Shown one piece after another: positions 1-64,000 of a stretch of 64,000 nt of DNA. Made by a program: the position numbers and the translations under genes. Origin of the DNA: Methyloligella halotolerans (GTDB lineage Bacteria; Pseudomonadota; Alphaproteobacteria; Rhizobiales; Methyloligellaceae); the NCBI RefSeq assembly GCF_001708935.1, contig NZ_MASI01000010.1, positions 1 through 64,000 on the forward strand. The letters run 5' to 3'. The notes below the pieces were generated by a model. It was not told where the DNA came from. It saw only the letters and a list, made by a program, of their open reading frames with translations, and searched no databases. Position 1 is the first letter of the stretch; the number at the start of each line of letters is the position of its first letter.

Positions 1-1670
1 AAGCGGCGCCATATCCGAGCCCAGATCCTTCGACCCGTAGCCCAGCATCATCATGCCGGATGTGTTCTGCGGACCGCCCGAGCCGAGACCGGTGCCGTCG
101 TAAGAGGCCTGGATCATCCGGCCCATGACCGCATCGCGCACATGCCGGCCTTCATCCAGCAGAGCCCCGCCGACGCTCGCGTGGATCTCGCCCGACAGCG
201 CATCGAAGGCCTGCCGTGCGCCGGCCTCAGTTTGATTCAGGACATCGAGGAGGAGCTCGTTGCCGGTCGGGAACTGCGATAGCGCTCCCGCCACCGCGCG
301 CTGATTGGGCGTGCGGGCGACATCCGGGAACGCTGTCTCGTTGCGCTCCAGCAGCAAATAGACGTTGTTCGGATCGTAGGTCAGGGTCGGATCGAGGAAG
401 GCGAAATTACTGGTAACGGTGCTGAAGGCACCCGTGACCCCGCCTGCCGCCGTCAGGATGGTATATTGGGTCGAAGCCGCGTAATCGCCAGACTGCGCCA
501 GCACGCTAACCGTGCCGCCATTGATCGTCGCCGTGCCGCTGGCGTTGATCAAGTCGGAATCGCCGTCCGCATCGACCTCCACCTCGTAGGACGCGCCTTG
601 GGCAATCGTGATGTTGCCCACATTGATCGTGCCGATGGAGTTGCCCGGTGCGATCGTGGCGCCATTGCCGATGTTCAGCCCGCCAAAGGTGCCGGTGCCG
701 CCGAGCGTGCCGCCGGTAACATTGAAGGTCTCGCTCGTGGCGCCCGAGAAGCTCCAGGTACCGCCGATCACATTGAAAGCTTCGAAGTTCTGATACTTCG
801 GGCCGATCTCACTCAGGTCGAAGCTGTCACTGCCGGAGCCGCCCAGTTCCAGGGTGTCGATCGGGCCGACCGTCGAAGACGCTTCCACCGTTCCGATGAT
901 CGTGGCGCCGGTCTGGATCTCAACCCTCTGCGACGTCACCGACGAAGAGGCAACCAACGCCATCGCCACGCCTCCGGTGCCGTTCACCGTGGCGCCGCTC
1001 GCCACGGTGATGTCGGTGCTGCTCGCGCTATTGTTGGTGTAAATGCCGAGGCCAGCCGTGATGTCCCCGTTGACGGAGATGGTGAGCGCGCCCGTTCCGA
1101 AATGATTGCCGTAAATGCCGAGATAGCGCGTGCTACCGGTGTTCGTGGTTATGTCGGCGTTCGTAGTAATGGTTATATCCCCAGTCCCGTACCCGGCACG
1201 GACTAGCATGCCAGTGAAGGAGGATTTGACGGATCCGTTGGTCGTGACCGTGATATCTCCAACCGTGTCGTCGTCTACGGAATAATCATGCCGTATCTAC
1301 CGCCGTCGATCACACCGGCCGTGGTGATGTGTGTTGAGCCTGCGCCCACGCTGTCGTTGGTCACAGCGAGCCCGACGCCATTACTGCTGCGCAAGTAAGT
1401 CGACGCATCATTGTCAGTGTAGGAGACGTCCCCACTCGATCGGATCGACAAGGCATTGCCGAACATGGGGTTGAAATCCATCGTGCTGTCGGTGATCACC
1501 GTGGCATTTGCGGTGTTGATGGTCTGGGGGACGACTTCGGTGCCGGAGCAGAGATATGTCGAGCCGCTTGTGTTTACGCAGGCCGCATAGGCTCGGCCCG
1601 TGTAGCCGCTCAGCGCACCGGCCAGCATCGTTGTCGACAGCAGGATTTGCCGTTTTACAGAATTTGCCAT
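1..1670 (-). pseudogene. Autotransporter outer-membrane protein, frameshifted, 3' end outside window
   Basis: Likely a surface-exposed type V secreted protein. The ATG at 1670 opens a Sec signal peptide of about 29 residues (MANSVKRQ, hydrophobic core, cleavage near RAYA/A). A Ser/Thr/Asn/Gly-rich passenger follows. The first frame ends at a TAG at 1275-1277. The next minus-strand frame continues without a stop from there to base 1 and still reads as autotransporter: TITTN-type beta repeats, a GGTGTFGGL / APGNSIGTI segment typical of passenger-associated repeats, then a linker with NQRAVAGAL and AFDALSGEIHASV, which normally lies just before the translocating beta-barrel. The barrel would lie left of base 1. 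A one-base loss (or two-base gain) near 1276 explains the break. The passenger ligand is unknown. Confidence 0.8.
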
Positions 1671-2035
1671 CCTTGCCCCCAGCGCCGCCGTCGATTTCTC
1701 GCCGCGAATCTTCGAATCTTCCCAAAAACCTAGCCCGCGAGAGATGGGGGCGTACACGGAGCGCGCTTGAAAATGGGGGGTAGGCGGATCATTTCGGAAA
1801 CCGAATGTGGCTACATGGCAACAGGTTCAGGTGCGGGGTTGTACAGTGTACGGAGCAGGTGTTTCCGTCGGCCGGCTCACTCGAAGGAGTTACGTTAGCC
1901 GTGTACTGAGCGGTGCAGCGATTCGCGCCGTTTGCGAGCGCGGTTTGAATCATGTTGCTGTGCTGCCAGCTTTCGCGACGAGCGGTCTTGTTGCTAGGTT
2001 CGCCCGAAACGCCAGACTTTGAATTGGACGATCAC
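1671..2035. other. Intergenic region between divergent genes
   Basis: About 365 bases between the autotransporter and the TIGR03032-type gene. Both upstream regions must lie here. I see no convincing coding potential, no strong hairpin-plus-T-run and no clear palindrome. An in-frame ATG at 1952 could extend the downstream gene by 28 residues, but that extension is not protein-like. Confidence 0.4.
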
Positions 2036-3196
2036 ATGCATCGACTGAGCGACGGGCCACCTTCAGAGCGGGAAGGCGGAAGGAATAATGCCGCGGAGCC
2101 GGAGGACGCCGGCGCCGCGGGCGCGCCTCAGGAGCCGGAAGCGCCGCCGGTCAAATACTCCATGTCGCCAGGGCTCTCGGGCTTCCTCGGCTCGAACCAA
2201 ATCTCGCTCGCGATCTCCTCCTACCAGTCCGGCAAGTTCTATCTGCTCGGCCAGAACAAGGATGGCGGGCTGCTGGTGGACGAGCGGCTGTTCCGCAAGG
2301 CGATGGGAATTGCCGTGCCGGACAAGGACACGCTGCTGCTCGCGACGCTGTTCCAGATCATGACCTTCAAGAATGTGCTTGGGCCGGAGCAGGAGGTGAA
2401 CAACCTGTTCGATCACTGCTATGTGCCGCGGCAGATCCACGTCACCGGCGAGCTGGACGCCCACGATGTCGGGCAGCTTGCGGACGGGCGGATCGTGTTC
2501 GTCAACACGCTCTACAACTGTCTTGCCACGCCGTCGGAAACCCACAGCTTTACGCCGATATGGAAGCCGCCCTTTATCTCTAGAATCATGAAGGAAGACC
2601 GCTGCCATCTGAACGGGCTCGCCATGGAAGACGGTGTGCCGCGTTATGTGACTGCGGTCAGCAAGTCCGACACGATCGACGGGTGGCGAGACCGGCGCGC
2701 CGATGGCGGCATCGTTATCGACGTCCAGAAGAACGAAGTGGTGCTGGAGGGACTCTCCATGCCCCATTCGCCGCGGCTCTATAACGGCAAGCTCTGGCTG
2801 CTCAATTCCGGCACGGGCGAGCTCGGCTGGGTTGATGGGCTGGAGGACGGTAAGGTCGAATTCAAGCCCTTCGTGTTCTGTCCCGGCTTCGTGCGGGGGC
2901 TCGCTTTCCACGGCAACTACGCCTTCGTCGGCCTCTCCAAGCCGCGCTACGAACGGTTCGAAGGGCTGGCGCTGGACGATCGGTTACGAGAGGCAGATTC
3001 CGAACCGTGGTGCGGTGTGCAGGTGATCGATCTGAGCAGTGGGACGTGCGCCCACTGGTTCCGCATCGATGGAGCCATTGGGGAGCTTTACGACCTCGCC
3101 ATCGTGCGGGGCGTAATCCGGGGCATGTCCTTGAGCTTCGCCACCAACGAGATCATGGGGCTGATCACCCACGATCCTCTGACGGAAGCACTCTAG
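2036..3196 (+). CDS. TIGR03032 family protein (beta-propeller-like, unknown function)
   Basis: About 386 residues from the ATG at 2036 (MHRLSDG). The frame is also open from an ATG at 1952. The first 40 residues are charged and low in complexity. From [17 protein letters not shown] onward it matches what I know of the TIGR03032/DUF4915 family: [11 protein letters not shown] near the start, a [15 protein letters not shown] segment, [30 protein letters not shown] and the terminal FATNEIMGL. The repeated short beta segments suggest a propeller fold. Family members often sit near glycan or secretion genes, but nothing here gives a substrate. Its 3' end overlaps the convergent pyrophosphatase gene by four bases. 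Confidence 0.8.
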
Positions 3197-3729
3197 GCTT
3201 TCTCGTTCTTTGCCCGCTCGATTGCTTCGAGGATGAGCTTCTTGGCCTGCTCGGCGTCGTGCCAGCCGCCGATCTCGACCCATTTGCCGGGTTCCAGATC
3301 CTTGTAGTGCTGGAAGAAATGGCGGATCTGATCCAGCAGGGTCTTCGGCATGTCGGTGTAGTTGGTGACATGCTCGTAGCGGCGGGTCAGCTTCGGAGTC
3401 GGCACGGCGACGATCTTCTCGTCGAGGCCGGAATCGTCCTCCATCATCAGCACGCCGATGGGGCGGACATTGATGACGGCGCCGGGGAAGATGGGCCGGG
3501 TGCTCGCAACCAGCACGTCGATGGGATCGCCATCCTCCGAGAGGGTGTGGGGCACGAAGCCGTAATTGCCCGGGTATCGCATCGGCGTATAGAGAAAGCG
3601 ATCGACAAAGAGGGTGCCGGCTTCCTTGTCGAGCTCGTATTTGATGGGCTCGCCGCCGATCGGAACCTCGACCACGCAATTCACGTCTTCGGGCGGGTTC
3701 TTGCCGATTGGGACCGCGTCCAGGCGCAT
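3193..3729 (-). CDS. ppa: Inorganic pyrophosphatase (family I, soluble)
   Basis: Hydrolyses pyrophosphate to two phosphates in the cytoplasm and so drives biosynthetic reactions. The 178-residue product has the usual length of the bacterial hexameric enzyme. The family signature is present as DGDPIDVLV, which supplies the metal-binding aspartates. The N-terminal half has the usual [16 protein letters not shown] and the [12 protein letters not shown] segment; the C-terminal half has [21 protein letters not shown]. Start at the ATG at 3729. It is a stand-alone gene, convergent with the TIGR03032-type gene. Confidence 0.97.
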
Positions 3730-3925
3730 GGGAATGGTCTCTTTTCGCTAGCTTGAAATCTGGAGCGGATAAAACGGGGACGCGGCGTTCAATGCAAGGG
3801 CTGAGCACCGTCAATCGCGGAAAAGTCCGCGCCTTTTCGACGCTGCCGACTGGCTCTCCAGCTCTGACTGTTTGCGACCTGACCCCCGCTGCCGCTCGGC
3901 GGCCACGCTTCGAGGTGAGACGCCC

Positions 3926-4348
3926 TTAGCGCATGTAGGTGTAGCTGGCGCAGATGCCGGGCTGGTCCATCTCGTTGGAGGCTTCGGGCACATCGTTGGT
4001 GTCGAAGACCTTGAGGTAGAGGGTCTCGTCACCGCCATCAGCTTTCGGCCGGCCGAAGACCAGGAAGGTCGGCGGCTCGTTTCCGCACAGCTTGTTGCCG
4101 TTCAGAAGCGTCGGGTTGGCCTCGGGCGTGACCACGAAGACGCCGGGCTCGTCTTCGCCCACGGGGCGAAGCCCCAAGCTCTCGCCGTTCTCGAAAGTAA
4201 CCTTGTATTCGTCGATCGTGATGTTTCCGGTGATGGACATGGCCGTGGTGCTGACGGCCTCCCACTTCTCGGCGGCGGATGCCGGGCCGGCGGCAAAAGC
4301 GACCGACAGGGCTGCGGCGGCAATGAAGAGGCGGGGGCAGGGAAGCAT
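3926..4348 (-). CDS. Secreted protein of unknown function
   Basis: A 140-residue protein with an N-terminal signal peptide (MLPCPRLFIAAAALSVAFAA, cleavage probably after GPASA). The mature part is mixed in composition, with paired cysteines (KLCGNEP and PGICASYTYMR), which suggests one disulfide in the periplasm. I do not recognise the family. It lies 31 bases downstream of another small secreted protein on the same strand (4380-4883), so the two may be co-transcribed and act in the same compartment. Confidence 0.65.
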   Translation of the reverse strand: MLPCPRLFIAAAALSVAFAAGPASAAEKWEAVSTTAMSITGNITIDEYKVTFENGESLGLRPVGEDEPGVFVVTPEANPTLLNGNKLCGNEPPTFLVFGRPKADGGDETLYLKVFDTNDVPEASNEMDQPGICASYTYMR

Positions 4349-4379
4349 GCGATCTCCTTGAGCGATGAGGTCGGGTGGG

Positions 4380-4883
4380 TCAGTCGGCGGGGCCGAATGT
4401 GCAGGATACGCCGCCGCCGTCCTTGGCTTTCACCTGGGCCACGTCGATCGCGCAGTCGAGAGCGGATAGAGCGTACCAGACATTGCCGGCACCCGCGTCG
4501 GGCTGCAGGCCTTCCTCGGCCAGGGTGGCGAGAAGCTCATGAGCGGCTCGGCCGGTCAGGGTGGAGTCCTTGCCGCCGAAGGTCAGGGTGCAGTCGTGAG
4601 AGGTCAGGTCGACATTGCTCGTATGGCACTTGATGGACTTGGCCGTGACGGCGATCGTCTCAGACGTCTTCCACTGAAAGCCTGTGTCTCCGTCGAGGAG
4701 CTTGGCGAGCGCCTGCTTGTCCGCATCGCCAATATCGGGCGAGAGCTGAGCCACAATGGCGGCAAGGGCGAGAGCGCCGGAATCGGTCACCTCAGAGGCC
4801 GATGCAGCGCTCGGTGCAACAAGCAACAGCGTGAGGGCGGGGATCGATGCTATCGGCCTCATGGCGAAACCTTCCGGGATCAC
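4380..4883 (-). CDS. Secreted protein of unknown function
   Basis: A 167-residue protein with a signal peptide (MRPIASIPALTLLLVAPSAA, reached from the first ATG after six extra residues). An internal ATG at 4865 would start directly at MRPIAS and gives a cleaner signal sequence. The mature region contains three or four cysteines (IKCHTSNVDLTSHDCTL, LDCAID, VSCTFG), consistent with disulfides. No family recognised. The next gene on this strand encodes another small secreted protein, 31 bases downstream, so this one is probably first of a two-gene unit. Confidence 0.65.
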   Translation of the reverse strand: MIPEGFAMRPIASIPALTLLLVAPSAASASEVTDSGALALAAIVAQLSPDIGDADKQALAKLLDGDTGFQWKTSETIAVTAKSIKCHTSNVDLTSHDCTLTFGGKDSTLTGRAAHELLATLAEEGLQPDAGAGNVWYALSALDCAIDVAQVKAKDGGGVSCTFGPAD

Positions 4884-4975
4884 GAACGTGAGCGGAAAGC
4901 CTAGCGGTCGACGCTGAGAAGTTCATTAAAATCGGCGGCCGGATTGAACCGGTTCGTCCTGATTTTTCGGGAGAG

Positions 4976-5061
4976 TGGTGCCCCAGGCCTGACTCGAACA
5001 GGCACGTCCTTGCGGACAGCAGATTTTGAGTCTGCCGCGTCTACCATTCCGCCACTGGGGC
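4976..5061 (-). tRNA. tRNA-Leu (anticodon CAA)
   Basis: Read on the minus strand, the acceptor stem begins GCCCCAG at 5061 and closes with CTGGGGC before an encoded CCA at 4976-4978. The anticodon arm is GCAGA-CTCAAAA-TCTGC, giving anticodon CAA. A long variable arm (GTCCGCAAGGAC) and a T arm with GTTCGAGTC follow, as expected for a class II leucine tRNA. All stems pair. Confidence 0.97.
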
Positions 5062-5195
5062 AAGCCGCGCGGATCATGCTTTAAGGCTCGCAGCCGGTCA
5101 ATGGCGGGGCCCGCTCTTCCGCGCGACATTTGACGCTTGCCGCTACGGCGATCTCGGGGCAAGTAAAAGGCTGAGGAAACGCAGGACAACGGCGC

Positions 5196-6413
5196 ATGAC
5201 GTTCGGTTCCAAGTCCAGAGGGGGCTGGTTCGGCCTGGCGATAGCTTTGTCGGCAGCCACCGCCTTTTCCGGTGCCGCGTCGGCCGAGGATGTCCCCGAA
5301 TCGCTGTTCACGTCGGTCGGCCATGTGAAGGTCGAGACCGCCGTGGACGGGCTCAACTATCCCTGGAGCCTGGTCTTCCTGCCCGACGGCGAAATGCTGG
5401 TCTCCGAGAAGCACCCGGGACGTCTCCGGCGCATCTCGAAGTCGGGCAAGATCTCGCCGCCCATTAAGGGCCTGCCCGAGAACATCTATGCGAAGGGCAA
5501 TGGCGGTCTTCAGGGCCTTGCCCTCGACCCGGACTTCAAGACCAACCACCGGGTCTATTTCGCCTTCGCCGAGCACGACGAGGACAGTCCAGAGAACGCC
5601 GCCCTGTCGGTGGCGCGCGGGACGCTTGGCGAAGACAGGCTCACCGATGTGGAGATCCTGTTCCGGCAAGGACCGCGCTTCGAGGACGACCGGGAATTCG
5701 GCGGGCGGCTCGCCTTCCTGCCGGACGGCACGCTTCTGGTGATGACCGGCGATCGGTATCAGCATGAGCTGGTGCAGGACACGAGCAACACCCTCGGCAA
5801 GGTGATCCGCATCAACCGGGACGGCAGCGTGCCGGACGACAATCCCTTCGTCGGCAAGGACGGATACGATCCGCGCATCTATTCCCTCGGCCACCGGAAT
5901 ATCGGCGGCGGCATTGTGAACCCCGATACGGGCAAGCTTTGGGTGGAGGAGTTCGGGCCGATCGGCGGCGACGAGATCAATGTCGTCGAGCCGGGCAAGA
6001 ACTACGGCTGGCCGCTGGCCAATTGGGGCGTGCACTACACGCTGCAGGATATTCCCGATCCGCCGACGAGACCGGATCTCACCGCGCCCATCTATTTCTG
6101 GAACCCGTCGGTTTCGCCCTCGGGCATGATCTTCTATACGGGCGACGAGTTCCCGGGCTGGAAGAACAGCCTCGTGGTTGGCGGGCTGGCGTCCCAATCG
6201 GCCACTCATCTCACCCTGCAGGGCGAGCGCGTGATCTCCGACGAGCGAATGGATTTCGGAGTGCGGATTCGGGACGTGGCGCAAGGGCCCGACGGGGCGA
6301 TCTATCTCCTGACCGATGAAGCCGCCCCGAACGGCCGGATCCTGCGTCTCACGCTGGAGAAGCCGACCGCCGAGACCCAGGCGGCGAGCACGCTGGAGAC
6401 CACCAAGCAGTAG
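5196..6413 (+). CDS. PQQ-dependent sugar dehydrogenase family protein (YliI/Asd-type)
   Basis: Probable periplasmic soluble quinoprotein that oxidises an aldose or related sugar. The 405-residue product has a signal peptide (hydrophobic segment, cleavage near GAASA/ED), then a six-bladed GSDH-type propeller of about 370 residues. Typical family segments are present: LNYPWSLVFLPDGEMLVSEK, GGLQGLALDPDF, FGGRLAFLPDGTLLV, YSLGHRNIGGG, EFGPIGGDEIN and the GKNYGWP motif with SPSGM. These include residues that usually contact PQQ and calcium. PQQ dependence itself is inferred from the family. It is a single gene, divergent from the tRNA-Leu. Confidence 0.88.
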   Translation: MTFGSKSRGGWFGLAIALSAATAFSGAASAEDVPESLFTSVGHVKVETAVDGLNYPWSLVFLPDGEMLVSEKHPGRLRRISKSGKISPPIKGLPENIYAKGNGGLQGLALDPDFKTNHRVYFAFAEHDEDSPENAALSVARGTLGEDRLTDVEILFRQGPRFEDDREFGGRLAFLPDGTLLVMTGDRYQHELVQDTSNTLGKVIRINRDGSVPDDNPFVGKDGYDPRIYSLGHRNIGGGIVNPDTGKLWVEEFGPIGGDEINVVEPGKNYGWPLANWGVHYTLQDIPDPPTRPDLTAPIYFWNPSVSPSGMIFYTGDEFPGWKNSLVVGGLASQSATHLTLQGERVISDERMDFGVRIRDVAQGPDGAIYLLTDEAAPNGRILRLTLEKPTAETQAASTLETTKQ

Positions 6414-6440
6414 CCGGCGGTTTCCGTCGCGGGGCCGCGA

Positions 6441-6887
6441 TCAGGCGGTCACGTGCTTCTCGATCTGATCCACGGGCAGGTTGGTGAGATCCTTGTCGAT
6501 CTCGGTATCGATGACGTTCTTCACCTTATCGGTGAGCTGCTCGCGGATGCGCCCCAATGCACGGGGCGGCGCGACGAGCACGAGATGCTTGATGTCGTGG
6601 CTATCGATCATGGCGTCGAGCTTCTCGGCCACCCGGCCGAGAAATTCGATCTCCGCGCGCTCATGCCAGTCGGTCTGCTCCACGGCGCTTCTGCCGGTGA
6701 CGGCGGATTCCTGCACCCTACCCGGACGGTCGGTGCCCATCTCATGGGTCGCGGCGTGCTTTTCCTCGTCGACTTCAACGACCTGCAGATTGATCAGCTC
6801 GTCATCGCCTTCGTTCCGTAACATGAGGGCTTTAGACCCGTCACAGACGACCACCCATCCCTTCCAGGGAATTCCGTGGCTGGACAT
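6441..6887 (-). CDS. Host attachment family protein
   Basis: About 148 residues, matching the Pfam Host_attach family (PF10116) first named from Agrobacterium; the biochemical role of the family is not settled. Family-like segments are WVVVCDGSKALMLRNEG at the N-terminus, TDRPGRVQESA in the middle and a C-terminal KHLVLVAPPRALGRIREQL helix-strand region. I prefer the ATG at 6887 because GGGAGG lies six bases upstream; the ATG at 6899 would add four residues (MGGR) and overlap that site. Cytoplasmic, with no signal peptide. Convergent with the sugar dehydrogenase gene. Confidence 0.85.
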   Translation of the reverse strand: MSSHGIPWKGWVVVCDGSKALMLRNEGDDELINLQVVEVDEEKHAATHEMGTDRPGRVQESAVTGRSAVEQTDWHERAEIEFLGRVAEKLDAMIDSHDIKHLVLVAPPRALGRIREQLTDKVKNVIDTEIDKDLTNLPVDQIEKHVTA

Positions 6888-7071
6888 GCGACCTCCCATT
6901 TCCTCGTTTTCCTTCGTTCACTTCTCATTTGCGGTGCCGTTTGTGGCGATACAAGAGCGCCTCTGGCCGCGTCGCACTGACGCGTTCGAGGTCCGAAAAA
7001 TCTTCATGATGTTTTGAGGGTATGGGGGCAGGACGAGGCAAGGGGAGCGCAAACCACCGGAGTTGCCGCCC

Positions 7072-8907
7072 ATGAACGCACCGATCACCAAGGGGCCGAC
7101 GGGCCAGCCCTACCAAGCGCCGGCATCCCCGCCCTCCGCAGAGGCGGGGCCGCGGCCGGCGCCGTCATCTTCGACCCATATGGAGCATCAGAGCTTTCGA
7201 GCGCTGGATCGTATGGTCAATGCGTGGACCGCCCGGGCCACGGGCGGAATCTCACCCCAGGCGCTCGGGCTTGCCTTCGCCGATTGGACGCTGCATCTGG
7301 CGGCGGCGCCGGGGAAGCAGATGGAGGCGGTCGCTGACGGCTGGCAGAAGGCGGCGCAGCTCGCCGCTTACGGCGTCCAGAGCCTCTACAATGCAGATAC
7401 TCCGCCGCCTGCCACGCCAGGCCCTGGCGACAATCGCTTCAACGGCGAGGCGTGGCGAAAGAACCCATACCGCTTATGGGCCCAAAGCGCGCTCCTGGCA
7501 GAGGAGTGGCTGAACGGCGTGACGCGCGGCGTGCCCGGCGTATCCCGCCATCACGCGAACGTCGTCTCGTTTACCCTGCGCCAGTGTCTCGATGTCTGGT
7601 CGCCGAGCAACCTGCCCTGGACCAATCCGGAGGTGGTGGAGAGGACCATGCAGACGGGCGGCGCGAATCTCGCCGCGGGCTTCCGAAACTGGCTGGAAGA
7701 TCTGAGCCTGCAGATCGCCGGACAGCCGCCGGCCGGGACCGATGCCTTCCAACCGGGGCGCGAGGTTGCCGTGACGCCGGGGAAGGTGGTCTTCCGCAAC
7801 CATCTGATCGAGCTGATCCAATACGCGCCGGCGACGGAAACCGTGGTGGCGGAGCCGGTGCTGATCGTGCCGGCGTGGATCATGAAATACTACATCCTCG
7901 ATCTTTCGCCTCACAATTCGCTGGTGCGCTACCTCGTTGAGAAGGGGCACACGGTCTTGTGCATTTCCTGGCGCAATGTCACGGCGGAGGACCGCGACCT
8001 GTCCCTAGAGGATTACCGGCGGATGGGAGTGATGGCGGCGTTGGATGCGGTCACGGAGATCGTGCCGGACCGCAAGGTGCATGCGGCCGGCTATTGCCTG
8101 GGCGGCACGCTGCTGGCGCTCGCGGCGGGGGCCATGGCGGAGGCGCGAGACGACAGGCTGGCCAGCCTGACGCTGTTCGCCGCCCAGACCGACTTCACGG
8201 AGCCGGGCGAGCTTGAGCTCTTCATCGACGACAGCCAGGTGTCGTTCCTGGAAGGCATGATGTGGGATCAGGGCGTGCTGGAATCCCGTCAGATGGCGGG
8301 CACGTTCCAGCTGCTGCGGTCGAACGACCTGATCTGGTCGCGGGTGGTGCACGACTATCTCATGGGCGAGCGGACGCCGATGATCGATCTCATGGCGTGG
8401 AACGCCGATGCGACGCGCATGCCGTTCATGATGCACTCGGATTATCTGCGGAAGCTGTTCCTGCAGAACGAGCTGGCGACCGGCCAATACATCGTCGAGG
8501 GGCGGCCCGTGGCGCTGCAGAACCTGCGCATCCCGATCTTCGGCGTCGGCACGGAACGCGACCATGTCGCCCCTTGGCACTCGGCCTACAAGATCCACTA
8601 TCTGGTGGAGACGGATGTCACCTTCGTGCTGACGAGCGGCGGGCACAATGCGGGCATTGTCAGCGAGCCCGGTCACAAGCATCGGCATTTCCGTATGCGG
8701 GAGACCAAAGTCACCGATCCTGTCCTGAGCGCCGAGGAATGGATGACGGAGACGGTCCCGACGGAGGGCTCCTGGTGGCCGGCCTGGGAGGCCTGGCTCA
8801 CGGAGCGGTCAACCCGGGAGCGCGTCGCGCCACCTGCCATGGGAGCGCCGGAGCGGGGGTACAGGCCGCTTCAGGATGCGCCCGGCACCTATGTGCTGCA
8901 GCGCTAA
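7072..8907 (+). CDS. phaC: Class I polyhydroxyalkanoate synthase
   Basis: Polymerises hydroxyacyl-CoA, mainly 3-hydroxybutyryl-CoA, into PHA granules. The product has about 611 residues, as usual for class I PhaC. The N-terminal domain includes LYNADTPPPAT-like and RFNGEAWRKNPY segments. The alpha/beta-hydrolase domain carries the lipase-like box GYCLGGT with the catalytic cysteine, the later aspartate region GTERDHVAPW and the catalytic histidine in SGGHNAGIV. I start at the ATG at 7072, nine bases after CCGGAG, rather than the TTG at 7063. It is first in a tight run with the MaoC-PTA fusion (16 bases) and acetate kinase (8 bases), which links polymer storage to acyl-phosphate chemistry. Confidence 0.97.
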   Translation: MNAPITKGPTGQPYQAPASPPSAEAGPRPAPSSSTHMEHQSFRALDRMVNAWTARATGGISPQALGLAFADWTLHLAAAPGKQMEAVADGWQKAAQLAAYGVQSLYNADTPPPATPGPGDNRFNGEAWRKNPYRLWAQSALLAEEWLNGVTRGVPGVSRHHANVVSFTLRQCLDVWSPSNLPWTNPEVVERTMQTGGANLAAGFRNWLEDLSLQIAGQPPAGTDAFQPGREVAVTPGKVVFRNHLIELIQYAPATETVVAEPVLIVPAWIMKYYILDLSPHNSLVRYLVEKGHTVLCISWRNVTAEDRDLSLEDYRRMGVMAALDAVTEIVPDRKVHAAGYCLGGTLLALAAGAMAEARDDRLASLTLFAAQTDFTEPGELELFIDDSQVSFLEGMMWDQGVLESRQMAGTFQLLRSNDLIWSRVVHDYLMGERTPMIDLMAWNADATRMPFMMHSDYLRKLFLQNELATGQYIVEGRPVALQNLRIPIFGVGTERDHVAPWHSAYKIHYLVETDVTFVLTSGGHNAGIVSEPGHKHRHFRMRETKVTDPVLSAEEWMTETVPTEGSWWPAWEAWLTERSTRERVAPPAMGAPERGYRPLQDAPGTYVLQR

Positions 8908-8923
8908 GGGGAGGGGTGGAAAC

Positions 8924-10351
8924 GTGAGCGAACCGATGACTGTCGAGACGACCAAACCTCTGCTCCGCAACCGGACCTTCGACGAGATCGCGCCGGGCGA
9001 TAGCGCCTCGCTGGTCCGGATCGTGGGCGAGGACGATATCAAGATGTTCGCCGCGGTTTCTGGCGATGTAAGCCCGGCCAATCTCGATGCGCAGTTCGCG
9101 GCACGGGCGGAAGGCGGCCACGTCGTGGCCCACGGCATGTGGACCGGCAGCCTGATCGCCAGCCTTCTGGGGACGGAGCTGCCCGGACCCGGGACGGTCT
9201 ATGTCGCCCAGGAGATGAGCTTCAAGGGGTCTGTGGCCCCCGGCGATACGATCACGGCGACGGTGACCGTCAAGGTGAAGCAGGCGGACGGCCATCACGT
9301 CATCCTGGACACGGAATGCGTCAATCAGCGGGGTGAGACCGTGCTTTCGGGCATCGCCACTGTGATCGCACCCACGGAGAAGATCACCATGGCGCGCATG
9401 GCGGTGCCGGATGTGACCCTGAACCGCCATGACCGCTATGAGCGCTTCATCGCGCGCGCCAAGCAGCCGCCGCCGCTGACGACGGCAGTGGTCCATCCGT
9501 GCAGCGAAGAGGCGATCCTTGCGGCAATCGAAGCGCGGGACGAAGGGTTGATCGATCCGATCCTCGTCGGACCGGAGCTGAAGATCCGGGACGCGGCGGA
9601 GAAGGCCTGCGTCTCGCTGAAAGGGCTCCGCATCGAGGCCACCGAGCACAGCCACGCCGCTGCCGACCTTGCCGTGCAACTCGCCGCCAATGGCGAGGCG
9701 GATGCGCTGATGAAGGGCAGCCTGCACACCAACGAGCTGCTCGGCGCGGTGGTGGCGCCGGGGTCAGGGCTTCGGACGGACAGGCGCATCAGCCATGTCT
9801 ACGTGCTCGACGTGCCGCATTATCCGAAGCCGCTGGTTGTGACGGATGCGGCCATCAACATCGCGCCGACCCTCGCCCAGAAGAAGGACATCTGCCAGAA
9901 CGCCATCGACTTCATGCATCGGCTCGGCGTCTCGCAGCCGCTGGTGGCGGTCCTCGCGGCGGTCGAGACGGTCGATCCGGCGATGCCGGCGACCCTGGAT
10001 GCGGCAGCGCTCACGGTGATGGCGCGGCGTGGGCAGATCACGGGCGCCTTGGTGGAAGGCCCGCTCGCCTTCGACAATGCGATCAGCCCTGATGCCGCGC
10101 GGATCAAGGGGATCGAGTCGCCGGTCGCCGGCAAGGCGGACATCCTGCTGGTGCCTGATCTTGAAGCCGGCAACATGCTGGCCAAGCAGCTGATCTATCT
10201 CGGCGGTGCCGATGCGGCCGGGCTGGTGCTGGGCGCGCGGGTGCCGATCATCCTGACCAGCCGCGCCGATACGGTGAAGGTGCGGCTTGCCTCGAGCGCG
10301 CTTGCCAAGCTCGCAGGGGTGGATCGGCCGGCCGGCTTTCCAGGCGAATAG
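8924..10351 (+). CDS. Bifunctional enoyl-CoA hydratase (MaoC-like) / phosphate acetyl- or butyryltransferase
   Basis: A fusion of about 475 residues. Residues 1-150 form a MaoC-like hotdog domain (DIKMFAAVSGDVSPANLD, then the hydratase-like HVVAHGMWTGSLIASLLGT). From about 165 to the end it is a PTA/PTB domain (HPCSEEAILAAIEA, LMKGSLHTNELLGAVV, DAAINIAP, VEGPLAFDNAIS, GNMLAKQLIYLGGA). The second domain would exchange CoA for phosphate on a short acyl group, feeding the acetate kinase that follows. A GTG at 8924 after GGGGAGGGG is the likely start. This architecture is common next to acetate kinase and PHA genes in alphaproteobacteria. Confidence 0.93.
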   Translation: MSEPMTVETTKPLLRNRTFDEIAPGDSASLVRIVGEDDIKMFAAVSGDVSPANLDAQFAARAEGGHVVAHGMWTGSLIASLLGTELPGPGTVYVAQEMSFKGSVAPGDTITATVTVKVKQADGHHVILDTECVNQRGETVLSGIATVIAPTEKITMARMAVPDVTLNRHDRYERFIARAKQPPPLTTAVVHPCSEEAILAAIEARDEGLIDPILVGPELKIRDAAEKACVSLKGLRIEATEHSHAAADLAVQLAANGEADALMKGSLHTNELLGAVVAPGSGLRTDRRISHVYVLDVPHYPKPLVVTDAAINIAPTLAQKKDICQNAIDFMHRLGVSQPLVAVLAAVETVDPAMPATLDAAALTVMARRGQITGALVEGPLAFDNAISPDAARIKGIESPVAGKADILLVPDLEAGNMLAKQLIYLGGADAAGLVLGARVPIILTSRADTVKVRLASSALAKLAGVDRPAGFPGE

Positions 10352-10359
10352 CGGACGCC

Positions 10360-11544
10360 ATGACCGGCCATATCCTGCTCACCTTCAATCCCGGCTCATC
10401 CACCATCAAGTTGGGGCTCTATCATTTCGAGGGCGACGCGCCGGAGCGCTTCGGCGGCGGGGCAATCGATCTGCGCGATGCCCCGCTGTGGCTGCGGATT
10501 TCGGAAGGCGGGCGGCAAGAGGAGATCCCGCTCACATCCGAGATCACCGAAGATCTGCATGACGTGGTGGCCGAGGTGCTGGACTGGCTGAAGCACCATT
10601 TCCCTGCCGGCGACATCACCTGCGTCGGGCACCGCGTGGTGCATGGGGGCGATCTATTCACGGGCCCGGCTCTGATTACAGATGCGGTGGAGGAGGATAT
10701 CGCGGAGCTGACACCGCTTGCGCCGCTGCATCAGCCGAAGAGCCTGCGGCTGATCAGGGCGGTGAAGAAGCTCTGGCCCGGCATCCCGCAGACGGCGTCA
10801 TTCGATACGGCCTTCCATCAGCATCAATCCGATGTGGTGCGCCGCTTCGCGATCCCGCGAAATCTTTTCGACGAGGGGATCAAGCGCTACGGATTCCACG
10901 GGCTGTCCTACGCCTCCATCGCCAAACGTCTGAAGGCCTCGGCGCCGGAGCTCGCCTATGGGAAAGTGGTGGTGGCCCATCTGGGGAGCGGGGCGAGCCT
11001 CTGCGGTCTCGATGGCGGCATTAGCCGGGACACGAGCATGGGATTCTCCACCCTCGACGGCATACCCATGGCGACGCGGTGCGGCGCGTTGGACCCGGGC
11101 GTGCTGCTGCATCTTCTGGAAGAGCGCGGCATGCCGCTCCCCGAACTGGACGACATGCTCTATCACCGCTCGGGCCTGCTGGGGCTTTCGGGCATCAGCG
11201 CGGATTCCCGCGATCTCGTCGGAAGCGACGATCCGCCTGCGCGGGAAGCGCTGGACGTCTTCGCCCATCGCATCGCCCAGAGCGTGGCGGCGCTGGCGAC
11301 CACCCTGGGTGGCTTCGATGCTCTCGTCTTCACCGCCGGGATCGGCCAGCATCAGCCCCTGGTGCGCTCCCTCGTCTGCGGTCATCTCGACTGGCTGGGT
11401 GCCGCCATCGACGCGGAGGCGAACAGCGAGAACCGGACCCGGATCGACTGCGCGGGCGCGAAAGTTGCCGTCCTCGTGCTGCCGACGGACGAGGAGCAGG
11501 TGATCGCCGAGGAGGCGCTTTCCGTTCTGCCTGGCGCGTCATAG
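10360..11544 (+). CDS. ackA: Acetate/propionate family kinase (acetate kinase)
   Basis: Phosphorylates acetate or another short acid with ATP, or forms ATP from the acyl phosphate made by the preceding transferase. The 394-residue product has the family start LLTFNPGSSTIKLGLYHF, GHRVVHGG, ASFDTAFHQ, the RYGFHGLSYASIA motif, HLGSGASLCG, DTSMGFSTLDGIPM and the nucleotide-site segment VFTAGIGQHQ. Only eight bases separate it from the upstream gene, so the operon phaC to ackA is well supported. Substrate breadth (acetate, propionate or butyrate) cannot be read from the sequence. Confidence 0.95.
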   Translation: MTGHILLTFNPGSSTIKLGLYHFEGDAPERFGGGAIDLRDAPLWLRISEGGRQEEIPLTSEITEDLHDVVAEVLDWLKHHFPAGDITCVGHRVVHGGDLFTGPALITDAVEEDIAELTPLAPLHQPKSLRLIRAVKKLWPGIPQTASFDTAFHQHQSDVVRRFAIPRNLFDEGIKRYGFHGLSYASIAKRLKASAPELAYGKVVVAHLGSGASLCGLDGGISRDTSMGFSTLDGIPMATRCGALDPGVLLHLLEERGMPLPELDDMLYHRSGLLGLSGISADSRDLVGSDDPPAREALDVFAHRIAQSVAALATTLGGFDALVFTAGIGQHQPLVRSLVCGHLDWLGAAIDAEANSENRTRIDCAGAKVAVLVLPTDEEQVIAEEALSVLPGAS

Positions 11545-11616
11545 GGCGGGATCGGCCGCTAGGGCTCGAGCGAACCATCGATGGACAGAAACCCTGCGCG
11601 CAGATAATCAGGCGCG

Positions 11617-12198
11617 ATGCTGAGACGCCTCTACGACAAGATCATCGAGCTGGCGGCAACGCCCTACGCCTTCGTCGTGCTGGGGGCGGTGTCTTTTGCC
11701 GAGAGCTCGTTCTTCCCCATTCCGCCCGATGTGGTCCTGGTGCCCATGGTTCTGGCCAATCCGGCCAAGGCCCGGCTCTACGCGGCATGGTGCACGGTTA
11801 CATCCGTGGCGGGCGGGCTGGTCGGCTACGCGATCGGCGCGCTGCTTTGGGATACGCTGGGGGCCTGGCTGATCAGCGCCTATGGCTACGGCGACAGCTT
11901 CGACACGTTCCGGGAAGCCTATGCCGAGTGGGGCGCGTGGATCATCCTGATCAAGGGGCTGACTCCGATCCCGTACAAGCTCGTCACGATCGCCTCGGGC
12001 TTCGCGGGCTACGATATCTGGGCCTTCATCGTGCTGTCCTTCATCACGCGGGGCGCACGGTTCTTTATCGTGGCGGAGCTGTTGCGCTACTTTGGCGAAC
12101 CGATCCGGGAGTTCATCGAGAAGCGGCTGACCCTGGTGACGACCGTCTTCCTGGTCGCGGTTGCCGGCGGCGTAATTCTGGCGAGATATGCATTCTGA
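11617..12198 (+). CDS. YqaA/DedA-like membrane protein (SNARE-associated family)
   Basis: A 193-residue integral membrane protein with about four to five hydrophobic segments. The N-terminal re-entrant motif FAESSFFPIPPDVVLVPM and the later KGLTPIPYKLVTIASGFAGY resemble the paired glycine/proline signatures of the DedA/VTT superfamily, some of whose members move lipids between leaflets. The exact role here is unknown. The stop codon overlaps the start of dsbB (TGATG at 12196-12200), so the two are translationally coupled and probably share envelope functions. Confidence 0.85.
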   Translation: MLRRLYDKIIELAATPYAFVVLGAVSFAESSFFPIPPDVVLVPMVLANPAKARLYAAWCTVTSVAGGLVGYAIGALLWDTLGAWLISAYGYGDSFDTFREAYAEWGAWIILIKGLTPIPYKLVTIASGFAGYDIWAFIVLSFITRGARFFIVAELLRYFGEPIREFIEKRLTLVTTVFLVAVAGGVILARYAF

Positions 12199-12755
12199 TG
12201 TTGGATAAGCTGGTAAAGCAATGGGGCCCGCTGGCGGTCGCGAGCCTCGCGGTTGGCGAACTGGCGCTGCCCGTCATCGTGGCGGCGCTGGCCTTCGAGC
12301 ATATCGGCGGATATGCGCCGTGCCATCTCTGCCTGCAGGAGCGCTACGCGTATTATTTCGCCGTGCCGGCGGCCATGATCGCGTTCGGCCTATCGTTCAA
12401 CTGGCCAGGTCTGGCGCGGGTTCTGCTCGGCGTGATCGCTCTCGCCTTCGCCGTGAATGTCGTGGTCAGCGTCTATCACGTCGGCGTCGAATTCAAATGG
12501 TGGGAGGGGCCTGCGGCCTGCACTGGCGGTGCCGCGTCGGTCGATTGGCAGGAGCTTGCGGAGCAACTCCGCCAAACCAGCGTGGTGCGCTGCGACGAGC
12601 CGTCCCTGGTCATCCTTGGGCTTTCGCTGGCCGCCTGGAACGGGTTGGCCTCGTTTGTCCTGATGGGCATCGCCAGCTGGGGCGTGGCGCAAAGCGGTCC
12701 TGGCAGCGAACACCGCCGGCGCGGCCGCAAGGGCGCGGAGTGGCCTTCGCGGTAG
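12198..12755 (+). CDS. dsbB: Disulfide bond formation protein B
   Basis: Inner-membrane quinone reductase that re-oxidises the periplasmic disulfide donor DsbA. About 185 residues with four membrane segments. The first periplasmic loop holds the redox pair as PCHLCLQERYAYY, the usual DsbB CxxC. The second loop has another pair, in PAACTGG and VVRCDEP. The C-terminus is a basic cytoplasmic tail. The ATG at 12198 overlaps the upstream stop by one base. Confidence 0.93.
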   Translation: MLDKLVKQWGPLAVASLAVGELALPVIVAALAFEHIGGYAPCHLCLQERYAYYFAVPAAMIAFGLSFNWPGLARVLLGVIALAFAVNVVVSVYHVGVEFKWWEGPAACTGGAASVDWQELAEQLRQTSVVRCDEPSLVILGLSLAAWNGLASFVLMGIASWGVAQSGPGSEHRRRGRKGAEWPSR

Positions 12756-12785
12756 CGCTTGGTCTGGCCTGCCTTCGCCTTTGGC

Positions 12786-13352
12786 CTACGGCTCCAGCTC
12801 GGTATCCCAGTAGAGATAGTCGATCCAGCTTTCGTGCAGATAGTTGGGCGGGAAGAGGCGCCCGTTGCGGTGCAGCTGGAAGACGGTCGGCCTGTGCGGC
12901 TTCTGATAGGGCCACATATCCGCATCCTTCGGCATGGCCCCGCCCTTCCTGAGATTACAGGGCGCGCAGGCCGTGACGACATTGTCCCATCGTGTGAGGC
13001 CGCCGCGGGAGCGGGGGATCAGATGATCGAAGGTCAGATCCCTGGGTGAGCCGCAATACTGGCAGATGAAGCGGTCGCGCAGGAAGACATTGAACCGGGT
13101 GAAGGCCGGGTAGAGCGCCGGGCGGACGTAGCTCTTCAGGGAGACCACGCTCGGCAGCTTCATCTGGAAGGACGGGGAGTGCACCGAGCGCTCGTACTCG
13201 GAGACGATATTCACCCGATCCAGGAAAACCGCCTTCACGGTTTCCTGCCACGGCCACAGGGAAAGCGGATAGTAGCTCAAGGGACGATAGTCGGCGTTCA
13301 GCACAAGGGCTGGGAACGAGCCGGACGACGTGGAGGCGAGTGCTGCGGTCAA
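12786..13352 (-). CDS. HNH endonuclease family protein
   Basis: A 188-residue protein of the HNH family widespread in alphaproteobacterial chromosomes. After an N-terminal NADYRPLSYYPLSLWPW segment the nuclease domain shows CQYCG, FDHLIPRSRGG, NVVTACAPCN in the right order: two CxxC zinc pairs around the DH catalytic motif. The long conserved N-terminal region and chromosomal setting argue against a mobile homing nuclease. Biological role unknown; DNA repair or processing is possible. Convergent with dsbB. Confidence 0.9.
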   Translation of the reverse strand: MTAALASTSSGSFPALVLNADYRPLSYYPLSLWPWQETVKAVFLDRVNIVSEYERSVHSPSFQMKLPSVVSLKSYVRPALYPAFTRFNVFLRDRFICQYCGSPRDLTFDHLIPRSRGGLTRWDNVVTACAPCNLRKGGAMPKDADMWPYQKPHRPTVFQLHRNGRLFPPNYLHESWIDYLYWDTELEP

Positions 13353-13572
13353 GGTCCTCAGTCCTCGATAAACACCCGTCGCACTCGGGTCCCTTAAAAC
13401 ACGAGCCGGATACTATATGCCCGTGTCAGATATGTGAAGAACCCTAGATAATGTCGTTAAAAGATGTCTACTCCCCAGAACTGGTTGCTCACCGTTTTCG
13501 TATGAGGAGTGCGTAGACTTCTCGGCGATGCCCCTTAGGCGTCCCGGAACACTCACGAAAGCGAGGATTTTC

Positions 13573-13800
13573 ATGACGTTCACACTGCAGGCCGTCGCAG
13601 TGGCTTTCGCCCTGATGCTACTGTCCGGGTTCGGGAGCGATACCGCTTTCGCCAAAGCTCAGCAATTGAGCCCGGCGCAACAGAAATGCCTGAACGGCTA
13701 CAACAGCTGCCGGTCGCCGTGCTTCGGCAAGCGCAATCCGGGGCCGTGCTGGGCCGTCTGCAAGACCCAGTACCGCCAGTGCAAACGGCAGGCGCGATAG
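13573..13800 (+). CDS. Small secreted cysteine-rich protein
   Basis: About 75 residues from the ATG at 13573 (MTFTLQAVAVAFALMLL), preceded by GAGG. A signal peptide is followed by a mature region of roughly 47 residues with six cysteines in the order QQKCLNGYNSCRSPCFGKR, PCWAVCKTQYRQCKRQ. The even cysteine count suggests three disulfides, and the mature part is strongly basic. I do not recognise the family. An ATG at 13528 upstream in the same frame lacks a good ribosome site and would bury the signal peptide. Confidence 0.65.
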   Translation: MTFTLQAVAVAFALMLLSGFGSDTAFAKAQQLSPAQQKCLNGYNSCRSPCFGKRNPGPCWAVCKTQYRQCKRQAR

Positions 13801-13832
13801 GCCTAGCCGCGCACTGGCGAGCCGGAAGCGGT

Positions 13833-14504
13833 TCAGACGCCGGCTTGCGCTGTCAGAGTATTCTTCAGGAACCCGCCACCGAGCATCAGACCTTCCTGGT
13901 CGATGCCGTGGCCGACGCCCTTGGCGATGTGCCAATCCACGGAAAGGCCCAGAGCGGTGAGCTGCTCGCGGGCCATGGTGAGGGCTTCGACCGGGATCAC
14001 CTGATCCATGTCGCCGTGGATGAGGAAGATCTTCGGCCCCTTGCTGCCGATATCGGCGGCGAAATCCATAGCGGCGAGAGCGCCGGAATAGCCGAGGATA
14101 GCTGCCGGCGGCTTTTCCCGGGAGAGACCGACGGCCAGAGACATCATCGTCCCCTGGCTGAAGCCGACGAGTGCCAGGGACTCTTCCGTCAGGTTATGGC
14201 GCTTGAGCTCCGCATCGATGAAGGCGTTCAGGATCGGCTTAGCCTCGGCCACGCCGCGGGCATATTCCTCAGCGTCGCGGAAGCTCAGCGGGAACCACTC
14301 CTTGCCCATGGGCGACATGGCGCAAGGGTTGGGTGCATGGGGCGAGACGAAGGCGGCATCCGGCAGGAGCGGCGCCCAGGACCGCCCCAGACCGATCAGG
14401 TCGTTGCCATCGGCGCCATAGCCGTGCAGCAGGATGATGAGCTGCTTGGCCGGTCCGCCTGAGGCCGGATCGAGGCGCGGCCCATCAAGTTCGGGAAGTG
14501 ACAT
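13833..14504 (-). CDS. Alpha/beta hydrolase, phospholipase/carboxylesterase family
   Basis: A 223-residue cytoplasmic serine hydrolase of the YpfH/carboxylesterase type. The N-terminal oxyanion segment is IILLHGYGADGNDLIGLG. The nucleophile lies in GFSQGTMMSL, the acid in IHGDMDQVIPV and the histidine in GVGHGIDQEG, all in family order. Members hydrolyse short acyl esters or thioesters, and the natural substrate is not known. It stands alone, 50 bases from the bacterioferritin gene on the same strand. Confidence 0.9.
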   Translation of the reverse strand: MSLPELDGPRLDPASGGPAKQLIILLHGYGADGNDLIGLGRSWAPLLPDAAFVSPHAPNPCAMSPMGKEWFPLSFRDAEEYARGVAEAKPILNAFIDAELKRHNLTEESLALVGFSQGTMMSLAVGLSREKPPAAILGYSGALAAMDFAADIGSKGPKIFLIHGDMDQVIPVEALTMAREQLTALGLSVDWHIAKGVGHGIDQEGLMLGGGFLKNTLTAQAGV

Positions 14505-14554
14505 GGGGGCCGCCTACCGGCAATCTTCGGAAAGCTGAACGCGCATATCTCGGC

Positions 14555-15046
14555 CTAGTCCTCCGGCACTTCGCTGGCCGGGTGGGCGTTGAGCTGGCCG
14601 TAGTTCTGCACGCCGATCTCCTTGATCAGGCTGAGCTGGGCTTCGAGGTAGTCGATATGACCTTCCTCATCGGCGAGCAGCTCTTCGAAGAGGTCCTTGG
14701 TCACGTAGTCCTCTTCCTTCCGGCAGCAGGCGCGGGCCTCCATGTAGAGGGCGCGGGCGCCGTATTCCGCCTTGAGATCGCATTCCAGAACTTCCTTGAT
14801 GTTCTGGCCGATCATCAGGGGATCGACATGCTGCAGGTTCGGGAAGCCTTCCAGGAAGATGATCCGCTTCACCAGCTTGTCGGCGTGGTGCATCTCCTCG
14901 ATGGATTCCGCCCGCTCCTTCTGAGCAAGCCGCGTGAAACCCCAGTCTTCGAGCAGGCGATAATGCAGCCAATACTGATTGACGGCGGTCAGCTCGGAGG
15001 TCAGCGCCTTGTTCAGATATTCGATTACCCTTGGGTTACCCTTCAT
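14555..15046 (-). CDS. bfr: Bacterioferritin
   Basis: Stores iron as a 24-subunit haem-containing shell. The 163-residue product matches the family throughout. Ferroxidase ligands are visible: Glu18 in TSELTAVNQ, Glu51 and His54 in SIEEMHHAD, a Glu in LKAEYGA, and Glu/His in [10 protein letters not shown]. Met52 in the EEMHH segment is the usual haem ligand. [14 protein letters not shown] carries two adjacent cysteines, which is less usual. It follows bfd by 41 bases on the same strand, so storage and release functions are likely co-expressed. Confidence 0.97.
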
Positions 15047-15087
15047 AATTCCTCTCTCTCACTCTCAACCGTGTCGTAGCAGGCCTC

Positions 15088-15342
15088 TTAATACGACCGC
15101 CCGCCAGAGGTCCCTATCCCCTGCCGGCCGGCGAGCGATGTCTGGGCGCTCGGATCCTCGTCGTCATAAGCGACCATAAGCTTCGTGATCAATGGCAAAC
15201 AGCCACCGCAAGACGGACGCTTACCGAGATATTTGTATATCAGTCCCGGGGTGAGCACGACCAAAGGATCGGCCGTGCGCAGCGCATGAACCGCGTTTTC
15301 GATGTCGCGGCCGGTGATCATTGAACAGGAACAGACGATCAT
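15088..15342 (-). CDS. bfd: Bacterioferritin-associated ferredoxin-like (2Fe-2S) protein
   Basis: An 84-residue protein with the Bfd-like cluster motif: CSCS near the N-terminus and RPSCGGCLP later, giving the four-cysteine CxC...CxxC pattern. Bfd proteins carry electrons to bacterioferritin so that stored iron is released. I start at the ATG at 15342 (MIVCSCSMITG); the frame is open further upstream but that extension is basic and not family-like. Directly upstream of bfr. Confidence 0.9.
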   Translation of the reverse strand: MIVCSCSMITGRDIENAVHALRTADPLVVLTPGLIYKYLGKRPSCGGCLPLITKLMVAYDDEDPSAQTSLAGRQGIGTSGGRSY

Positions 15343-15421
15343 GGGGATTCGTTCGCAGTCTCGGTCCTTCCGTCGCGGGGCCGGTGCCGGTTTCCGACCG
15401 GTCCGAACCTGCAGGCGGTTC

Positions 15422-16054
15422 TCAGGCGGCCTTCTTACGGCGTAGCGCGTAGTAAGACCACAGCAGGCGGGCGGCAACGCCGCGCCAGGGGCGCCAGGCT
15501 TCACCGATGATGCTCATGTCGGCCGCCGAGGGCCTTTTCTCAAGGCCCAGCGCATCCATTACCGCGTATTGCAGGGCCAGGTCGCCCGGCGACCAGGCAT
15601 CGGCGTGCCCCAAGCAGAACATCATGTAGATGTCCGCCGTCCAAGGTCCGATGCCCTTCAGCGCGGTCAGGGCCTCATAGAGCGCCGCGTCGTCTTTGTC
15701 ACGCAAGGACTCAAGATCGATCTCGCCGCGCACGACCGCATTCGACAGGCCGCGAAGGGTCGCGACCTTGCCCGCGGACAGCCCGCAGGTCCGCAAGGTC
15801 TCGGTGTCGACCCGGAGGAAAGCGGCGGCGTCGAACGGCCGGATCGCGGTTTCGAGACGGCGCCAGATGGCGTCCGCGCTCGCGATGGAAAGCTGCTGGC
15901 CGACGATGATCTGCGCCAGGCCCCGGAAGCCGTCGGGGCGGCGGCGCAAGGGTGGCGCGCCGGTCTCAACGTGCACCTTCGCCAGATGACGGCAAGCCGC
16001 GGTGAGTGCGGCGGTGCCTTCCTCGATGTCGGTTTCCGTCTCGATGATCCGCAT
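15422..16054 (-). CDS. alkA: DNA-3-methyladenine glycosylase II (AlkA-like, HhH-GPD)
   Basis: Base-excision repair enzyme that removes alkylated purines. The 210-residue product is the short form lacking the N-terminal domain of E. coli AlkA. The helix-hairpin-helix is seen in LKGIGPWTADIYMMF, followed by the catalytic aspartate in SPGDLALQYAV, as in the HhH-GPD superfamily. FRGLAQIIVGQQLSIASADAI is the typical early helix. Cytoplasmic, likely a single gene. Confidence 0.93.
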   Translation of the reverse strand: MRIIETETDIEEGTAALTAACRHLAKVHVETGAPPLRRRPDGFRGLAQIIVGQQLSIASADAIWRRLETAIRPFDAAAFLRVDTETLRTCGLSAGKVATLRGLSNAVVRGEIDLESLRDKDDAALYEALTALKGIGPWTADIYMMFCLGHADAWSPGDLALQYAVMDALGLEKRPSAADMSIIGEAWRPWRGVAARLLWSYYALRRKKAA

Positions 16055-16149
16055 GGTTCCAACCGCATGTCGGGAGAGATGTGCGGTGCCTTTTAACCGA
16101 TCCTTTGGTGCTCGCGGGTAAGAGTGGCGCCGGTTTAAGGGAGCAGTCT

Positions 16150-17499
16150 ATGCGGTCGGGCGAGAGCAAGCCAGATCATGACAGGCCGGCCGGAAGCGAG
16201 CCCTCTCCGGGCGATGCGCACCGGTCCGGGTTGGATTCTGTCCGGCCGGATCATCTGCAGCAGCTGGCGGAAGGGCGCGAGCTTTCCCGTGCGGCGCTTA
16301 CGGAGGCGCTGATCCTCGAGCAGGCCGCGCGGGCGCAAGCCGAAGCATCGGACAACGCGAAATCGCGGCTACTGGCCTTGGTCAGCCACGAGCTGAGGAC
16401 GCCTATGGGCGCTGTGATCGCCATGGCCGATCTCCTCCTCGGCGGTCATCTGGAAGGCCGTCAGCGCCGCTACGCAGAGACGTTGCAAAGCTCGGCGCGC
16501 GGGCTCCTGGCGCTGCTCAACGAGATTCTCGACTTCTCAAAGCTTGAGGCGGGCCATTTCGAGCTGGATAGCGAGCCGTTCGATCTTTCGGCACTGCTGA
16601 ACGACCTCTCCGCCGATCTGGAGACACGCGCCGAGAGCAAGTCGCTCGCGGCCGAGATCGATATCGCGCCGGGTTGTCCGTGCTGGGTTCGCGGCGACGG
16701 CGTCCGGCTGCGGCAAATCCTGACGAACCTGATCGACAATGCGGTGAAGTTCACCGCGGATGGCTCGGTGACGCTTTCTGTCACCGCCGAGGATCGGGAC
16801 GATTCCGTGTGGCTGTCCTTCAGCGTGCGGGATACCGGTATCGGCATGAATGGCGGGGACCGGTCGCGCGTCTTCCAGCCCTATGTGCAGGTCGATCCGA
16901 AGATTGCGGCCGAATACGGCGGGACGGGTCTCGGGCTGTTCATCGCCCGGAAGCTGGCCGAGCTGATGGGCGGGACGCTGACCTGCGAGAGCCAGCCGGG
17001 CGAGGGGACGTGCTTCCGGCTCGATGTACCCATGCGACGGGCCGAGGCGCCGCAGGATGAGGCTACGGAGACGCTTGGCGGCGAGGGGCCGCTGGAAGGT
17101 ACGGTCCTGGTGGTGGAGGACAACGCCGTCAATCGCATGCTGATCGGCGCCTATCTCGACGAGTTCGGCGTCGGCTACAAGATGGCCGGCAGCGGCGCGG
17201 AAGCTTTACGTCTTCTGGACGAGCGGACGTTCGACCTCGTGCTGATGGATATCATGATGCCCGAGATGGACGGCATCGAGGCCACCAGGCGAATCCGGGC
17301 GATGGAGAGCGAGGCGAGCCGGGTGCCGGTGATCGCACTGACGGCGAACGCCATGAAGGGCGACCGCGAAACGTATCTGGAGGCGGGCATGAACGCCTAT
17401 CTCTCCAAGCCGATCCGCGGCCGCGAGCTCTACGACGAGATTGCCGCCTTTCTATCGCCGAAGGCGCAAAGCGGCGGCGAGCGCGCGTCGAAGCGCTGA
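16150..17499 (+). CDS. Soluble hybrid histidine kinase with receiver domain
   Basis: About 449 residues from the ATG at 16150, preceded by AAGGGAG. No membrane segment is visible. An Ala/Glu-rich coiled-coil of about 55 residues (residues 30-75) leads into HisKA with the H box LVSHELRTPMGAVIAM. The ATPase domain has NLIDNAVKFT, DTGIGM and GGTGLGLFIARKLAELMGG. A receiver follows from about residue 315 (VLVVEDNAVNRML, phospho-acceptor in LVLMDIMMPEMDG, lysine in YLSKPI). The signal sensed is unknown. It has no adjacent response regulator, so phosphotransfer must go through its own receiver or an unlinked partner. Confidence 0.92.
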   Translation: MRSGESKPDHDRPAGSEPSPGDAHRSGLDSVRPDHLQQLAEGRELSRAALTEALILEQAARAQAEASDNAKSRLLALVSHELRTPMGAVIAMADLLLGGHLEGRQRRYAETLQSSARGLLALLNEILDFSKLEAGHFELDSEPFDLSALLNDLSADLETRAESKSLAAEIDIAPGCPCWVRGDGVRLRQILTNLIDNAVKFTADGSVTLSVTAEDRDDSVWLSFSVRDTGIGMNGGDRSRVFQPYVQVDPKIAAEYGGTGLGLFIARKLAELMGGTLTCESQPGEGTCFRLDVPMRRAEAPQDEATETLGGEGPLEGTVLVVEDNAVNRMLIGAYLDEFGVGYKMAGSGAEALRLLDERTFDLVLMDIMMPEMDGIEATRRIRAMESEASRVPVIALTANAMKGDRETYLEAGMNAYLSKPIRGRELYDEIAAFLSPKAQSGGERASKR

Positions 17500-17513
17500 G
17501 AAGATACGCCGGG

Positions 17514-17690
17514 CTAGACGTTATCCAGCAGCACGCCGGCCAGCAGGATCAGATAGGCGATCAGCAGCAGCCCAAGCGCATAAGGCGTGAAAAAGGGTAG
17601 CGGCACGATCTGGCCGATGATGACCAGGATCGCGATGACCACGGAGACTAAGAATGTCTCCCGGCGCGGTGCGGATGTTCTGAAATTCAT
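17514..17690 (-). CDS. Small membrane protein
   Basis: A 58-residue protein from the ATG at 17690 (MNFRTSAPRRETF). A basic N-terminus is followed by two hydrophobic helices (VSVVIAILVIIGQIVPL and YALGLLLIAYLILLAGVLL), so it is a two-TM inner-membrane protein. It resembles small DUF-type membrane proteins of alphaproteobacteria, but I cannot name the family. It converges with the hybrid kinase gene. Confidence 0.6.
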   Translation of the reverse strand: MNFRTSAPRRETFLVSVVIAILVIIGQIVPLPFFTPYALGLLLIAYLILLAGVLLDNV

Positions 17691-17856
17691 GGATGCCCCC
17701 CAGAGATCGCAGCAGCGGCGCGCTGCCTGCGTCGGTTGAAGGTAGCGGATTCTCGCGGAAAGCAAAGGGTGGGATGTGCGCTACGTCCGCCCCAACGCAC
17801 GCGTCATGCCCGGGACAAGCCCGGACATGAGTGGTGCAAGACGGTAAATCCGGGGG

Positions 17857-19875
17857 CTACTCGGCTGCGGCTTGCTTTTGCTTCTCGGGATCGTTCAGAC
17901 CCCGCTCAACCAGGTCGATCATGCCGTTCATGATGTCGTTGAGCTGGAAGTCCTTGGGCGTGTAGATCGCCGCGGCGCCGCACTGCTTCAGCACGTTCTC
18001 GTCGGCCTGGGGAATGATGCCGCCGACCACGACCGGGATATTGCCCAGTCCTTCGTTGCGGAGCCGCTGAACGACGTCTCGCACCAGCGCAACGTGGGAG
18101 CCGGACAGGATGGAGAGCCCGACCACATGGGCGCCGGACTCCTTCACCTGCTCGACGATCTGGGCGGGCGTCAGGCGGATGCCGTCATAGACGACTTCCA
18201 TGCCGCAATCCTTGGCGCGGACGGCGATCTGCTCGGCACCGTTGGAATGTCCGTCGAGGCCGGGCTTGCCGACCACAAAGGTGAGACGCTCACCGAGCTT
18301 CTCGGAGACCTCGTCGACGCGCTTGCGGACCTGCTCCAGTCGGGCCTCGTCCATCTTGTGGGCGGCGCCCATGCCCGTGGGGGCGCGGTATTCGCCGAAC
18401 ACCTCGCGCAGGATCTGACCCCATTCGCCGGTGGTGACGCCGGCCTTGGCGGCGGCGATGGAGGGCTCCATGATGTTGCGGCCCTCTTGCGCTGCCGACT
18501 TCAGCTCGCGCAGGGCGTCCTGCACGGCCTTGTCGTCCCGCTGGCTGCGCCATTCCTGAAGGGCGGCTACCTGCTCCATCTCCACGTGCTCGGGCACGGT
18601 GAAGATGTCGTTCTCGCCGGCGGCCAGCGGGGAGGGCTCGGTCTCGGTATATTTGTTGACGCCGACCAGAACCTGCTCGCCGGTCTCGATAGCCTCGATA
18701 CGGGCTGCGTTGGATGCGATCAGGCTGTCCTTCATGTAGTCGATCGCCTTCATGGCGCCGCCCATCTCGTCGATCTTCGTGAGCTCGGCGCGGGCCTCCC
18801 CGATGAGCTCGGCGACCTTCGCCTCGATTTCCTCGGAGCCGTCGAAGATATCGCCGTACTCCAGGAGGTCCGTCTCGAAGGCGAGGATCTGCTGCAGGCG
18901 CAGGGACCATTGCTGGTCCCAAGGACGTGGCAGACCGAGAGCCTCGTTCCAGGCCGGGAGCTGGACGGCGCGGGCGCGCGCCTTCTTGGACAGCACGACG
19001 GCCAGCATGGCGAGCTGGATGCGATAGACGTTGTTCTCAGGCTGCGGCTCGGTGAGGCCGAGAGAGTTCACCTGGACGCCGTAGCGGAAGCGGCGGAACT
19101 TCGGATCCTCGACGCCGTAGCGGTTCTGGGTGATGTCATCCCACAGATCGACGAATGCCCGCATCTTGCACATCTCGGTGATGAAGCGGACGCCGGCATT
19201 GACGAAGAAGGAGATGCGGCCGACGACGGTGGGCATCTTCTCTGGTGCGATCTCGCCTGAATTCTTCACCTCGTCGAGCACGGCCTGGGCCGTGGCAAGG
19301 GCGAAGGCGAGCTCCTGGGTCGGCGTCGCACCGGCTTCCTGTAGATGATAGGAGCACACGTTCATGGGGTTCCATTTCGGAACCTCCTGGGACGTGTAGA
19401 CAATCATGTCCTTGATCAGGCGCAAGGAGGGATCCGGCGGGAAGACGTAGGTCCCGCGGGAAAGATACTCCTTAAGAATGTCGTTCTGGGTCGTGCCCTG
19501 GAGCTCGGCGCGGGAGACGCCCTGCTCGTCGGCGAGGGCGATATAGAGCGACAGCAGCCATGCGGCGGTCGCGTTGATGGTCATGGACGTGTTCATCTCG
19601 CCCAGGGGAATGCCGTCGAGCAGCTCCCGCATGTCGCCGAGATGGGAGATGGAGACGCCGACCTTGCCAACCTCGCCGCGAGCCAGCACGTGGTCGGAAT
19701 CGTATCCGGTCTGAGTGGGGAGATCGAAGGCGATGGAAAGGCCGGTCTGACCCTTCTCCAGGTTCTTTCGATAAAGCTCGTTCGAAGCCTTTGCCGAGGA
19801 ATGGCCCGCATAGGTGCGGAACATCCAAGGCCGGTCCCGCTTGACTTCCTCAACGTTCTTTTCGCCCGCTCCCAT
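17857..19875 (-). CDS. ecm: Ethylmalonyl-CoA mutase (adenosylcobalamin-dependent)
   Basis: Converts ethylmalonyl-CoA to methylsuccinyl-CoA, the B12 step of the ethylmalonyl-CoA pathway for acetyl-CoA assimilation. The 672-residue single chain has the mutase barrel first (RPWMFRTYAGHSSA, LSIAFDLPTQTGYDSDH, GEMNTSMTINATAAW, YHLQEAGATPTQELAF). The C-terminal B12 domain has the base-off signature DGHSNGAEQIAVRA, then LSILSGSHV and VVVGGIIPQAD. The length and the RTYAGHSSAKASNELYR start favour the ethylmalonyl (MeaA) subgroup over methylmalonyl-CoA mutase. The neighbours crotonyl-CoA carboxylase/reductase and methylsuccinyl-CoA dehydrogenase catalyse flanking steps, which makes the call strong. 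Confidence 0.96.
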   Translation of the reverse strand: MGAGEKNVEEVKRDRPWMFRTYAGHSSAKASNELYRKNLEKGQTGLSIAFDLPTQTGYDSDHVLARGEVGKVGVSISHLGDMRELLDGIPLGEMNTSMTINATAAWLLSLYIALADEQGVSRAELQGTTQNDILKEYLSRGTYVFPPDPSLRLIKDMIVYTSQEVPKWNPMNVCSYHLQEAGATPTQELAFALATAQAVLDEVKNSGEIAPEKMPTVVGRISFFVNAGVRFITEMCKMRAFVDLWDDITQNRYGVEDPKFRRFRYGVQVNSLGLTEPQPENNVYRIQLAMLAVVLSKKARARAVQLPAWNEALGLPRPWDQQWSLRLQQILAFETDLLEYGDIFDGSEEIEAKVAELIGEARAELTKIDEMGGAMKAIDYMKDSLIASNAARIEAIETGEQVLVGVNKYTETEPSPLAAGENDIFTVPEHVEMEQVAALQEWRSQRDDKAVQDALRELKSAAQEGRNIMEPSIAAAKAGVTTGEWGQILREVFGEYRAPTGMGAAHKMDEARLEQVRKRVDEVSEKLGERLTFVVGKPGLDGHSNGAEQIAVRAKDCGMEVVYDGIRLTPAQIVEQVKESGAHVVGLSILSGSHVALVRDVVQRLRNEGLGNIPVVVGGIIPQADENVLKQCGAAAIYTPKDFQLNDIMNGMIDLVERGLNDPEKQKQAAAE

Positions 19876-20102
19876 CGATCCTCACTCCCGCATCCCAACT
19901 GCACGATTGAATAATGCGGCCCCGGCGGTGGAATGCGCGGGGCCTTGCATCTTTTCTGTCATCGGTGCGCAATTATAGCAAATGAATCAGGCGCGACCGA
20001 ACTCCGCGCCCCCCGACCTGCGCGCCGCATGGCCACAGACAGAGAAAAGGCGGCGCGACCGAATCGCACCGCCCTTTCCGACGTCAGGTTTTCACCCACA
20101 GG

Positions 20103-20483
20103 CTAATCGGTCGAAGGGTCGCCGACCTCTTCGTTGTCCATCGAGCTGTCCTCTTCTTCGACAGCATCCGGGTCGCTTTTCTGCATCATGCCGTCGTCGG
20201 CAGAGGTGTCGGGCGCGACTGTGCCCTCTTCCATCTCGCCGTCATCCATGCGGCCTTCCGGGTTGCTCGTGGTGTGGGCCGGGCTGTCATCGGCTGCCGT
20301 GTCCGGCGCGGCGGCGTCGGGCTTCATCTCGCCCTCGCCGGTGGCTTCGGCCGGCATGGAGTCGTCAGCGGCGATCACGATGCCCGGGACCTGGGGCGTT
20401 TCCGCCTTTGCCGGTGCGGCGAACGCGAAAGCGGCCGCGGTTACGGAGGTCAGCAGGATCCATTTGGATTTATCGATACTCAT
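20103..20483 (-). CDS. Acidic secreted protein of unknown function
   Basis: A 126-residue protein with a clear signal peptide (KWILLTSVTAAAFAFAAPAKA). The mature part is about 100 residues of low-complexity, Asp/Glu/Met/Pro/Ala/Ser-rich sequence, with a near repeat (VAPDTSADDG against AAPDTAADDS) and no cysteine. It looks disordered and strongly negative, as in proteins that bind cations. No EF-hand loop is evident. A similar small acidic secreted protein follows upstream at 20570-20845. The pair lies between ecm and ccr, but any link to that pathway is unproven. Confidence 0.6.
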   Translation of the reverse strand: MSIDKSKWILLTSVTAAAFAFAAPAKAETPQVPGIVIAADDSMPAEATGEGEMKPDAAAPDTAADDSPAHTTSNPEGRMDDGEMEEGTVAPDTSADDGMMQKSDPDAVEEEDSSMDNEEVGDPSTD

Positions 20484-20569
20484 CAGGTGTTTCCTCTCAT
20501 CGAATTTGCGTTGGGCGGGTCGTTCCCCGCCATGCGTCGGCGCCGAAACCGTTCGTCCTTGAGGCGAGC

Positions 20570-20845
20570 CTATTTCGGGTCGCTCTCCATGGTCTTGCCG
20601 GGCATCTCCGCGTCGCCCATGGCGCCGTCATCGTCACCGGTCTCCAGGTCTTCCTGGATGGCCTCGTCCTCCATGTCTTCGTCGCTAGACATGCTCGGGT
20701 CGCTATCCATGGTCTTCGGCGCGGTGGCGTCCTCGGCCACCCGGAAGCTGCCCGCGGGCAGGTTGTCGTTCTGGGCATAGGCGGGGATGGCGATGCCGAA
20801 GGTGAGGATGCTGGTCGTGGCGAGTATCGCGAGCTTGCCGTTCAT
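20570..20845 (-). CDS. Acidic secreted protein of unknown function
   Basis: A 91-residue product from the ATG at 20845 (MNGKLAILATTSILTFGIAI, cleavage near AYA/QN). The mature region ends in a run of Asp/Glu/Ser/Met with an imperfect repeat (KTMDSDPSMSS and KTMESDPK). It resembles the neighbouring 126-residue protein in design, though I cannot prove common ancestry by eye. The frame is open upstream to 21310, but the internal ATG starts directly at the signal peptide and is the better choice. Confidence 0.6.
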   Translation of the reverse strand: MNGKLAILATTSILTFGIAIPAYAQNDNLPAGSFRVAEDATAPKTMDSDPSMSSDEDMEDEAIQEDLETGDDDGAMGDAEMPGKTMESDPK

Positions 20846-21260
20846 CAGAGCGTTCCTTCCGTGGGTTGCGCTTTCAGCGTCTACGGTTGGTTTTTTCCCA
20901 GCGCAGGCCGCGCGGGAGTGCATCGGGGGATGCAGATGGATTGAAAACGCCCCGTTTGCGGCCCGGTTCCTCGGAACGGGAACACCAAGTTGTGATGGAT
21001 GGTTTATTTGCGATGCAGAAACGGCACTGCCGTAAAGCTCTGGGCATCGGCGAGAGTTTTTGCTAACCCTCCACCCCGGCGTCAGGAAACCTCCGCCTCT
21101 CCTCCGCGGGCGACAGGGTCTTTCAGACGGCCGTCTTAGGGATTTTCCGCGGGTTTCTGCGCATGTCCCGTCATTCGCTGCGTGGCTTTTCACAGCGGGT
21201 GGCGACGGAAATTGCCGCACCGCAATAAAGTGTTTATGTCTGTAGCCGGGGGAGGAATGG
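20846..21260. other. Intergenic region upstream of ccr
   Basis: About 415 bases separating the acidic secreted protein gene from ccr, which is transcribed away from it. Both promoters should be here. Apart from a short palindrome at 21211-21226 I see no coding sequence, hairpin terminator or RNA gene that I can support. Confidence 0.4.
21211..21226. promoter_or_regulatory. Short palindrome upstream of ccr (candidate operator)
   Basis: ATTGC-N6-GCAAT lies 35 bases before the ccr start codon. Position and symmetry fit a repressor or activator site at the ccr promoter. The TTGC/GCAA half-sites are short, so chance is possible. Which regulator would bind is not known from the sequence. Confidence 0.3.
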
Positions 21261-22559
21261 ATGAATGAGATGTCGCTAGCCTCAGTTTCCGGAGAGGAGG
21301 CCCAGGTCAAAGATCTCTACGAGATCGGCGAAATCCCTCCGCTCGGGCATGTGCCGAAGAATATGTACGCGTGGGCCATCCGCCGGGAGCGGCAGGGGCC
21401 GCCCAGCGAGGCGATGCAGCTCGAGGTGCTGCCGACATGGGAGCTCGATTCCCATGACGTGCTGGTCCTCGTGATGGCCGCGGGCGTGAACTACAACGGC
21501 GTCTGGGCTTCGCTCGGCAAGCCGATCTCCATGTTCGACGTCCATAAGAACGATTTCCACATCGCCGGTTCGGACGCCTCGGGTATCGTGTGGGCCGTGG
21601 GCTCCAAGGTGAAGCGCTGGAAGGTCGGCGACGAGGTCGTCATCCACTGCAATCAGGACGACGGCGACGACGAGGAGTGCAACGGCGGCGACCCGATGTT
21701 CTCGCCGTCCCAGCGGATCTGGGGCTACGAGACCCCGGATGGGTCCTTCGCCCAGTTCTGCCGCGTGCAGGACCGTCAGCTGCTGCCCCGGCCGAAGCAC
21801 CTCACCTGGGAAGAGGCCGCCTGCTACACGCTGACGCTGGCTACCTCCTACCGCATGCTGTTCGGCCATCGGCCGCATACCCTGAAGCCCGGCCACAACG
21901 TGCTGGTCTGGGGCGCCTCGGGCGGTCTCGGCTCCATGGCGATCCAGCTTTGCGCCACCGCCGGCGCCAATGCCATCGGCATCGTTTCGGACGACGACAA
22001 GCGCGATTTCGTGATGTCGCTCGGCGCCAAGGGCGTGATCAACCGCAAGGACTTCAATTGCTGGGGCCAGATGCCCAAGGTCGGCACGCCGGAATACGAC
22101 GAGTGGAACAAGGAAGTCCGCAAGTTCGGCAAGGCGATCTGGGAGATCACCGGCAAGGGCGTGAACGTGGACTGCGTGTTCGAGCATCCGGGCGAGGCGA
22201 CCTTCCCGGTCTCCTGCTTCGTGGTGAAGCGCGGCGGCATGGTGGTCTTCTGCGCCGGCACGACGGGCTACAACCTCACCATGGATGCCCGCTATGTCTG
22301 GATGCACCAGAAGCGCATTCAGGGCTCCCACTTCGCCCATCTGATGCAGGCGGGCCAGGCGAACCGGCTGATGATCGAGCGCCGCATCGATCCTTGCATG
22401 TCGGAGGTCTTCCCGTGGGATCAGATCCCGAAGGCCCATATGCGCATGTGGAACAACGAGCATCAGCCCGGCAACATGGCGGTGCTGGTCAATGCGCCGA
22501 CCACGGGTCTGCGGTCCTTCGAGGACGTGCTCGAAGCCTCCAAGGAGATGGAGAGCTAG
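21261..22559 (+). CDS. ccr: Crotonyl-CoA carboxylase/reductase
   Basis: Reductively carboxylates crotonyl-CoA to ethylmalonyl-CoA with NADPH and CO2, the defining enzyme of the ethylmalonyl-CoA pathway. The 432-residue medium-chain dehydrogenase-like product has the Ccr-specific N-terminus (YEIGEIPPLGHVPKNMYAW, then RERQGPPSEAMQLE), GVNYNGVWASLGKPIS, the long insert QDDGDDEECNGGDPMFSPSQ, the nucleotide-binding GASGGLGSMAIQL and the terminal HQPGNMAVLVNAP. Length and these segments separate it from simple quinone reductases. It is followed by a strong terminator and then by mcd on the same strand. Confidence 0.97.
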   Translation: MNEMSLASVSGEEAQVKDLYEIGEIPPLGHVPKNMYAWAIRRERQGPPSEAMQLEVLPTWELDSHDVLVLVMAAGVNYNGVWASLGKPISMFDVHKNDFHIAGSDASGIVWAVGSKVKRWKVGDEVVIHCNQDDGDDEECNGGDPMFSPSQRIWGYETPDGSFAQFCRVQDRQLLPRPKHLTWEEAACYTLTLATSYRMLFGHRPHTLKPGHNVLVWGASGGLGSMAIQLCATAGANAIGIVSDDDKRDFVMSLGAKGVINRKDFNCWGQMPKVGTPEYDEWNKEVRKFGKAIWEITGKGVNVDCVFEHPGEATFPVSCFVVKRGGMVVFCAGTTGYNLTMDARYVWMHQKRIQGSHFAHLMQAGQANRLMIERRIDPCMSEVFPWDQIPKAHMRMWNNEHQPGNMAVLVNAPTTGLRSFEDVLEASKEMES

Positions 22560-22591
22560 AAGCCTCGCTGTCTTGAAAGATAATGTTTGAG

Positions 22592-22626
22592 AACGCCGGG
22601 CCTTCGGGTGCCGGCGTTTTCTTTTT
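22592..22626 (+). terminator. Rho-independent terminator after ccr
   Basis: AACGCCGG at 22592-22599 pairs perfectly with CCGGCGTT at 22611-22618 around an 11-base loop, and a T-rich tract (TTTTCTTTTT) follows. It lies 32 bases after the ccr stop, so ccr is probably a single-gene transcript separated from mcd. Confidence 0.85.
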
Positions 22627-22939
22627 CCCGTGATGTCTTTTCACGGTGGTGTCCTGCCGGTTCAGATATCTGGTCTTCGTGCCGCTTACGGGTGGCCCAG
22701 GGTTTGGCATATAACCGAAAGGTGATCCGGGGCTTTGCTTGGGCCGTATTTTCGGTCTCACGAGCCTCGAGGCAGGCTGATCTCGCTGCATGGGCAGAAT
22801 TGCCGAGATGAACGGCCGAGTAGATTTGCCTCATTTGACGATTTGTCCCGTTCCAGCGTAAGGGACTTGGTTCACTTCGGCCGCGCCAGAGGCTATGTCT
22901 CTCCCGGCCCGCTAAAACGTGCTGTTGGGAGGAAAATTG

Positions 22940-24621
22940 GTGAGCACCGCCGAGACCATGGAATCCGCTGAAGCTGAGCAGCTGCCCGATCTTATCGCTA
23001 AGCTGAAAGGCGCCTCCGAGGCTGCCGCAACGCTGTGCAAGAAGGCGACGGAGTCGCTCGCCAAGAGCTTGGCTCCGAACGGCAAGGTGGATGGCGCCGC
23101 GCTGGAGCGCGAGGAGCATGCCGCCCACGGTCTGGCATGGGTGACCACCTATGCCGAAGCGATCCGCGAAGCCGCCAATTATGCCGAGCGCATGAACGGC
23201 GAAGGCCGGTTCGGCGAGATGGAAGCCCTGCTGACCCAGGTCGCGTCGCCGAGTATCTGGCCCAGCTCGCCGGCGGCGTGGTGATGAGCCAGAACGAGAT
23301 GGTCCGACTGGAAGAGCTCGGCCTCGACGATAGCGACCGCCAGGAATTCCTGACCGACGACGTGAAGGCGGTGATGTCGGGCAACACGGCGGGTGTCCGG
23401 GCGCGGATCGCCCAGATGCTCGACGATGGCCAGGGCAACGTGACCTTCGGCGATACCGGTCTCGACGAGACCTCGGAAGCCATGCGCGAGGAGATGTACC
23501 GCTTCTCCCAGGCCGAGGTCGTGCCCCATGCCCATGAGTGGCATTTGAAGGACGATTACATCCCGTTGGAGCTGGTCTCTTCCATGGCCGAGATGGGCGT
23601 GTTCGGCCTGACGCTGCCGGAAGAGTATGGCGGGCTGGGCCTGGGCAAGGAGGTGATGTGCGTCGTCTCCGAGGAGCTGTCCCGCGGCTATATCGGCGTG
23701 GGCTCGCTTGGCACGCGCTCGGAGATCGCTGCCGAGCTGATCCTCAACGGCGGTACGGAAGAGCAGAAACAGGAATGGCTGCCAAAGATCGCGAGCGGCG
23801 AGATTCTGCCGACGGCGGTCTTCACCGAGCCGAACACTGGTTCCGATCTCGCCTCGCTGACCACGCGGGCAAAGAAGGACGGCGACAATTATCTGGTGAC
23901 CGGCCAGAAGACCTGGATCACACATGCGGCCCGCGCCGATGTCATGACGATCCTGGCGCGCACCAATCCCGATCAGAAGGGCTATCGCGGCCTTTCCATG
24001 CTGATCGCGGAGAAGCCGCGCGGCGATGACGAGAAGCCTTTCCCGGCCGACGGCATGTCGGGCGGCGAGATCGAGGTGCTCGGCTATCGCGGCATGAAGG
24101 AGTTCGACATCTCCTTTGACGACTTCAAGGTCCCGGCGAAGAACCTGCTGGGCACCGAGGAAGGCCAGGGCTTCAAGCAGCTCATGCAGACCTTCGAGGC
24201 GGCCCGTATCCAGACCGCGGCGCGCGCCATCGGCGTGGCCCAGTCGGCGCTGGATCTCGGTCTCCGCTACGGCGCGGAGCGCGTGCAGTTCGGCAAGCCG
24301 ATCATCAAGTTCCCGCGCGTCGCCGACAAGCTGGTGATGATGGCCGCGGAAATCCTGATGGCCCGTCAGCTCACCTATTATTCGGCGCGGCAGAAGGATG
24401 CCGACAAGCGCTGCGATCTCGAGGCCGGCATGGCCAAGCTGCTCGCGGCCCGCGTGGCCTGGGCCTCGGCGGACAACGCGCTGCAGATTCATGGCGGCAA
24501 TGGCTTCGCGCTGGAATATGCCATCAGCCGCGTGCTGTGCGATGCGCGCATCCTCTCGATCTTCGAGGGCGCGGCGGAAATCCAGGCGCATGTGATCGCG
24601 CGCCGGCTGCTGGAGTCTTAG
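22940..24621 (+). pseudogene. mcd: (2S)-Methylsuccinyl-CoA dehydrogenase, split by a one-base deletion
   Basis: Oxidises methylsuccinyl-CoA to mesaconyl-CoA in the ethylmalonyl-CoA pathway and passes electrons to ETF. The likely start is a GTG at 22940, seven bases after GGGAGG. The first frame gives about 100 residues of the helical N-terminal extension typical of Mcd. It leaves frame at about 23243, where GTCGCGTCGCCGAG would read VGVAE with one more base. The other frame continues LAQLAGGVVMSQNE and the acyl-CoA dehydrogenase core: FGLTLPEEYGGLGLGKE, AVFTEPNTGSDLAS, VTGQKTWITHA, GRQ-type flavin contacts and IHGGNGFALEYAISR. Restored, the protein has about 560 residues, close to characterised Mcd. 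A consensus error is more likely than true loss, because the rest is intact. Confidence 0.9.
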
Positions 24622-24630
24622 GCGGAAGGG

Positions 24631-25137
24631 ATGGATCAGCCGACCAAGCGGGTTCAGCCTGATTATCTGAAGATCCTGATGCAGGTGCTGGTGGCGCTTG
24701 CCATCTGCTTCCTGGCGGCCGCTGTCGGGGGCATGGTCACCGAGCCCAATCTGGGCTGGTATCAGACCCTTCAGAAGCCGAGCTTCAACCCGCCGGACTG
24801 GATCTTCGGCCCGGTCTGGACGCTACTCTACACGGCAATGGCCGGCGCGCTGTTCTGGATCTGGCGGGTCGATGTGCCGTCCGAGGAGAAACAGACGGCC
24901 TATCGCTGGTTCGGCGCGCAGCTCATCCTCAACGTCCTGTGGTCCGTAGCGTTCTTCTACATGCACAGCCCGCTGCTCGGCACCATCGATGCCGTGGCGC
25001 TGCTGATCGCGATCTGCGGGACGATCGCCGCCTTCTGGCGCCTGAGCCGGGGAGCGGCGCTTCTGCTGGTGCCTTATCTTTTCTGGGTGATGTTCGCCAC
25101 GGCGCTGACCTTCTCGCTCTGGCGGCTCAATGACTGA
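24631..25137 (+). CDS. tspO: TspO/MBR family tryptophan-rich sensory protein
   Basis: A 168-residue membrane protein with five hydrophobic helices, as in TspO. Family features are GWYQTLQKPSFNPPDWIFGPVW compressed around the WxPPxWxF region, WTLLYTAMAGALFWIW, AQLILNVLWSVAFF and the terminal YLFWVMFATALTFSLWRLN. Bacterial TspO binds tetrapyrroles and affects stress and photosynthesis gene control; the ligand here is unknown. Nine bases follow mcd, and its 3' end overlaps the next SDR gene by eight bases, so it belongs to this transcription unit. Confidence 0.92.
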   Translation: MDQPTKRVQPDYLKILMQVLVALAICFLAAAVGGMVTEPNLGWYQTLQKPSFNPPDWIFGPVWTLLYTAMAGALFWIWRVDVPSEEKQTAYRWFGAQLILNVLWSVAFFYMHSPLLGTIDAVALLIAICGTIAAFWRLSRGAALLLVPYLFWVMFATALTFSLWRLND

Positions 25138-25972
25138 GCAAGCCCGCCGCAGCATCCTGATCACCGGATGCTCCTCCGGCATCGGGTTGGCCTGCGTCCG
25201 CGCCATGCGGGATAGAGGCTGGCGCGTATTCGCGACCGCGCGGAACGAGGAGGATCTGGACCGGCTCAGGTCGGACGAGCGCGTCGAGGTGGTCTATCTC
25301 GATTACACCGAGCCCCAGTCGATTGCGGCCTGCGCCGACACGGTTCTACAGGCCACGGGCGGAACGCTGGACGCGCTGTTCAATAACGGCGCCTACGGCC
25401 AGCCCGGGGCGGTGGAGGATCTGCCGGTCGACGTGCTGAAGGCCCAGTTCGAGGCGAACGTCTTCGGCTGGCACGATCTCACGAACCGCTTCATCCCGGC
25501 TATGCGCCGTCAGGGTCGTGGGCGGATCGTCCATTGCTCCTCCGTTCTCGGCTTTGTGGCGGCGCCATATCGCGGCGCCTATTGCGCGTCGAAATTCGCG
25601 CTCGAAGCTTTGGCCGACACAATGCGGGTGGAGCTCGCGGAGACCGGCATCCGTGTGGTGCTGATCGAGCCGGGCCCCATCCACAGCCGTTTCGTCGAGC
25701 ATGCGCTGGCGGCATATCGCGCGAATATCGATATCGAGAGCTCGCCTCATGCGGAGACCTACAAAGCGCGGATCGCGGCCATGGAGCAGGGCGGTAGCTC
25801 GACCTTCAAGCTCGAGCCCGAGACCGTAGCGGCAAAGCTCATCAAGGCGGTCGAGAGCCCGCGTCCGAAGCCGCGCTATTTCGTGACCGTGCCGACCTAT
25901 CTGGCAGCGCTCTTCAAACGGGTGCTGCGACCCGCGCCCTCGACGCCATTGCAGCGCGGAACTAGTCTTTGA
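25130..25972 (+). CDS. Short-chain dehydrogenase/reductase
   Basis: A 280-residue NAD(P)-dependent oxidoreductase of the classical SDR family. The cofactor motif is ITGCSSGIGLACVRAM, followed by NNGAYGQPG, the active-site serine in VHCSSVLGFVAAP and YCASKFALEAL with the YxxxK pair. The substrate cannot be named. The ATG at 25130 lies inside the end of tspO, giving translational coupling. Confidence 0.9.
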   Translation: MTEQARRSILITGCSSGIGLACVRAMRDRGWRVFATARNEEDLDRLRSDERVEVVYLDYTEPQSIAACADTVLQATGGTLDALFNNGAYGQPGAVEDLPVDVLKAQFEANVFGWHDLTNRFIPAMRRQGRGRIVHCSSVLGFVAAPYRGAYCASKFALEALADTMRVELAETGIRVVLIEPGPIHSRFVEHALAAYRANIDIESSPHAETYKARIAAMEQGGSSTFKLEPETVAAKLIKAVESPRPKPRYFVTVPTYLAALFKRVLRPAPSTPLQRGTSL

Positions 25973-26008
25973 GATCGCCGGGGGCCCGGCGCAACTGGGA
26001 GGAATCCA

Positions 26009-26200
26009 ATGGAATCCGTCTTTTCGCTGCTCGTCCCACTGGCGCTGGCCGCCGTGGCGATCGTGCTCATGCTGGGGCTCTGGAACATGCTTCGCGGCGG
26101 CAGCCCGAACCGCAGCCAGAAGCTCATGCGCGCGCGTATCCTGTTTCAGGCCATCGCCATCGTCGTGATCATGAGCGCGATCTACTTCTCCAGCCGATAG
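26009..26200 (+). CDS. Twin transmembrane protein (HIG1-like)
   Basis: A 63-residue protein with two hydrophobic helices (LLVPLALAAVAIVLMLGLW and ILFQAIAIVVIMSAIYF). A basic loop between them contains GGSPNRSQKLMRARI, which resembles the twin-TM/HIG1 domain proteins found beside cobalamin adenosyltransferase genes in many alphaproteobacteria. HIG1 proteins are linked to respiratory complexes, but the function here is unproven. The start at 26009 follows a GGGAGG-like site. Confidence 0.8.
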   Translation: MESVFSLLVPLALAAVAIVLMLGLWNMLRGGSPNRSQKLMRARILFQAIAIVVIMSAIYFSSR

Positions 26201-26254
26201 GGTCATCGTCTGGTGGCACGCTCAGGCGTATAAGAAGAGACGAAGAGGAGCAGG

Positions 26255-26833
26255 ATGGTCGTTCTCAACAAGATCTACACCCGTGGCGGCGACGACGGCA
26301 CGACGGCGCTCGGAACCGGCGATCGTGTGAAGAAATACGATCTTCGGGTGGAAGCCTACGGTACGTCCGACGAGACCAACGCCGTGGTCGGGCTGGCGCG
26401 TCTGCATACGCGGGAGGCTAATCCCGATCTGGACGGCATGCTGGCGCGGATCCAGAACGATCTTCTGGATCTTGGAGCCGACCTTTGTTTTCCGGCCGAA
26501 ACGGCGGATGAGCGCGGAAATCTTCGGATTTCGGCCGATCAGGTGGCGCGGCTGGAAGCGGAAATCGACCAGATGAACGCCGAGCTGGAGCCGTTGCGCT
26601 CCTTCGTGCTGCCTGGCGGCAGCCCCGCGGCGAGCTTCCTGCATCTGGCGCGCACGGTGTGCCGCCGGGCCGAGCGGCTGATGGTCGAGCTCGCGGCAAA
26701 GCCGGACGAACCGGTGAGCGAAGAGGCGATCCGGTATATGAATCGCTTGTCGGACTTCTTTTTTGTCGCGGCGCGCTATGCGAACAATAAAGGTGCCGAC
26801 GACGTCTTATGGGTGCAGGGTCAAAATCGCTAG
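26255..26833 (+). CDS. Cob(I)yrinic acid a,c-diamide adenosyltransferase, PduO type
   Basis: Transfers the adenosyl group of ATP to cob(I)alamin to make adenosylcobalamin. The 192-residue product has the PduO-type N-terminus (YTRGGDDGTTALGTG, KYDLRVEAYGTSDETNAVVG), the central IQNDLLDLGADL and the C-terminal RTVCRRAERL with YMNRLSDFFFVAAR. In context it can supply the cofactor of the ethylmalonyl-CoA mutase encoded about 6 kb away. The ATG at 26255 follows GAGGAGCAGG. Confidence 0.95.
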   Translation: MVVLNKIYTRGGDDGTTALGTGDRVKKYDLRVEAYGTSDETNAVVGLARLHTREANPDLDGMLARIQNDLLDLGADLCFPAETADERGNLRISADQVARLEAEIDQMNAELEPLRSFVLPGGSPAASFLHLARTVCRRAERLMVELAAKPDEPVSEEAIRYMNRLSDFFFVAARYANNKGADDVLWVQGQNR

Positions 26834-26880
26834 CAGCAGCGTAACGCGGGGGAGAGGCTCGTAAGCCTGAGTTTCAGACG

Positions 26881-27600
26881 GTGTTTGTTCCTCTCCACGA
26901 TACCAATCCGCTGAAGTCGATACGGCACCAATACGTCACCTTCACCATCATCGTGCTGAATGTCGGGATCTATCTCGTCTATCAGAGCGGGCTGATCCTA
27001 CCGGTCAACGAATATACCGGTGTGGCCTTCGCGGTGGTGCCGGCGGAGCTGTTCTCGACCAGTCCTTGGATCGGGGACGCTTCCCTGGGGCCGCCGGGCG
27101 AGGTCGCCATTCCGGAGCGGCTTACGCTGGTGACCTACATGTTCATGCATGCGGGCTGGCTGCATCTCCTCGGAAACATGCTTTTCCTTTGGGTCTTCGG
27201 CGACAATGTCGAAGATTCCATGGGGCATCTCCGCTTCATCATGTTCTACCTCATCTGCGGTATCTCCGCCGGGCTGGTGCATTCGATCATGAATCCCCAC
27301 TCGGAACTGCCGCTGATCGGGGCGAGCGGCGCGGTGGCGGGGATCATCGCCGCCTATCTGATGCTGCATCCGCGGGTGAAGGTCTGGGTGCTGGCGCTTT
27401 GGCGCATTCCCATCAAGATCAATGCCGCCTGGGCGCTTGGGTTCTGGATCGGATTGCAGGTGCTCAACATCTTTATCGACAAGGATGGGGATGTCGCATG
27501 GTGGGCCCATGCCGGGGGGCTGGCCACGGGGGCCCTTCTCATTCTATTTATGCGGCGGCCAGGGGTGCCGCTCTTCGACCGTACGCGGGGGGGCGCATGA
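26881..27600 (+). CDS. Rhomboid family intramembrane serine protease
   Basis: A 239-residue protein with about six membrane helices. The catalytic serine is in GASGAVAGIIAAYLML and the partner histidine in WWAHAGGLATGALL. The first half has the supporting NMLFLWVFGDNVED segment after HAGWLHLLG. The start is a GTG at 26881. Rhomboids cut transmembrane segments of other proteins; the substrate is unknown. Confidence 0.93.
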   Translation: MFVPLHDTNPLKSIRHQYVTFTIIVLNVGIYLVYQSGLILPVNEYTGVAFAVVPAELFSTSPWIGDASLGPPGEVAIPERLTLVTYMFMHAGWLHLLGNMLFLWVFGDNVEDSMGHLRFIMFYLICGISAGLVHSIMNPHSELPLIGASGAVAGIIAAYLMLHPRVKVWVLALWRIPIKINAAWALGFWIGLQVLNIFIDKDGDVAWWAHAGGLATGALLILFMRRPGVPLFDRTRGGA

Positions 27601-27740
27601 GGGGGCGGATGCGTCGTCTAACCCTTGGGGTGCATTGACTAAGACTAGGCTCGGCAGTACGTTCCGGGGCCATTTCGCAACTGCGAAAGACTCCGGGCTT
27701 GAGCGCGTTTATTTGAGACCGGAAGAGGAATTCGAAGCGT

Positions 27741-28490
27741 ATGAAGATCCTTGTGCCCGTTAAGCGGGTCGTCGACTACAACGTAAAAATCCGAGTGAAA
27801 TCCGACGGTAGCGGTGTCGATCTCGCCAATGTGAAGATGGCGATGAACCCGTTCGACGAGATCGCCGTCGAAGAGGCGCTCAAGATCAAGGAGCGTGGCG
27901 ACGCCGAAGAGGTGATCGCCATTTCGATCGGTCCCGCCAAAGCTCAGGATACGCTGCGCACCGCGCTCGCTATGGGTGCCGACCGCGCGATCCTGATCAA
28001 GACCGAGGAGACGACCGAGCCGCTGGCTGTCGCCAAGCTGCTCAAGAAGGCCGTCGAGGACGAAAGCCCGGATCTTGTGATCATGGGCAAGCAGGCGATC
28101 GACGACGACTGCAATCAGACCGGCCAGATGCTCGCCAGCCTGCTGGGTTGGGCCCAGGGCACCTTCGCCTCGAAGGTGGAGTTCGGCGACGGCAAGGTGA
28201 ACGTGACCCGCGAGATCGACGGCGGCCTGGAGACCGTGGCGCTGAAGATGCCGGCGGTGATCACCACGGATCTTCGCCTCAACGAGCCGCGCTATGCTTC
28301 GCTGCCGAACATCATGAAGGCGAAGAAGAAGCCGATCGACGAGAAGACGCCGGAGGATCTCGGCGTGGATGTAACCCCGCATATCAAGACGCTTTCCGTC
28401 GAGGAGCCGCCGAAGCGCGAAGCCGGCGAGATCGTCGAGAGCGTTGCGGAGCTGGTGGACAAGCTGAAGAACGAAGCGGGGGTGCTCTAA
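27741..28490 (+). CDS. etfB: Electron transfer flavoprotein subunit beta
   Basis: The AMP-binding subunit of the ETF dimer that takes electrons from acyl-CoA dehydrogenases and passes them to ETF:quinone oxidoreductase. The 249-residue product shows [53 protein letters not shown] and a C-terminal [13 protein letters not shown]. The stop overlaps the etfA start (TAATG). It probably serves the methylsuccinyl-CoA dehydrogenase encoded upstream, among others. Confidence 0.97.
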
Positions 28491-29434
28491 TGGCGACGCT
28501 GCTGATCGCAGAACACGATAACGAAGCTCTCGCACCGGCTACGGCCAAGGCGCTTTCCGCGGCGGACGCCTTCGAGAGCGATGTCGACATCCTGGTCGCC
28601 GGCAAGGGCGCCAAAGGCGTTGCCGAAGAAGCCGCCAAGCTCGAAGGCGTGCGCAAGGTGCTGCTGGCCGATGGGGACCAGCTGGAGCATCATCTCGCCG
28701 AAGAGATGGAAGCGCTGATCCTTTCTGTCGCCGACAATTACGATGTGCTGCTGGCGCCGGCCACCACGATGGGCAAGAACATCATGCCCCGTGTCGCAGC
28801 CCAGCTCGACATCATGCAGATCTCCGACATCATCGAGGTCAAGTCGAAGGACACCTTCGTGCGTCCGATCTATGCGGGTAACGCGCTGGCCACGGTGCAG
28901 ACCACGGACGACAAGATCGTCGCCACGGTCCGGACCACGGCGTTCGCCGCCAAGGGCGAAGGCGGCTCGGCTGAGATCGAAGAGATCTCCGTGCCGGAGT
29001 CCGCAGGTTTGACCGAGTTCGTGAGCGCCGATCTGGCCGAGAGCGACCGTCCGGAGCTGACCTCCGCGCGGATCGTGATCTCGGGTGGCCGGGGCATGGA
29101 ATCGGGCGACAATTTCGAGAAGCTGATCGCGCCCGTAGCCGACAAGCTGGGCGCCGCTGTCGGCGCGAGCCGGGCCGCGGTCGATTCCGGCTTCATGCCG
29201 AACGACCATCAGGTCGGACAGACCGGCAAGGTGGTTGCTCCGGAGCTTTATATCGCCGTCGGCATTTCCGGTGCGATCCAGCATCTGGCGGGCATGAAGG
29301 ACTCCAAGGTGATCGTCGCGATCAACAAGGACGGCGAAGCCCCGATCTTCCAGGTGGCCGATTACGGCCTGGTTGCCGATCTGTTCAGTGCGCTGCCTGA
29401 GCTCGAAAGCGAGCTCGAGAAAGCCGGATACTAA
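28490..29434 (+). CDS. etfA: Electron transfer flavoprotein subunit alpha
   Basis: The FAD-binding subunit of ETF, 314 residues from the ATG at 28490, which shares one base with the etfB stop. The N-terminal half has [19 protein letters not shown] and [19 protein letters not shown]. The C-terminal FAD domain has [53 protein letters not shown] and [16 protein letters not shown], all in family order. The gene continues into hbd with a 20-base gap. Confidence 0.97.
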
Positions 29435-29454
29435 GAAGAGAAGCGAAAAGCGCG

Positions 29455-30402
29455 ATGTCGACAGAGACCACTACGATGGGTGACGAAAAGCCTGCGGCCG
29501 AGACGAAAGAGCGTGCCCAAAGCGACAGGCCGATCCAGCGGGTCGGCGTGATTGGCGCCGGCCAGATGGGCAACGGTATCGCCCATGCGGTCGCGTTGGG
29601 CGGGTTCGACGTCGCGCTTAACGATCTGTCGAAAGAAAAATACGACGCGGCGATGGAGACGATCGAGAAGAACCTCGAGCGTCAGGTGAACTCCGGCAAG
29701 ATCTCCCAGGAGGAGATGGACAAGGCCCAGGGGCGCATCACCTTCGCCGAGTCGTATTCCGACTTCGCCGATGCCGATCTGGTCATCGAGGCGGCGACGG
29801 AAGAGGAGACGGTGAAGCGCAAGATTTTCGTCGCGCTCTGCCCTTATCTGAAGCCCGAGGCCATTGTCGGCACCAACACCTCGTCGATCTCGATCACGCG
29901 GCTCGCCGCGGCGACGGACCGTCCGGAGCGCTTCATCGGGCTGCACTTCATGAACCCGGTCCCGGTGATGGAGCTGGTCGAGGTCATCCGAGGCATCGCC
30001 ACGGAGGATGTGACCTTCGGCCGGGCCAAGGAGTTCGTCTCCACGCTCGGGAAGACCATCGCGGTCTCCGAAGACTTCCCGGCCTTCATGGTCAACCGCA
30101 TCCTCCTGCCGATGATCAACGAGGCGGTCTATACGCTCTATGAGGGCGTGGGCTCGGTGGACGCGATCGATACGGCCATGCGGCTCGGCGCGCATCATCC
30201 GATGGGGCCGTTGCAACTCGCCGATTTCATCGGCCTCGATACCTGCCTTTCCATCATGCAGGTGCTTTACGAGGGGCTTGCGGACTCCAAGTACCGGCCC
30301 TGTCCGCTGCTGGTGAAATATGTCGAGGCCGGCTGGCTCGGGCGGAAGTCCAATCGCGGCTTCTACGACTATCGCGGTGAAACGCCGATGCCGACCCGGT
30401 AA
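29455..30402 (+). CDS. hbd: 3-Hydroxybutyryl-CoA dehydrogenase
   Basis: NAD(P)-dependent oxidation of 3-hydroxybutyryl-CoA to acetoacetyl-CoA, or the reverse. The 315-residue chain has about 20 extra polar residues before the Rossmann motif GVIGAGQMGNGIAHAVAL. The catalytic region has NTSSISITRLA, GLHFMNPVPVMELVEVI and AFMVNRILLPMINEAV, with a C-terminal helical domain ending GRKSNRGFYDY. It closes the etfBA operon and joins acetoacetyl-CoA, PHA and crotonyl-CoA metabolism. Confidence 0.96.
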   Translation: MSTETTTMGDEKPAAETKERAQSDRPIQRVGVIGAGQMGNGIAHAVALGGFDVALNDLSKEKYDAAMETIEKNLERQVNSGKISQEEMDKAQGRITFAESYSDFADADLVIEAATEEETVKRKIFVALCPYLKPEAIVGTNTSSISITRLAAATDRPERFIGLHFMNPVPVMELVEVIRGIATEDVTFGRAKEFVSTLGKTIAVSEDFPAFMVNRILLPMINEAVYTLYEGVGSVDAIDTAMRLGAHHPMGPLQLADFIGLDTCLSIMQVLYEGLADSKYRPCPLLVKYVEAGWLGRKSNRGFYDYRGETPMPTR

Positions 30403-30456
30403 CGGGCCTTTTCGCCAGTTTCATATTCCCGGTCGCGCTGCTACGCGGCGTCTCCG

Positions 30457-31287
30457 TCACTTCTCGGAAATGCTCGACTTGTCGATCCGCGGCACCCCGT
30501 AATCCGCCAGCACGGCGTCGATCTCGTCCTTGCGTTCACGCAGCGCCTGGGAGAGATCGTTATAGAGATCCATATCGGTATGACGCGTGCCGACGGAGAT
30601 CCCGTAAGCCATCTGGAGAACGGGCTGGGTCGGGTCGATGAGAACCGGGGTCAGCTTCAGGGGCACCGGCTCGTGCATGGCGTAGTAGCCCGCAATCGGA
30701 CCCCAGACGATCGACACGTCCACATCGCCGTTGGCCACCGCATCGACGACGGGCGATAGCGGGGTCTTGCTCTCGGTGTCGCCGTAGACGAGATAGCCCT
30801 CGACATTCTCCACGATACCCCGACTTCCGAGATCATGGACGGGCGGGGTGTTCAGCCCGTCCTCGCCGATGAGTTGGACGCCGATCTTGAGCTTCTTCAG
30901 GGCGGGGTCGTCGTAGGTGCGGATCGTCGGTTCGTCCTTGCGCTGCAGAAAGACATAGGACGATCGATAGTAGGGCCGCGTGGTCTCGAGACTGCGCATG
31001 GCGGAGGGCACGCCCATCACCACATCGCACCGGCCGGCATTGATGGTCTCGCGCATAAATCCCCTGCGCTGGGGCAGCCAATAATACTGAAGCTTCGCGC
31101 CCATCTCGTCAGCGAGGATCTCGGCGATCTTGTTCTCGAAGCCTGAGCCGTCCTTCTTGGAGTAGGGCAGGTTATTGGGGTCGGCGCAGACCCGCATCGT
31201 CCCGGCCGCGGCGGCCGGGCGGGGGGTGGCCATCAGCAGGAGGACAGCTAAGCTGCAGAACGCGCGATCTCGGAAGTTGGAACGCAT
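30457..31287 (-). CDS. Quinoprotein-associated periplasmic binding protein (MoxJ/XoxJ-like)
   Basis: A 276-residue secreted solute-binding-fold protein with a signal peptide (cleavage near AAAA/GT). MRVCADPNNLPYSKKDGSGF, then YWLPQRRGFMRETINAGRCD and VVMGVPSAM, match the TIGR03871 family that accompanies PQQ methanol dehydrogenases (MoxJ/XoxJ). Such proteins help assemble or activate the quinoprotein. No xoxF or cytochrome gene is visible in the window, but a pseudoazurin gene lies divergently upstream. I prefer the ATG at 31287; a GTG at 31305 would add six residues. Confidence 0.85.
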   Translation of the reverse strand: MRSNFRDRAFCSLAVLLLMATPRPAAAAGTMRVCADPNNLPYSKKDGSGFENKIAEILADEMGAKLQYYWLPQRRGFMRETINAGRCDVVMGVPSAMRSLETTRPYYRSSYVFLQRKDEPTIRTYDDPALKKLKIGVQLIGEDGLNTPPVHDLGSRGIVENVEGYLVYGDTESKTPLSPVVDAVANGDVDVSIVWGPIAGYYAMHEPVPLKLTPVLIDPTQPVLQMAYGISVGTRHTDMDLYNDLSQALRERKDEIDAVLADYGVPRIDKSSISEK

Positions 31288-31680
31288 AGAAGGTTCTTCC
31301 GGCACTCGTCCGATGGGCGGCTTTCAATCGAGACCATGGCCTCGGCTTGTAAAGCGGCCCTGCCGGCCCGCGGGCCGGGGGATTCTCTTTGGAGAGCGAA
31401 CCCGCTTATCTCCGCTGTGTTCCAGGGCAGCCTGCTGCATTCGGTCGCAGCGCGGTGCGACCGGTCCGCGGAATCACTGGGATACGCCTTCGGCCACACA
31501 ATTGCCTTGGAACCCAGCCCTCGTTTGCCGCATTCCAAGCCACGCCTAGTGCAGCTTGTATTTGAACGTGAGAGTTACGCTGGCGCGCCGATTGTCTCAT
31601 TGACAGGCGACGCCTTTAAAATCTTACTTTCACAGTCAACAATTCGGATCCCATCGGGTCCAATAAGGGAAGGAAACGGT
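31288..31680. other. Intergenic region between the XoxJ-like gene and pseudoazurin
   Basis: About 390 bases between divergent genes. It must hold both promoters. The stretch nearest pseudoazurin (roughly 31560-31670) is clearly less GC-rich than its surroundings, as expected for a promoter. An open frame runs through in phase with pseudoazurin, but its sequence is not protein-like. No hairpin or repeat stood out. Confidence 0.4.
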
Positions 31681-32136
31681 ATGATTTCACGCTTCACCAC
31701 CGCCGTATTCGCGGCCTTCGCGATGGTTTGTCTCAGCGCGGGCGTCGCTTCCGCCGCCGACCACAAGGTCGAGATGCTGAATGACGGCGGCGACGGTCAG
31801 TACATGGTTTTCAAGCCGGAAGTGCTCAAGGTCGAGGTTGGCGACACGGTCACCTTCCACCCCGTCGATGCCGGCCATAACGCCCAGACGCTCTCGGAAA
31901 TCTGGCCTGAAGGCGCCAAGGACTTCAAAGGCGAGATCAGCCAGGAAGTGACCTACAAGGTCGAGAAGCCGGGTGTTTACGGCGTGAAATGCCTCCCGCA
32001 CTACATGATGGGCATGATGATGCTGATCGTCGCCGGCGATCCGGAGAACGCCGATCAGGTCGAGAGCTTCGAGCCGCCGCAGATGGCGAAGGAGCGTTGG
32101 GAGAAGATCAAAGGCGAGTTTGCGGACGCCAAATAA
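31681..32136 (+). CDS. Pseudoazurin (periplasmic blue copper protein)
   Basis: Small soluble electron carrier of the periplasm. The 151-residue precursor has a signal peptide (MISRFTTAVFAAFAMV, cleavage after VASA). The cupredoxin domain shows the type 1 copper ligands: the first His in VDAGHNAQT, then the Cys, His and Met in VKCLPHYMMGM. VEMLNDGGDGQYMVFKP is the usual pseudoazurin start. It often serves nitrite reductase or other periplasmic oxidoreductases. No nitrite reductase is visible here, and the neighbouring XoxJ-like gene hints at a quinoprotein partner. Confidence 0.95.
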   Translation: MISRFTTAVFAAFAMVCLSAGVASAADHKVEMLNDGGDGQYMVFKPEVLKVEVGDTVTFHPVDAGHNAQTLSEIWPEGAKDFKGEISQEVTYKVEKPGVYGVKCLPHYMMGMMMLIVAGDPENADQVESFEPPQMAKERWEKIKGEFADAK

Positions 32137-32177
32137 GACGCCGCAAGCCAGGCCTCGGATCGTACGAGGATTTCAAG

Positions 32178-32209
32178 AAGGGTCGGCCTCCGGGCCGGCC
32201 CTTTCTTTT
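32178..32209 (+). terminator. Rho-independent terminator after pseudoazurin
   Basis: AAGGGTCGGCC at 32178-32188 pairs with GGCCGGCCCTT at 32193-32203 (one T-G wobble) around a four-base TCCG loop, followed by TCTTTT. It sits about 40 bases after the pseudoazurin stop and just before the end of the convergent transporter gene, so it could work for both. Confidence 0.85.
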
Positions 32210-32214
32210 GTGCC

Positions 32215-32535
32215 TCAATCGGGGGAAGCGAGCTTCAGGCCGATGAGGCCGCAAAGGATCAGGAGGGCGCTAAGCGCCCGGTAGAGCGTGAGGGTTTCGC
32301 CGAGAACCAACGTTCCGATGAGAAATGTCCCGAACGCGCCGATCCCCGTCCAAGCGATATAGCTGGTGGCGAGGGGCAGGGACTTCATGGCGTAGGAGAG
32401 CAGGAAGACCGAAGGGGCGATCGTCACCAAGACGATGATGCTGGGTATCAGCCGCGTGAAGCCGTTCGACTCCTTGATCGCCCATGCCCAACCGATCTCG
32501 ATCAATCCCGCTCCGACAAGTGCAAGCCAGGCCAT
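32215..32535 (-). CDS. SMR family transporter, SugE/Gdx (guanidinium exporter) type
   Basis: A 106-residue protein with four membrane helices. The conserved glutamate is in GAGLIEIGWAWAIK, and the SMR motif region reads MKSLPLATSYIAWTGIGAFG, closely like E. coli SugE (Gdx), a guanidinium/proton exchanger. The ATG at 32535 gives the normal SMR length; an upstream ATG-like extension to 32595 is not family-like. I did not see a guanidine riboswitch in the upstream bases. It lies about 100 bases downstream of the MocR gene on the same strand. Confidence 0.88.
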   Translation of the reverse strand: MAWLALVGAGLIEIGWAWAIKESNGFTRLIPSIIVLVTIAPSVFLLSYAMKSLPLATSYIAWTGIGAFGTFLIGTLVLGETLTLYRALSALLILCGLIGLKLASPD

Positions 32536-32637
32536 CGCCCACCCCCGTGAAATACAATCCTGAAAACGTGCAGGCAGAAGTGACGGAAAGGCCAAGCCTT
32601 GGCAAGGCGTGACGAAGGCGCAGGTCGGCCCGCGGGT

Positions 32638-34116
32638 TCAGCCGAGCGCCTTCAAGGCTCGCGCGAGGCGGCGCATGGCGGCTTCGGCCCGGTGGGGGCT
32701 CAGCGCGGCGAAGCCGAGCAGCCAGCCACTCTTTCGGGCGCCGGTCCTGCCGAAATAGAGGCGGCCCAGGGTGGGTAATTCGATTTTCTCCGCTGCTGCC
32801 GCCTTCACGGTCTCGGCTTCGTCGAGCCCATTTCTCAAATAGGCTGCGATATGGAGCCCGCCGGCCGGGTGCTGGGCTTGGGCGTATGGCGCGAGATGCT
32901 TCTCGAACGCGGTGAGGAACGCATCGCGGCGGCCGCGATAAAGGTCGCGCATGCGGCGGATATGGGCGGTGAAATGGCCCTCGCTCATGAAGCGGGACAG
33001 GACCGCCTGGGGAAGCGTTGCGGTATGCCCGTCGATCAGGCTGCGGGCGGCCACGAAGGCGGGCATCAGGCTCTCGGGGAGGACGAGATAGGCGATCCGC
33101 AAGGACGGGAACAGCACCTTTGAGAACGTGCCGAGATAGAGCACGCGGCCTGACGGATCGAGCCCCTGAATGGCGGAGATGGGGCGGCTGTCGTAGCGGA
33201 ACTCGCTGTCGTAATCGTCCTCGATGATCCAGCTTCCGTTCTCGTTCGCCCAGTGGATAAGCGCCAGGCGCCGCTCCAGGCTCAGTGTGGCGCCCGTGGG
33301 ATATTGATGGGAGGGCGTGACATAGACCGCCTTCGCCCCCGCAGCCCTTTCCGTGAGACGGTCTGTTCTCAGGCCGTCCCGATCGACCGGGACGGGAGCA
33401 AACCTCAGCCCGGCGCCCTCGAAGCCGAGGCGAGCGCCATGGAAGCCGGGGTTCTCGAAGGCGAGCGTATCGCCCGGCTCCAGCAGCAGGGTGGCAATCA
33501 GGCCTAGCGCTTGCTGGGAGCTGTTCAGGATGAGGATTTGCTCCGGCCGGCAGGTGACACCGCGATGGGTGGCGAGGTAGCGGGCGATCTCACTGCGAAG
33601 TTCGGGCAGACCCTGCGCGTCCGCGTAAAGAAGCCGTGGGGAGATATCGCTCAAGACACGATTGGTGAGCGATCTCCAGATCGCGGAGGGGAACTGCTCG
33701 ACGTCGGGCAGGATCACGAAAGGATGGGCGTCGTTGTGATCCTGGACGCCGCCCGAGCGGGCGACCTCACGCCCGCGTGCCGATAGCGCAGACGCGGTGA
33801 TCGGGGTGTTCGCGCGCTTGCGGTCCATCTTGTGAAGCGGGAAGGCATGGTCCGTCTCGGCGGCAAAGGTGCCGCTGCCGCTTCTGCGCTGGAGATACCC
33901 CTCCAGCTCCAACTGCTGATAGGCGCTCTCCACGGTATCACGGGACACGCCGGCCTCGTGCGCCAGAAGCCGGCTGGATGGAAGCCTGTCTCCCGGCGGG
34001 ATGTGACCTTCGGCGATGAGGCGGCGCAGGGCGTTCTGGAGTCGGAGGGTCAGCAGCCCGCCATGGCTGTCTTCCTGCTCCAGAAGCGTGATCAGCGTTG
34101 CCGGTGTGGGACGCAT
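32638..34116 (-). CDS. MocR/PdxR-type transcriptional regulator
   Basis: A 492-residue GntR-aminotransferase fusion. The N-terminal winged helix shows LQNALRRLIAEGHIPPGDRLPSSR and AHEAGVSRDTVESAYQQLELEG. From about residue 125 it has the fold-type I aminotransferase domain with the PLP lysine in YLGTFSKVLFPSLRIAYLV, plus NSSQQALGLIATLLLEPGD and IIEDDYDSEFRYDSRP. Such regulators use PLP as effector or sensor, often acting on a divergent gene. The divergent neighbour is the molybdopterin oxidoreductase, and the co-oriented one is the SMR transporter; the target is uncertain. Confidence 0.93.
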   Translation of the reverse strand: MRPTPATLITLLEQEDSHGGLLTLRLQNALRRLIAEGHIPPGDRLPSSRLLAHEAGVSRDTVESAYQQLELEGYLQRRSGSGTFAAETDHAFPLHKMDRKRANTPITASALSARGREVARSGGVQDHNDAHPFVILPDVEQFPSAIWRSLTNRVLSDISPRLLYADAQGLPELRSEIARYLATHRGVTCRPEQILILNSSQQALGLIATLLLEPGDTLAFENPGFHGARLGFEGAGLRFAPVPVDRDGLRTDRLTERAAGAKAVYVTPSHQYPTGATLSLERRLALIHWANENGSWIIEDDYDSEFRYDSRPISAIQGLDPSGRVLYLGTFSKVLFPSLRIAYLVLPESLMPAFVAARSLIDGHTATLPQAVLSRFMSEGHFTAHIRRMRDLYRGRRDAFLTAFEKHLAPYAQAQHPAGGLHIAAYLRNGLDEAETVKAAAAEKIELPTLGRLYFGRTGARKSGWLLGFAALSPHRAEAAMRRLARALKALG

Positions 34117-34216
34117 AAGCGGTCTGCCGTAAGCGATCTAAGTGGCTGGGTCGACCAGACCAATCTAGCCCTATGCTCTCCGCGTTGCGATGAGGAATTC
34201 TGGGAGATGTGCGGTC

Positions 34217-36244
34217 ATGGACGTTGCCGGCGATATCGAGATCAAGACCACCTGTCCGCGGGATTGTTACGACGCGTGCGGGATCAGCGTGGTGGTGCGC
34301 GAGGGTGAGATCCACAAGGTGAAGGGCGATCCCGACCACGCCGTCACCCGCGGTTCCCTCTGCCAGAAATGCGCCATCGCCTATAACGGCGCGTTCCTCG
34401 ATCCCGGCCAGCGGCTCGCCTTTCCCATGAAGAGGGTGGGGAAGAAGGGCGACGCGGCCTTTCAGGCCGTCACCTGGAACTACGCCCTGTCGGATATCGC
34501 CAAGCGGTTGGAGAAGATGCTGTCCAACCGCGATCCCTCCACGATCCTGCATACCCATTACACCGGCACGGTTTCGATGATCGCCGGCTGGTTTCCCATG
34601 CGGTTCTTCAACCGGCTCGGTGCGACGGAGGTCGATCCCGATACGATCTGCAACAAGGCCGGACATGTGGTGCTCGAGCATATGTTCGGCACATCGCTTA
34701 CCGGGTTCGATCCCGAGCAAATCGCGCATGCCAAGACGCTACTGATCTGGGGCGGCAATCCGTCGAGCACCGCGCCCCATATGCATAGCGACTGGATCGG
34801 CTCCAGCCAGGCCAAGGTGATCGTCATCGATCCGATCGCCCACGAGACGGCCCAGGCCGCCGATCTCTATCTGCAGCTCAGGCCCGGCAGCGATGCGGCA
34901 CTGGCATTCGGTCTGCTGCATGTGATCAAGCGCGAAGGGCTGCTCGACCGGGCTTTCCTCGATGCGCACACGGTCGGCTTCGATCTGGTGGAGCCGGCCA
35001 TCGATGCGGCGACGCCCGATGTGACGGCAGCGAAGACCGGCGTTCCGGCCGGTCTCATCGAAGACGCGGCGATGCAGTTCGGCACCGGTCCTGCGCTGCT
35101 GTGGCTGGGCCAGGGCATGCAGCGCCAGCCACGCGGCGGTAATGCCTTCCGCTCCGCCGCCCTTCTCAGCGTGGCGACCGGCTATCTCGGCCGGAAGGGT
35201 GCGGGCTTCTGCTACATGAACGGGCCGGAGACGCGCGGCGTGGATATGGACTTTATTACCGGCGAGGAGCTGCGCAGCGATGGCGGCTCCAGCATCAGCC
35301 ATATCGATCTTGCGGACACCCTGGCCGACCCGGCGCGCGCCTCTGCGCTGTTCACCTGGAACAACAACGTGCTTGCATCGAGCCCGAACCAGTCGAAGCT
35401 GCGGGCGGCGCTTTCGCGCGAGGATCTGTTCACCGTGGTGAGCGATCTGTTTCTCACGGATACGGCGGCTTATGCCGACTACGTGCTGCCGGCAGCGAGT
35501 TTCTTCGAGTTCGACGATCTGATCTTTCCCTATTTCAACAACACAATGTCGGCCCAGACGGGCGCGATCCCGCCGCTCGGCGAGTCGTTGCCCAATCAGG
35601 AGATCTTCCGGCGGCTGGCGCGGCGGATGGGATATGAGGAGCCTGCGCTCTACGAGAGCGACCGTTCGATCATCGACCGGCTGATGAGCCAGACCAGCTA
35701 CGACGGGGATTTCGAGGATCTGCAGGCGGCGGGCACCGTGCGTCTGTTCGACAACCCGCCGATCCAGTTCGAGTCGCTGGAATTTGCCACGCCCTCGGGC
35801 AAGATCGAAGTGGCGTGCGAAAGTCTTCAGCAGATGGGTCAGCCGCTGGTACCCGAGCCTCATGCGGACGAGGAAAGCCGGGAGGGCTGGCTGCGGGTGC
35901 TGTCGCCCGCCTCGCCCTGGCTGATGAACTCCACCTATTGCAACGACCGCAAGATCCAGTCCCGGATGGGCGCGGCGAAATGCTTCCTTGCCGCGTCGGA
36001 GCTGGAACGGCGCGGGCTGAAGGACGGCGACCGGGTCATGCTGCGCAACGAGACCGGCGCGGTCGCCCTGGAGGCCGCCGTGTCGGATGCCGTGCCGGAA
36101 GGCGTCGCGCTGGTCTACAAGGGGCGCTGGCTGGGCCGGTCCCACAGGGACGCCAACGTCAACGTGCTCAATATCGGGCTCAAGGCCGATGTCGCCGAAA
36201 GCACGGCGGTTCACGGCGTGGCGGCCGAGCTCATTCCCGCATAG
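34217..36244 (+). CDS. Molybdopterin oxidoreductase family protein
   Basis: A roughly 675-residue DMSO-reductase-family enzyme. An N-terminal iron-sulfur motif (TTCPRDCYDACG, later SLCQKCAIAYNG) supplies four cysteines for a 4Fe-4S cluster. The Mo-bis-MGD domains follow (HTHYTGTVSMIAGWFP, LLIWGGNPSSTAPHMH, LLWLGQGMQRQPRGGN). The C-terminal dinucleotide-binding domain has SPASPWLMNSTYCNDRKIQSR and VALVYKGRWLG. No twin-arginine signal is seen, so it is probably cytoplasmic. The substrate is unknown. I prefer the ATG at 34217 over 34190. Confidence 0.9.
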   Translation: MDVAGDIEIKTTCPRDCYDACGISVVVREGEIHKVKGDPDHAVTRGSLCQKCAIAYNGAFLDPGQRLAFPMKRVGKKGDAAFQAVTWNYALSDIAKRLEKMLSNRDPSTILHTHYTGTVSMIAGWFPMRFFNRLGATEVDPDTICNKAGHVVLEHMFGTSLTGFDPEQIAHAKTLLIWGGNPSSTAPHMHSDWIGSSQAKVIVIDPIAHETAQAADLYLQLRPGSDAALAFGLLHVIKREGLLDRAFLDAHTVGFDLVEPAIDAATPDVTAAKTGVPAGLIEDAAMQFGTGPALLWLGQGMQRQPRGGNAFRSAALLSVATGYLGRKGAGFCYMNGPETRGVDMDFITGEELRSDGGSSISHIDLADTLADPARASALFTWNNNVLASSPNQSKLRAALSREDLFTVVSDLFLTDTAAYADYVLPAASFFEFDDLIFPYFNNTMSAQTGAIPPLGESLPNQEIFRRLARRMGYEEPALYESDRSIIDRLMSQTSYDGDFEDLQAAGTVRLFDNPPIQFESLEFATPSGKIEVACESLQQMGQPLVPEPHADEESREGWLRVLSPASPWLMNSTYCNDRKIQSRMGAAKCFLAASELERRGLKDGDRVMLRNETGAVALEAAVSDAVPEGVALVYKGRWLGRSHRDANVNVLNIGLKADVAESTAVHGVAAELIPA

Positions 36245-36329
36245 GTCGCTAGCCGGGCAAGGACCAACCGGGCAGAGTGCCTGACTAGGTGCGCCGGCCT
36301 TTTCAGACACCCCAGATCGCGGAGGAAGA

Positions 36330-37055
36330 ATGAAAGTTCTCGTATTGCAGCATCTCGAAATCGAGCATCCCGGCATCTTCCTGGACTTCTTTGCCGAGGA
36401 CGGATTCGAGCTCACGACGGTGGAGCTGGACGAGGGGGAGACGATCCCCGATCTTGAGCCGTTCGATTTCATGGTGGTGATGGGCGGCCCCCAGGACACC
36501 TGGCAGGAAGAGGAATACCCGTGGTTCGTGCCCGAGAAGGCGGCGATCCGGAAATTCGTGAAAGAGATGGGGCGGCCCTATCTCGGCATGTGCCTGGGCC
36601 ACCAGCTCCTGGCCGATGCTGTGGGCGGAAAGGTCGGCCCTGGCGATAAACCCGAAGTCGGCGTGCTGACGGTCGATAAGACCGAAGCCGGCAGGGAGTC
36701 GCGGTTCCTGAAAGGTCTCCCCGAGAAGATCGAGTCCCTGCAATGGCACGGGGCCGAGGTGAAATCACTGCCGCCGGAGGCGGAAGTGCTCGCGTCATCC
36801 CCCGTGTGTCCGATCCAGATCTTCCGTTACGGCGATTGCGCGTTCGGGCTGCAATGCCATGTGGAGATCACGGAGGACACGGTCGACCAGTGGGCGGCGG
36901 TGCCGGAATACGCTGCAGCTTTGGAGCAGAGCTTCGGCAAAGGCGCAGTGGACGGCTTGAGGGCGAAGGTGGCCGAGAAGCTGCCGCAGTTCAACGGCGA
37001 TGCGCGGAAGCTGTACGACAACTTCAAGGCGATCCTGATGGAGAAGCGCGGCTAG
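36330..37055 (+). CDS. Type 1 glutamine amidotransferase (GMP synthase-like)
   Basis: A 241-residue stand-alone class I amidotransferase domain. The nucleophile is in YLGMCLGHQLLADAVGG, the histidine in GLQCHVEIT, and VVMGGPQDTWQEEEYPW is the early loop seen in GMP synthase-like and YfeJ-type proteins. It would release ammonia from glutamine or hydrolyse a gamma-glutamyl compound; the acceptor is unknown. The start follows GGAGGAAGA. It lies 85 bases after the molybdoenzyme gene on the same strand. Confidence 0.9.
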   Translation: MKVLVLQHLEIEHPGIFLDFFAEDGFELTTVELDEGETIPDLEPFDFMVVMGGPQDTWQEEEYPWFVPEKAAIRKFVKEMGRPYLGMCLGHQLLADAVGGKVGPGDKPEVGVLTVDKTEAGRESRFLKGLPEKIESLQWHGAEVKSLPPEAEVLASSPVCPIQIFRYGDCAFGLQCHVEITEDTVDQWAAVPEYAAALEQSFGKGAVDGLRAKVAEKLPQFNGDARKLYDNFKAILMEKRG

Positions 37056-37083
37056 GGCGTCATGAGCCGCCGGGGACGGCGGC

Positions 37084-38112
37084 TCAGCCTTCGATCCCGC
37101 GTGCCGTGAGGTCCTGAGAGGCCTTCTCCAGCACCCTCTGGACCCGCAGCGCCTCGCGCCCATCGGTGCGGGGCGTGGCGCCCGTGGCGATGCAGTCTAG
37201 GAAGTGGCGGCACTCTTCCTTCAGGGGCTCGGCCTGTGGCACGGCCACGCGCTCGGCCTCGGCCTTGTCCGGAACGGGCAATTCCCCGTCCCAGGTGAGG
37301 CCGTGGGGGTAGAGCAGGAGCTTGTCGTCCCATGCCTCGCCATCGTTGAAGACCGCCATGCCCTCGGTGCCGATGGCCACGAGCTTGTGCTCCTTGAAAG
37401 GGTGGAACCAGGACACGAAGATCTGGGCCCGGGGCTCGCCCGGAAAATTCAGATGGAGCGTGGCCGTATCGGCGACATTGGGCTTCAGATGACAGGCGCC
37501 GAAGGCATCGACCTCGTCCGGCTCCGCGCCCATCAGTGACAGCACCATGGAAATGTCGTGGGGCGCCAGGTCCCAGAGGGCGTTCTGGTCGCGCACGATG
37601 CGACCCAGGGCGAGGCGGTTGGAATAGACGTACCGCAGCTCGCCGAGGCGACCGTCCTCCACCAGTTGACGGAGAGTCTGGAAGACCGGGTGATACTGCA
37701 GCAGATGCCCGACCATGAGGGCCAAGCCCTTCTCTTCCGCCAGGGCGGCCAGCTCCTCCGCCTCGTCCAAGCGAAGGGTCAGGGGCTTTTCGACATAGAC
37801 ATGCTTGCCGGCCTGCAGGGCGCGCTTGGCGATGTCGTAATGCACGTCGCCGGGCACGGCGACCACGATGCCGTCGATGGTCTCGTCCGCAAGGGCCGCA
37901 TCGTAGTCGAGGACCCGGGCGTCATGCTTCTCGGCGAAGGCGGCAGCGGTCTCGGGCGAATGGTCGATAACGGCCTCCAGGGCCCCGAGATCGGCGAAGT
38001 TGCGGATGAGGTTCTTGCCCCAGGCGCCGCAGCCGATCACAGCTACGCGCGGCACCGCAGTGCCTCCCTCGCTTCGATTGTCCGGTCGTGTGAGATCCTG
38101 CGTGTCCGACAT
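37084..38112 (-). CDS. Gfo/Idh/MocA family oxidoreductase
   Basis: A 342-residue NAD(P)-dependent oxidoreductase. The Rossmann motif VAVIGCGAWGKNLIRNFADLG comes first (split here around GCGAWGKN), then AGKHVYVEKPLTL with the conserved EKP. The C-terminal Gfo domain includes LAPHDISMVLSLMG with a catalytic-type His. Members act on sugars or sugar nucleotides, and the DLAPHD form is common in dTDP-sugar or UDP-sugar dehydrogenases. The ATG at 38112 is the likely start; 21 further upstream residues are possible but unconvincing. Confidence 0.9.
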   Translation of the reverse strand: MSDTQDLTRPDNRSEGGTAVPRVAVIGCGAWGKNLIRNFADLGALEAVIDHSPETAAAFAEKHDARVLDYDAALADETIDGIVVAVPGDVHYDIAKRALQAGKHVYVEKPLTLRLDEAEELAALAEEKGLALMVGHLLQYHPVFQTLRQLVEDGRLGELRYVYSNRLALGRIVRDQNALWDLAPHDISMVLSLMGAEPDEVDAFGACHLKPNVADTATLHLNFPGEPRAQIFVSWFHPFKEHKLVAIGTEGMAVFNDGEAWDDKLLLYPHGLTWDGELPVPDKAEAERVAVPQAEPLKEECRHFLDCIATGATPRTDGREALRVQRVLEKASQDLTARGIEG

Positions 38113-38301
38113 GCGCCACCCGTGCCTATCCGTTTCCGAGCCCCATTCGCCGGCTCTTCCCTCGTGGGGGCGCACACCCTGTCAATGGGGTGAGCGTTTC
38201 AGCCGATGTTGGGGATTTCTCTTTACCGAGCCGGATTTCTGCACGAAGGCACCGGGGGCAGCAACTCACATCCTGTTACAGTTAATGAAGTGTTACGGCT
38301 G

Positions 38302-39204
38302 CTACTCCGCGAAGCTGAGAAGGGCGAAGCGCCAAGCTTCCTGCTTCTTGCCGGGCCAAAGCTCCTCGCGGGTGGGAGGGTTGTCGGGCGGTTTGACGCC
38401 GGTGACTTCCGCGGCGATGTAGCGTCCCGTCTCGCGAAGGCGGACGGTGGCCTCCGGGAATTTGTCCTCCAGCTTCTTCTTCAATGCCTCCGCCTCGTCG
38501 GCGATCTCGTCGCTGTCGATCTTGCGTGGCGCGCCGTCGATCAGCTCCGCCGTGGCGATCTTCGAGGCGCGGAAGCCGTCATGAACGATGTCGACCGAGA
38601 TAACGAGGGCGGCGACCGAGTCGGCCCACCAGAAGCCGAAGCCGACGCCGAGGATGCCGAGGGTCGCAGCCAGCCCTGTCATCCAGTCGGCCTTCTGCAT
38701 GAGAGAGTCCGTGAACAGCACCTTGTCGTGAAGCCTCCGGGCAACGGGCTGCTTCAGGCGGCCGATAATGATCGGGGGGATCACCGAATAGATCAGGGCT
38801 GCGATCATCAGCCAGCCCATCCAGATCTCTTCGCCGAAGAACTCGATGGGTCCGATAGTCGGATGCTCCTGGGCGATAAGCTTCATGCCGGCGTCATAGA
38901 TCAGGTAGCCGCCCATGAAGAACAGGGCCGTCGCGGCGATAAGGAAGGCGAGGCTGTTGGCCCGCATGAAGCCGAAAGGAAAGCGGCGGGTGGGCGATTT
39001 CCGCTCGAAGTGAAGGGCCAGAAGGAAGACGGCGGCGGGAACGAGGCCGAGCGTGTCCTCAACCCAGGCCGACTTCATGGCTTGGCTGGAGCCCATGACG
39101 AGCGCCATGACGATCACGATGGTGACCTGCCAGAATATCGTCCACCACTCCAGACGGACGGCGTGGGCGATGTCGTCGCGGATTGGCTCGGGCAGCTTGC
39201 TCAT
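38302..39204 (-). CDS. Cation diffusion facilitator family transporter
   Basis: A roughly 300-residue membrane protein that would export a divalent metal in exchange for protons. Six helices are visible, with WVEDTLGLVPAAVFLLALHF, the RRFPFGFMRANSLAFL loop and FTDSLMQKADWMTGLAATLG, where the aspartates of helix V usually bind the metal. A C-terminal cytoplasmic domain ends the protein. The classical HxxxD at the metal site appears as D and D with a Q between, so the metal is uncertain. The ATG at 39204 lies two bases after the stop of the upstream lipoprotein gene, so they form an operon. Confidence 0.88.
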   Translation of the reverse strand: MSKLPEPIRDDIAHAVRLEWWTIFWQVTIVIVMALVMGSSQAMKSAWVEDTLGLVPAAVFLLALHFERKSPTRRFPFGFMRANSLAFLIAATALFFMGGYLIYDAGMKLIAQEHPTIGPIEFFGEEIWMGWLMIAALIYSVIPPIIIGRLKQPVARRLHDKVLFTDSLMQKADWMTGLAATLGILGVGFGFWWADSVAALVISVDIVHDGFRASKIATAELIDGAPRKIDSDEIADEAEALKKKLEDKFPEATVRLRETGRYIAAEVTGVKPPDNPPTREELWPGKKQEAWRFALLSFAE

Positions 39205-39206
39205 CG

Positions 39207-39707
39207 CTATTCCCCCGTCTCCGAAACGTGAGGTTGGGAACCGTCGCCCTGCGTTTGAGCCGGGACCGCCTTGACCTGGCGCTGGACCTGCATCAGCCAG
39301 CGGTTCTCTCCCTTGCGGACGAGGGCGCGGAGCTGCGGCTTCTCGCTGTCCTCCGCGGCGCCGCCAACAGGCTTGGAAAGGGCGGCATGCTTCTTCCATG
39401 GCGTGGCCTTGGCGAAGCTGCCGATCACGATGTCCAGCTCACCCTTCTCAAGCTTCGGGACGAGTATCTCGGCAGGGCCCTCTTCGAAGCTGGGTGCCGC
39501 GTCCACCGATTTGGCGATCGATTCTGCGAGCGCCTTCTCCCCGGCATTGTTCTGATCCCGGCCGGCGATCAGGCCCGTGCGCATCTCGCCGGAGTCCCGG
39601 ATTTGAACGGTCGTCTCGGCGGGATCCTTCGGGAAATCGTCGCATCCGGACAAGGTCAGCCCGATGGCGATGATGACAAGGGGTATGAAACGTCGTGTGG
39701 TGAGCAC
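39207..39707 (-). CDS. Lipoprotein resembling a truncated solute-binding protein
   Basis: A 166-residue protein with a lipoprotein signal (hydrophobic core, lipobox TLSGC at about residue 23). The mature part contains GEMRTGLIAGRDQNNAGEKAL and LEKGELDIVIGSFAKATPW, which look like the ligand-binding half of an amino-acid-type periplasmic binding protein, but it is too short for the full fold. It is anchored to the inner or outer membrane. The gene sits directly before the CDF transporter with a two-base gap, which suggests a joint function, perhaps metal-related. Confidence 0.75.
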   Translation of the reverse strand: MLTTRRFIPLVIIAIGLTLSGCDDFPKDPAETTVQIRDSGEMRTGLIAGRDQNNAGEKALAESIAKSVDAAPSFEEGPAEILVPKLEKGELDIVIGSFAKATPWKKHAALSKPVGGAAEDSEKPQLRALVRKGENRWLMQVQRQVKAVPAQTQGDGSQPHVSETGE

Positions 39708-39801
39708 GGTCGGATCGACTGCTGAAAATCAACTTGTTGGTGTGCTTTCCAAACGCGCCCATCCCGTTGAGGTTCCGGCCGCGGACCGGCGGTGAGGCGC
39801 G

Positions 39802-40655
39802 TCAGCCGCCGGCGCCGGACTGGGAGGATTGTCCGCTCAGATCGGCGAGGGCGACGTCGCCGTCGGTCACGTAGTGGTTCACGGGGCCGACGCGAAGCTT
39901 GTCGCCCGCATCATAGAGCGTCACCTCGCCGATCGCCTGGGCCTCTTTAAGCTGGGCCATGATGAAGTCGCGCTCGGTGTTGGTGTCGGATGCCGTGGCG
40001 TGGGTGATCTGAAGGGTAAGCTTGGTGACGGAGAAGCCGGTGTCCTGGGTGCCGGCGCCGATCCAGAGCAGTTCTGCGCCGGCCCTCGGACGGTCGGTGT
40101 TCAGCCAGAACTCGGGGGTCGTGATCTCCGCTTCCGCCTCGGTGACCTCGGCGAGGCTCTTGGCCCAGAAGCGGACGTGATGGCGCTTGCGCGGCTGTCG
40201 CCGATGGGTTTCTGAAATCCGAGGTCCTGGCCGCGTCCGAACAGGTAGAGGGTCGAGAAGGGCGCGGTCGGGTAGGGGCGGTTGAGCAAGAAGGCCTGCG
40301 CCATGTGCAGGGAACTCGTCAGGCCCAAAGGGTCGGCGGTGTGCCATCCGGCCGCACCGAAGGCGGCGCGCAGCTCGTCCTCCGTGCCGATCAGGGCCAG
40401 ATTGACGGGGTCGCCGGGGAGTCCGTCTCCGGTCACGGTGTAGCGGGGAACGTGTTTGCGCAGCTGGATCTTGAGACCCATGCGCACGGCGTAGGGCAGG
40501 ATCACATAGGCTCCGAGACCGTAGGTGATCGCCAGGGCGAGCACCGTGGGGAGATCGGAATCCGCCCAGTTGAAGACGTAGACGATCATCCAGACCGTGA
40601 GCGCGCCAAGGCCGAAGATGGCGATGCGCTGCAATGTCAGTAGCAATAATCTCAC
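39802..40655 (-). pseudogene. LssY C-terminal domain membrane protein, frameshifted
   Basis: The first frame from the ATG at 40655 gives two hydrophobic helices and then a soluble part (GDPVNLALIGTEDELRAAFG, GWHTADPLG, YLFGRGQDLGFQKPIGDS) typical of LssY_C proteins. The expected continuation RHHVRFWAKSLAEV lies in the next frame and runs to 39802. One base is missing near 40189. Restored length is about 284 residues. LssY_C proteins are linked to type I secretion or envelope functions, but the role is not settled. The break sits in a GC-rich run (CGCGC then AAGCG), so a consensus error is plausible. Confidence 0.8.
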
Positions 40656-40888
40656 GGTGCGATTGAGCTGGGGCCGGTATCCGACGGGACAAGCGTTGGG
40701 AGATGCTCCCCTGTCCGGGGTGCGGCGTCAAGAAAACGGGGCGGCGCGGCACCGCCCGCTTGATGCGCGTCGCGAAACGTTGGACCTTGCAGCGAGGGGC
40801 GAGGGCCTGTTGACCGCGATGCGGTGGCCAGCCGTCAATTCGGAATTTGCGAGACCGGCCGCAAAGTCGCGCCGGCACTGGGTGTGTC

Positions 40889-41821
40889 GTGGTTGAAGGT
40901 GATGAGATCCAGCCGCTGATCGAGGCGGTTCACGAAGAGTTCGTGCCCTATCTCGGTGAGGGGAAGGTCGCCGACTATATTCCCGAGCTCGCGAAAGCAG
41001 ACCCGCGCAATCTCGGCATCGCGGTCGCGACCGTCGATGGGCGGGTCTACAGCACCGGTGACGATGCGGAGCCCTTCACCATCCAGAGCATCTCCAAGGT
41101 GTTTGCGCTGACCCTGGCGCTCGGCAAGGTCGGTGACGATCTCTGGCGCCGGGTCGGCCGCGAGCCCTCGGGCACGCCATTCGATTCCATCATCCAGCTC
41201 GAGCACGAGCACGGCATTCCACGCAACCCGTTCATCAACGCGGGCGCGCTGGTGGTCTCGGATATCCTGCTGTCCGGCTATCAACCCCGGGAGACCATCG
41301 GCCAGATCCTCGAATTCGTGCGCTTCATCGCCAATGACGAGACGATCGCCATCGATCCGGTGGTGGCGCGTTCCGAAACCGAGCACGGCTATCGCAATCG
41401 CGCCCTGGCCAATTTCATGCTCGGCTTCGGTAATATCGAGCATGCGGTCGATCTTGTGCTGGGCGTGTATTTCCACCAATGCGCCATCGCCATGGATTGC
41501 CGGCAGCTGGCGAAGGCCGGGCTGTTCCTGGCGACGGGCGGCCGGGTAACCCACCGCGATACCGGCGTCGTCTCGACGCTTCGGGCGCGGCGTATCAATG
41601 CGCTTATGCTGACCTGCGGACAGTATGACGGCTCGGGAGATTTCGCGTTCCGGGTCGGCCTTCCGAGCAAGAGCGGCGTGAGCGGCGGGCTGCTCGCCAT
41701 CGTGCCGGGCATCGCCTCGGTCGCAGTCTGGTCGCCGGCGCTCAACAAGCAGGGCAATTCGCTGGTCGGGACCCTGGTGCTCGAGCGGCTTGCCGAGCGG
41801 GCGGGCTGGTCGATTTTCTAA
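40889..41821 (+). CDS. glsA: Glutaminase
   Basis: Hydrolyses glutamine to glutamate and ammonia. About 310 residues from a GTG at 40889, a normal length for the serine-dependent beta-lactamase-like glutaminases; the frame is open upstream to 40847. The catalytic motif is the SxxK in [12 protein letters not shown], followed by [15 protein letters not shown], the [14 protein letters not shown] near the C-terminus and [17 protein letters not shown]. No strong ribosome site is seen, so the exact start is uncertain. Single gene. Confidence 0.94.
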
Positions 41822-41863
41822 CGGGCGGAGCATGGAGACGCGCTCTCCAGGTAGACCTCGCCC

Positions 41864-42706
41864 CTAGGCCTTGGCTCCCAGCAGGGCCTTGATCTCGCTC
41901 AGCTCCTGGCGCATGGCGCGAACCTCGCCGGTGAGCGCCGCCGTCTCCTCATGGACGATCTGCCGTTCGGCCTCGCGCTCCTCCTTCTGCTCGGCTTCGT
42001 GCAGGGTCTGCATCGAATTGACGATGACGGCGACGACGAGGTTCAGCACGGCGAAGGTCGTGATGAGGATGAAGGGCACGAAGAAGAGCCAGGCCCACGG
42101 ATAGACCTCCATAACGGGACGCACGATGCCCATGGACCAGCTCTCCAGGGTCATGATCTGGAAGAGCGAATAGGCCGATGCGCCGATGGAGCCGAACCAG
42201 TCCGGGAACGCGGCGCCGAACAGCTTCGTCGCAAGGACCGAGCCGACATAGAAGATGAGCGACATGACGGCCGCGATGGAGCCCATGCCAGGGATCGCGC
42301 CGATCAGGGCTGCCACGACCGACCGCATCTGGGGTACGACCGACAGGAGGCGAAGCACCCTGAGAATGCGCAAGGCGCGGAGAACGGTCAGCGGTCCGGC
42401 TGCCGGGACGAGGGCGATGCCGACGATGGTGAGGTCGAAGATATTCCAGCCGCTGCGGAAGAAGGCCTGGCGATAGACCAGGAGCTTCGCGATCATCTCG
42501 AACACGAAGATCGCAAGCACGATCCGGTCGATGGCCACGAGGAGCCCGCCTGCGACCTCCATGGCATAAGACCAGGTCTCCAGGCCAAGGGTCACCGCGT
42601 TGAACAGGATGACCGCGGTGATGAAGCCGGTGAAGCGCCGCGACTCCACGAGCCGGCGAAGCCGCTCGATAACATTCTGACCGCTGGGGAGGGTGGCTTC
42701 TTGCAT
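41864..42706 (-). CDS. Bacterial voltage-gated sodium channel (NaVBac/NavAb-like)
   Basis: A 280-residue single-domain six-helix ion channel. The S4 sensor reads LTVLRALRILRVLRLLSVV, with arginines at every third position. The pore has the filter TLESWSM, as in NavAb, in the segment FQIMTLESWSMGIVRPVMEV, followed by S6 (ITTFAVLNLVVAVIVNSM). A C-terminal coiled coil of about 45 residues (EAEQKEEREAERQ to the end) fits the tetramerisation helix of this family. Sodium selectivity is expected from the filter. The N-terminal ATG at 42706 is the natural start. Such channels are linked to motility and pH response in alkaliphiles; the role here is unknown. Confidence 0.93.
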   Translation of the reverse strand: MQEATLPSGQNVIERLRRLVESRRFTGFITAVILFNAVTLGLETWSYAMEVAGGLLVAIDRIVLAIFVFEMIAKLLVYRQAFFRSGWNIFDLTIVGIALVPAAGPLTVLRALRILRVLRLLSVVPQMRSVVAALIGAIPGMGSIAAVMSLIFYVGSVLATKLFGAAFPDWFGSIGASAYSLFQIMTLESWSMGIVRPVMEVYPWAWLFFVPFILITTFAVLNLVVAVIVNSMQTLHEAEQKEEREAERQIVHEETAALTGEVRAMRQELSEIKALLGAKA

Positions 42707-42854
42707 CTTCGGATCGAGTTAGAGGGCGCAGCCCGAGGTAGGCGTTGGGGAGACGCCATTCAAGAGACCGTTGCCGCACCGGCGCAGGCGAAATCATCGC
42801 CTGAAATCGCACGCGCTCGCGGCCAAACGAGGGCGTCCCTGAAATCGGGGGCGG

Positions 42855-43979
42855 CTATGGGTGGGAAGGCTGGTCTTCCACGTCGCTACGGGCATGCCCG
42901 TTATTCGCCGTAGCGCCGAGCAGCCGGTACTCCTGGGGTGCCATGCCGGTGGCGTGGCGGAAGGCGCGGGCGAAATGCGCCGAGTCCGAATAGCCAAGCG
43001 CCGTGGCGATCTCGGTGATCGAGGCATCGGTCTGGCGTAAGAGCTCGCACGCTCGTTTCGTTCGCATCGCGTTGGAGATGCTTCGGAAGTCGGTTCCTTC
43101 GCGGTGCAGCTCCCGCTGCAATGTTCGCACGCTCGTATTGATGGATCGCGCAGCGCTCTCGATGGAAACGTGGCCTGACAGAACCTGAGACCAGATCTGC
43201 TGCACGATGATGTCCTGCAGGCCGGTGAGGGTGAGGCATTCCACGCGCGACCTCGCCAGATCCTCCGGCGTGATCAAGGCCCTGGGAGTGCATCGTGCAG
43301 GTCCGCTGGCGAGCCGGTGCGATTCCAGACAGATCGAAACGGCCTGGGCGTCGAACGCCACGGGACACTGAAAGATGTCCTCAAAGTCCTGTGGCCGCTT
43401 CGGCTTTGGAATGTCGAGCTCGATGCGGAGCGGGCGCCAATGTTCGGGCAGGAACAGCTTGCAGATGCTGAGGACCACGCCGGCCGAGCCGCAAGCGACG
43501 TGCCGGTACCCGGGCTGGCCTTTCGCTGCGCTGCCGTAGCTCACGCGCACCAGCTCGTCCGCCACGACGACCGAGAACACATCGCCTTTGCTGTGAAAGC
43601 CGACCGTAGCGACGGCCCGCTGCAGGGCCTCGCCGAGGGTGACGGCCCCCAGGATGTATTGGCCCCAGCAACCGTAATTCGCGATGGACAGGGCGGGGGC
43701 GACCTTCAGGCCGAAGAACTCCTCGCCTGCCTGCTTGGCGACAGCCTCGGCGAAGGTCGTCATGGTCAGCTGCGGAATGAAGCAATCCTGGTCCTCGATC
43801 GCTTCGATATCGAGCAGCGCCGCCTCGTTGGCCCGCTGAAGAACGCCATCGCCAAATGTATTGCGAACGAAGGCCGGAACCCCTGCGAGAGCAACCACGC
43901 AGATCACCGGCGTGGAGCCCAGGGGCGAGCCGCTCGAAAGCCGATGGGGGACTGGCGCAAAATGGCTGGTCGGAGTCAT
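42855..43979 (-). CDS. AraC family transcriptional regulator
   Basis: A 374-residue regulator. Residues 1-200 form an Arabinose_bd/OruR-like sensor domain. The C-terminal AraC DNA-binding domain has SIESAARSINTSVRTLQREL and then ITEIATALGYSDSAHFARAF. The GTG at 44000 is an alternative start that would add seven residues. The divergent gene at 44093 begins a secreted-protein, DUF1254 and sulfatase group, which is the most likely target by position. Confidence 0.9.
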   Translation of the reverse strand: MTPTSHFAPVPHRLSSGSPLGSTPVICVVALAGVPAFVRNTFGDGVLQRANEAALLDIEAIEDQDCFIPQLTMTTFAEAVAKQAGEEFFGLKVAPALSIANYGCWGQYILGAVTLGEALQRAVATVGFHSKGDVFSVVVADELVRVSYGSAAKGQPGYRHVACGSAGVVLSICKLFLPEHWRPLRIELDIPKPKRPQDFEDIFQCPVAFDAQAVSICLESHRLASGPARCTPRALITPEDLARSRVECLTLTGLQDIIVQQIWSQVLSGHVSIESAARSINTSVRTLQRELHREGTDFRSISNAMRTKRACELLRQTDASITEIATALGYSDSAHFARAFRHATGMAPQEYRLLGATANNGHARSDVEDQPSHP

Positions 43980-44092
43980 TGGCTCATGGTCCCTAGCCAC
44001 CGCAGCACAACCGCAGGTTCCATGATGGGAGCACCACCAGGGGTCCCTCGGCGCACTGCTTTAGGCGAATAATTTAGCTTAGGGAGTGTCCA

Positions 44093-44617
44093 ATGACTAG
44101 CAGAGTCCAAGTCGGCATCGCCGTTTCGGCTACCCTCACCGCCGTTCTTCTCGGGATGGCGGCCGCTGTGGCAGATGAGCCGAAGAAGGCCGATTTTCTA
44201 TTCGTCCAGAGTGCCGACAGCATGAGTTACGATGCCGCCGACAATAGACTTACTCTTAAGGGCGTCAGTCCCGTCACAGTATTTTTTACTGATCGTCCGG
44301 AGCGGATCGCGGGTAATATGAAGACGACCAAGTTCGTGCCGTTCTGGAGCGAGGGGGACGACAGTTTCAAGTCCTACCCGCCCAACGCCGACATCTCCGT
44401 TTTGGAGGGCAAAGAGCTAAAGCAGACTGTGGTTGAGCTGCAGGATCCCAAGCTCGATGGCGATAGCCTCAGCTACACGGTCAAGGTGATTAAAGGCGAG
44501 ATGCCGGAATCCGCGACGGAAGTCGCCGTGTTCATCGACATCATCGGCCGGCCCCTGACGCCCTTGTCCTACGCAGGCGTCGCCCGCCGGACCTACCGCC
44601 GCGCCTTTTTGTACTAG
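44093..44617 (+). CDS. Secreted protein of unknown function
   Basis: A 174-residue precursor with a signal peptide (MTSRVQVGIAVSATLTAVLL, cleavage near AVADE). Mature segments such as KADFLFVQSADSMSYDAADN, LTLKGVSPVTVFFTDRPERI and AVFIDIIGRPLTPLSYAGVA resemble a small periplasmic protein often encoded beside DUF1254 and sulfatase genes; I cannot name its family. It follows AGGGAG and lies 27 bases upstream of the DUF1254 gene. It is divergent from the AraC regulator, so this may be an induced operon. Confidence 0.75.
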   Translation: MTSRVQVGIAVSATLTAVLLGMAAAVADEPKKADFLFVQSADSMSYDAADNRLTLKGVSPVTVFFTDRPERIAGNMKTTKFVPFWSEGDDSFKSYPPNADISVLEGKELKQTVVELQDPKLDGDSLSYTVKVIKGEMPESATEVAVFIDIIGRPLTPLSYAGVARRTYRRAFLY

Positions 44618-44644
44618 GGCACGTCACCACCAGGAGGAAACGTC

Positions 44645-46105
44645 ATGCTTAGTATCGATTACGCGTTTCGGGCACTTCGAAGCGCGGTCGCGCCCGCCGT
44701 CGTTCTGGCCGCCTTTATGACCGTCGCCATGACCGTCACCCCAGCCAAGGCGATGACGCAGGAGGACGCCAACGCGATCGCGACGGAGGCGTATCTCTAT
44801 TTCTATTCGCTGGTCACGATGGACCTGACTCGTCTGCAGTCCACGAATGTCGAGAAGGTCGATGGGTTCAAAGGACCCGCGAACGTTTTCGTCAATGTCC
44901 CGGCCTATCCCACTGCCGAGATGAAGACCGTGGTGCGACCGAATTTCGACACGCTCTACTCGTCTGCGTGGCTGGATCTCACCAACGGAGCCCTGGTCGT
45001 CTCAGTACCCGACACCGGCGGACGCTATTACCTGATGCCAATCCTGGACATGTGGACCGACGTGTTCGCTTCGCCCGGTTGGCGGACCACCGGCACGGGG
45101 GCGCAGACCTATCTGATTGCGCCGCCCGGCTGGCGGCCCGATCTGCGTGACGACCTGGCGGAGAAGCTGGAGCTTCCGGAGGGCACCCTGCGCGTCGATG
45201 CGCCGACGCCCTATGCCTGGATCATCGGGCGGATCAAAACCGACGGTCCCTCTGACTACGGCGCCGTCCACAAGATCCAGGACGGGCTGACGCTGAAACC
45301 TCTGTCTGAGATGCGCAACGCGGACTGGAAGCCCAGCCCGACGAAGATCGACTCCAACGTGGACATGAAGACGCCCCCCAAGATGCAGGTCGACACAATG
45401 TCCGGCGATGCCTTCTTCACCTACGCAGCCGAGCTTCTGAAGCTGCACCCGCCCCACTTCACCGACCAGCCGATCCTGTCACGCATGGAGCGTCTCGGTA
45501 TCGAGCGCGGGAAGAGCTTCGATTTCGAGAATGCCGATCCCGTGGTCAAGAAGGCCATCCAGCAGGCGCCGAAAGCCGCGCAGGAGCTGATGGCTTGGAA
45601 GACTCCGCGGCTGGCGAATGTCGTGAACGGGTGGTCGATGAACACCGATACGATGGGCGTTTACGGCAGCTATTACCTCAAGCGCGCTATCGTCACCCAG
45701 GTGGGGCTCGGCGCCAATCTGCCGCAAGATGCCGTCTATCCGCTGAACATCGGCGACAAGGATGACAAGCCGCTCGACGGCTCCAACACCTACACCATCC
45801 ATTTCGACAAGGACGAGATCCCGCCTGTCGACGCCTTCTGGTCGATCACGCTCTACGGTCCGAAGGGGTATCAGGTCGCGAACTCGCTCGATCGGTTCGC
45901 AGTGTCGAGCTGGATGCCTTTCGCGTTCAACGAGGATGGCTCCCTCGACCTATATTTCCAGACCGAAAGTCCGGGGAAGGACAAGGAGGCGAATTGGCTT
46001 CCGGCACCCAAGGGACCGTTCAACCTGACCATGCGGCTCTATGCGCCGAGAAGCGAAGCGCTGACTGGGAAGTGGAATCCTCCGCCGGTCACCAAGGCCG
46101 AGTAG
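44645..46105 (+). CDS. DUF1254/DUF1214 domain-containing secreted protein
   Basis: A 486-residue precursor with a signal peptide (cleavage near AKA/MT). The DUF1254 part (residues 60-190) includes ANVFVNVPAYPTAEMKTVVR and NFDTLYSSAWLDLTNGALVV. The C-terminal DUF1214-like part includes YTIHFDKDEIPPVDAFWSIT and YGPKGYQVANSLDRFAVSS, ending in YFQTESPGKDKEANWLPAP. The function of these domains is not established. A clear AGGAGG lies seven bases before the ATG. Likely co-transcribed with the preceding secreted protein and the sulfatase. Confidence 0.9.
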   Translation: MLSIDYAFRALRSAVAPAVVLAAFMTVAMTVTPAKAMTQEDANAIATEAYLYFYSLVTMDLTRLQSTNVEKVDGFKGPANVFVNVPAYPTAEMKTVVRPNFDTLYSSAWLDLTNGALVVSVPDTGGRYYLMPILDMWTDVFASPGWRTTGTGAQTYLIAPPGWRPDLRDDLAEKLELPEGTLRVDAPTPYAWIIGRIKTDGPSDYGAVHKIQDGLTLKPLSEMRNADWKPSPTKIDSNVDMKTPPKMQVDTMSGDAFFTYAAELLKLHPPHFTDQPILSRMERLGIERGKSFDFENADPVVKKAIQQAPKAAQELMAWKTPRLANVVNGWSMNTDTMGVYGSYYLKRAIVTQVGLGANLPQDAVYPLNIGDKDDKPLDGSNTYTIHFDKDEIPPVDAFWSITLYGPKGYQVANSLDRFAVSSWMPFAFNEDGSLDLYFQTESPGKDKEANWLPAPKGPFNLTMRLYAPRSEALTGKWNPPPVTKAE

Positions 46106-46302
46106 CCGGCAACGATGTTGGGGTGCTGCTTGAGAAAGGCGGCACCCCCTCGACCCGTCTCGACACCGGACAGCTTCAAGAGCCGGAGAGACGAACATGA
46201 AGACCGCTGCCGTGGGACTGGCGTCATTCTTCGACGGGACCGGGCAGCCAATGGAGATTGAGCTTGTAAAGCCAGCGCTATCCTCAGCAATGGGAGGTTG
46301 TG

Positions 46303-48829
46303 ATGCGTTGTTATTTCCTTGGTTTCCGCGCCGGTTTTTTCGGTGCCTACATAGCCTTAGCCTCAGTCGTGACAGCCGCCCAGGCGCAGGAGACGACCGG
46401 AACCCCGGGGTCACCCAGCGCGACGACGACGATCGACGGCCGGCAACTGCCCGCGCCAGACCCGAAGTTCGGCGGGGTGATCAAAGACGATGCCCTGCAA
46501 TCGACGCCGTGGTGGGCGCCGAGGGTCGTGCCGCCGAAGCAGGCGCCGAATATCCTGCTGATCATCACCGACGATTCCGGCTTCGGCGTTCCGAGCACGT
46601 TCGGCGGTGTCATCCCGACGCCGACCATGGACGACATCGCGAATGGGGGGCTTCGCTATACCCACGTCTACTCGACGGCTTTGTGCTCTCCGACCCGGGC
46701 CGCGCTGATCACGGGACGCAATCATCACTCGGCCGGCTTTGGCGTGATCTCGGAGCAGTCGACCGGCTTTCCCGGCTACAACAGCATCATTGCGAAGGAC
46801 AAGGCGACGGTCGGGCGAGTCCTGCTCGATAACGGCTATGCCACGTCGTGGTTCGGCAAGGACCACAACACGCCGGCCTTCACGGCCAGTCAGGTCGGGC
46901 CGTTCGACCAGTGGCCGACAGGCATGGGCTTCGAATATTTCTACGGGTTCGTCGGTGGGGACACCAATCAGTGGGAACCGAACCTGTTCCGCAACACCAC
47001 GCAGATCTACCCGTATCTCGGTCATGAGCCCGGAAGCTGGAATCTGATCACCGCTATGGCCGACGATGCCATCGACTGGATGACGCGGATGCATCAGACG
47101 GATCCCAGCAAGCCGCTCTTCATCAAATATGCGCCCGGAGCCACCCACGCGCCGCATCACCCCACACAAGAGTGGGTCGACAAGATCCACGCGATGCATC
47201 TGTTCGACGACGGCTACGAGAAGCTGCGCGAGCGCATCTTCGAAAATCAGAAGCGGCTGGGGATCGCGCCACAGGATGCCGAACTGACCCCATGGCCGAA
47301 GGATCTCCTCAAGCCCTGGGACGAGCTGACTCCGGAGGCGCAGAAGCTGTTCATCCGGCAGGTCGAGGTTTTCGCCGCCTATTCGGCCTACAACGACCAT
47401 GAGATCGGCCGGGTCATTCAAGCCTTCGAGGATCTCGGCAGGCTCGACAACACGCTCATCATCTACATCAACGGTGATAACGGCACGAGCGCCGAGGGCG
47501 GACCGCTGGGGACGCCCAACGAGGTCGCCTTCTTCAACGGCCTGAACGAGATCCCCGTCGACGTACAGATGAAATTCTACGACGTCTGGGGCACGGACAA
47601 GACCTACAATCACATGTCGGCCGGCTGGTCGTGGGCCTTCGACACGCCGTTCGACTGGTTCAAGCAGAATGCCTCGCGGCTCGGCGGCATCAACCAGAAC
47701 ATGGTTGTCTCGTGGCCCGCGCACATCACGGATAAGGGCGGTCTGCGCAAGCAGTTCGTCCATGTCATCGATGTGATGCCGACGATCCTGGAGGTCGCCG
47801 GCATCCAAGCACCCGACACGGTCGACGGCATCAAGCAGGCGCCGATCGAAGGGACGAGCTTCGCTTATACGTTCGATAAGGAGAACGCGAAGGCGCCTTC
47901 GCGCCACAAGACCCAATATTTTGAGATGATGGGCCAATGGGCGCTTTACGACGATGGCTGGCTGCTGAGCACGAAGGTCAACCGGGCCCCCTGGCAGGCC
48001 TTCGGACCCGCCAATCCCGATCCGCTGAACAATCAGGTCTTCCAGCTCTACGATCTGCACGAGGACTTCAACCAGACGGAAGACATCGCCGCTCAGCACC
48101 CGGAGAAGGTCGCCGAAATGCGGAAGACGTTCGAGGCGGAGGCGAGAAAGTATCAGGTCTTTCCGCTGGATGCCTCGGTGGCGGCCCGCATCGTTGCGCC
48201 GCGCCCGAACATCACGGCCGGACGCAGCGAATTCGTCTACACGCGGCCGATGGTCGGCCTGCCCCAGGGCGATTCCCCGCTTCTGCTGAACACCTCCTAT
48301 ACGATCACCGCCGAGATCGATGTGCCGGAAGGCGGGGCCGAGGGCATGATCCTCACCTCGGGCGGGCGCTTCGGTGGCTACGGCTTCTACCTGCTCGAAG
48401 GCAAGCCGGTGTTCCTCTGGAACATGGTCGATCTCGAACGGCTGAAGTGGGAAGGGCCGGACGCGCTGAGCCCCGGCCACCACACCGTCGCGTTCGACTT
48501 CGCCTATGACGGAATGGGCTCCGGTACGCTGGCGTACAACGATTTCAGCGGTGTCGGGCGTCCCGGGACAGGAACGCTGAAGGTCGACGGACAGGTGGTG
48601 GCCACCAAGAAGATGGAGAAAGACGCTGCCGATGATCCTGCAGTGGGACGAGAGCTTCGACATCGGTTCCGATACGCTCACAGGCGTCAACGACGCGGAC
48701 TACAAGCCGCCGTTCCCGCTCTCGGCAAAACTCGAGAAGCTGACCGTCAAGTTGGACCGGCCGCAACTCACCCAGGCCGATATCTCCAAGCTCGAGGATG
48801 CGCAAAGGGGGGCCGCCGATGGGAAGTAA
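46303..48829 (+). pseudogene. Arylsulfatase, frameshifted near the C-terminus
   Basis: A secreted sulfatase of about 840 residues when restored. The ATG at 46303 follows GGGAGG, and a signal peptide ends near AQAQ. Metal-binding DD is in NILLIITDDSGFG. The formylglycine cysteine is in TALCSPTRAALITGRN, the CxPxR motif. HAPHH and GDNGTSAEGG supply further active-site residues. After KVDGQVVATKKMEK the frame slips: one extra A in GAGAAAGACG (48619-48621) moves the real C-terminus (MILQWDESFDIG to ADGK) to another frame that stops at 48829. The catalytic domain is unaffected, so even the shifted product could be active. It needs a formylglycine-generating enzyme from elsewhere. Confidence 0.9.
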
Positions 48830-48866
48830 TCGAGGTCGCGACAACGGCTGAGGGGCAGGGTTCGCG

Positions 48867-49544
48867 ATGGATCAGAAACTGAACGCGCTGCGGGAGCGAT
48901 GGCGCGATCCGATGCTCACCGCCCTCGCGGTCATGCTGACCCTGCTGCTCTTCGTGCTCGCGCCGCTTCGCGCGGAGCGAATTCCCGGCGCGCAAGAAGT
49001 GGGATTTGCGCTTGTGGCGGTGCTCACCGGGGCGGTGCTTATCCTGACCGGAAGACGCTACGCAATCTGGGTGCTCGTCACCGCCATTCTGCTCGCAGGG
49101 TTTGCGGCGATTCACCGGCTCGTCCGGCCTTCCATTCTGGATGTGTATTTCGATGCGGCTGCCTGGTTGCTGCTGAGCCTCGCGCTCATTCTGGAGGTCG
49201 GACGCACGGTGTTCGGGCCGGGGCGCGTGACCTATCACCGGGTGATGGGAGCCATGCTCCTCTATTTCGCGGTGGGCCTCGCTTTCGCCGCCATCTACGC
49301 CTTCATCGGTGCTGCGTCCGACACGGCGTTCAAGGGCTTCGTGGTCAGCGACAGCGCGAGCCTCGCCGACGTGCTGATCTATTTCAGCTTCGGCGTGCTG
49401 ACCGGGATCGGTTCCGGCGACATCACGGCGGTGCATCCGATCGCGCGCAGCGTCGTGCTGGTGGAAGCCATGTTCGGGCAGCTCTATCCGGCGACGTTGC
49501 TGGCGCGGATCGTCACCCTGGAGATCGAGGACAGGCGGACCTAG
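48867..49544 (+). CDS. Two-pore-helix ion channel domain protein with atypical filter
   Basis: A 225-residue membrane protein with about six hydrophobic segments. The last two flank a pore loop, as in Ion_trans_2 potassium channels. The loop reads FGVLTGIGSGDITAVHPIAR, where the usual potassium filter would be TVGYGD: the tyrosine is a serine and the first glycine is shifted, so selectivity is uncertain. VEAMFGQLYPATLLARIV after the pore fits the family. It has no RCK or cyclic-nucleotide domain. It follows the sulfatase by 37 bases and ends 23 bases before the attachment site. Confidence 0.8.
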   Translation: MDQKLNALRERWRDPMLTALAVMLTLLLFVLAPLRAERIPGAQEVGFALVAVLTGAVLILTGRRYAIWVLVTAILLAGFAAIHRLVRPSILDVYFDAAAWLLLSLALILEVGRTVFGPGRVTYHRVMGAMLLYFAVGLAFAAIYAFIGAASDTAFKGFVVSDSASLADVLIYFSFGVLTGIGSGDITAVHPIARSVVLVEAMFGQLYPATLLARIVTLEIEDRRT

Positions 49545-49567
49545 GCGCCAGCGCGCGCAATCAGAGT

Positions 49568-49613
49568 TGGTGACCCCGGCTGGATTCGAACCAGCGACCC
49601 TCAGATTAGGAAT
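49568..49613 (-). other. Left attachment site: duplicated 3' end of tRNA-Arg(CCT)
   Basis: On the minus strand these bases give CCTAATCTGAGGGTC, the T arm GGTTCGAATCC and the acceptor end GGGGTCA plus CCA. This is the anticodon loop to CCA part of a tRNA-Arg(CCT). No 5' half follows on the right (AT-rich sequence instead), and a tyrosine integrase gene starts 174 bases away. This is the classic attL layout of an element that targets a tRNA 3' end. The intact tRNA should stand at the other element end, beyond the window. Confidence 0.85.
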
Positions 49614-49786
49614 ATCATTATGAGCGTTATAGGAAATTACCGAAAATCAAATTTTGCTATTAAAAACAAATACTTCTTTCGATTTCTATTCGGCGCGTTA
49701 TGGCCTCTTACGGCAAAAGTGGTTGCTATTTGGTAGCTATATGGTTGCTAATTTGCGGTGTTTCTTCTCCCTTTGAGGGTGACGAT

Positions 49787-51004
49787 ATGGGTGATCGGCT
49801 GACACGAAATGCGCTGAAGAAGATGACGCCCGGAGACCTTCTTTGGGACGGCGAACTTAAGGGGTTCGGTGCGCGCCGTCAGAGGGAGACGATCACGTTC
49901 TGTCTGAAGTGCAGGGTCAGGGGGCGGCAACGTTGGTATTCGATCGGACGTCTTGGCAGTCCTTGGACATTGGAAAGCGCTCGGCGCGAAGCGCTGCGGC
50001 TGTTGCTCAGCATCGCCGATGGTGAGGAGCCCGTTAGCCGCAAGAGGGACAAGCGGCCAGTGACCGTGGAGGAAGGGATCGAGCAGTTCCTGGACGAGCA
50101 CGGACCGAAGCTGAAGCCAAGCACTCAGGCCGAGTATACGCGCCTTTGTCGGCTCAAAATCGTTCCGAAACTCGGAAAGCTCAAGCTCGACGAGGACATG
50201 CGGCGGGAAGTAGGTCGCATGCACAGCGGTATGGCGTCGACACCTCGTCAAGCCAACCTCGTCCTCATGGTGTTCTCCAGCTTCATAAGCTGGGCCGAGG
50301 CCAACGAGCTTCGCGAGGAGGGCAAGAACCCTTGCAGGCGCATCGCCAAGTATCGGGAGATGAAGCGAGAGCGCTATCTTTCTGGAGAGGAGCTCGGTCG
50401 CATAGGCAATGTTCTCGCGCGACGCGATGCAGCCGGTGAGGAGAGCCCCTTCTCCATCGCAGCTATCAGACTTCTGATCCTGACGGGTGCTCGCCTCGGT
50501 GAGATCCTCACCTTGAAGTGGTCCTACGTGGATGTGCCTCGGCGCCAGCTGCGGCTCCCGGATTCGAAGACCGGAGCAAAGGTCATCCGCTTGAACGATG
50601 CGGCGCTCACCCTCCTAGAGGCGGTTCCCAAACTGGCTGGTAACGCCTTTGTCATAGCTGGCGAGAAGAAGGGCAGCCACCTCGTAAATCTGCAAAAATC
50701 TTGGCGCCGAATTCGCCGGGAAGCGGACCTAGAAGACGTGCGGCTGCATGATCTGCGTCATTCCTATGCGAGCGTCGCAGCGGAACTTGGCGGTTCGTTG
50801 CCGATGATCGGCAAACTGCTGGGACACAAGCATTCTCAAACCACGGCGCGCTACACTCACCTGGCGGAAGATCCCATCGATTTTCTCAATGAACAGATCG
50901 GTGGGCGCATCGCTGCTGCGCTGTCATCGAACCTCGTGCCGCAAAAGTGCAACAGCCCCGAGGACGATCGGGACCCAACATGCGATCCGCTGCGTACAGA
51001 ATGA
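49787..51004 (+). CDS. int: Tyrosine site-specific integrase (phage/ICE type)
   Basis: A roughly 405-residue tyrosine recombinase from the ATG at 49787 (preceded by GAGGGTG). An N-terminal arm-binding domain (MGDRLTRNALKKMTPGD, LWDGELKGFGARRQ) is followed by a core-binding helical domain. The catalytic domain has the first Arg in TGARLGEILTLKW (about residue 236), HDLRHSYASVAAEL (about 321) and LGHKHSQTTARYTHL with the terminal Tyr. It would integrate and excise the element at the tRNA-Arg site. The 5' extension to 49700 is open but not family-like. Confidence 0.95.
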   Translation: MGDRLTRNALKKMTPGDLLWDGELKGFGARRQRETITFCLKCRVRGRQRWYSIGRLGSPWTLESARREALRLLLSIADGEEPVSRKRDKRPVTVEEGIEQFLDEHGPKLKPSTQAEYTRLCRLKIVPKLGKLKLDEDMRREVGRMHSGMASTPRQANLVLMVFSSFISWAEANELREEGKNPCRRIAKYREMKRERYLSGEELGRIGNVLARRDAAGEESPFSIAAIRLLILTGARLGEILTLKWSYVDVPRRQLRLPDSKTGAKVIRLNDAALTLLEAVPKLAGNAFVIAGEKKGSHLVNLQKSWRRIRREADLEDVRLHDLRHSYASVAAELGGSLPMIGKLLGHKHSQTTARYTHLAEDPIDFLNEQIGGRIAAALSSNLVPQKCNSPEDDRDPTCDPLRTE

Positions 51005-51141
51005 GCACGTCATCTTTTCACAAGAGGCGAAAGTTGCCTAACCTGCTCGCAAGGTACAGCTGGGAAGCCAGGGCCCTGTCGGTGATAGCGAGAGCTGCGC
51101 TGGAGGACGCCTCGTCGAGGGGCGTCCATTTCTATGCCGTC

Positions 51142-51444
51142 TCAGCGATGAACGCCGGGCCGGCGACCATCCTCTACGATATCCCCCTCATCGATTTTCC
51201 AGCCGTCGTTCTTCAGCGCCTTGAGGATGAGATAGCGGAGGGTGGATCGCGTCTTTGCGGCTTCGATGCGCATGGCCTGGGCGAGATAGTCGGGCACGTC
51301 GGTGCGGATGGTGACGGAGGGGCTGCGGGGTTTGGGCTTACGGTCAAGGGTGGGGACGCCTCTGGACTTGGCATAGGCGTCGATGGACTCCTCGTCAGCC
51401 TTGGGGAGGCCAAGCGATGAGAAGGTCGGCTTGGTATCGCTCAT
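51142..51444 (-). CDS. Ribbon-helix-helix partner of ParA
   Basis: A 100-residue protein. After an acidic N-terminus, SPSVTIRTDVPDYLAQAMRI gives the beta-strand and first helix of a ribbon-helix-helix domain, continued by KTRSTLRYLILKALKNDGWK. Its start codon overlaps the parA stop (ATGA at 51441-51444), so it is translated with the ATPase. This fits the second gene of a small type Ib partition pair, which binds the centromere and represses its own operon. The role is inferred from context and fold. Confidence 0.85.
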   Translation of the reverse strand: MSDTKPTFSSLGLPKADEESIDAYAKSRGVPTLDRKPKPRSPSVTIRTDVPDYLAQAMRIEAAKTRSTLRYLILKALKNDGWKIDEGDIVEDGRRPGVHR

Positions 51445-52151
51445 GCGGCTCTAGCTTTCGTTGGTTGGGACAAGACCTGCAGAACTTCGTCGACGATGGT
51501 GTCCAGCTCGGCGATGGCCTTCTTGACTGGTCCCCTTCCCTTGTCCGCCAGGTGCGGCGGCATGCCCGAGATGAAGATCTCCCGATAGGGAGCCCGGCGC
51601 ATCATCAAATGGGCGAAGCGCTTCAGGGCGGAGCCATCGAGCTCGGCAAGAGCGTGCCGTTGATAGAGCGGATTGAGGCAGTCGGCCTCGTTGACCAGAA
51701 GACGGTGACGGATCGACGAGCCGAAGCGCTGATTGAAGGCGTTGACCTCGCTCAACAGCTTGGCAGCCTCGCGCAGATCGGGCTCGGAGAGCTTCGCGGG
51801 CGTGACGACGAGATCGGAGGCGGCGATCGCTTTGATCATGGTCGCCTCGTATGCACCGGCAACGTCGATCAGGATGATGTCCGCTCCACTTTCCTTCGCA
51901 CTCGCCAGGCTCTGATTGAAGCTGTCGGGGACGGCCTCCAGGACGGTGATGCCGGTCAGCAAGCCGCCGTGCTGCCGATGCCAGCGATAAAGGGTCTGGT
52001 TCTGATCGAGGTCGAGGATCGCGACCCTCCCTTCTCTGCTGGCCAGGGCGCCGGCGATGGCGGCGCAGAAGGTCGACTTGCCGACACCTCCCTTGGAGGA
52101 AGCGAAAGTGATGACGCGTTGCGTGCTGTCCGGTCGGGTGCGGGATTTCAT
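51441..52151 (-). CDS. parA: ParA-type partition ATPase
   Basis: A 236-residue ATPase from the ATG at 52151. The deviant Walker A is SSKGGVGKST near residue 20, followed by ILDLDQNQTLYRWH and DIILIDVAGAYEATMIKAI (Walker B). It lacks the N-terminal DNA-binding domain of long ParA, as in type Ib systems. It would segregate the element in its circular replicating form. A 53-residue extension upstream (to 52310) is open but runs into the repeat region and is unlikely to be coding. Confidence 0.93.
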   Translation of the reverse strand: MKSRTRPDSTQRVITFASSKGGVGKSTFCAAIAGALASREGRVAILDLDQNQTLYRWHRQHGGLLTGITVLEAVPDSFNQSLASAKESGADIILIDVAGAYEATMIKAIAASDLVVTPAKLSEPDLREAAKLLSEVNAFNQRFGSSIRHRLLVNEADCLNPLYQRHALAELDGSALKRFAHLMMRRAPYREIFISGMPPHLADKGRGPVKKAIAELDTIVDEVLQVLSQPTKARAA

Positions 52152-52198
52152 GGAAGAATCATTTGCCGCGTGACCCGGCCGGTCAAGCAGACCTCCCG

Positions 52199-52229
52199 AA
52201 CACCCCTCCAGTTCGCCATGAGGGGTGTT
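52199..52229. promoter_or_regulatory. Inverted repeat upstream of parA
   Basis: AACACCCCT at 52199-52207 and AGGGGTGTT at 52221-52229 form a perfect nine-base inverted repeat around 13 bases. It lies 48-78 bases upstream of parA, between that gene and the 24-bp array. No T-run follows, so an operator is more likely than a terminator. Autoregulation by the RHH protein is a guess. Confidence 0.55.
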
Positions 52230-52232
52230 GCA

Positions 52233-52465
52233 CATATGGCGATGCGGAGAGACGGCCATGTGGAGAGATGCCAATGCGTCCATCCGGAAAGCCCCCTCAT
52301 CCGTCGGCATGGACTCCTACCCGTCCGGAGAGATGGATGCCTTCCCGTATGGAGGAAACGCCATACGGCAGGACGGAGACATGCACGCTTTTCCAGTCGG
52401 CGGGATGCACATTCGGACATATCGCCAGAAGGCCATGCCGACATATGGAAATGCGGTCGAGACGG
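52233..52465. repeat. Degenerate 24-bp direct repeat array (candidate centromere)
   Basis: Ten units share a core like C-A/G-T-N-Y-G-G-A/C. Their starts are 52233, 52257, 52281, 52301, 52322, 52346, 52370, 52394, 52418 and 52442; all but two of the steps (20 and 21) are exactly 24. Examples of the core are CATATGGCGA, CATGTGGAGA, CGTCCGGAGA and CATATGGAAA. The array occupies the space between parA and a divergent RHH gene, the usual place of a partition site (parC). Because 24 is a multiple of three, several reading frames stay open through it, but none looks like a protein. Confidence 0.7.
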
Positions 52466-52487
52466 AGACCCGCCTACCAGTCCACAT

Positions 52488-52519
52488 GTCGTTCCGTACA
52501 CTTGTCGTTCCGCACACTT
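52488..52519. repeat. Tandem 16-bp repeat
   Basis: GTCGTTCCGTACACTT and GTCGTTCCGCACACTT lie head to tail with a single difference. They end 36 bases before the ATG of the RHH gene at 52556, so they may be part of its promoter or operator. Confidence 0.6.
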
Positions 52520-52555
52520 GGAGACACGGAGAAGTCTCCGGACGGAGACCCAGCC

Positions 52556-52837
52556 ATGAGCCAATCTTCACGGCTATCCCAATTGCGCCGGCGCTTCCGC
52601 TTCGTCGCTGGAGAGAAGGGGCAGGGTCGACGCAGAGATTATCGTGGTGACCGGGTGCGCCTGAACTTGCGAGTAAGCGAAGGTCTTGGGCGTCAGCTGG
52701 ACGAATTGAAGCGTCTGTCCGGTACGGACAAGAACGTCTTCTGCGAACGCGCGATCGAGCAGGCCGTTCGCGACGCACTGGTTGCTGCCAGGAGTGAAAC
52801 GACGGAAGGAGGGACCCGTGCGGATCAAGATATCTAG
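52556..52837 (+). CDS. Ribbon-helix-helix-like small DNA-binding protein
   Basis: A 93-residue product from the ATG at 52556. A basic N-terminal third (SRLSQLRRRFRFVAGEKGQG) precedes RVRLNLRVSEGLGRQLDELK, a strand-helix pair like ribbon-helix-helix proteins, and a C-terminal helix (CERAIEQAVRDALVAA). The frame is also open through the repeat array upstream, which I reject as coding. Its stop lies 20 bases inside the next gene, so the two are probably coupled. Possible roles are element regulator or a second centromere-binding protein. Confidence 0.7.
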   Translation: MSQSSRLSQLRRRFRFVAGEKGQGRRRDYRGDRVRLNLRVSEGLGRQLDELKRLSGTDKNVFCERAIEQAVRDALVAARSETTEGGTRADQDI

Positions 52838-53939
52838 CGGCCTTACCCATTTGATGGTGGTCGGCGGGATTCTGATGAGCCTTGGATTGATCGCTGTCAG
52901 CGCGACCCTCAATTTCCGTATGGCATATCGGATGGCCGATAGTGAACTTGACGGGCTGATCTTCGGTAGCGGCGCTGCGCTGGCTGATGGGCTCAAGGCG
53001 ATGCTCGCCTTCTTCGCTTGGTCGGCCTGGCGCAAAGGCGAGTGGCTGGCGGTGACGGCAGGAGCCGTACTATTCGTCGTATGCAGCAGCTATTCGCTCA
53101 CGGCGGGCATCGGCTATGCGGCTCAACTCCGCGCTCACTCTGAAGCGGTACGCGTAAGCTCGGCACAAGCGCGGTCGGCCGTCATGGCAGAGATTACGAG
53201 ACTCGAAGCGCGCCAAGAGCAACTGGGTGTTCAGCGGAGCAAGCAGGAAATCTCCGCCGATATCCAGACCGTTTACGCGCGGGTTCTGGGCAAGACAACG
53301 GTCGGTAAATATTCGCAGAACTGCACCACGGGCGGAAATTGGTCGCGTCATTCCTGCGCTGAAGAGGCGGCGCTGCAACTTGAATTGACACGGGCGGAAG
53401 AGGCCGAAAAGATCGGGCAGAGATTAACGGAGATGCGCGCGGAGTTGAGCTTATTGGGGGCGTCTGGAGCAGAGGGTCGCTCCGACCCCCAACTCGTTGC
53501 ACTCAGCAATATCTCGAAGAGCGCCGGCTGGACCACTGACCAAGACAGTGTGCGTCTCTCCTTGTTGATCCTGGTGGGGAGCCTGTTCGAGCTGGGGAGC
53601 AGCTTGGGACTCTACGTGGCGACCGTTCCCTGGCGGAAGTCCGGCCCAGGCGAGGTGGGATCGTCACGCGAGATCGGCGCCGTGGAAGAGTTCGCGCTGG
53701 AGCGATTGGAGCCCAGACAAGGGGAAGGACTCAGCATCTCTGCTCTCTTCGGAGACTATCTGAGATGGGCGGCGGGAAGTGGCGCGGCTGCTCTGGCAGA
53801 GGCGGATTTTCGTGACCGCTTTCGAGAGCTAGCAACGGATTGCGGTTTGCCCACGCGCCGCAATCGGTCGCAACTCTTCTTCCCGAATGTCGGGCTGATC
53901 GAAACGGGAACGGCCGCCACAGATCGGGTCGCTGCCTAG
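52818..53939 (+). CDS. Membrane protein with coiled coil and cytosolic C-terminal domain, unknown
   Basis: A 373-residue protein from a GTG at 52818, after GGAAGGAGGG. Three hydrophobic segments occupy roughly residues 10-100 (VVGGILMSLGLIAVSATL, FGSGAALADGLKAMLAFFAW, VTAGAVLFVVCSSYSLTAG). A long Ala/Glu/Arg-rich coiled coil (about 105-225) contains a paired-cysteine insert (NCTTGGNWSRHSC). A fourth membrane helix (LSLLILVGSLFELGSSLGLY) and a soluble tail of about 95 residues follow; the tail looks helical and ends in LPTRRNRSQLFFPNVGLI. I do not recognise the family. The overlap with the RHH gene and the nearby origin suggest a backbone role, perhaps tethering or mating-related. Confidence 0.75.
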   Translation: MRIKISSGLTHLMVVGGILMSLGLIAVSATLNFRMAYRMADSELDGLIFGSGAALADGLKAMLAFFAWSAWRKGEWLAVTAGAVLFVVCSSYSLTAGIGYAAQLRAHSEAVRVSSAQARSAVMAEITRLEARQEQLGVQRSKQEISADIQTVYARVLGKTTVGKYSQNCTTGGNWSRHSCAEEAALQLELTRAEEAEKIGQRLTEMRAELSLLGASGAEGRSDPQLVALSNISKSAGWTTDQDSVRLSLLILVGSLFELGSSLGLYVATVPWRKSGPGEVGSSREIGAVEEFALERLEPRQGEGLSISALFGDYLRWAAGSGAAALAEADFRDRFRELATDCGLPTRRNRSQLFFPNVGLIETGTAATDRVAA

Positions 53940-54102
53940 CCGATAATAAAGCGGCCGAAGGCCACCATCTCCGCAAGGAGTGAGGGATCGCCCCAATCCA
54001 AGCTTTGGGGGCACCTTCGTTGGCGAGGGACGTAAGCCATCGGCGTCTTTCCCGAACTCTCTGTTCAGCCAAAGCATCCTTTCGGATGGTGTGGGAGCGC
54101 AC

Positions 54103-54111
54103 TTATCCCCA
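54103..54111 (+). promoter_or_regulatory. DnaA box
   Basis: TTATCCCCA differs by one base from the consensus TTATCCACA. It lies about 90 bases upstream of the first iteron, a usual spacing in iteron plasmids. Confidence 0.5.
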
Positions 54112-54199
54112 GCCGGGGCGGTCTCTTCTTTCTCTAATAGTCTCTAGGAAGTCTCTTAGAGCGGGTAAGCGTCTGAACATTCGAAGGGTTTCGGAAGCC

Positions 54200-54283
54200 C
54201 TGTGGCGACGTTTCCCAAAACTGTGGCTCGGCTTCCGAGATATGTGCCCTCGCTTCCGAGATCTGCGACCCCGTTTCCCGGTA
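54200..54283 (+). repeat. Iteron cluster 1 (four tandem 21-bp repeats)
   Basis: Four direct repeats in exact 21-base register start at 54200, 54221, 54242 and 54263. The shared pattern is C/A-TGTGGC...G-TTCC-C/G-A. The first reads CTGTGGCGACGTTTCCCAAA before its last base. A degenerate extra copy may precede them at 54179. Confidence 0.85.
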
Positions 54284-54354
54284 TGCTGATGCGGCGAGCA
54301 GCGGACAATATTTCAATGGGATAGCGACCGGCTCGGCAGCTGGACGGCGAAGAG

Positions 54355-54417
54355 ATGTGGCGGTCGTTCCCGGATCTGTGCTGGCTGTTCCGAGGAATGT
54401 GGCGGCTGTTCCCGAGA
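54355..54417 (+). repeat. Iteron cluster 2 (three tandem 21-bp repeats)
   Basis: Three direct repeats at 54355, 54376 and 54397 match cluster 1: ATGTGGCGGTCGTTCCCGGA, then CTGTGCTGGCTGTTCCGAGG, then ATGTGGCGGCTGTTCCCGAG, each followed by one more base. The cluster starts 92 bases after the last copy of cluster 1. Confidence 0.85.
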
Positions 54418-54486
54418 CCGAACGCCTCGGTCATCCAGGCTCAAATCCATGTCGGTTGCGGCGACCACACAGATGGTTGCCCAATT

Positions 54487-54528
54487 ATGTGGCGACCGTT
54501 CCCAAATCTGTTGCCGCCGTTCCGGTGA
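54487..54528 (+). repeat. Iteron cluster 3 (two tandem 21-bp repeats)
   Basis: Two direct repeats at 54487 (ATGTGGCGACCGTTCCCAAA plus one base) and 54508 (CTGTTGCCGCCGTTCCGGTG plus one base), ending 20 bases before the rep start codon. At this position bound Rep could also repress its own gene. Confidence 0.85.
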
Positions 54529-54548
54529 TCAGATTACGATTCGGACAC

Positions 54549-55562
54549 ATGAATAACGCGCCTGCCTCCCGCGAGCTCTCCGACGCCGAGAAGAAGCGGC
54601 TCGAACGGGTGGGCAACAGGCGAGGGCGGAACCGACCGTCCAAGGTGCCCGCACGGCTTGCACGCACCAGCGCCTTCGCTCCGAAGCGCCGCGGTCTGAT
54701 CACCGATTCATCCTTCGAGCGTCTCTACATCGTGCGCGGTCATTCCGTGGTGCGGGTGAGCGGCCGCGAGCTCGGCTCCCAGCACAGGGATGCGCTCTAT
54801 GCCGTGTTCCGGCTGGGCCACGAGAGCGAGACGGTCAGGGATCCCTCCGCGACCCTGGGCTTGCGGAACTATATGAAGGTGGAGACCAGCTGGCGGGAGC
54901 TCCTCAAATGCATGGGGCTCACCCAGCATGTGAACAATGTTGCCGCCCTCCACTATACCTTCGAGGACATCAAGAAGGTGGTGGTGACGATCTATGAGGG
55001 GGACGAACAGCGCCTGCTGGAGAAGTTCCGCCAAGGCAAGCTGCCGAAGGATGGCGGCAAGATGGGCAACATGCTCCACGACGTGGAGTGGACGGGCCTC
55101 GGTCTCGACGACCGGGTCTGCGTCTATTACGGCGAGTGGAGTGCTGCCATGGTGGTGTCGGCGAAGCTGGTGAGCCTCAATGCCGACGTGCAGTTCGCCC
55201 TTGGCTCCGACTACGCAAAATCCTTCTGGCCCTACATCGACAGTTTCCAGAAGCACAGCTGGGTCGATGAAGACCGTCTGGCCGAGCTCGTGGGTCGGGA
55301 TCTCTGGGGGCCGCATGAGAGCGCGGAAACCCGTCGCGACTTCCGGAGCAAGTGTCGCAAAGCCCTCGACGACATGGTCAAGGCCGGTGGCTTGCGATCA
55401 TGGAGAGCCGAGATCAAAGGCGACGGCCGCCGTAAGTCCCGGCGTTATCATTATGAGCACGGACTTGATCCGCAGCTTGAGTTGCCAATCGCGCCGGAAA
55501 AGATCCTCGAGATGGAGGAGACAACTAAGGAGCGAACCGCAAAGGTAGCGGCCGCTCCTTAG
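54549..55562 (+). CDS. Iteron-type replication initiator (Rep/TrfA-like)
   Basis: A 337-residue protein from the ATG at 54549. A basic N-terminus (KKRLERVGNRRGRNRPSK) is followed by two domains reminiscent of the tandem winged helices of plasmid initiators such as TrfA. The first has VRVSGRELGSQHRDALYAVF and KVETSWRELLKCMGLTQHV; the second has MVVSAKLVSLNADVQFALGS, YAKSFWPYIDSFQKHSWVDE and FRSKCRKALDDMVKAGGL. The nine iterons and DnaA box directly upstream make the role convincing. The upstream open frame (from 54357) overlaps the iterons and is not coding. Confidence 0.88.
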   Translation: MNNAPASRELSDAEKKRLERVGNRRGRNRPSKVPARLARTSAFAPKRRGLITDSSFERLYIVRGHSVVRVSGRELGSQHRDALYAVFRLGHESETVRDPSATLGLRNYMKVETSWRELLKCMGLTQHVNNVAALHYTFEDIKKVVVTIYEGDEQRLLEKFRQGKLPKDGGKMGNMLHDVEWTGLGLDDRVCVYYGEWSAAMVVSAKLVSLNADVQFALGSDYAKSFWPYIDSFQKHSWVDEDRLAELVGRDLWGPHESAETRRDFRSKCRKALDDMVKAGGLRSWRAEIKGDGRRKSRRYHYEHGLDPQLELPIAPEKILEMEETTKERTAKVAAAP

Positions 55563-55572
55563 TTAATTGAGA

Positions 55573-56778
55573 TCAGAGATCCGTGACCCGCTGAGGTTCT
55601 GCCGAAGCAAGAGCTGCAGCTCGTACCGGTTTCGGCGGGTAGATCCAGATTGTGTTGATCTCCTGCTTTAACTTCTTCGCCTCGGCGCCAACGAGTTCCA
55701 CATGTCGGTCCCAGCCGCGGGTGAGTAAGGCACCAGCGGTCCCAAGATCCAAGCAAGTGACGTAGGCCTCTTGGTGGTAGGGCATGAGAGGCTCTCCCAG
55801 AAGGTCGGCCACTGCATTGTGACCGGCAAACGCCCCCATGCGGGTCGCGTGCTGGCAGGACATCAGCGCATAGTTGCCCTTGTCATCACAGGCTGCTTTT
55901 GCAGCATCGCCCGTAGCGTAGACACCTGGAACACCTTCAACGCGAAGCTCGCGGTCAACAAGCAAGCGCCCTAGATTGTCACGCTCACCGGGAACTTGCG
56001 CGGTCAGCGGTGCGGCGCGCATGCCTGCCGCCCAGATGACTGTCGAGCTCTCTATGCGCTCACCGCTGGTGAGGGTCGCTCCGCCGGCGTCGACCGAGGC
56101 AATGCCAACCCCCACACGGGCCTCGACACCAAGTTCGCGAAGCGCGTGCTCGATGATGGGGCGCGGACCTGGTCCCATATCAGGAGCCACGGCTTCGTTG
56201 CGGTCTACGATGACGACTTGGATGTCCGCATCGTCGCCGAACAATTGCCGAAGGCGAGCCGGCATTTCGGTTGCGACTTCAAGCCCCGTAAAGCCGGCGC
56301 CCGCAACGACGATGGTGTTACGCCGCTTCGACTCCGGTTGATCGGCCAAAGCTTTAAGGTGACGGTCGAGCGCAACAGCCTCGTCGAGCTGGTCGACGCT
56401 GAACGTGTGTTCGGCCACTCCCGGAATGTCAGGCCGAAACAGCCGGCTGCCCGTGGCGATAATTAGCCGATCGTAGTTCAGGGAGCGCTCCTCGCCGGAT
56501 GGCGATTGCACCAGGACGGTTCGCGCCACTGTATCGATGCCCTTGGCGCTGCCTTCCACATACGTGACATCGATGGCGCTGAGGACGTCGTGCAGAGGCG
56601 CCGCCATCACTTCGGGATTCGGTTCGTATAGTCGTGGGCGGACGGCAAGGTGCGGAACGGGCGAGATGAGCACGATCTCAAGCTCATCAGGCTTGACGCC
56701 CTTTATGTCGCGCAGGCGTGCGGAAGAAAGTGCCGCGTACATGCCGGCAAACCCGGCACCGATGATTGCGATTCGCAT
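55573..56778 (-). CDS. NAD(P)/FAD-dependent oxidoreductase (NDH-2-like)
   Basis: A 401-residue pyridine nucleotide-disulfide-fold flavoprotein. The FAD site is AIIGAGFAGMYAALSSARL and the NAD site VVAGAGFTGLEVATEMPARL. The second FAD motif is VYATGDAAKAACDDKGNY, followed by SCQHATRMGAFAGHNAV. There is no redox CxxC. This layout resembles type II NADH dehydrogenases and related carotenoid- or sulfide-quinone enzymes. Membrane association is not obvious. It is cargo on the element, downstream of a hydrolase and an AraC regulator on the same strand. Confidence 0.88.
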   Translation of the reverse strand: MRIAIIGAGFAGMYAALSSARLRDIKGVKPDELEIVLISPVPHLAVRPRLYEPNPEVMAAPLHDVLSAIDVTYVEGSAKGIDTVARTVLVQSPSGEERSLNYDRLIIATGSRLFRPDIPGVAEHTFSVDQLDEAVALDRHLKALADQPESKRRNTIVVAGAGFTGLEVATEMPARLRQLFGDDADIQVVIVDRNEAVAPDMGPGPRPIIEHALRELGVEARVGVGIASVDAGGATLTSGERIESSTVIWAAGMRAAPLTAQVPGERDNLGRLLVDRELRVEGVPGVYATGDAAKAACDDKGNYALMSCQHATRMGAFAGHNAVADLLGEPLMPYHQEAYVTCLDLGTAGALLTRGWDRHVELVGAEAKKLKQEINTIWIYPPKPVRAAALASAEPQRVTDL

Positions 56779-56852
56779 GAGAGAAGTTCCTCTAGAATGC
56801 TGGCTAACTGAGGCGGTGGTCGCCGCCGGGACTGGGGTGTGACGAGGGGCCG

Positions 56853-57683
56853 TCAGGCTCTGACGAACTCAAGCAGGTCGCTATTGATGGACTGGGCATG
56901 GGTGGTGGCCATGCCGTGCGGGAAACCTTGGTAGATCTTCAAGGTGCGGTTTCTCAGGAGGGTCTCAGCCACCGGAGCCGAGGCGACGAGTGGGACGATC
57001 TGGTCGTCGTCGCCATGCATCAGCAGTGTCGGTGCCTCGATGAGTTTCAGGTCGTCCGTAAAGTCCGTTTCGGAGAAGGCCTTGATTCCCAGATAGTGGG
57101 CGTTGGCTGCGCCGGTCATCGCTTGCCGCCACCAGTTCCAAATAACCGGTTGTGACCGCTCAGTTCCCGGACGATTGAAGCCGTAGAAGGGACCGCTCGC
57201 GAAATCGAGGTAGAAACTCGATCGGTTTGCGGCCAGCTCCTTGCGGAGGCCATTGAAGACTTCGATAGGCAGGCCCTCGGGGTTCGCCGGTGTCTTGAGC
57301 ATGAGAGGGGGTACTGCGCCAATGAGCACGAGTTTCGCCACGCGATCTTTTCCATGGCGGGCGACATAACGGGTCGCCTCACCGCCACCCGTCGAATGGC
57401 CGATGTGAATAGCATCACGAAGATCCAGGTGGTCGACCACAGCTGCGACGTCCGTCGCGTAGTGGTCCATGTCGTGGCCATCGCTGACTTGGCTGGACCG
57501 GCCGTGACCGCGACGGTCGTGCGCGACCACACGGTAGCCCTTCTCAAGAAAGAAGAGCATCTGGTTATCCCAGTCGTCCGCGCTCAGTGGCCAACCATGG
57601 TGAAATACGATTGGCTGAGCTGTCTTAGGGCCCCAATCTTTGTAAAAGATCTGGACGCCATCTTGAGTGTTGATTGTTGGCAT
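56853..57683 (-). CDS. Alpha/beta hydrolase (non-haem chloroperoxidase/arylesterase family)
   Basis: A 276-residue cytoplasmic hydrolase. FHHGWPLSADDWDNQMLFF is the oxyanion-loop segment of this family. The nucleophile is in HIGHSTGGGEATRYVARHG, the acid in LMHGDDDQIVPL and the histidine in YQGFPHGMATTHA. AAGGAG lies upstream of the ATG at 57683. A 54-residue upstream extension is open but lacks support. Family members act as esterases, lactonases or perhydrolases; the substrate is unknown. Probably regulated by the AraC gene upstream. Confidence 0.92.
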   Translation of the reverse strand: MPTINTQDGVQIFYKDWGPKTAQPIVFHHGWPLSADDWDNQMLFFLEKGYRVVAHDRRGHGRSSQVSDGHDMDHYATDVAAVVDHLDLRDAIHIGHSTGGGEATRYVARHGKDRVAKLVLIGAVPPLMLKTPANPEGLPIEVFNGLRKELAANRSSFYLDFASGPFYGFNRPGTERSQPVIWNWWRQAMTGAANAHYLGIKAFSETDFTDDLKLIEAPTLLMHGDDDQIVPLVASAPVAETLLRNRTLKIYQGFPHGMATTHAQSINSDLLEFVRA

Positions 57684-57944
57684 GTTGCCGCTCCTTTCGA
57701 TCGAGCATCGGGAGGTTTCAGTGCTTCCTCCCAACACCGATGCGGCGGCGACAGCTGTAGCCATTGCATATGCGAACACGTTGGAGAGGATTTCTCGCCA
57801 AGCCTCTCCGAGAAATTGATTGATCAGGTGTTTCGCGTTCATCAACTGACTCCGTCGATCATCGGCGTGGGTACAGTCGATGATCTAGCGAGGCCCGTTT
57901 GACGCTGCGCCAGCGGAATTGCTCGGTTGAAGCGGAATTGCGGC

Positions 57945-58841
57945 CTATGAAGCGCCGCGTCGCCAGTCGGTCGGTGAAACACCCGTTAGCCGCTTGAATG
58001 CGGCCGCGAAAGCCGTCTGGGAGCCATAGCCCAGTTCCAGTGCAATCGAGAGCACGGACATCGATGGATCACGAAGCATAGCCATGGCTCGCTCCAACCG
58101 GTGTTGTCGTAGCCAGGCATGGGGCGACAATCCGGTACTCGCCTTGAAGGCACGACAGAAATGAAAGCGGGAAAGTCTGGCTTCCGCGGCTAAGGCGGCA
58201 AGAGAAACATCCGTCTCGCTCTCTGACCTCAGGCGGTCGATGGAGCGGCGAAGCACGTGTGGCGGCAGGCCTCCCGAGTGCAGGTGGGAAACCTCTGGAA
58301 TGCCGGTGTGTGCGGACAGGACGCGTGTTGCCAAAAGCTCCGTCAGTTGCTGACGAAACAGAGAATCCAGCGCTGCGCTTCCGTCGAGGGCCTCAGTGGC
58401 AGTGGCAAGCAGCCGTGAGGTGATCGGATCAGGATGGCCCGTTCTTTCCAGAAGCAGAGCTTGAGCGGCTTTATCCGCCTCGGTCGCAATACGAGTGAGA
58501 GTCTCCTGGGGAAGGTAGAGCTGCACAACGTCGACATTACCCGATATGTCCCACCGAGCACTCGACCCGGCGGGGATTATCGTCACAGCCCCCGGCCGAG
58601 CCATACCCGATGATGTGTGTTTGCCCGATCGCCGTTCCAAACGTTGCGATGTACCGATATACGTCATGACCACGTGATCGATCATCGGCTCTACGACATC
58701 GTGGAGCTCTCCGTGGTTCCAGCGTGCAATCGACCCGGATGACGGATCGATACCTGAAGCAATGCGAAGAGGAGCGGTTTTGAGAACCCGTGCCATTTCC
58801 TGATCTGCAGGACGGCGATCGCCTGACTCGTGGTCATCCAC
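57945..58841 (-). CDS. AraC family transcriptional regulator
   Basis: A 298-residue regulator with a cupin-like N-terminal sensor part and a C-terminal AraC domain. The two helix-turn-helix units are SLAALAAEARLSRFHFCRAF and VLSIALELGYGSQTAFAAAF, with GLSPHAWLRQHRLERAMAML between them. It precedes the hydrolase gene by 261 bases on the same strand and likely controls it. The intergenic stretch holds no gene. Confidence 0.92.
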   Translation of the reverse strand: MDDHESGDRRPADQEMARVLKTAPLRIASGIDPSSGSIARWNHGELHDVVEPMIDHVVMTYIGTSQRLERRSGKHTSSGMARPGAVTIIPAGSSARWDISGNVDVVQLYLPQETLTRIATEADKAAQALLLERTGHPDPITSRLLATATEALDGSAALDSLFRQQLTELLATRVLSAHTGIPEVSHLHSGGLPPHVLRRSIDRLRSESETDVSLAALAAEARLSRFHFCRAFKASTGLSPHAWLRQHRLERAMAMLRDPSMSVLSIALELGYGSQTAFAAAFKRLTGVSPTDWRRGAS

Positions 58842-58916
58842 GCTAACAGTCTCCGCTGGGAGTTCTTACCTACGGGCAAGGGTGTTATCGTCGATCATAT
58901 CTTCCCGTGGGAAGAG

Positions 58917-59588
58917 TCAATACTTGAATTCTCGCGTCGATAACCAGCGAAATTCTGTCGCTCCGGGATAGTCGTGTCGCCAGATCATCCAGCAATAGCG
59001 CTGTTTGGCGATCGACGTGGTCGCCCGGCCTGGATCCCCGTAGGACCAGCAGGCACATTCGTCGAGGGCGTATATAACCGCAGGCGGATTTCCCACGTAG
59101 AAGTCATGTCGGATGGGATGGCACAGGCCGCTCAGATTCATCAGCATGGCTACCTTGCCTCCGGTCTCTTTGGTCAGACGCAAAGCATGCCGCACGAACG
59201 CATCGGCCAATCCACGACCATAGGGGGGATTGGTGACGATGTGCTTGGCGAGCGGTCGCCGCTCGCCAAGGAAGTCGCGGTCCGCTTCACCGAAGCCATA
59301 ATCGACGAGATCGGTGGACACCACGTCGTGGCCGTTCTCAAGAAGCACTTTGGCAATATGGCCTTCACCACAGGCGGGCTCCCAGATACTTCCGTCGAAC
59401 TCTTCTGCGGAGAGTAGCGCGCGGGTGGCCTTTGGGGGTGTCGGATAAAACTCGTACGCGGCGCGCTTGGGATGGATCCGCGGTCCCATGCGAAAGGCGT
59501 GGGCGGTTTCCGTAACGATCTCGTTGGGATTTAAGAGTCGTGCCGGTCTCCGGAACGCGTTTGTCGAGGGATGGAGTAGGAGCATCAT
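58917..59588 (-). CDS. Class I SAM-dependent DNA methyltransferase (N6-adenine type)
   Basis: A 223-residue methyltransferase. After a 50-residue N-terminal part, YPTPPKATRALLSAEEF leads into motif I SIWEPACGEGHIAKVLLENG. Motif IV is HIVTNPPYGRG, as in N6-adenine and some phage methyltransferases. No restriction gene is adjacent, so it may modify the element DNA to escape host restriction or act as an orphan regulator. Its start ATG overlaps the stop of a 55-residue gene (ATGA at 59585-59588), so it is the last gene of a coupled trio. Confidence 0.88.
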   Translation of the reverse strand: MMLLLHPSTNAFRRPARLLNPNEIVTETAHAFRMGPRIHPKRAAYEFYPTPPKATRALLSAEEFDGSIWEPACGEGHIAKVLLENGHDVVSTDLVDYGFGEADRDFLGERRPLAKHIVTNPPYGRGLADAFVRHALRLTKETGGKVAMLMNLSGLCHPIRHDFYVGNPPAVIYALDECACWSYGDPGRATTSIAKQRYCWMIWRHDYPGATEFRWLSTREFKY

Positions 59589-59752
59589 CGATCGCAGCTT
59601 TCGTTAGCGTCCCACGTGTAGGCGGGATTGTTGTTGTAGTGCTCGGCGAACAGCGCCTCTGCGAGATCGTCGAACTGATGGGGCGTCAGTCCGGGGTGGG
59701 TCTCCCCGAACTGACCGCGCAGGAATGCGCGGTCGTTCGCGGAGAGGTCCAT
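59585..59752 (-). CDS. Small protein (55 residues), coupled to methyltransferase
   Basis: A short gene with ATG at 59752 and TGA at 59587-59585. The product starts MDLSANDRAFLRGQFGETH and ends TWDANESCDR; it is acidic and contains FDDLAEALFAEHYNN, probably helical. Its start shares one base with the stop of the preceding gene (TAATG), and its stop overlaps the methyltransferase start. Such tight packing supports translation. No family recognised. Confidence 0.7.
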   Translation of the reverse strand: MDLSANDRAFLRGQFGETHPGLTPHQFDDLAEALFAEHYNNNPAYTWDANESCDR

Positions 59753-59976
59753 TAGGCCGCTCCTCCTTTTGTGGACTCGGCCTTCTCCTTGCGAATGCGG
59801 ATGACAAGGCGTCCGTCATTGCTGGTCGGCACGAAGTCGAGACTGAGGTTCAGACCTTGCCCGTCCTCATGGATCCAGGCGGCGCCGATCTTGGTCCAGA
59901 AGGCGTTCTTGCCCTCGCCGCGCACGTGGCAAATGTCGTGCGTAGGTGTGCGGTTGGTGGTTTGCTGATTGGCCAT
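59752..59976 (-). CDS. Small protein (74 residues) of unknown function
   Basis: A 74-residue product from the ATG at 59976 (MANQQTTNRTPTHDICHVRG). A beta-rich pattern (NAFWTKIGAAWIHEDGQGLN, DGRLVIRIRKE) recalls small single-domain proteins common on alphaproteobacterial plasmids, but I cannot name the family. First of a three-gene coupled unit with the 55-residue protein and the methyltransferase; GGAGATAG lies before the start. Confidence 0.7.
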   Translation of the reverse strand: MANQQTTNRTPTHDICHVRGEGKNAFWTKIGAAWIHEDGQGLNLSLDFVPTSNDGRLVIRIRKEKAESTKGGAA

Positions 59977-60311
59977 GGTGGCTATCTCCTGTTTGGTTGA
60001 AGGCCACACCCGTTGCGGCCTGTCGGCGGTCAGAAGAGCCATCGGCTGGGACGGGATCGCCATAGGGGAGGGGCATCGCCCGGCTGCACGTGGCATATGC
60101 CGAGGAAGTCGGGGAAACCCCTTGGCGAGACCGTACCGTGGCTCACACCGCCCGACCTTCCTTGGCCGCAGAGGAGGGGAGCCCATCGGACGCAGGAGAT
60201 ATCCAAAGGAGGAGAAGTCAGCACCAGCCTGGCTGAGCCGGTGCATCGGGTTGTGCTCTCACGCGATGCAACGCATAAAGGTTGGCTTGTGCGTCAGAGC
60301 CGGGGGACGGG
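59977..60311. other. Intergenic region between divergent element genes
   Basis: About 335 bases upstream of both the methyltransferase trio (minus) and the unknown gene at 60312 (plus). Several short frames are open, none convincing. An AAAGGAGGAG-like purine run at about 60197-60211 has no good start codon after it. I see no RNA gene I can defend. Confidence 0.35.
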
Positions 60312-61157
60312 ATGGGCTGGGAGCATATATTGAGGCGCGCAGCGTGGAATGTTGGCTACGCTGTTGGCAGCAAGATTGGTGAGACGGTCACGCGATCCCG
60401 GTCGCAATCGGAGCCACCACGAACGATGCGCCGGGTGCAGACCGCACCCGAAAATCGCGAATCAGAGACGGTCCGCTTTTCGGCGGAGCAGGCGAGGTTG
60501 GCCAACGAGTTATCGATGCGGTTGACCATCTGGGGCAAGGCAAATCCTGAAGTGCTTTTTCGAGAATACCTCTCTGTTGCCATGGTCAACGACCCAGAGC
60601 TGAGGAATAAGAGCGAAGAGTTCCTATCCAGGGTGTACGAACGCGCGTCGGCGGATCGGATGAAGCCAATCATCCAAGAACTCCTGGTCGCTCTCAACGC
60701 TTTACGACGGACCAAGCCTGATGTGTTTCAGCAGATGATCGCGGTCCTCGTGAAGAGTTATCCGGTACTTGGCAGTTCTCTTCCGGGCAGAGAGTACAAC
60801 CCAAAATGGGAGACGCAGCGCCACGCAGAGCACAAGTCCAATTTGATGTTGCTCGTTTCGCGTTGTCCGGTGCTCTTCGCCGAAGCCTACTTCGAGCTCG
60901 TGCGTCGCTTTATGCCCGAGCTGAACGATGCCTCATCCAACGACCAACTGCGGCATTTCGAGCGGTTAGCCTCCAAACAAGAAAACTGGAGATCACTCCG
61001 CGAAACTGTTTACGAAGGACTAAACAGCTGGATCAGACAGGATCCAAAGGGCTGCAGGCAGTTCCGTCGTGAGGTCGAGTTCATGAGGCTGAGCGTATGT
61101 GCGGCTGAGGAAGCGGGAAGGCGCGAGAAACGTCCACGCTGGGTCAGCGATCGCTGA
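60312..61157 (+). CDS. Unknown helical protein of the mobile element
   Basis: About 281 residues from the ATG at 60312 (MGWEHILRRAAWNVGYAVGS). A short amphipathic N-terminus and a basic linker (TRSRSQSEPPRTMRR) lead into an all-helical part (FSAEQARLANELSMRLTIWG, ELLVALNALRRTKPDVFQQM, RCPVLFAEAYFELVRRFMPE). No catalytic motif, zinc site or membrane helix is evident. The frame is open ten codons further upstream. Function unknown. It lies in the cargo region with two small genes downstream on the same strand. Confidence 0.65.
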   Translation: MGWEHILRRAAWNVGYAVGSKIGETVTRSRSQSEPPRTMRRVQTAPENRESETVRFSAEQARLANELSMRLTIWGKANPEVLFREYLSVAMVNDPELRNKSEEFLSRVYERASADRMKPIIQELLVALNALRRTKPDVFQQMIAVLVKSYPVLGSSLPGREYNPKWETQRHAEHKSNLMLLVSRCPVLFAEAYFELVRRFMPELNDASSNDQLRHFERLASKQENWRSLRETVYEGLNSWIRQDPKGCRQFRREVEFMRLSVCAAEEAGRREKRPRWVSDR

Positions 61158-61189
61158 CCTTGGGTCGTTCTGTAAATCGGTGATCCGCG

Positions 61190-61408
61190 ATGAGCGACTA
61201 TCATTGGCCATGCCACGTATCTCAGGACGAAGACGGTACCGGCAAAACCCAAGAAGAAGCCGGGGCCCGCGCCCGCCAGGCTCTTCAGTACTTCCTTCTC
61301 TCCAGCGACGAGGAAGCGCTTTTGGCAATCGGCGTTTATCAGCATGGCGATACCGAGAGCGCCCTAACGGGCGAAATGATCCGCCTGAAGGTGGACCTGC
61401 CCGATTAG
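61190..61408 (+). CDS. Small protein of unknown function (72 residues)
   Basis: A 72-residue acidic product (MSDYHWPCHVSQDEDGTG, TQEEAGARARQALQYFLLSS). It is 32 bases after the preceding gene on the same strand. No ribosome site is strong, and no family is recognised. Kept because of its position and protein-like composition. Confidence 0.4.
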   Translation: MSDYHWPCHVSQDEDGTGKTQEEAGARARQALQYFLLSSDEEALLAIGVYQHGDTESALTGEMIRLKVDLPD

Positions 61409-61466
61409 CAGCTCTCACCTGCCGATCCCGCTTGACCGTGTTCCTATTTTGTTCTGATCTCTCGCC

Positions 61467-61661
61467 ATGCAAGAGGGGCAGGAATTCACCTTCCGGATCG
61501 AGGTTCTGGAGGATCATGGCTGGTCGGTCGAGGACGTCATGGCAGGGGCCGACCAGTTGCTCGTCGCCTACGCCGCCTTCCATGAGACGGTGAAGCAGAG
61601 ACCGGGGAGGCGGGTCGTGCCCTGTCAGCGGGCGCGCATTATTGCAAAGAGTTGGGAATAG
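61467..61661 (+). CDS. Small protein of unknown function (64 residues)
   Basis: A 64-residue product (MQEGQEFTFRIEVLEDHGWS, then VEDVMAGADQLLVAYAAFHE). The pattern of a short beta strand and a helix is plausible for a small domain. It follows the previous small gene by 58 bases. Coding status is uncertain and function unknown. Confidence 0.4.
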   Translation: MQEGQEFTFRIEVLEDHGWSVEDVMAGADQLLVAYAAFHETVKQRPGRRVVPCQRARIIAKSWE

Positions 61662-61840
61662 CGGGTCCGGGGCAGCAGCCGCCATGAGGATGGAGGGGCC
61701 ATCCGGTCTATTCGGCGGCGTCCCACCGAAGAGGACGTGGTATTTGACTGCGCCCGGCGCGGCGCAGCTACCGCCTTATTCGCCAACTGAATGGTGGCCC
61801 GTGACGATTTTAGGCTGAGACCATTTCAACCACAAGATGC

Positions 61841-62215
61841 CTAATCGCTAGGCACCTTTGTTTTACGCAGCCTCGCTAACAGCGGGTCAGCGTCTTTTCG
61901 CGGTAGCTTGATCGACGTTTGTGGCAGTGGAGCAGGCGGGGATACACACGTAAGAAGTCGATCAATCGTATCGAGCGCCTGCTGCAGCGCGTGCAGCGTG
62001 CGCGGCGCATCCGCATCGAGCGCCAGATTGAACGCCCGGTCGATATCCGGCTGACACTGCGGCGGCATAGTTCCGGTGACTTCGCGGATGAAGTCCATCG
62101 TGTCGGAGACGACAGCGAGGCATTGCCGACGCAGCAATTCGTACGGTGAGCGCGACGCCATGCGGGCCAGAGCCTCAATCTGCTCGTCCAGCTCCCGGCG
62201 TCGCTCTGCAATCAT
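61841..62215 (-). CDS. Unknown protein with helical hairpin character
   Basis: About 124 residues from the ATG at 62215 (MIAERRRELDEQIEALARMA). The first half is a coiled-coil-like helix with two cysteines further on (RRQCLAVVSDT, QCQPDIDRA), and the end is basic and proline-containing. An open extension to 62383 exists but crosses a region that looks like upstream DNA of the next gene. Divergent from the tail-collar-like gene. Function unknown. Confidence 0.5.
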   Translation of the reverse strand: MIAERRRELDEQIEALARMASRSPYELLRRQCLAVVSDTMDFIREVTGTMPPQCQPDIDRAFNLALDADAPRTLHALQQALDTIDRLLTCVSPPAPLPQTSIKLPRKDADPLLARLRKTKVPSD

Positions 62216-62300
62216 GCGTTCAGGATAGCACAAGAATTGCGCAGCGCAGTTGAGGGCGGCTGAGCAACCTGCGAAAGTTACCCGTAAGCAAATCAAAACA

Positions 62301-64000
62301 ATGAAATCGCTCGCGCCCGTTCGTCTGCTCGGCCTGGTGGTCTGGCTGGCGGCATGGAGTGCCGTCGCTGTGGCCGACTGCACCAGTCCCGACGGCCAGG
62401 AAGGGACGATCGACTACAACTCTACTACGCATCAGTTCGAGTATTGCGACCAGGCTGACAGCTGGCAGCCGCTTGGCGGCTCTGCCGCGCCTGCTGACCG
62501 TATCACCTCGGGCACCCTCACGGTTACCGCGAACAGTGCAACCAGCATCGTCAGCCTTAGCGCTGCCGGAAGCACCTGGGGCTACCTCGGCAACGCGGTG
62601 AGCTATCTGCCGACCATCTCGGCAACGAGCGTCCGCAGCCGTCATGTCTCGTCGAGCTATGTGCAGCTGACCAGCGCCACCACGACGCTGACCTGCAATG
62701 CCGGCGCGACCGGCACCATGCGCTACACCAGCGGTACGATGCAGGTATGCGATGGCTCCAGCTGGGGCAATATCGGCATCGGCATTCCCACCGGCACCAT
62801 TGCCGCCTTCGCGGCTTCCAGCTGCCCCACAGGCTGGAGCGAATACACGCCGGCGCGTGGCCGCTTCCTGCGGGGGATTGACAACGGGGCGGGGAATGAC
62901 CCGGAGGGCGCGCGGACCCCAGGAGGCAGCCAGGAAGACGCTGCGCCGAATATTACGGGCGGGCTGGGCATTGATGGCTACATATTCGCCGCCACGGGCG
63001 CCTTTACGACGCTCTCAGATGCACAAGGCGGAAATATAGCGAACTCTTCTTTAACGCGCAGGGTATCGTTTGATGCCTCTGCTTCTAACGCCAAATACGG
63101 TGCAGCGAACGAAATCCGGCCAAAGAACGTCGCCGTCACCTTCTGCCGATACGCCGGCTTTCAAAGCCAGTTGCAGACCGGCGTGGCGACCCTCGCCAGC
63201 CTCAGCGATGTGACCATCGGTGGCGTAACGGCGGGCCAGTCACTGGTCTTCAATGGCGCCAGCTGGGTGCCGAGCACGACTAGCAGCGGTGGTGGCTTCG
63301 ATGATTTGAGTGATGTCGACACTACGGGCGCGACGGCCGGGGACGTCATTCGCTTCGACGGTTCGGGTTGGGTCGTAAGCACAACAGGCGATGACACCGC
63401 CCTTGGCGACCGCATCACCTCCGGCACGCTGGCGGTGACGGCGGTCAGCGAGACCGGCCTCATCAACCTCTCCAGCAACGGCACCACGTGGGGTTACCTC
63501 GCAGTGCGGTAAGCTATCTGCCGACTATCTCGGCGACGAGCGTCCGCAGCCGGCATGTCTCGTCGAGCTACGTACAGCTGACCAGCGCGACCACCACGCT
63601 ACCTTGTAATACCGGCGCGACCGGCACCATGCGCTACACCAGCGGCACGATGCAGGTTTGCGATGGCTCCAGCTGGGGCAATATCGGCATCGGCGTTCCC
63701 ACCGGCACTATTGCTGCGTTCGCGGCGTCCAGCTGCCCAATTGGCTGGAGCGAATACACGCCGGCCCGTGGCCGCTTCTTGCGGGGGATCGATAATGGCG
63801 CGGGGAATGACCCGGATGGAACACGGACCCCGGGTGGCGCACAAGGCGATGCTGCGCCCGACATTTCCGGTCAGTTTGAGATCGCGCGCACATCAGCAAA
63901 TAGCGTCATTGGTCCTAGAAACCCTGCCGGTGCATTTTCCAGTGGTGGTGGAGGGACAGCTGAGTCCTTCTCAGTTCAACATTCAGGGACAGGACAAACT
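62301..64000 (+). pseudogene. Secreted phage-tail-collar-like repeat protein, frameshifted, 3' end outside window
   Basis: The ATG at 62301 opens a Sec signal peptide (MKSLAPVRLLGLVVWLAAWS, cleavage near AVADC). The mature protein has two long modules. Module 1 (from 62496) has DRITSGTLTVTANSATSIV, TWGYLGNAVSYLPTISATSV, TGTMRYTSGTMQVCDGSSWG and the collar-like GWSEYTPARGRFLRGIDNGA. Module 2 (from 63408) repeats the same order 912 bases later. A missing G near 63501 (CTCGCAGTGCGG against CTCGGCA...) ends the frame at 63512; the other frame continues module 2 to the window end. A signal peptide on a tail-fibre-like protein is unusual and suggests an exported adhesin or pilus-tip-like role. True start of the family role is unknown. 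Confidence 0.8.

Follow-up and report, generated by a model that had tools for sequence, protein, structure and literature searches.

The locus analysed here raises the question of what a run of degenerate repeats upstream of a parA-type gene is for, and which of the proteins encoded around it would bind it. A first-pass annotation of this DNA had described ten units of 24 bp lying between a ParA/ribbon-helix-helix (RHH) gene pair and a second RHH gene, and had proposed that they form a centromere in a possibly undescribed partition layout. The window, meaning the whole stretch of DNA analysed, comprises bases 1-64,000 of an 87,204-bp contig (C10) in the draft genome of the alphaproteobacterium Methyloligella halotolerans (3.19 Mb in 26 contigs). 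The features discussed below are collected in Table 1.

Table 1. Features of the partition locus and its surroundings (window coordinates)
Feature	Position	Strand	Remarks
tRNA-Arg(CCU) 3' fragment	49567-49613	-	47 bp; proposed attachment site, from identity to an intact tRNA-Arg
Tyrosine integrase	49787-51004	+	family and homology searches
RHH1	51142-51444	-	100 aa; predicted ribbon-helix-helix protein, proposed centromere-binding protein
parA	51441-52151	-	ParF-like Walker ATPase of 236 aa, no N-terminal DNA-binding domain
Sigma-70-like promoter match	52158-52186	-	TTGACC-17-AATGAT, directly upstream of parA; consensus match only
Perfect inverted repeat	52199-52229		AACACCCCTC-N11-GAGGGGTGTT, in the interval between array and parA; read directly from the sequence
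Octamer array	52228-52557		39 slots of 8 bp (best path); box AYGGANAN in either orientation; proposed centromere (parS) and operator
RHH2	52556-52837	+	small RHH-like protein, the second of the locus; divergent from parA and not constantly linked to the module
MEMB	52782-53939	+	hydrophobic stretches by eye; overlaps the end of RHH2; start codon unsure
Iteron-like 21-bp repeats	54150-54530		upstream of the initiator, overlapping its upstream frame; z 5.6 at lag 21
Putative plasmid replication initiator	54549-55562	+	relatives in 19 alphaproteobacterial plasmid records

The repeat unit upstream of parA

The repeat unit upstream of parA is an octamer, because the strongest autocorrelation lags are all multiples of 8, phase-wise base composition peaks at period 8 (in each of the three stretches tested) and a hidden-Markov model fits best at pitch 8. 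In the autocorrelation of positions 52200-52480, z reached 7.4 at lag 24, 5.8 at lag 16, 5.3 at lag 40, 4.1 at lags 8 and 32, 3.8 at lag 48 and 3.4 at lag 64. Among 1000 dinucleotide shuffles scored at lags 3-79 the maximum was 4.8, with 99% and 95% levels of 3.8 and 3.3; lags 24, 16 and 40 therefore lie above every shuffle and lags 8, 32 and 48 reach the 99% level. The hidden-Markov fit, which admits slots in either orientation, gained 104.6 nats at pitch 8 vs 41, 24, 31 and 52 nats at pitches 6, 7, 9 and 10, respectively. A comb statistic evaluated for pitches 5-12 gave 11.2 at pitch 8, a value reached by none of 200 shuffles (maximum 4.3), and when the complete contig was scanned at pitches 7, 8, 10 and 11 the array scored 11.7 and everything outside it at most 4.1, a value obtained at pitch 10 (the best outside score at pitch 8 was 3.3). 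The repeats of the first-pass annotation are thus real, its lag of 24 exceeding the shuffle maximum, but a fundamental repeat of 24 bp was rejected by the lags, the composition and the model fit alike: 24 bp corresponds to three octamer slots, and instead of ten units the best path holds 39. Lag 24 is the strongest single lag in the window and in loci L003 and L004, but not in L005 or L006.

On the + strand the box reads A-Y-G-G-A-n-A-n, with G at position 3 at a frequency of 0.95 in the hidden-Markov fit. Slots occur in both orientations, and the phase slips by 1 bp at two places (52292-52300 and 52453-52461); further slots flanking the array on both sides are weaker and doubtful. The inverted repeat that had been noticed beside the array is indeed perfect, with arms of 10 bp (52199-52208 and 52220-52229). 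An open reading frame on the + strand (52225-52650) overlaps RHH2, and a protein repeat of eight residues was considered as a reading there. A DNA search of a plasmid collection at E 1e-5 returned no match.

ParA, its small partner and the type Ib arrangement

The pairing of parA with a small gene on the same strand stands as first annotated: the start of RHH1 overlaps the parA stop, the two genes sharing four bases. Counted from the chosen start at 52151, ParA has 236 residues with the Walker A motif close to the N-terminus. A ten-row alignment (the window protein and nine relatives) matched ParA 5u1g (E 9.4e-24) and ParF 4dzz (E 7e-23) in the PDB, and both structures cover nearly the whole profile.

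For RHH1, no RHH family match was obtained in Pfam with any of ten family members, nor in NCBIfam and PHROGs with the window protein, and a Foldseek search with its AlphaFold model gave nothing significant. The family alignment matched the RHH structures 7e4j (E 0.012) and 9kkd (E 0.04) weakly at its core; these matches do not rise above unrelated noise hits, TFIIE (E 0.024) among them. The model contains two helices of high confidence (residues 52-64 and 69-79) and a tail of lower confidence. Based on the weak matches and the model, an RHH fold, which in type Ib partners goes with a flexible N-terminal tail, is predicted for RHH1. The family also shares a conserved C-terminal DGR motif.

Type Ib ParA proteins measure 192-308 aa and have no N-terminal DNA-binding domain (PMC3235114); the window ParA agrees in size and domain content, the 100-aa RHH1 lies within the 46-131 aa of the small partner encoded together with such ParA proteins (several of its relatives exceed 131 aa), and short repeats, which would act as the centromere, are seen upstream of the par operon. 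The layout suspected to be undescribed turned out to be of this type, as in plasmid TP228.

The parFGH system of TP228 is alike in its ParF-like ParA, in the small RHH protein of the same operon and in the box-and-spacer array upstream of it. Spacers in parH of TP228 are 4 bp long, which gives a pitch of 8 bp. The two systems differ in their box letters, in the DGR motif, which belongs to the RHH1 family, and in the window array's own size of 39 slots over 330 bp. The heptad parS of the delta-omega system of pSM19035 resembles the window in its contiguous repeats of mixed orientation and in arrays that overlap promoters, each repeat there taking up one RHH dimer, but its pitch is 7 bp with 7-10 repeats per site (PMC9499535). 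The module of p2META1 of Methylorubrum extorquens (L033) shares with the window ParA, an RHH gene, the initiator family and contiguous short repeats upstream of parA; its pitch, however, is 7 bp (score 10.8, 0/200 shuffles as high). Plasmid pAU20f of Aureimonas (L032) likewise encodes a ParA, together with an initiator that belongs to the window's family, but it has no lattice by the comb test (90/200 shuffles as high) and, by eye, its small protein resembles another RHH-like branch.

The lattice in relatives

Three sets of loci were compared. The first was drawn from 297 sampled genomes of the order and comprised the nine best loci (L034-L042, ParA 38-45% identical) and a tenth, L043 (37%). 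Pitch 8 was found with none of 200 shuffles as high in L034, L035, L036, L037, L038 and L040 and more weakly in L042 (5/200); the best pitch was 6 in L039 (4/200) and 9 in L041 (1/200, some 330 bp upstream) and L043 (0/200).

The second set consisted of 54 loci with short flanks from samples of the order and the class, in 2 of which ParA was not found. Among the 28 loci of the order that were scored, 11 had a strong lattice, 1 a weak one and 16 none that was significant; seven of the strong loci had pitch 8 (six close relatives of the first set and the distant L021) and the rest pitches of 9, 5, 11 and 5. The 24 scored loci of the class gave 9 strong, 5 weak and 10 non-significant results, with strong pitches of 9, 6, 11, 8, 11, 7, 7, 10 and 12; two distant loci of the class had pitch 8, L076 strong and L071 weak. 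Since L021 and L076 are strong at this pitch, it occurs also outside the close clade, and other branches have other pitches. Strong lattices of another pitch upstream of ParA were observed at 7 bp (L033, L079, L081), 11 bp (L075, L078) and 12 bp (L087).

For the third set, genome contigs were scanned with the ParA alignment (a scan with the single sequence found no relative) and the best 80 of at least 350 candidates encoding a relative were kept. Seven of these loci are contigs of the first set, and the sets are therefore not independent. A call was strong when pitch 8 exceeded the highest of 40 shuffles by one unit or more; L123, where no ParA frame was found, was left unscored. Among the close loci of these best 80 (L089-L122), pitch 8 was strong in 23 of 34, weak in four (L105, L109, L110, L117) and not found in seven, with nothing significant in L098, L099 (where the stretch upstream of ParA is short), L104 and L115, pitch 11 in L112 and L113, and pitch 12 in L122. 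The distant loci of the same 80 (L124-L168) showed significant pitch 8 in 0/45; strong calls fell at pitch 9 in 22, at 11 in three, at 6 in three and at 5 in one, with 16 weak or not significant, and pitches 6, 9 and 12 may reflect codon periodicity, which is lost in the shuffles. An RHH gene adjoins or overlaps the parA end in all 34 close loci from the best 80, as detected with a profile of ten members (the window and L034-L042); the third set includes the contigs of seven of these members. The comparison of relatives for conserved cores, which had been proposed as a check, recovered a common pitch in these 23 of 34 loci but different box letters.

In a ParA tree in which several long branches meet and the bootstrap is not settled, all 24 strong pitch-8 rows (the 23 and the window) fall within a single clade of 36 rows (support 99/99), together with nine rows without a strong pitch, two of pitch 11 and one of pitch 12; the window lies in a 10-row group that is entirely of pitch 8 (support 100/94). 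The pitch-8 label changes five times on this tree vs 20.8 times in shuffles (0/500 as low).

Two observations concern individual loci. In L151, ACCGGT recurs by eye about every 18 bp upstream of parA beside a different RHH-like partner, and a similar signal is present in other Rhodobacteraceae-type loci. L123 encodes RHH1 and an initiator of the window's family (E 1e-170), besides a weak match to an integrase, with octamer-like repeats by eye; its parA is not readable in one frame. A literature search of titles and abstract openings, with subscription papers mostly outside its reach, returned no description of an 8-bp lattice in this clade.

Box letters and protein similarity

In the relatives the pitch is constant and the box letters vary. 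Hidden-Markov fits for 28 relatives and the window gave, besides the AYGGA of the window, a GCAAATG-like box (for example in L091, L100, L103, L111 and L116), a TGTNCA box (L093, L094) and a CCGTTCG box (L107, L114, L119, L121). Of the 29 fits, the 7 whose likelihood gain did not exceed 40 were dropped, which left 22 loci, 18 of them non-redundant. Box similarity correlated with similarity of the RHH beta strand, the RHH helices and ParA at r 0.41, 0.52 and 0.59, respectively, over the 22 loci and at r 0.45, 0.53 and 0.63 over the 18 (Mantel p 0.0002 for the beta strand in the latter). Partial correlations with the box gave p 0.0008 for ParA, 0.057 for the helices and 0.27 for the beta strand with 18 loci, and 0.001, 0.027 and 0.37 with 22. 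Coevolution of beta strand and box was not taken as proof of binding, because the plain correlation is significant and the partial one is not. As judged from these comparisons, the boxes travel with the partition module, and the beta strand is not singled out.

It can be hypothesized, tentatively and with slightly more doubt than confidence, that the centromere of this clade is set by pitch and not by letters: an 8-bp lattice set by the packing of RHH dimers would be kept while its boxes are repeatedly replaced, giving new partition specificities, and hence compatibility between elements, with the same architecture. Other branches would each keep a spacing of their own, as with the 7-bp pitch of p2META1, L079 and L081 and the 11-bp pitch of L075 and L078.

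A probably integrated element with a putative initiator

The module is probably located in the chromosome, on an element that probably integrated at tRNA-Arg. The 47-bp fragment of Table 1 recurs unchanged within an intact tRNA-Arg on another contig (C11:51343), and this duplication of the tRNA-Arg(CCU) 3' end is of the attachment type. Assuming that C10 and C11 are adjacent, the element probably extends from C10:49614 to the end of that contig and continues in C11. The DNA of C11 to the right of its tRNA-Arg is syntenic with that to the right of tRNA-Arg in a related genome (G233), and C10 20-30 kb maps onto 626-635 kb of the latter; the left flank (C10:40000-49700) and pieces of the element found no match in its 690-705 kb. 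The same genome has two tRNA-Arg calls about 4 kb apart (C1:696168 and 700137). Beyond the window, C10 carries genes that by eye resemble those of nitrate and nitrite metabolism. Upstream of the module, L093, L094 and L095 carry an integrase of the same family as that of the window; L089, L104 and L123 have a weaker or more distant one.

The product of the gene at 54549-55562 is likely a replication initiator, as suggested by its position. Eighteen of its 19 plasmid relatives are labelled hypothetical protein and one has no feature; they come from plasmids of Roseomonas, Methylorubrum, Methylobacterium, Aureimonas and Skermanella, all below 60% identity. Searches of Pfam, NCBIfam and PHROGs at the limits applied gave no match to this family, a profile search of the PDB was likewise without result (best E 0.067) and the structure model (mean pLDDT 45.5) was too poor for use. 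Among 35 relatives from the best 80 of at least 350, a rep gene turned up within the fetched stretch in 10, of the RepA_C type (PF04796) in L089, L091, L093, L094, L095, L098, L107, L109 and L122 and of the window type solely in L123. Downstream of the initiator (55573-58841), genes for a pyridine-nucleotide oxidoreductase, an alpha/beta hydrolase and an AraC-type regulator are possible cargo.

Because the module resides in the chromosome, partition would be idle unless the element excises, and the whole could be a relic, an element no longer mobile whose partition genes have no use, a reading to which the degenerate boxes also lend themselves. This seems unlikely, given that the reading frames of ParA, RHH1, the integrase and the initiator are open and that the lattice has merely two 1-bp phase slips over 330 bp.

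Other possible roles of the array

The second RHH gene that had been placed on the far side of the array does exist as an RHH-like frame, with a weak match to Pfam RHH_1 (E 0.012, 15.9 bits, cut-off 20.5), but it is not a constant part of the layout. The last slots of the array (one at 52542-52549) reach the RHH2 start codon (ATG at 52556), and the RHH2 promoter would therefore sit in or near the array. RHH2, alone or together with RHH1, could then bind the array, whose main role would be that of an operator working both ways, towards parA and towards RHH2-MEMB. Against this rather improbable role, a phmmer search (E 1e-4) of 35 relatives from the best 80 of at least 350 found an RHH2 homolog in L089 only, some 2.7 kb from its array, compared with the strong lattice in most of the close loci of that set. 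By eye, an RHH2-like reading adjoins MEMB in L107 and L119, away from the array, and the phmmer count is therefore a lower bound. MEMB, for which no family match was found, was detected by the same search of these 35 in L089, L107, L112 and L119; in L107 and L119 there is a tRNA gene (tRNA-Gly and tRNA-His, respectively) at a distance of a few hundred bases. L089 also has a second RHH1-like gene divergent from RHH2 (2156-2497 and 2606-3016), kilobases from the array. Together, RHH2 and MEMB form a gene pair (52556-53939).

Still less probable is a transfer enhancer or an oriT-linked regulatory site of the VirC1/VirC2 style in place of a centromere. VirC1 is the best Pfam match of ParA, above its cut-off (52.3 vs 24 bits; other ParA-type families pass as well), a relaxase at C11:32745-33104 is possibly on the same element, and the partition proteins of plasmid NAH7 reportedly stimulate transfer (PMC12421886). 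However, the best solved structures for the ParA profile are those of ParA and ParF cited above, NCBIfam gives 97.3 bits for ParA_partition (cut-off 180) and 51.8 bits for the VirC1 equivalog (cut-off 313), both below their cut-offs, and the module accompanies a rep gene in those 10 of 35 relatives.

That the octamers are iterons of the initiator, with which they share a neighbourhood, is highly improbable, given that the initiator has 21-bp repeats of its own and that the 8-bp lattice also occurs with ParA-RHH1 beside RepA_C-type rep genes, even if the strong pitch-11 signal of L112 appears by eye to consist of units of about 22 bp, possibly iterons.

A proposed centromere for RHH1

Altogether, the locus is very probably a plasmid partition module that resembles type Ib and is carried, along with a putative initiator, by an integrated mobile element; RHH1 dimers, one per octamer, would coat the array as both centromere and operator. 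A centromere bound by the small RHH protein, as first proposed, is the reading that best fits the position of the array, the ParA family, the overlapping RHH gene and the conservation among relatives. In type Ib systems the partner proteins are repressors of their operon and bind to sites that lie upstream of it (PMC5016525, PMC3235114). In pSM19035 one dimer occupies each 7-bp repeat, and full activation of ParA takes four or more contiguous repeats (PMC9499535). By analogy with pSM19035, RHH1, encoded with ParA, may pack side by side at 8-bp steps along some 330 bp; the resulting nucleoprotein filament would be the partition complex, which would recruit ParA-ATP on the nucleoid. RHH1 would also repress the adjoining parA promoter, and partition would come into play when the element is excised and replicating.

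Taken by itself, the system of the window is of an ordinary kind; what stands out is the constant pitch and changing letters across its relatives. Among these relatives, putative centromeres of a single spacing come with four or more box sequences, a natural series through which it becomes testable how RHH partition proteins read DNA, what spacing contributes vs sequence, and how partition incompatibility is avoided. The series also suggests a group of integrated elements, mostly in Hyphomicrobiales, that carry replication and partition genes together.
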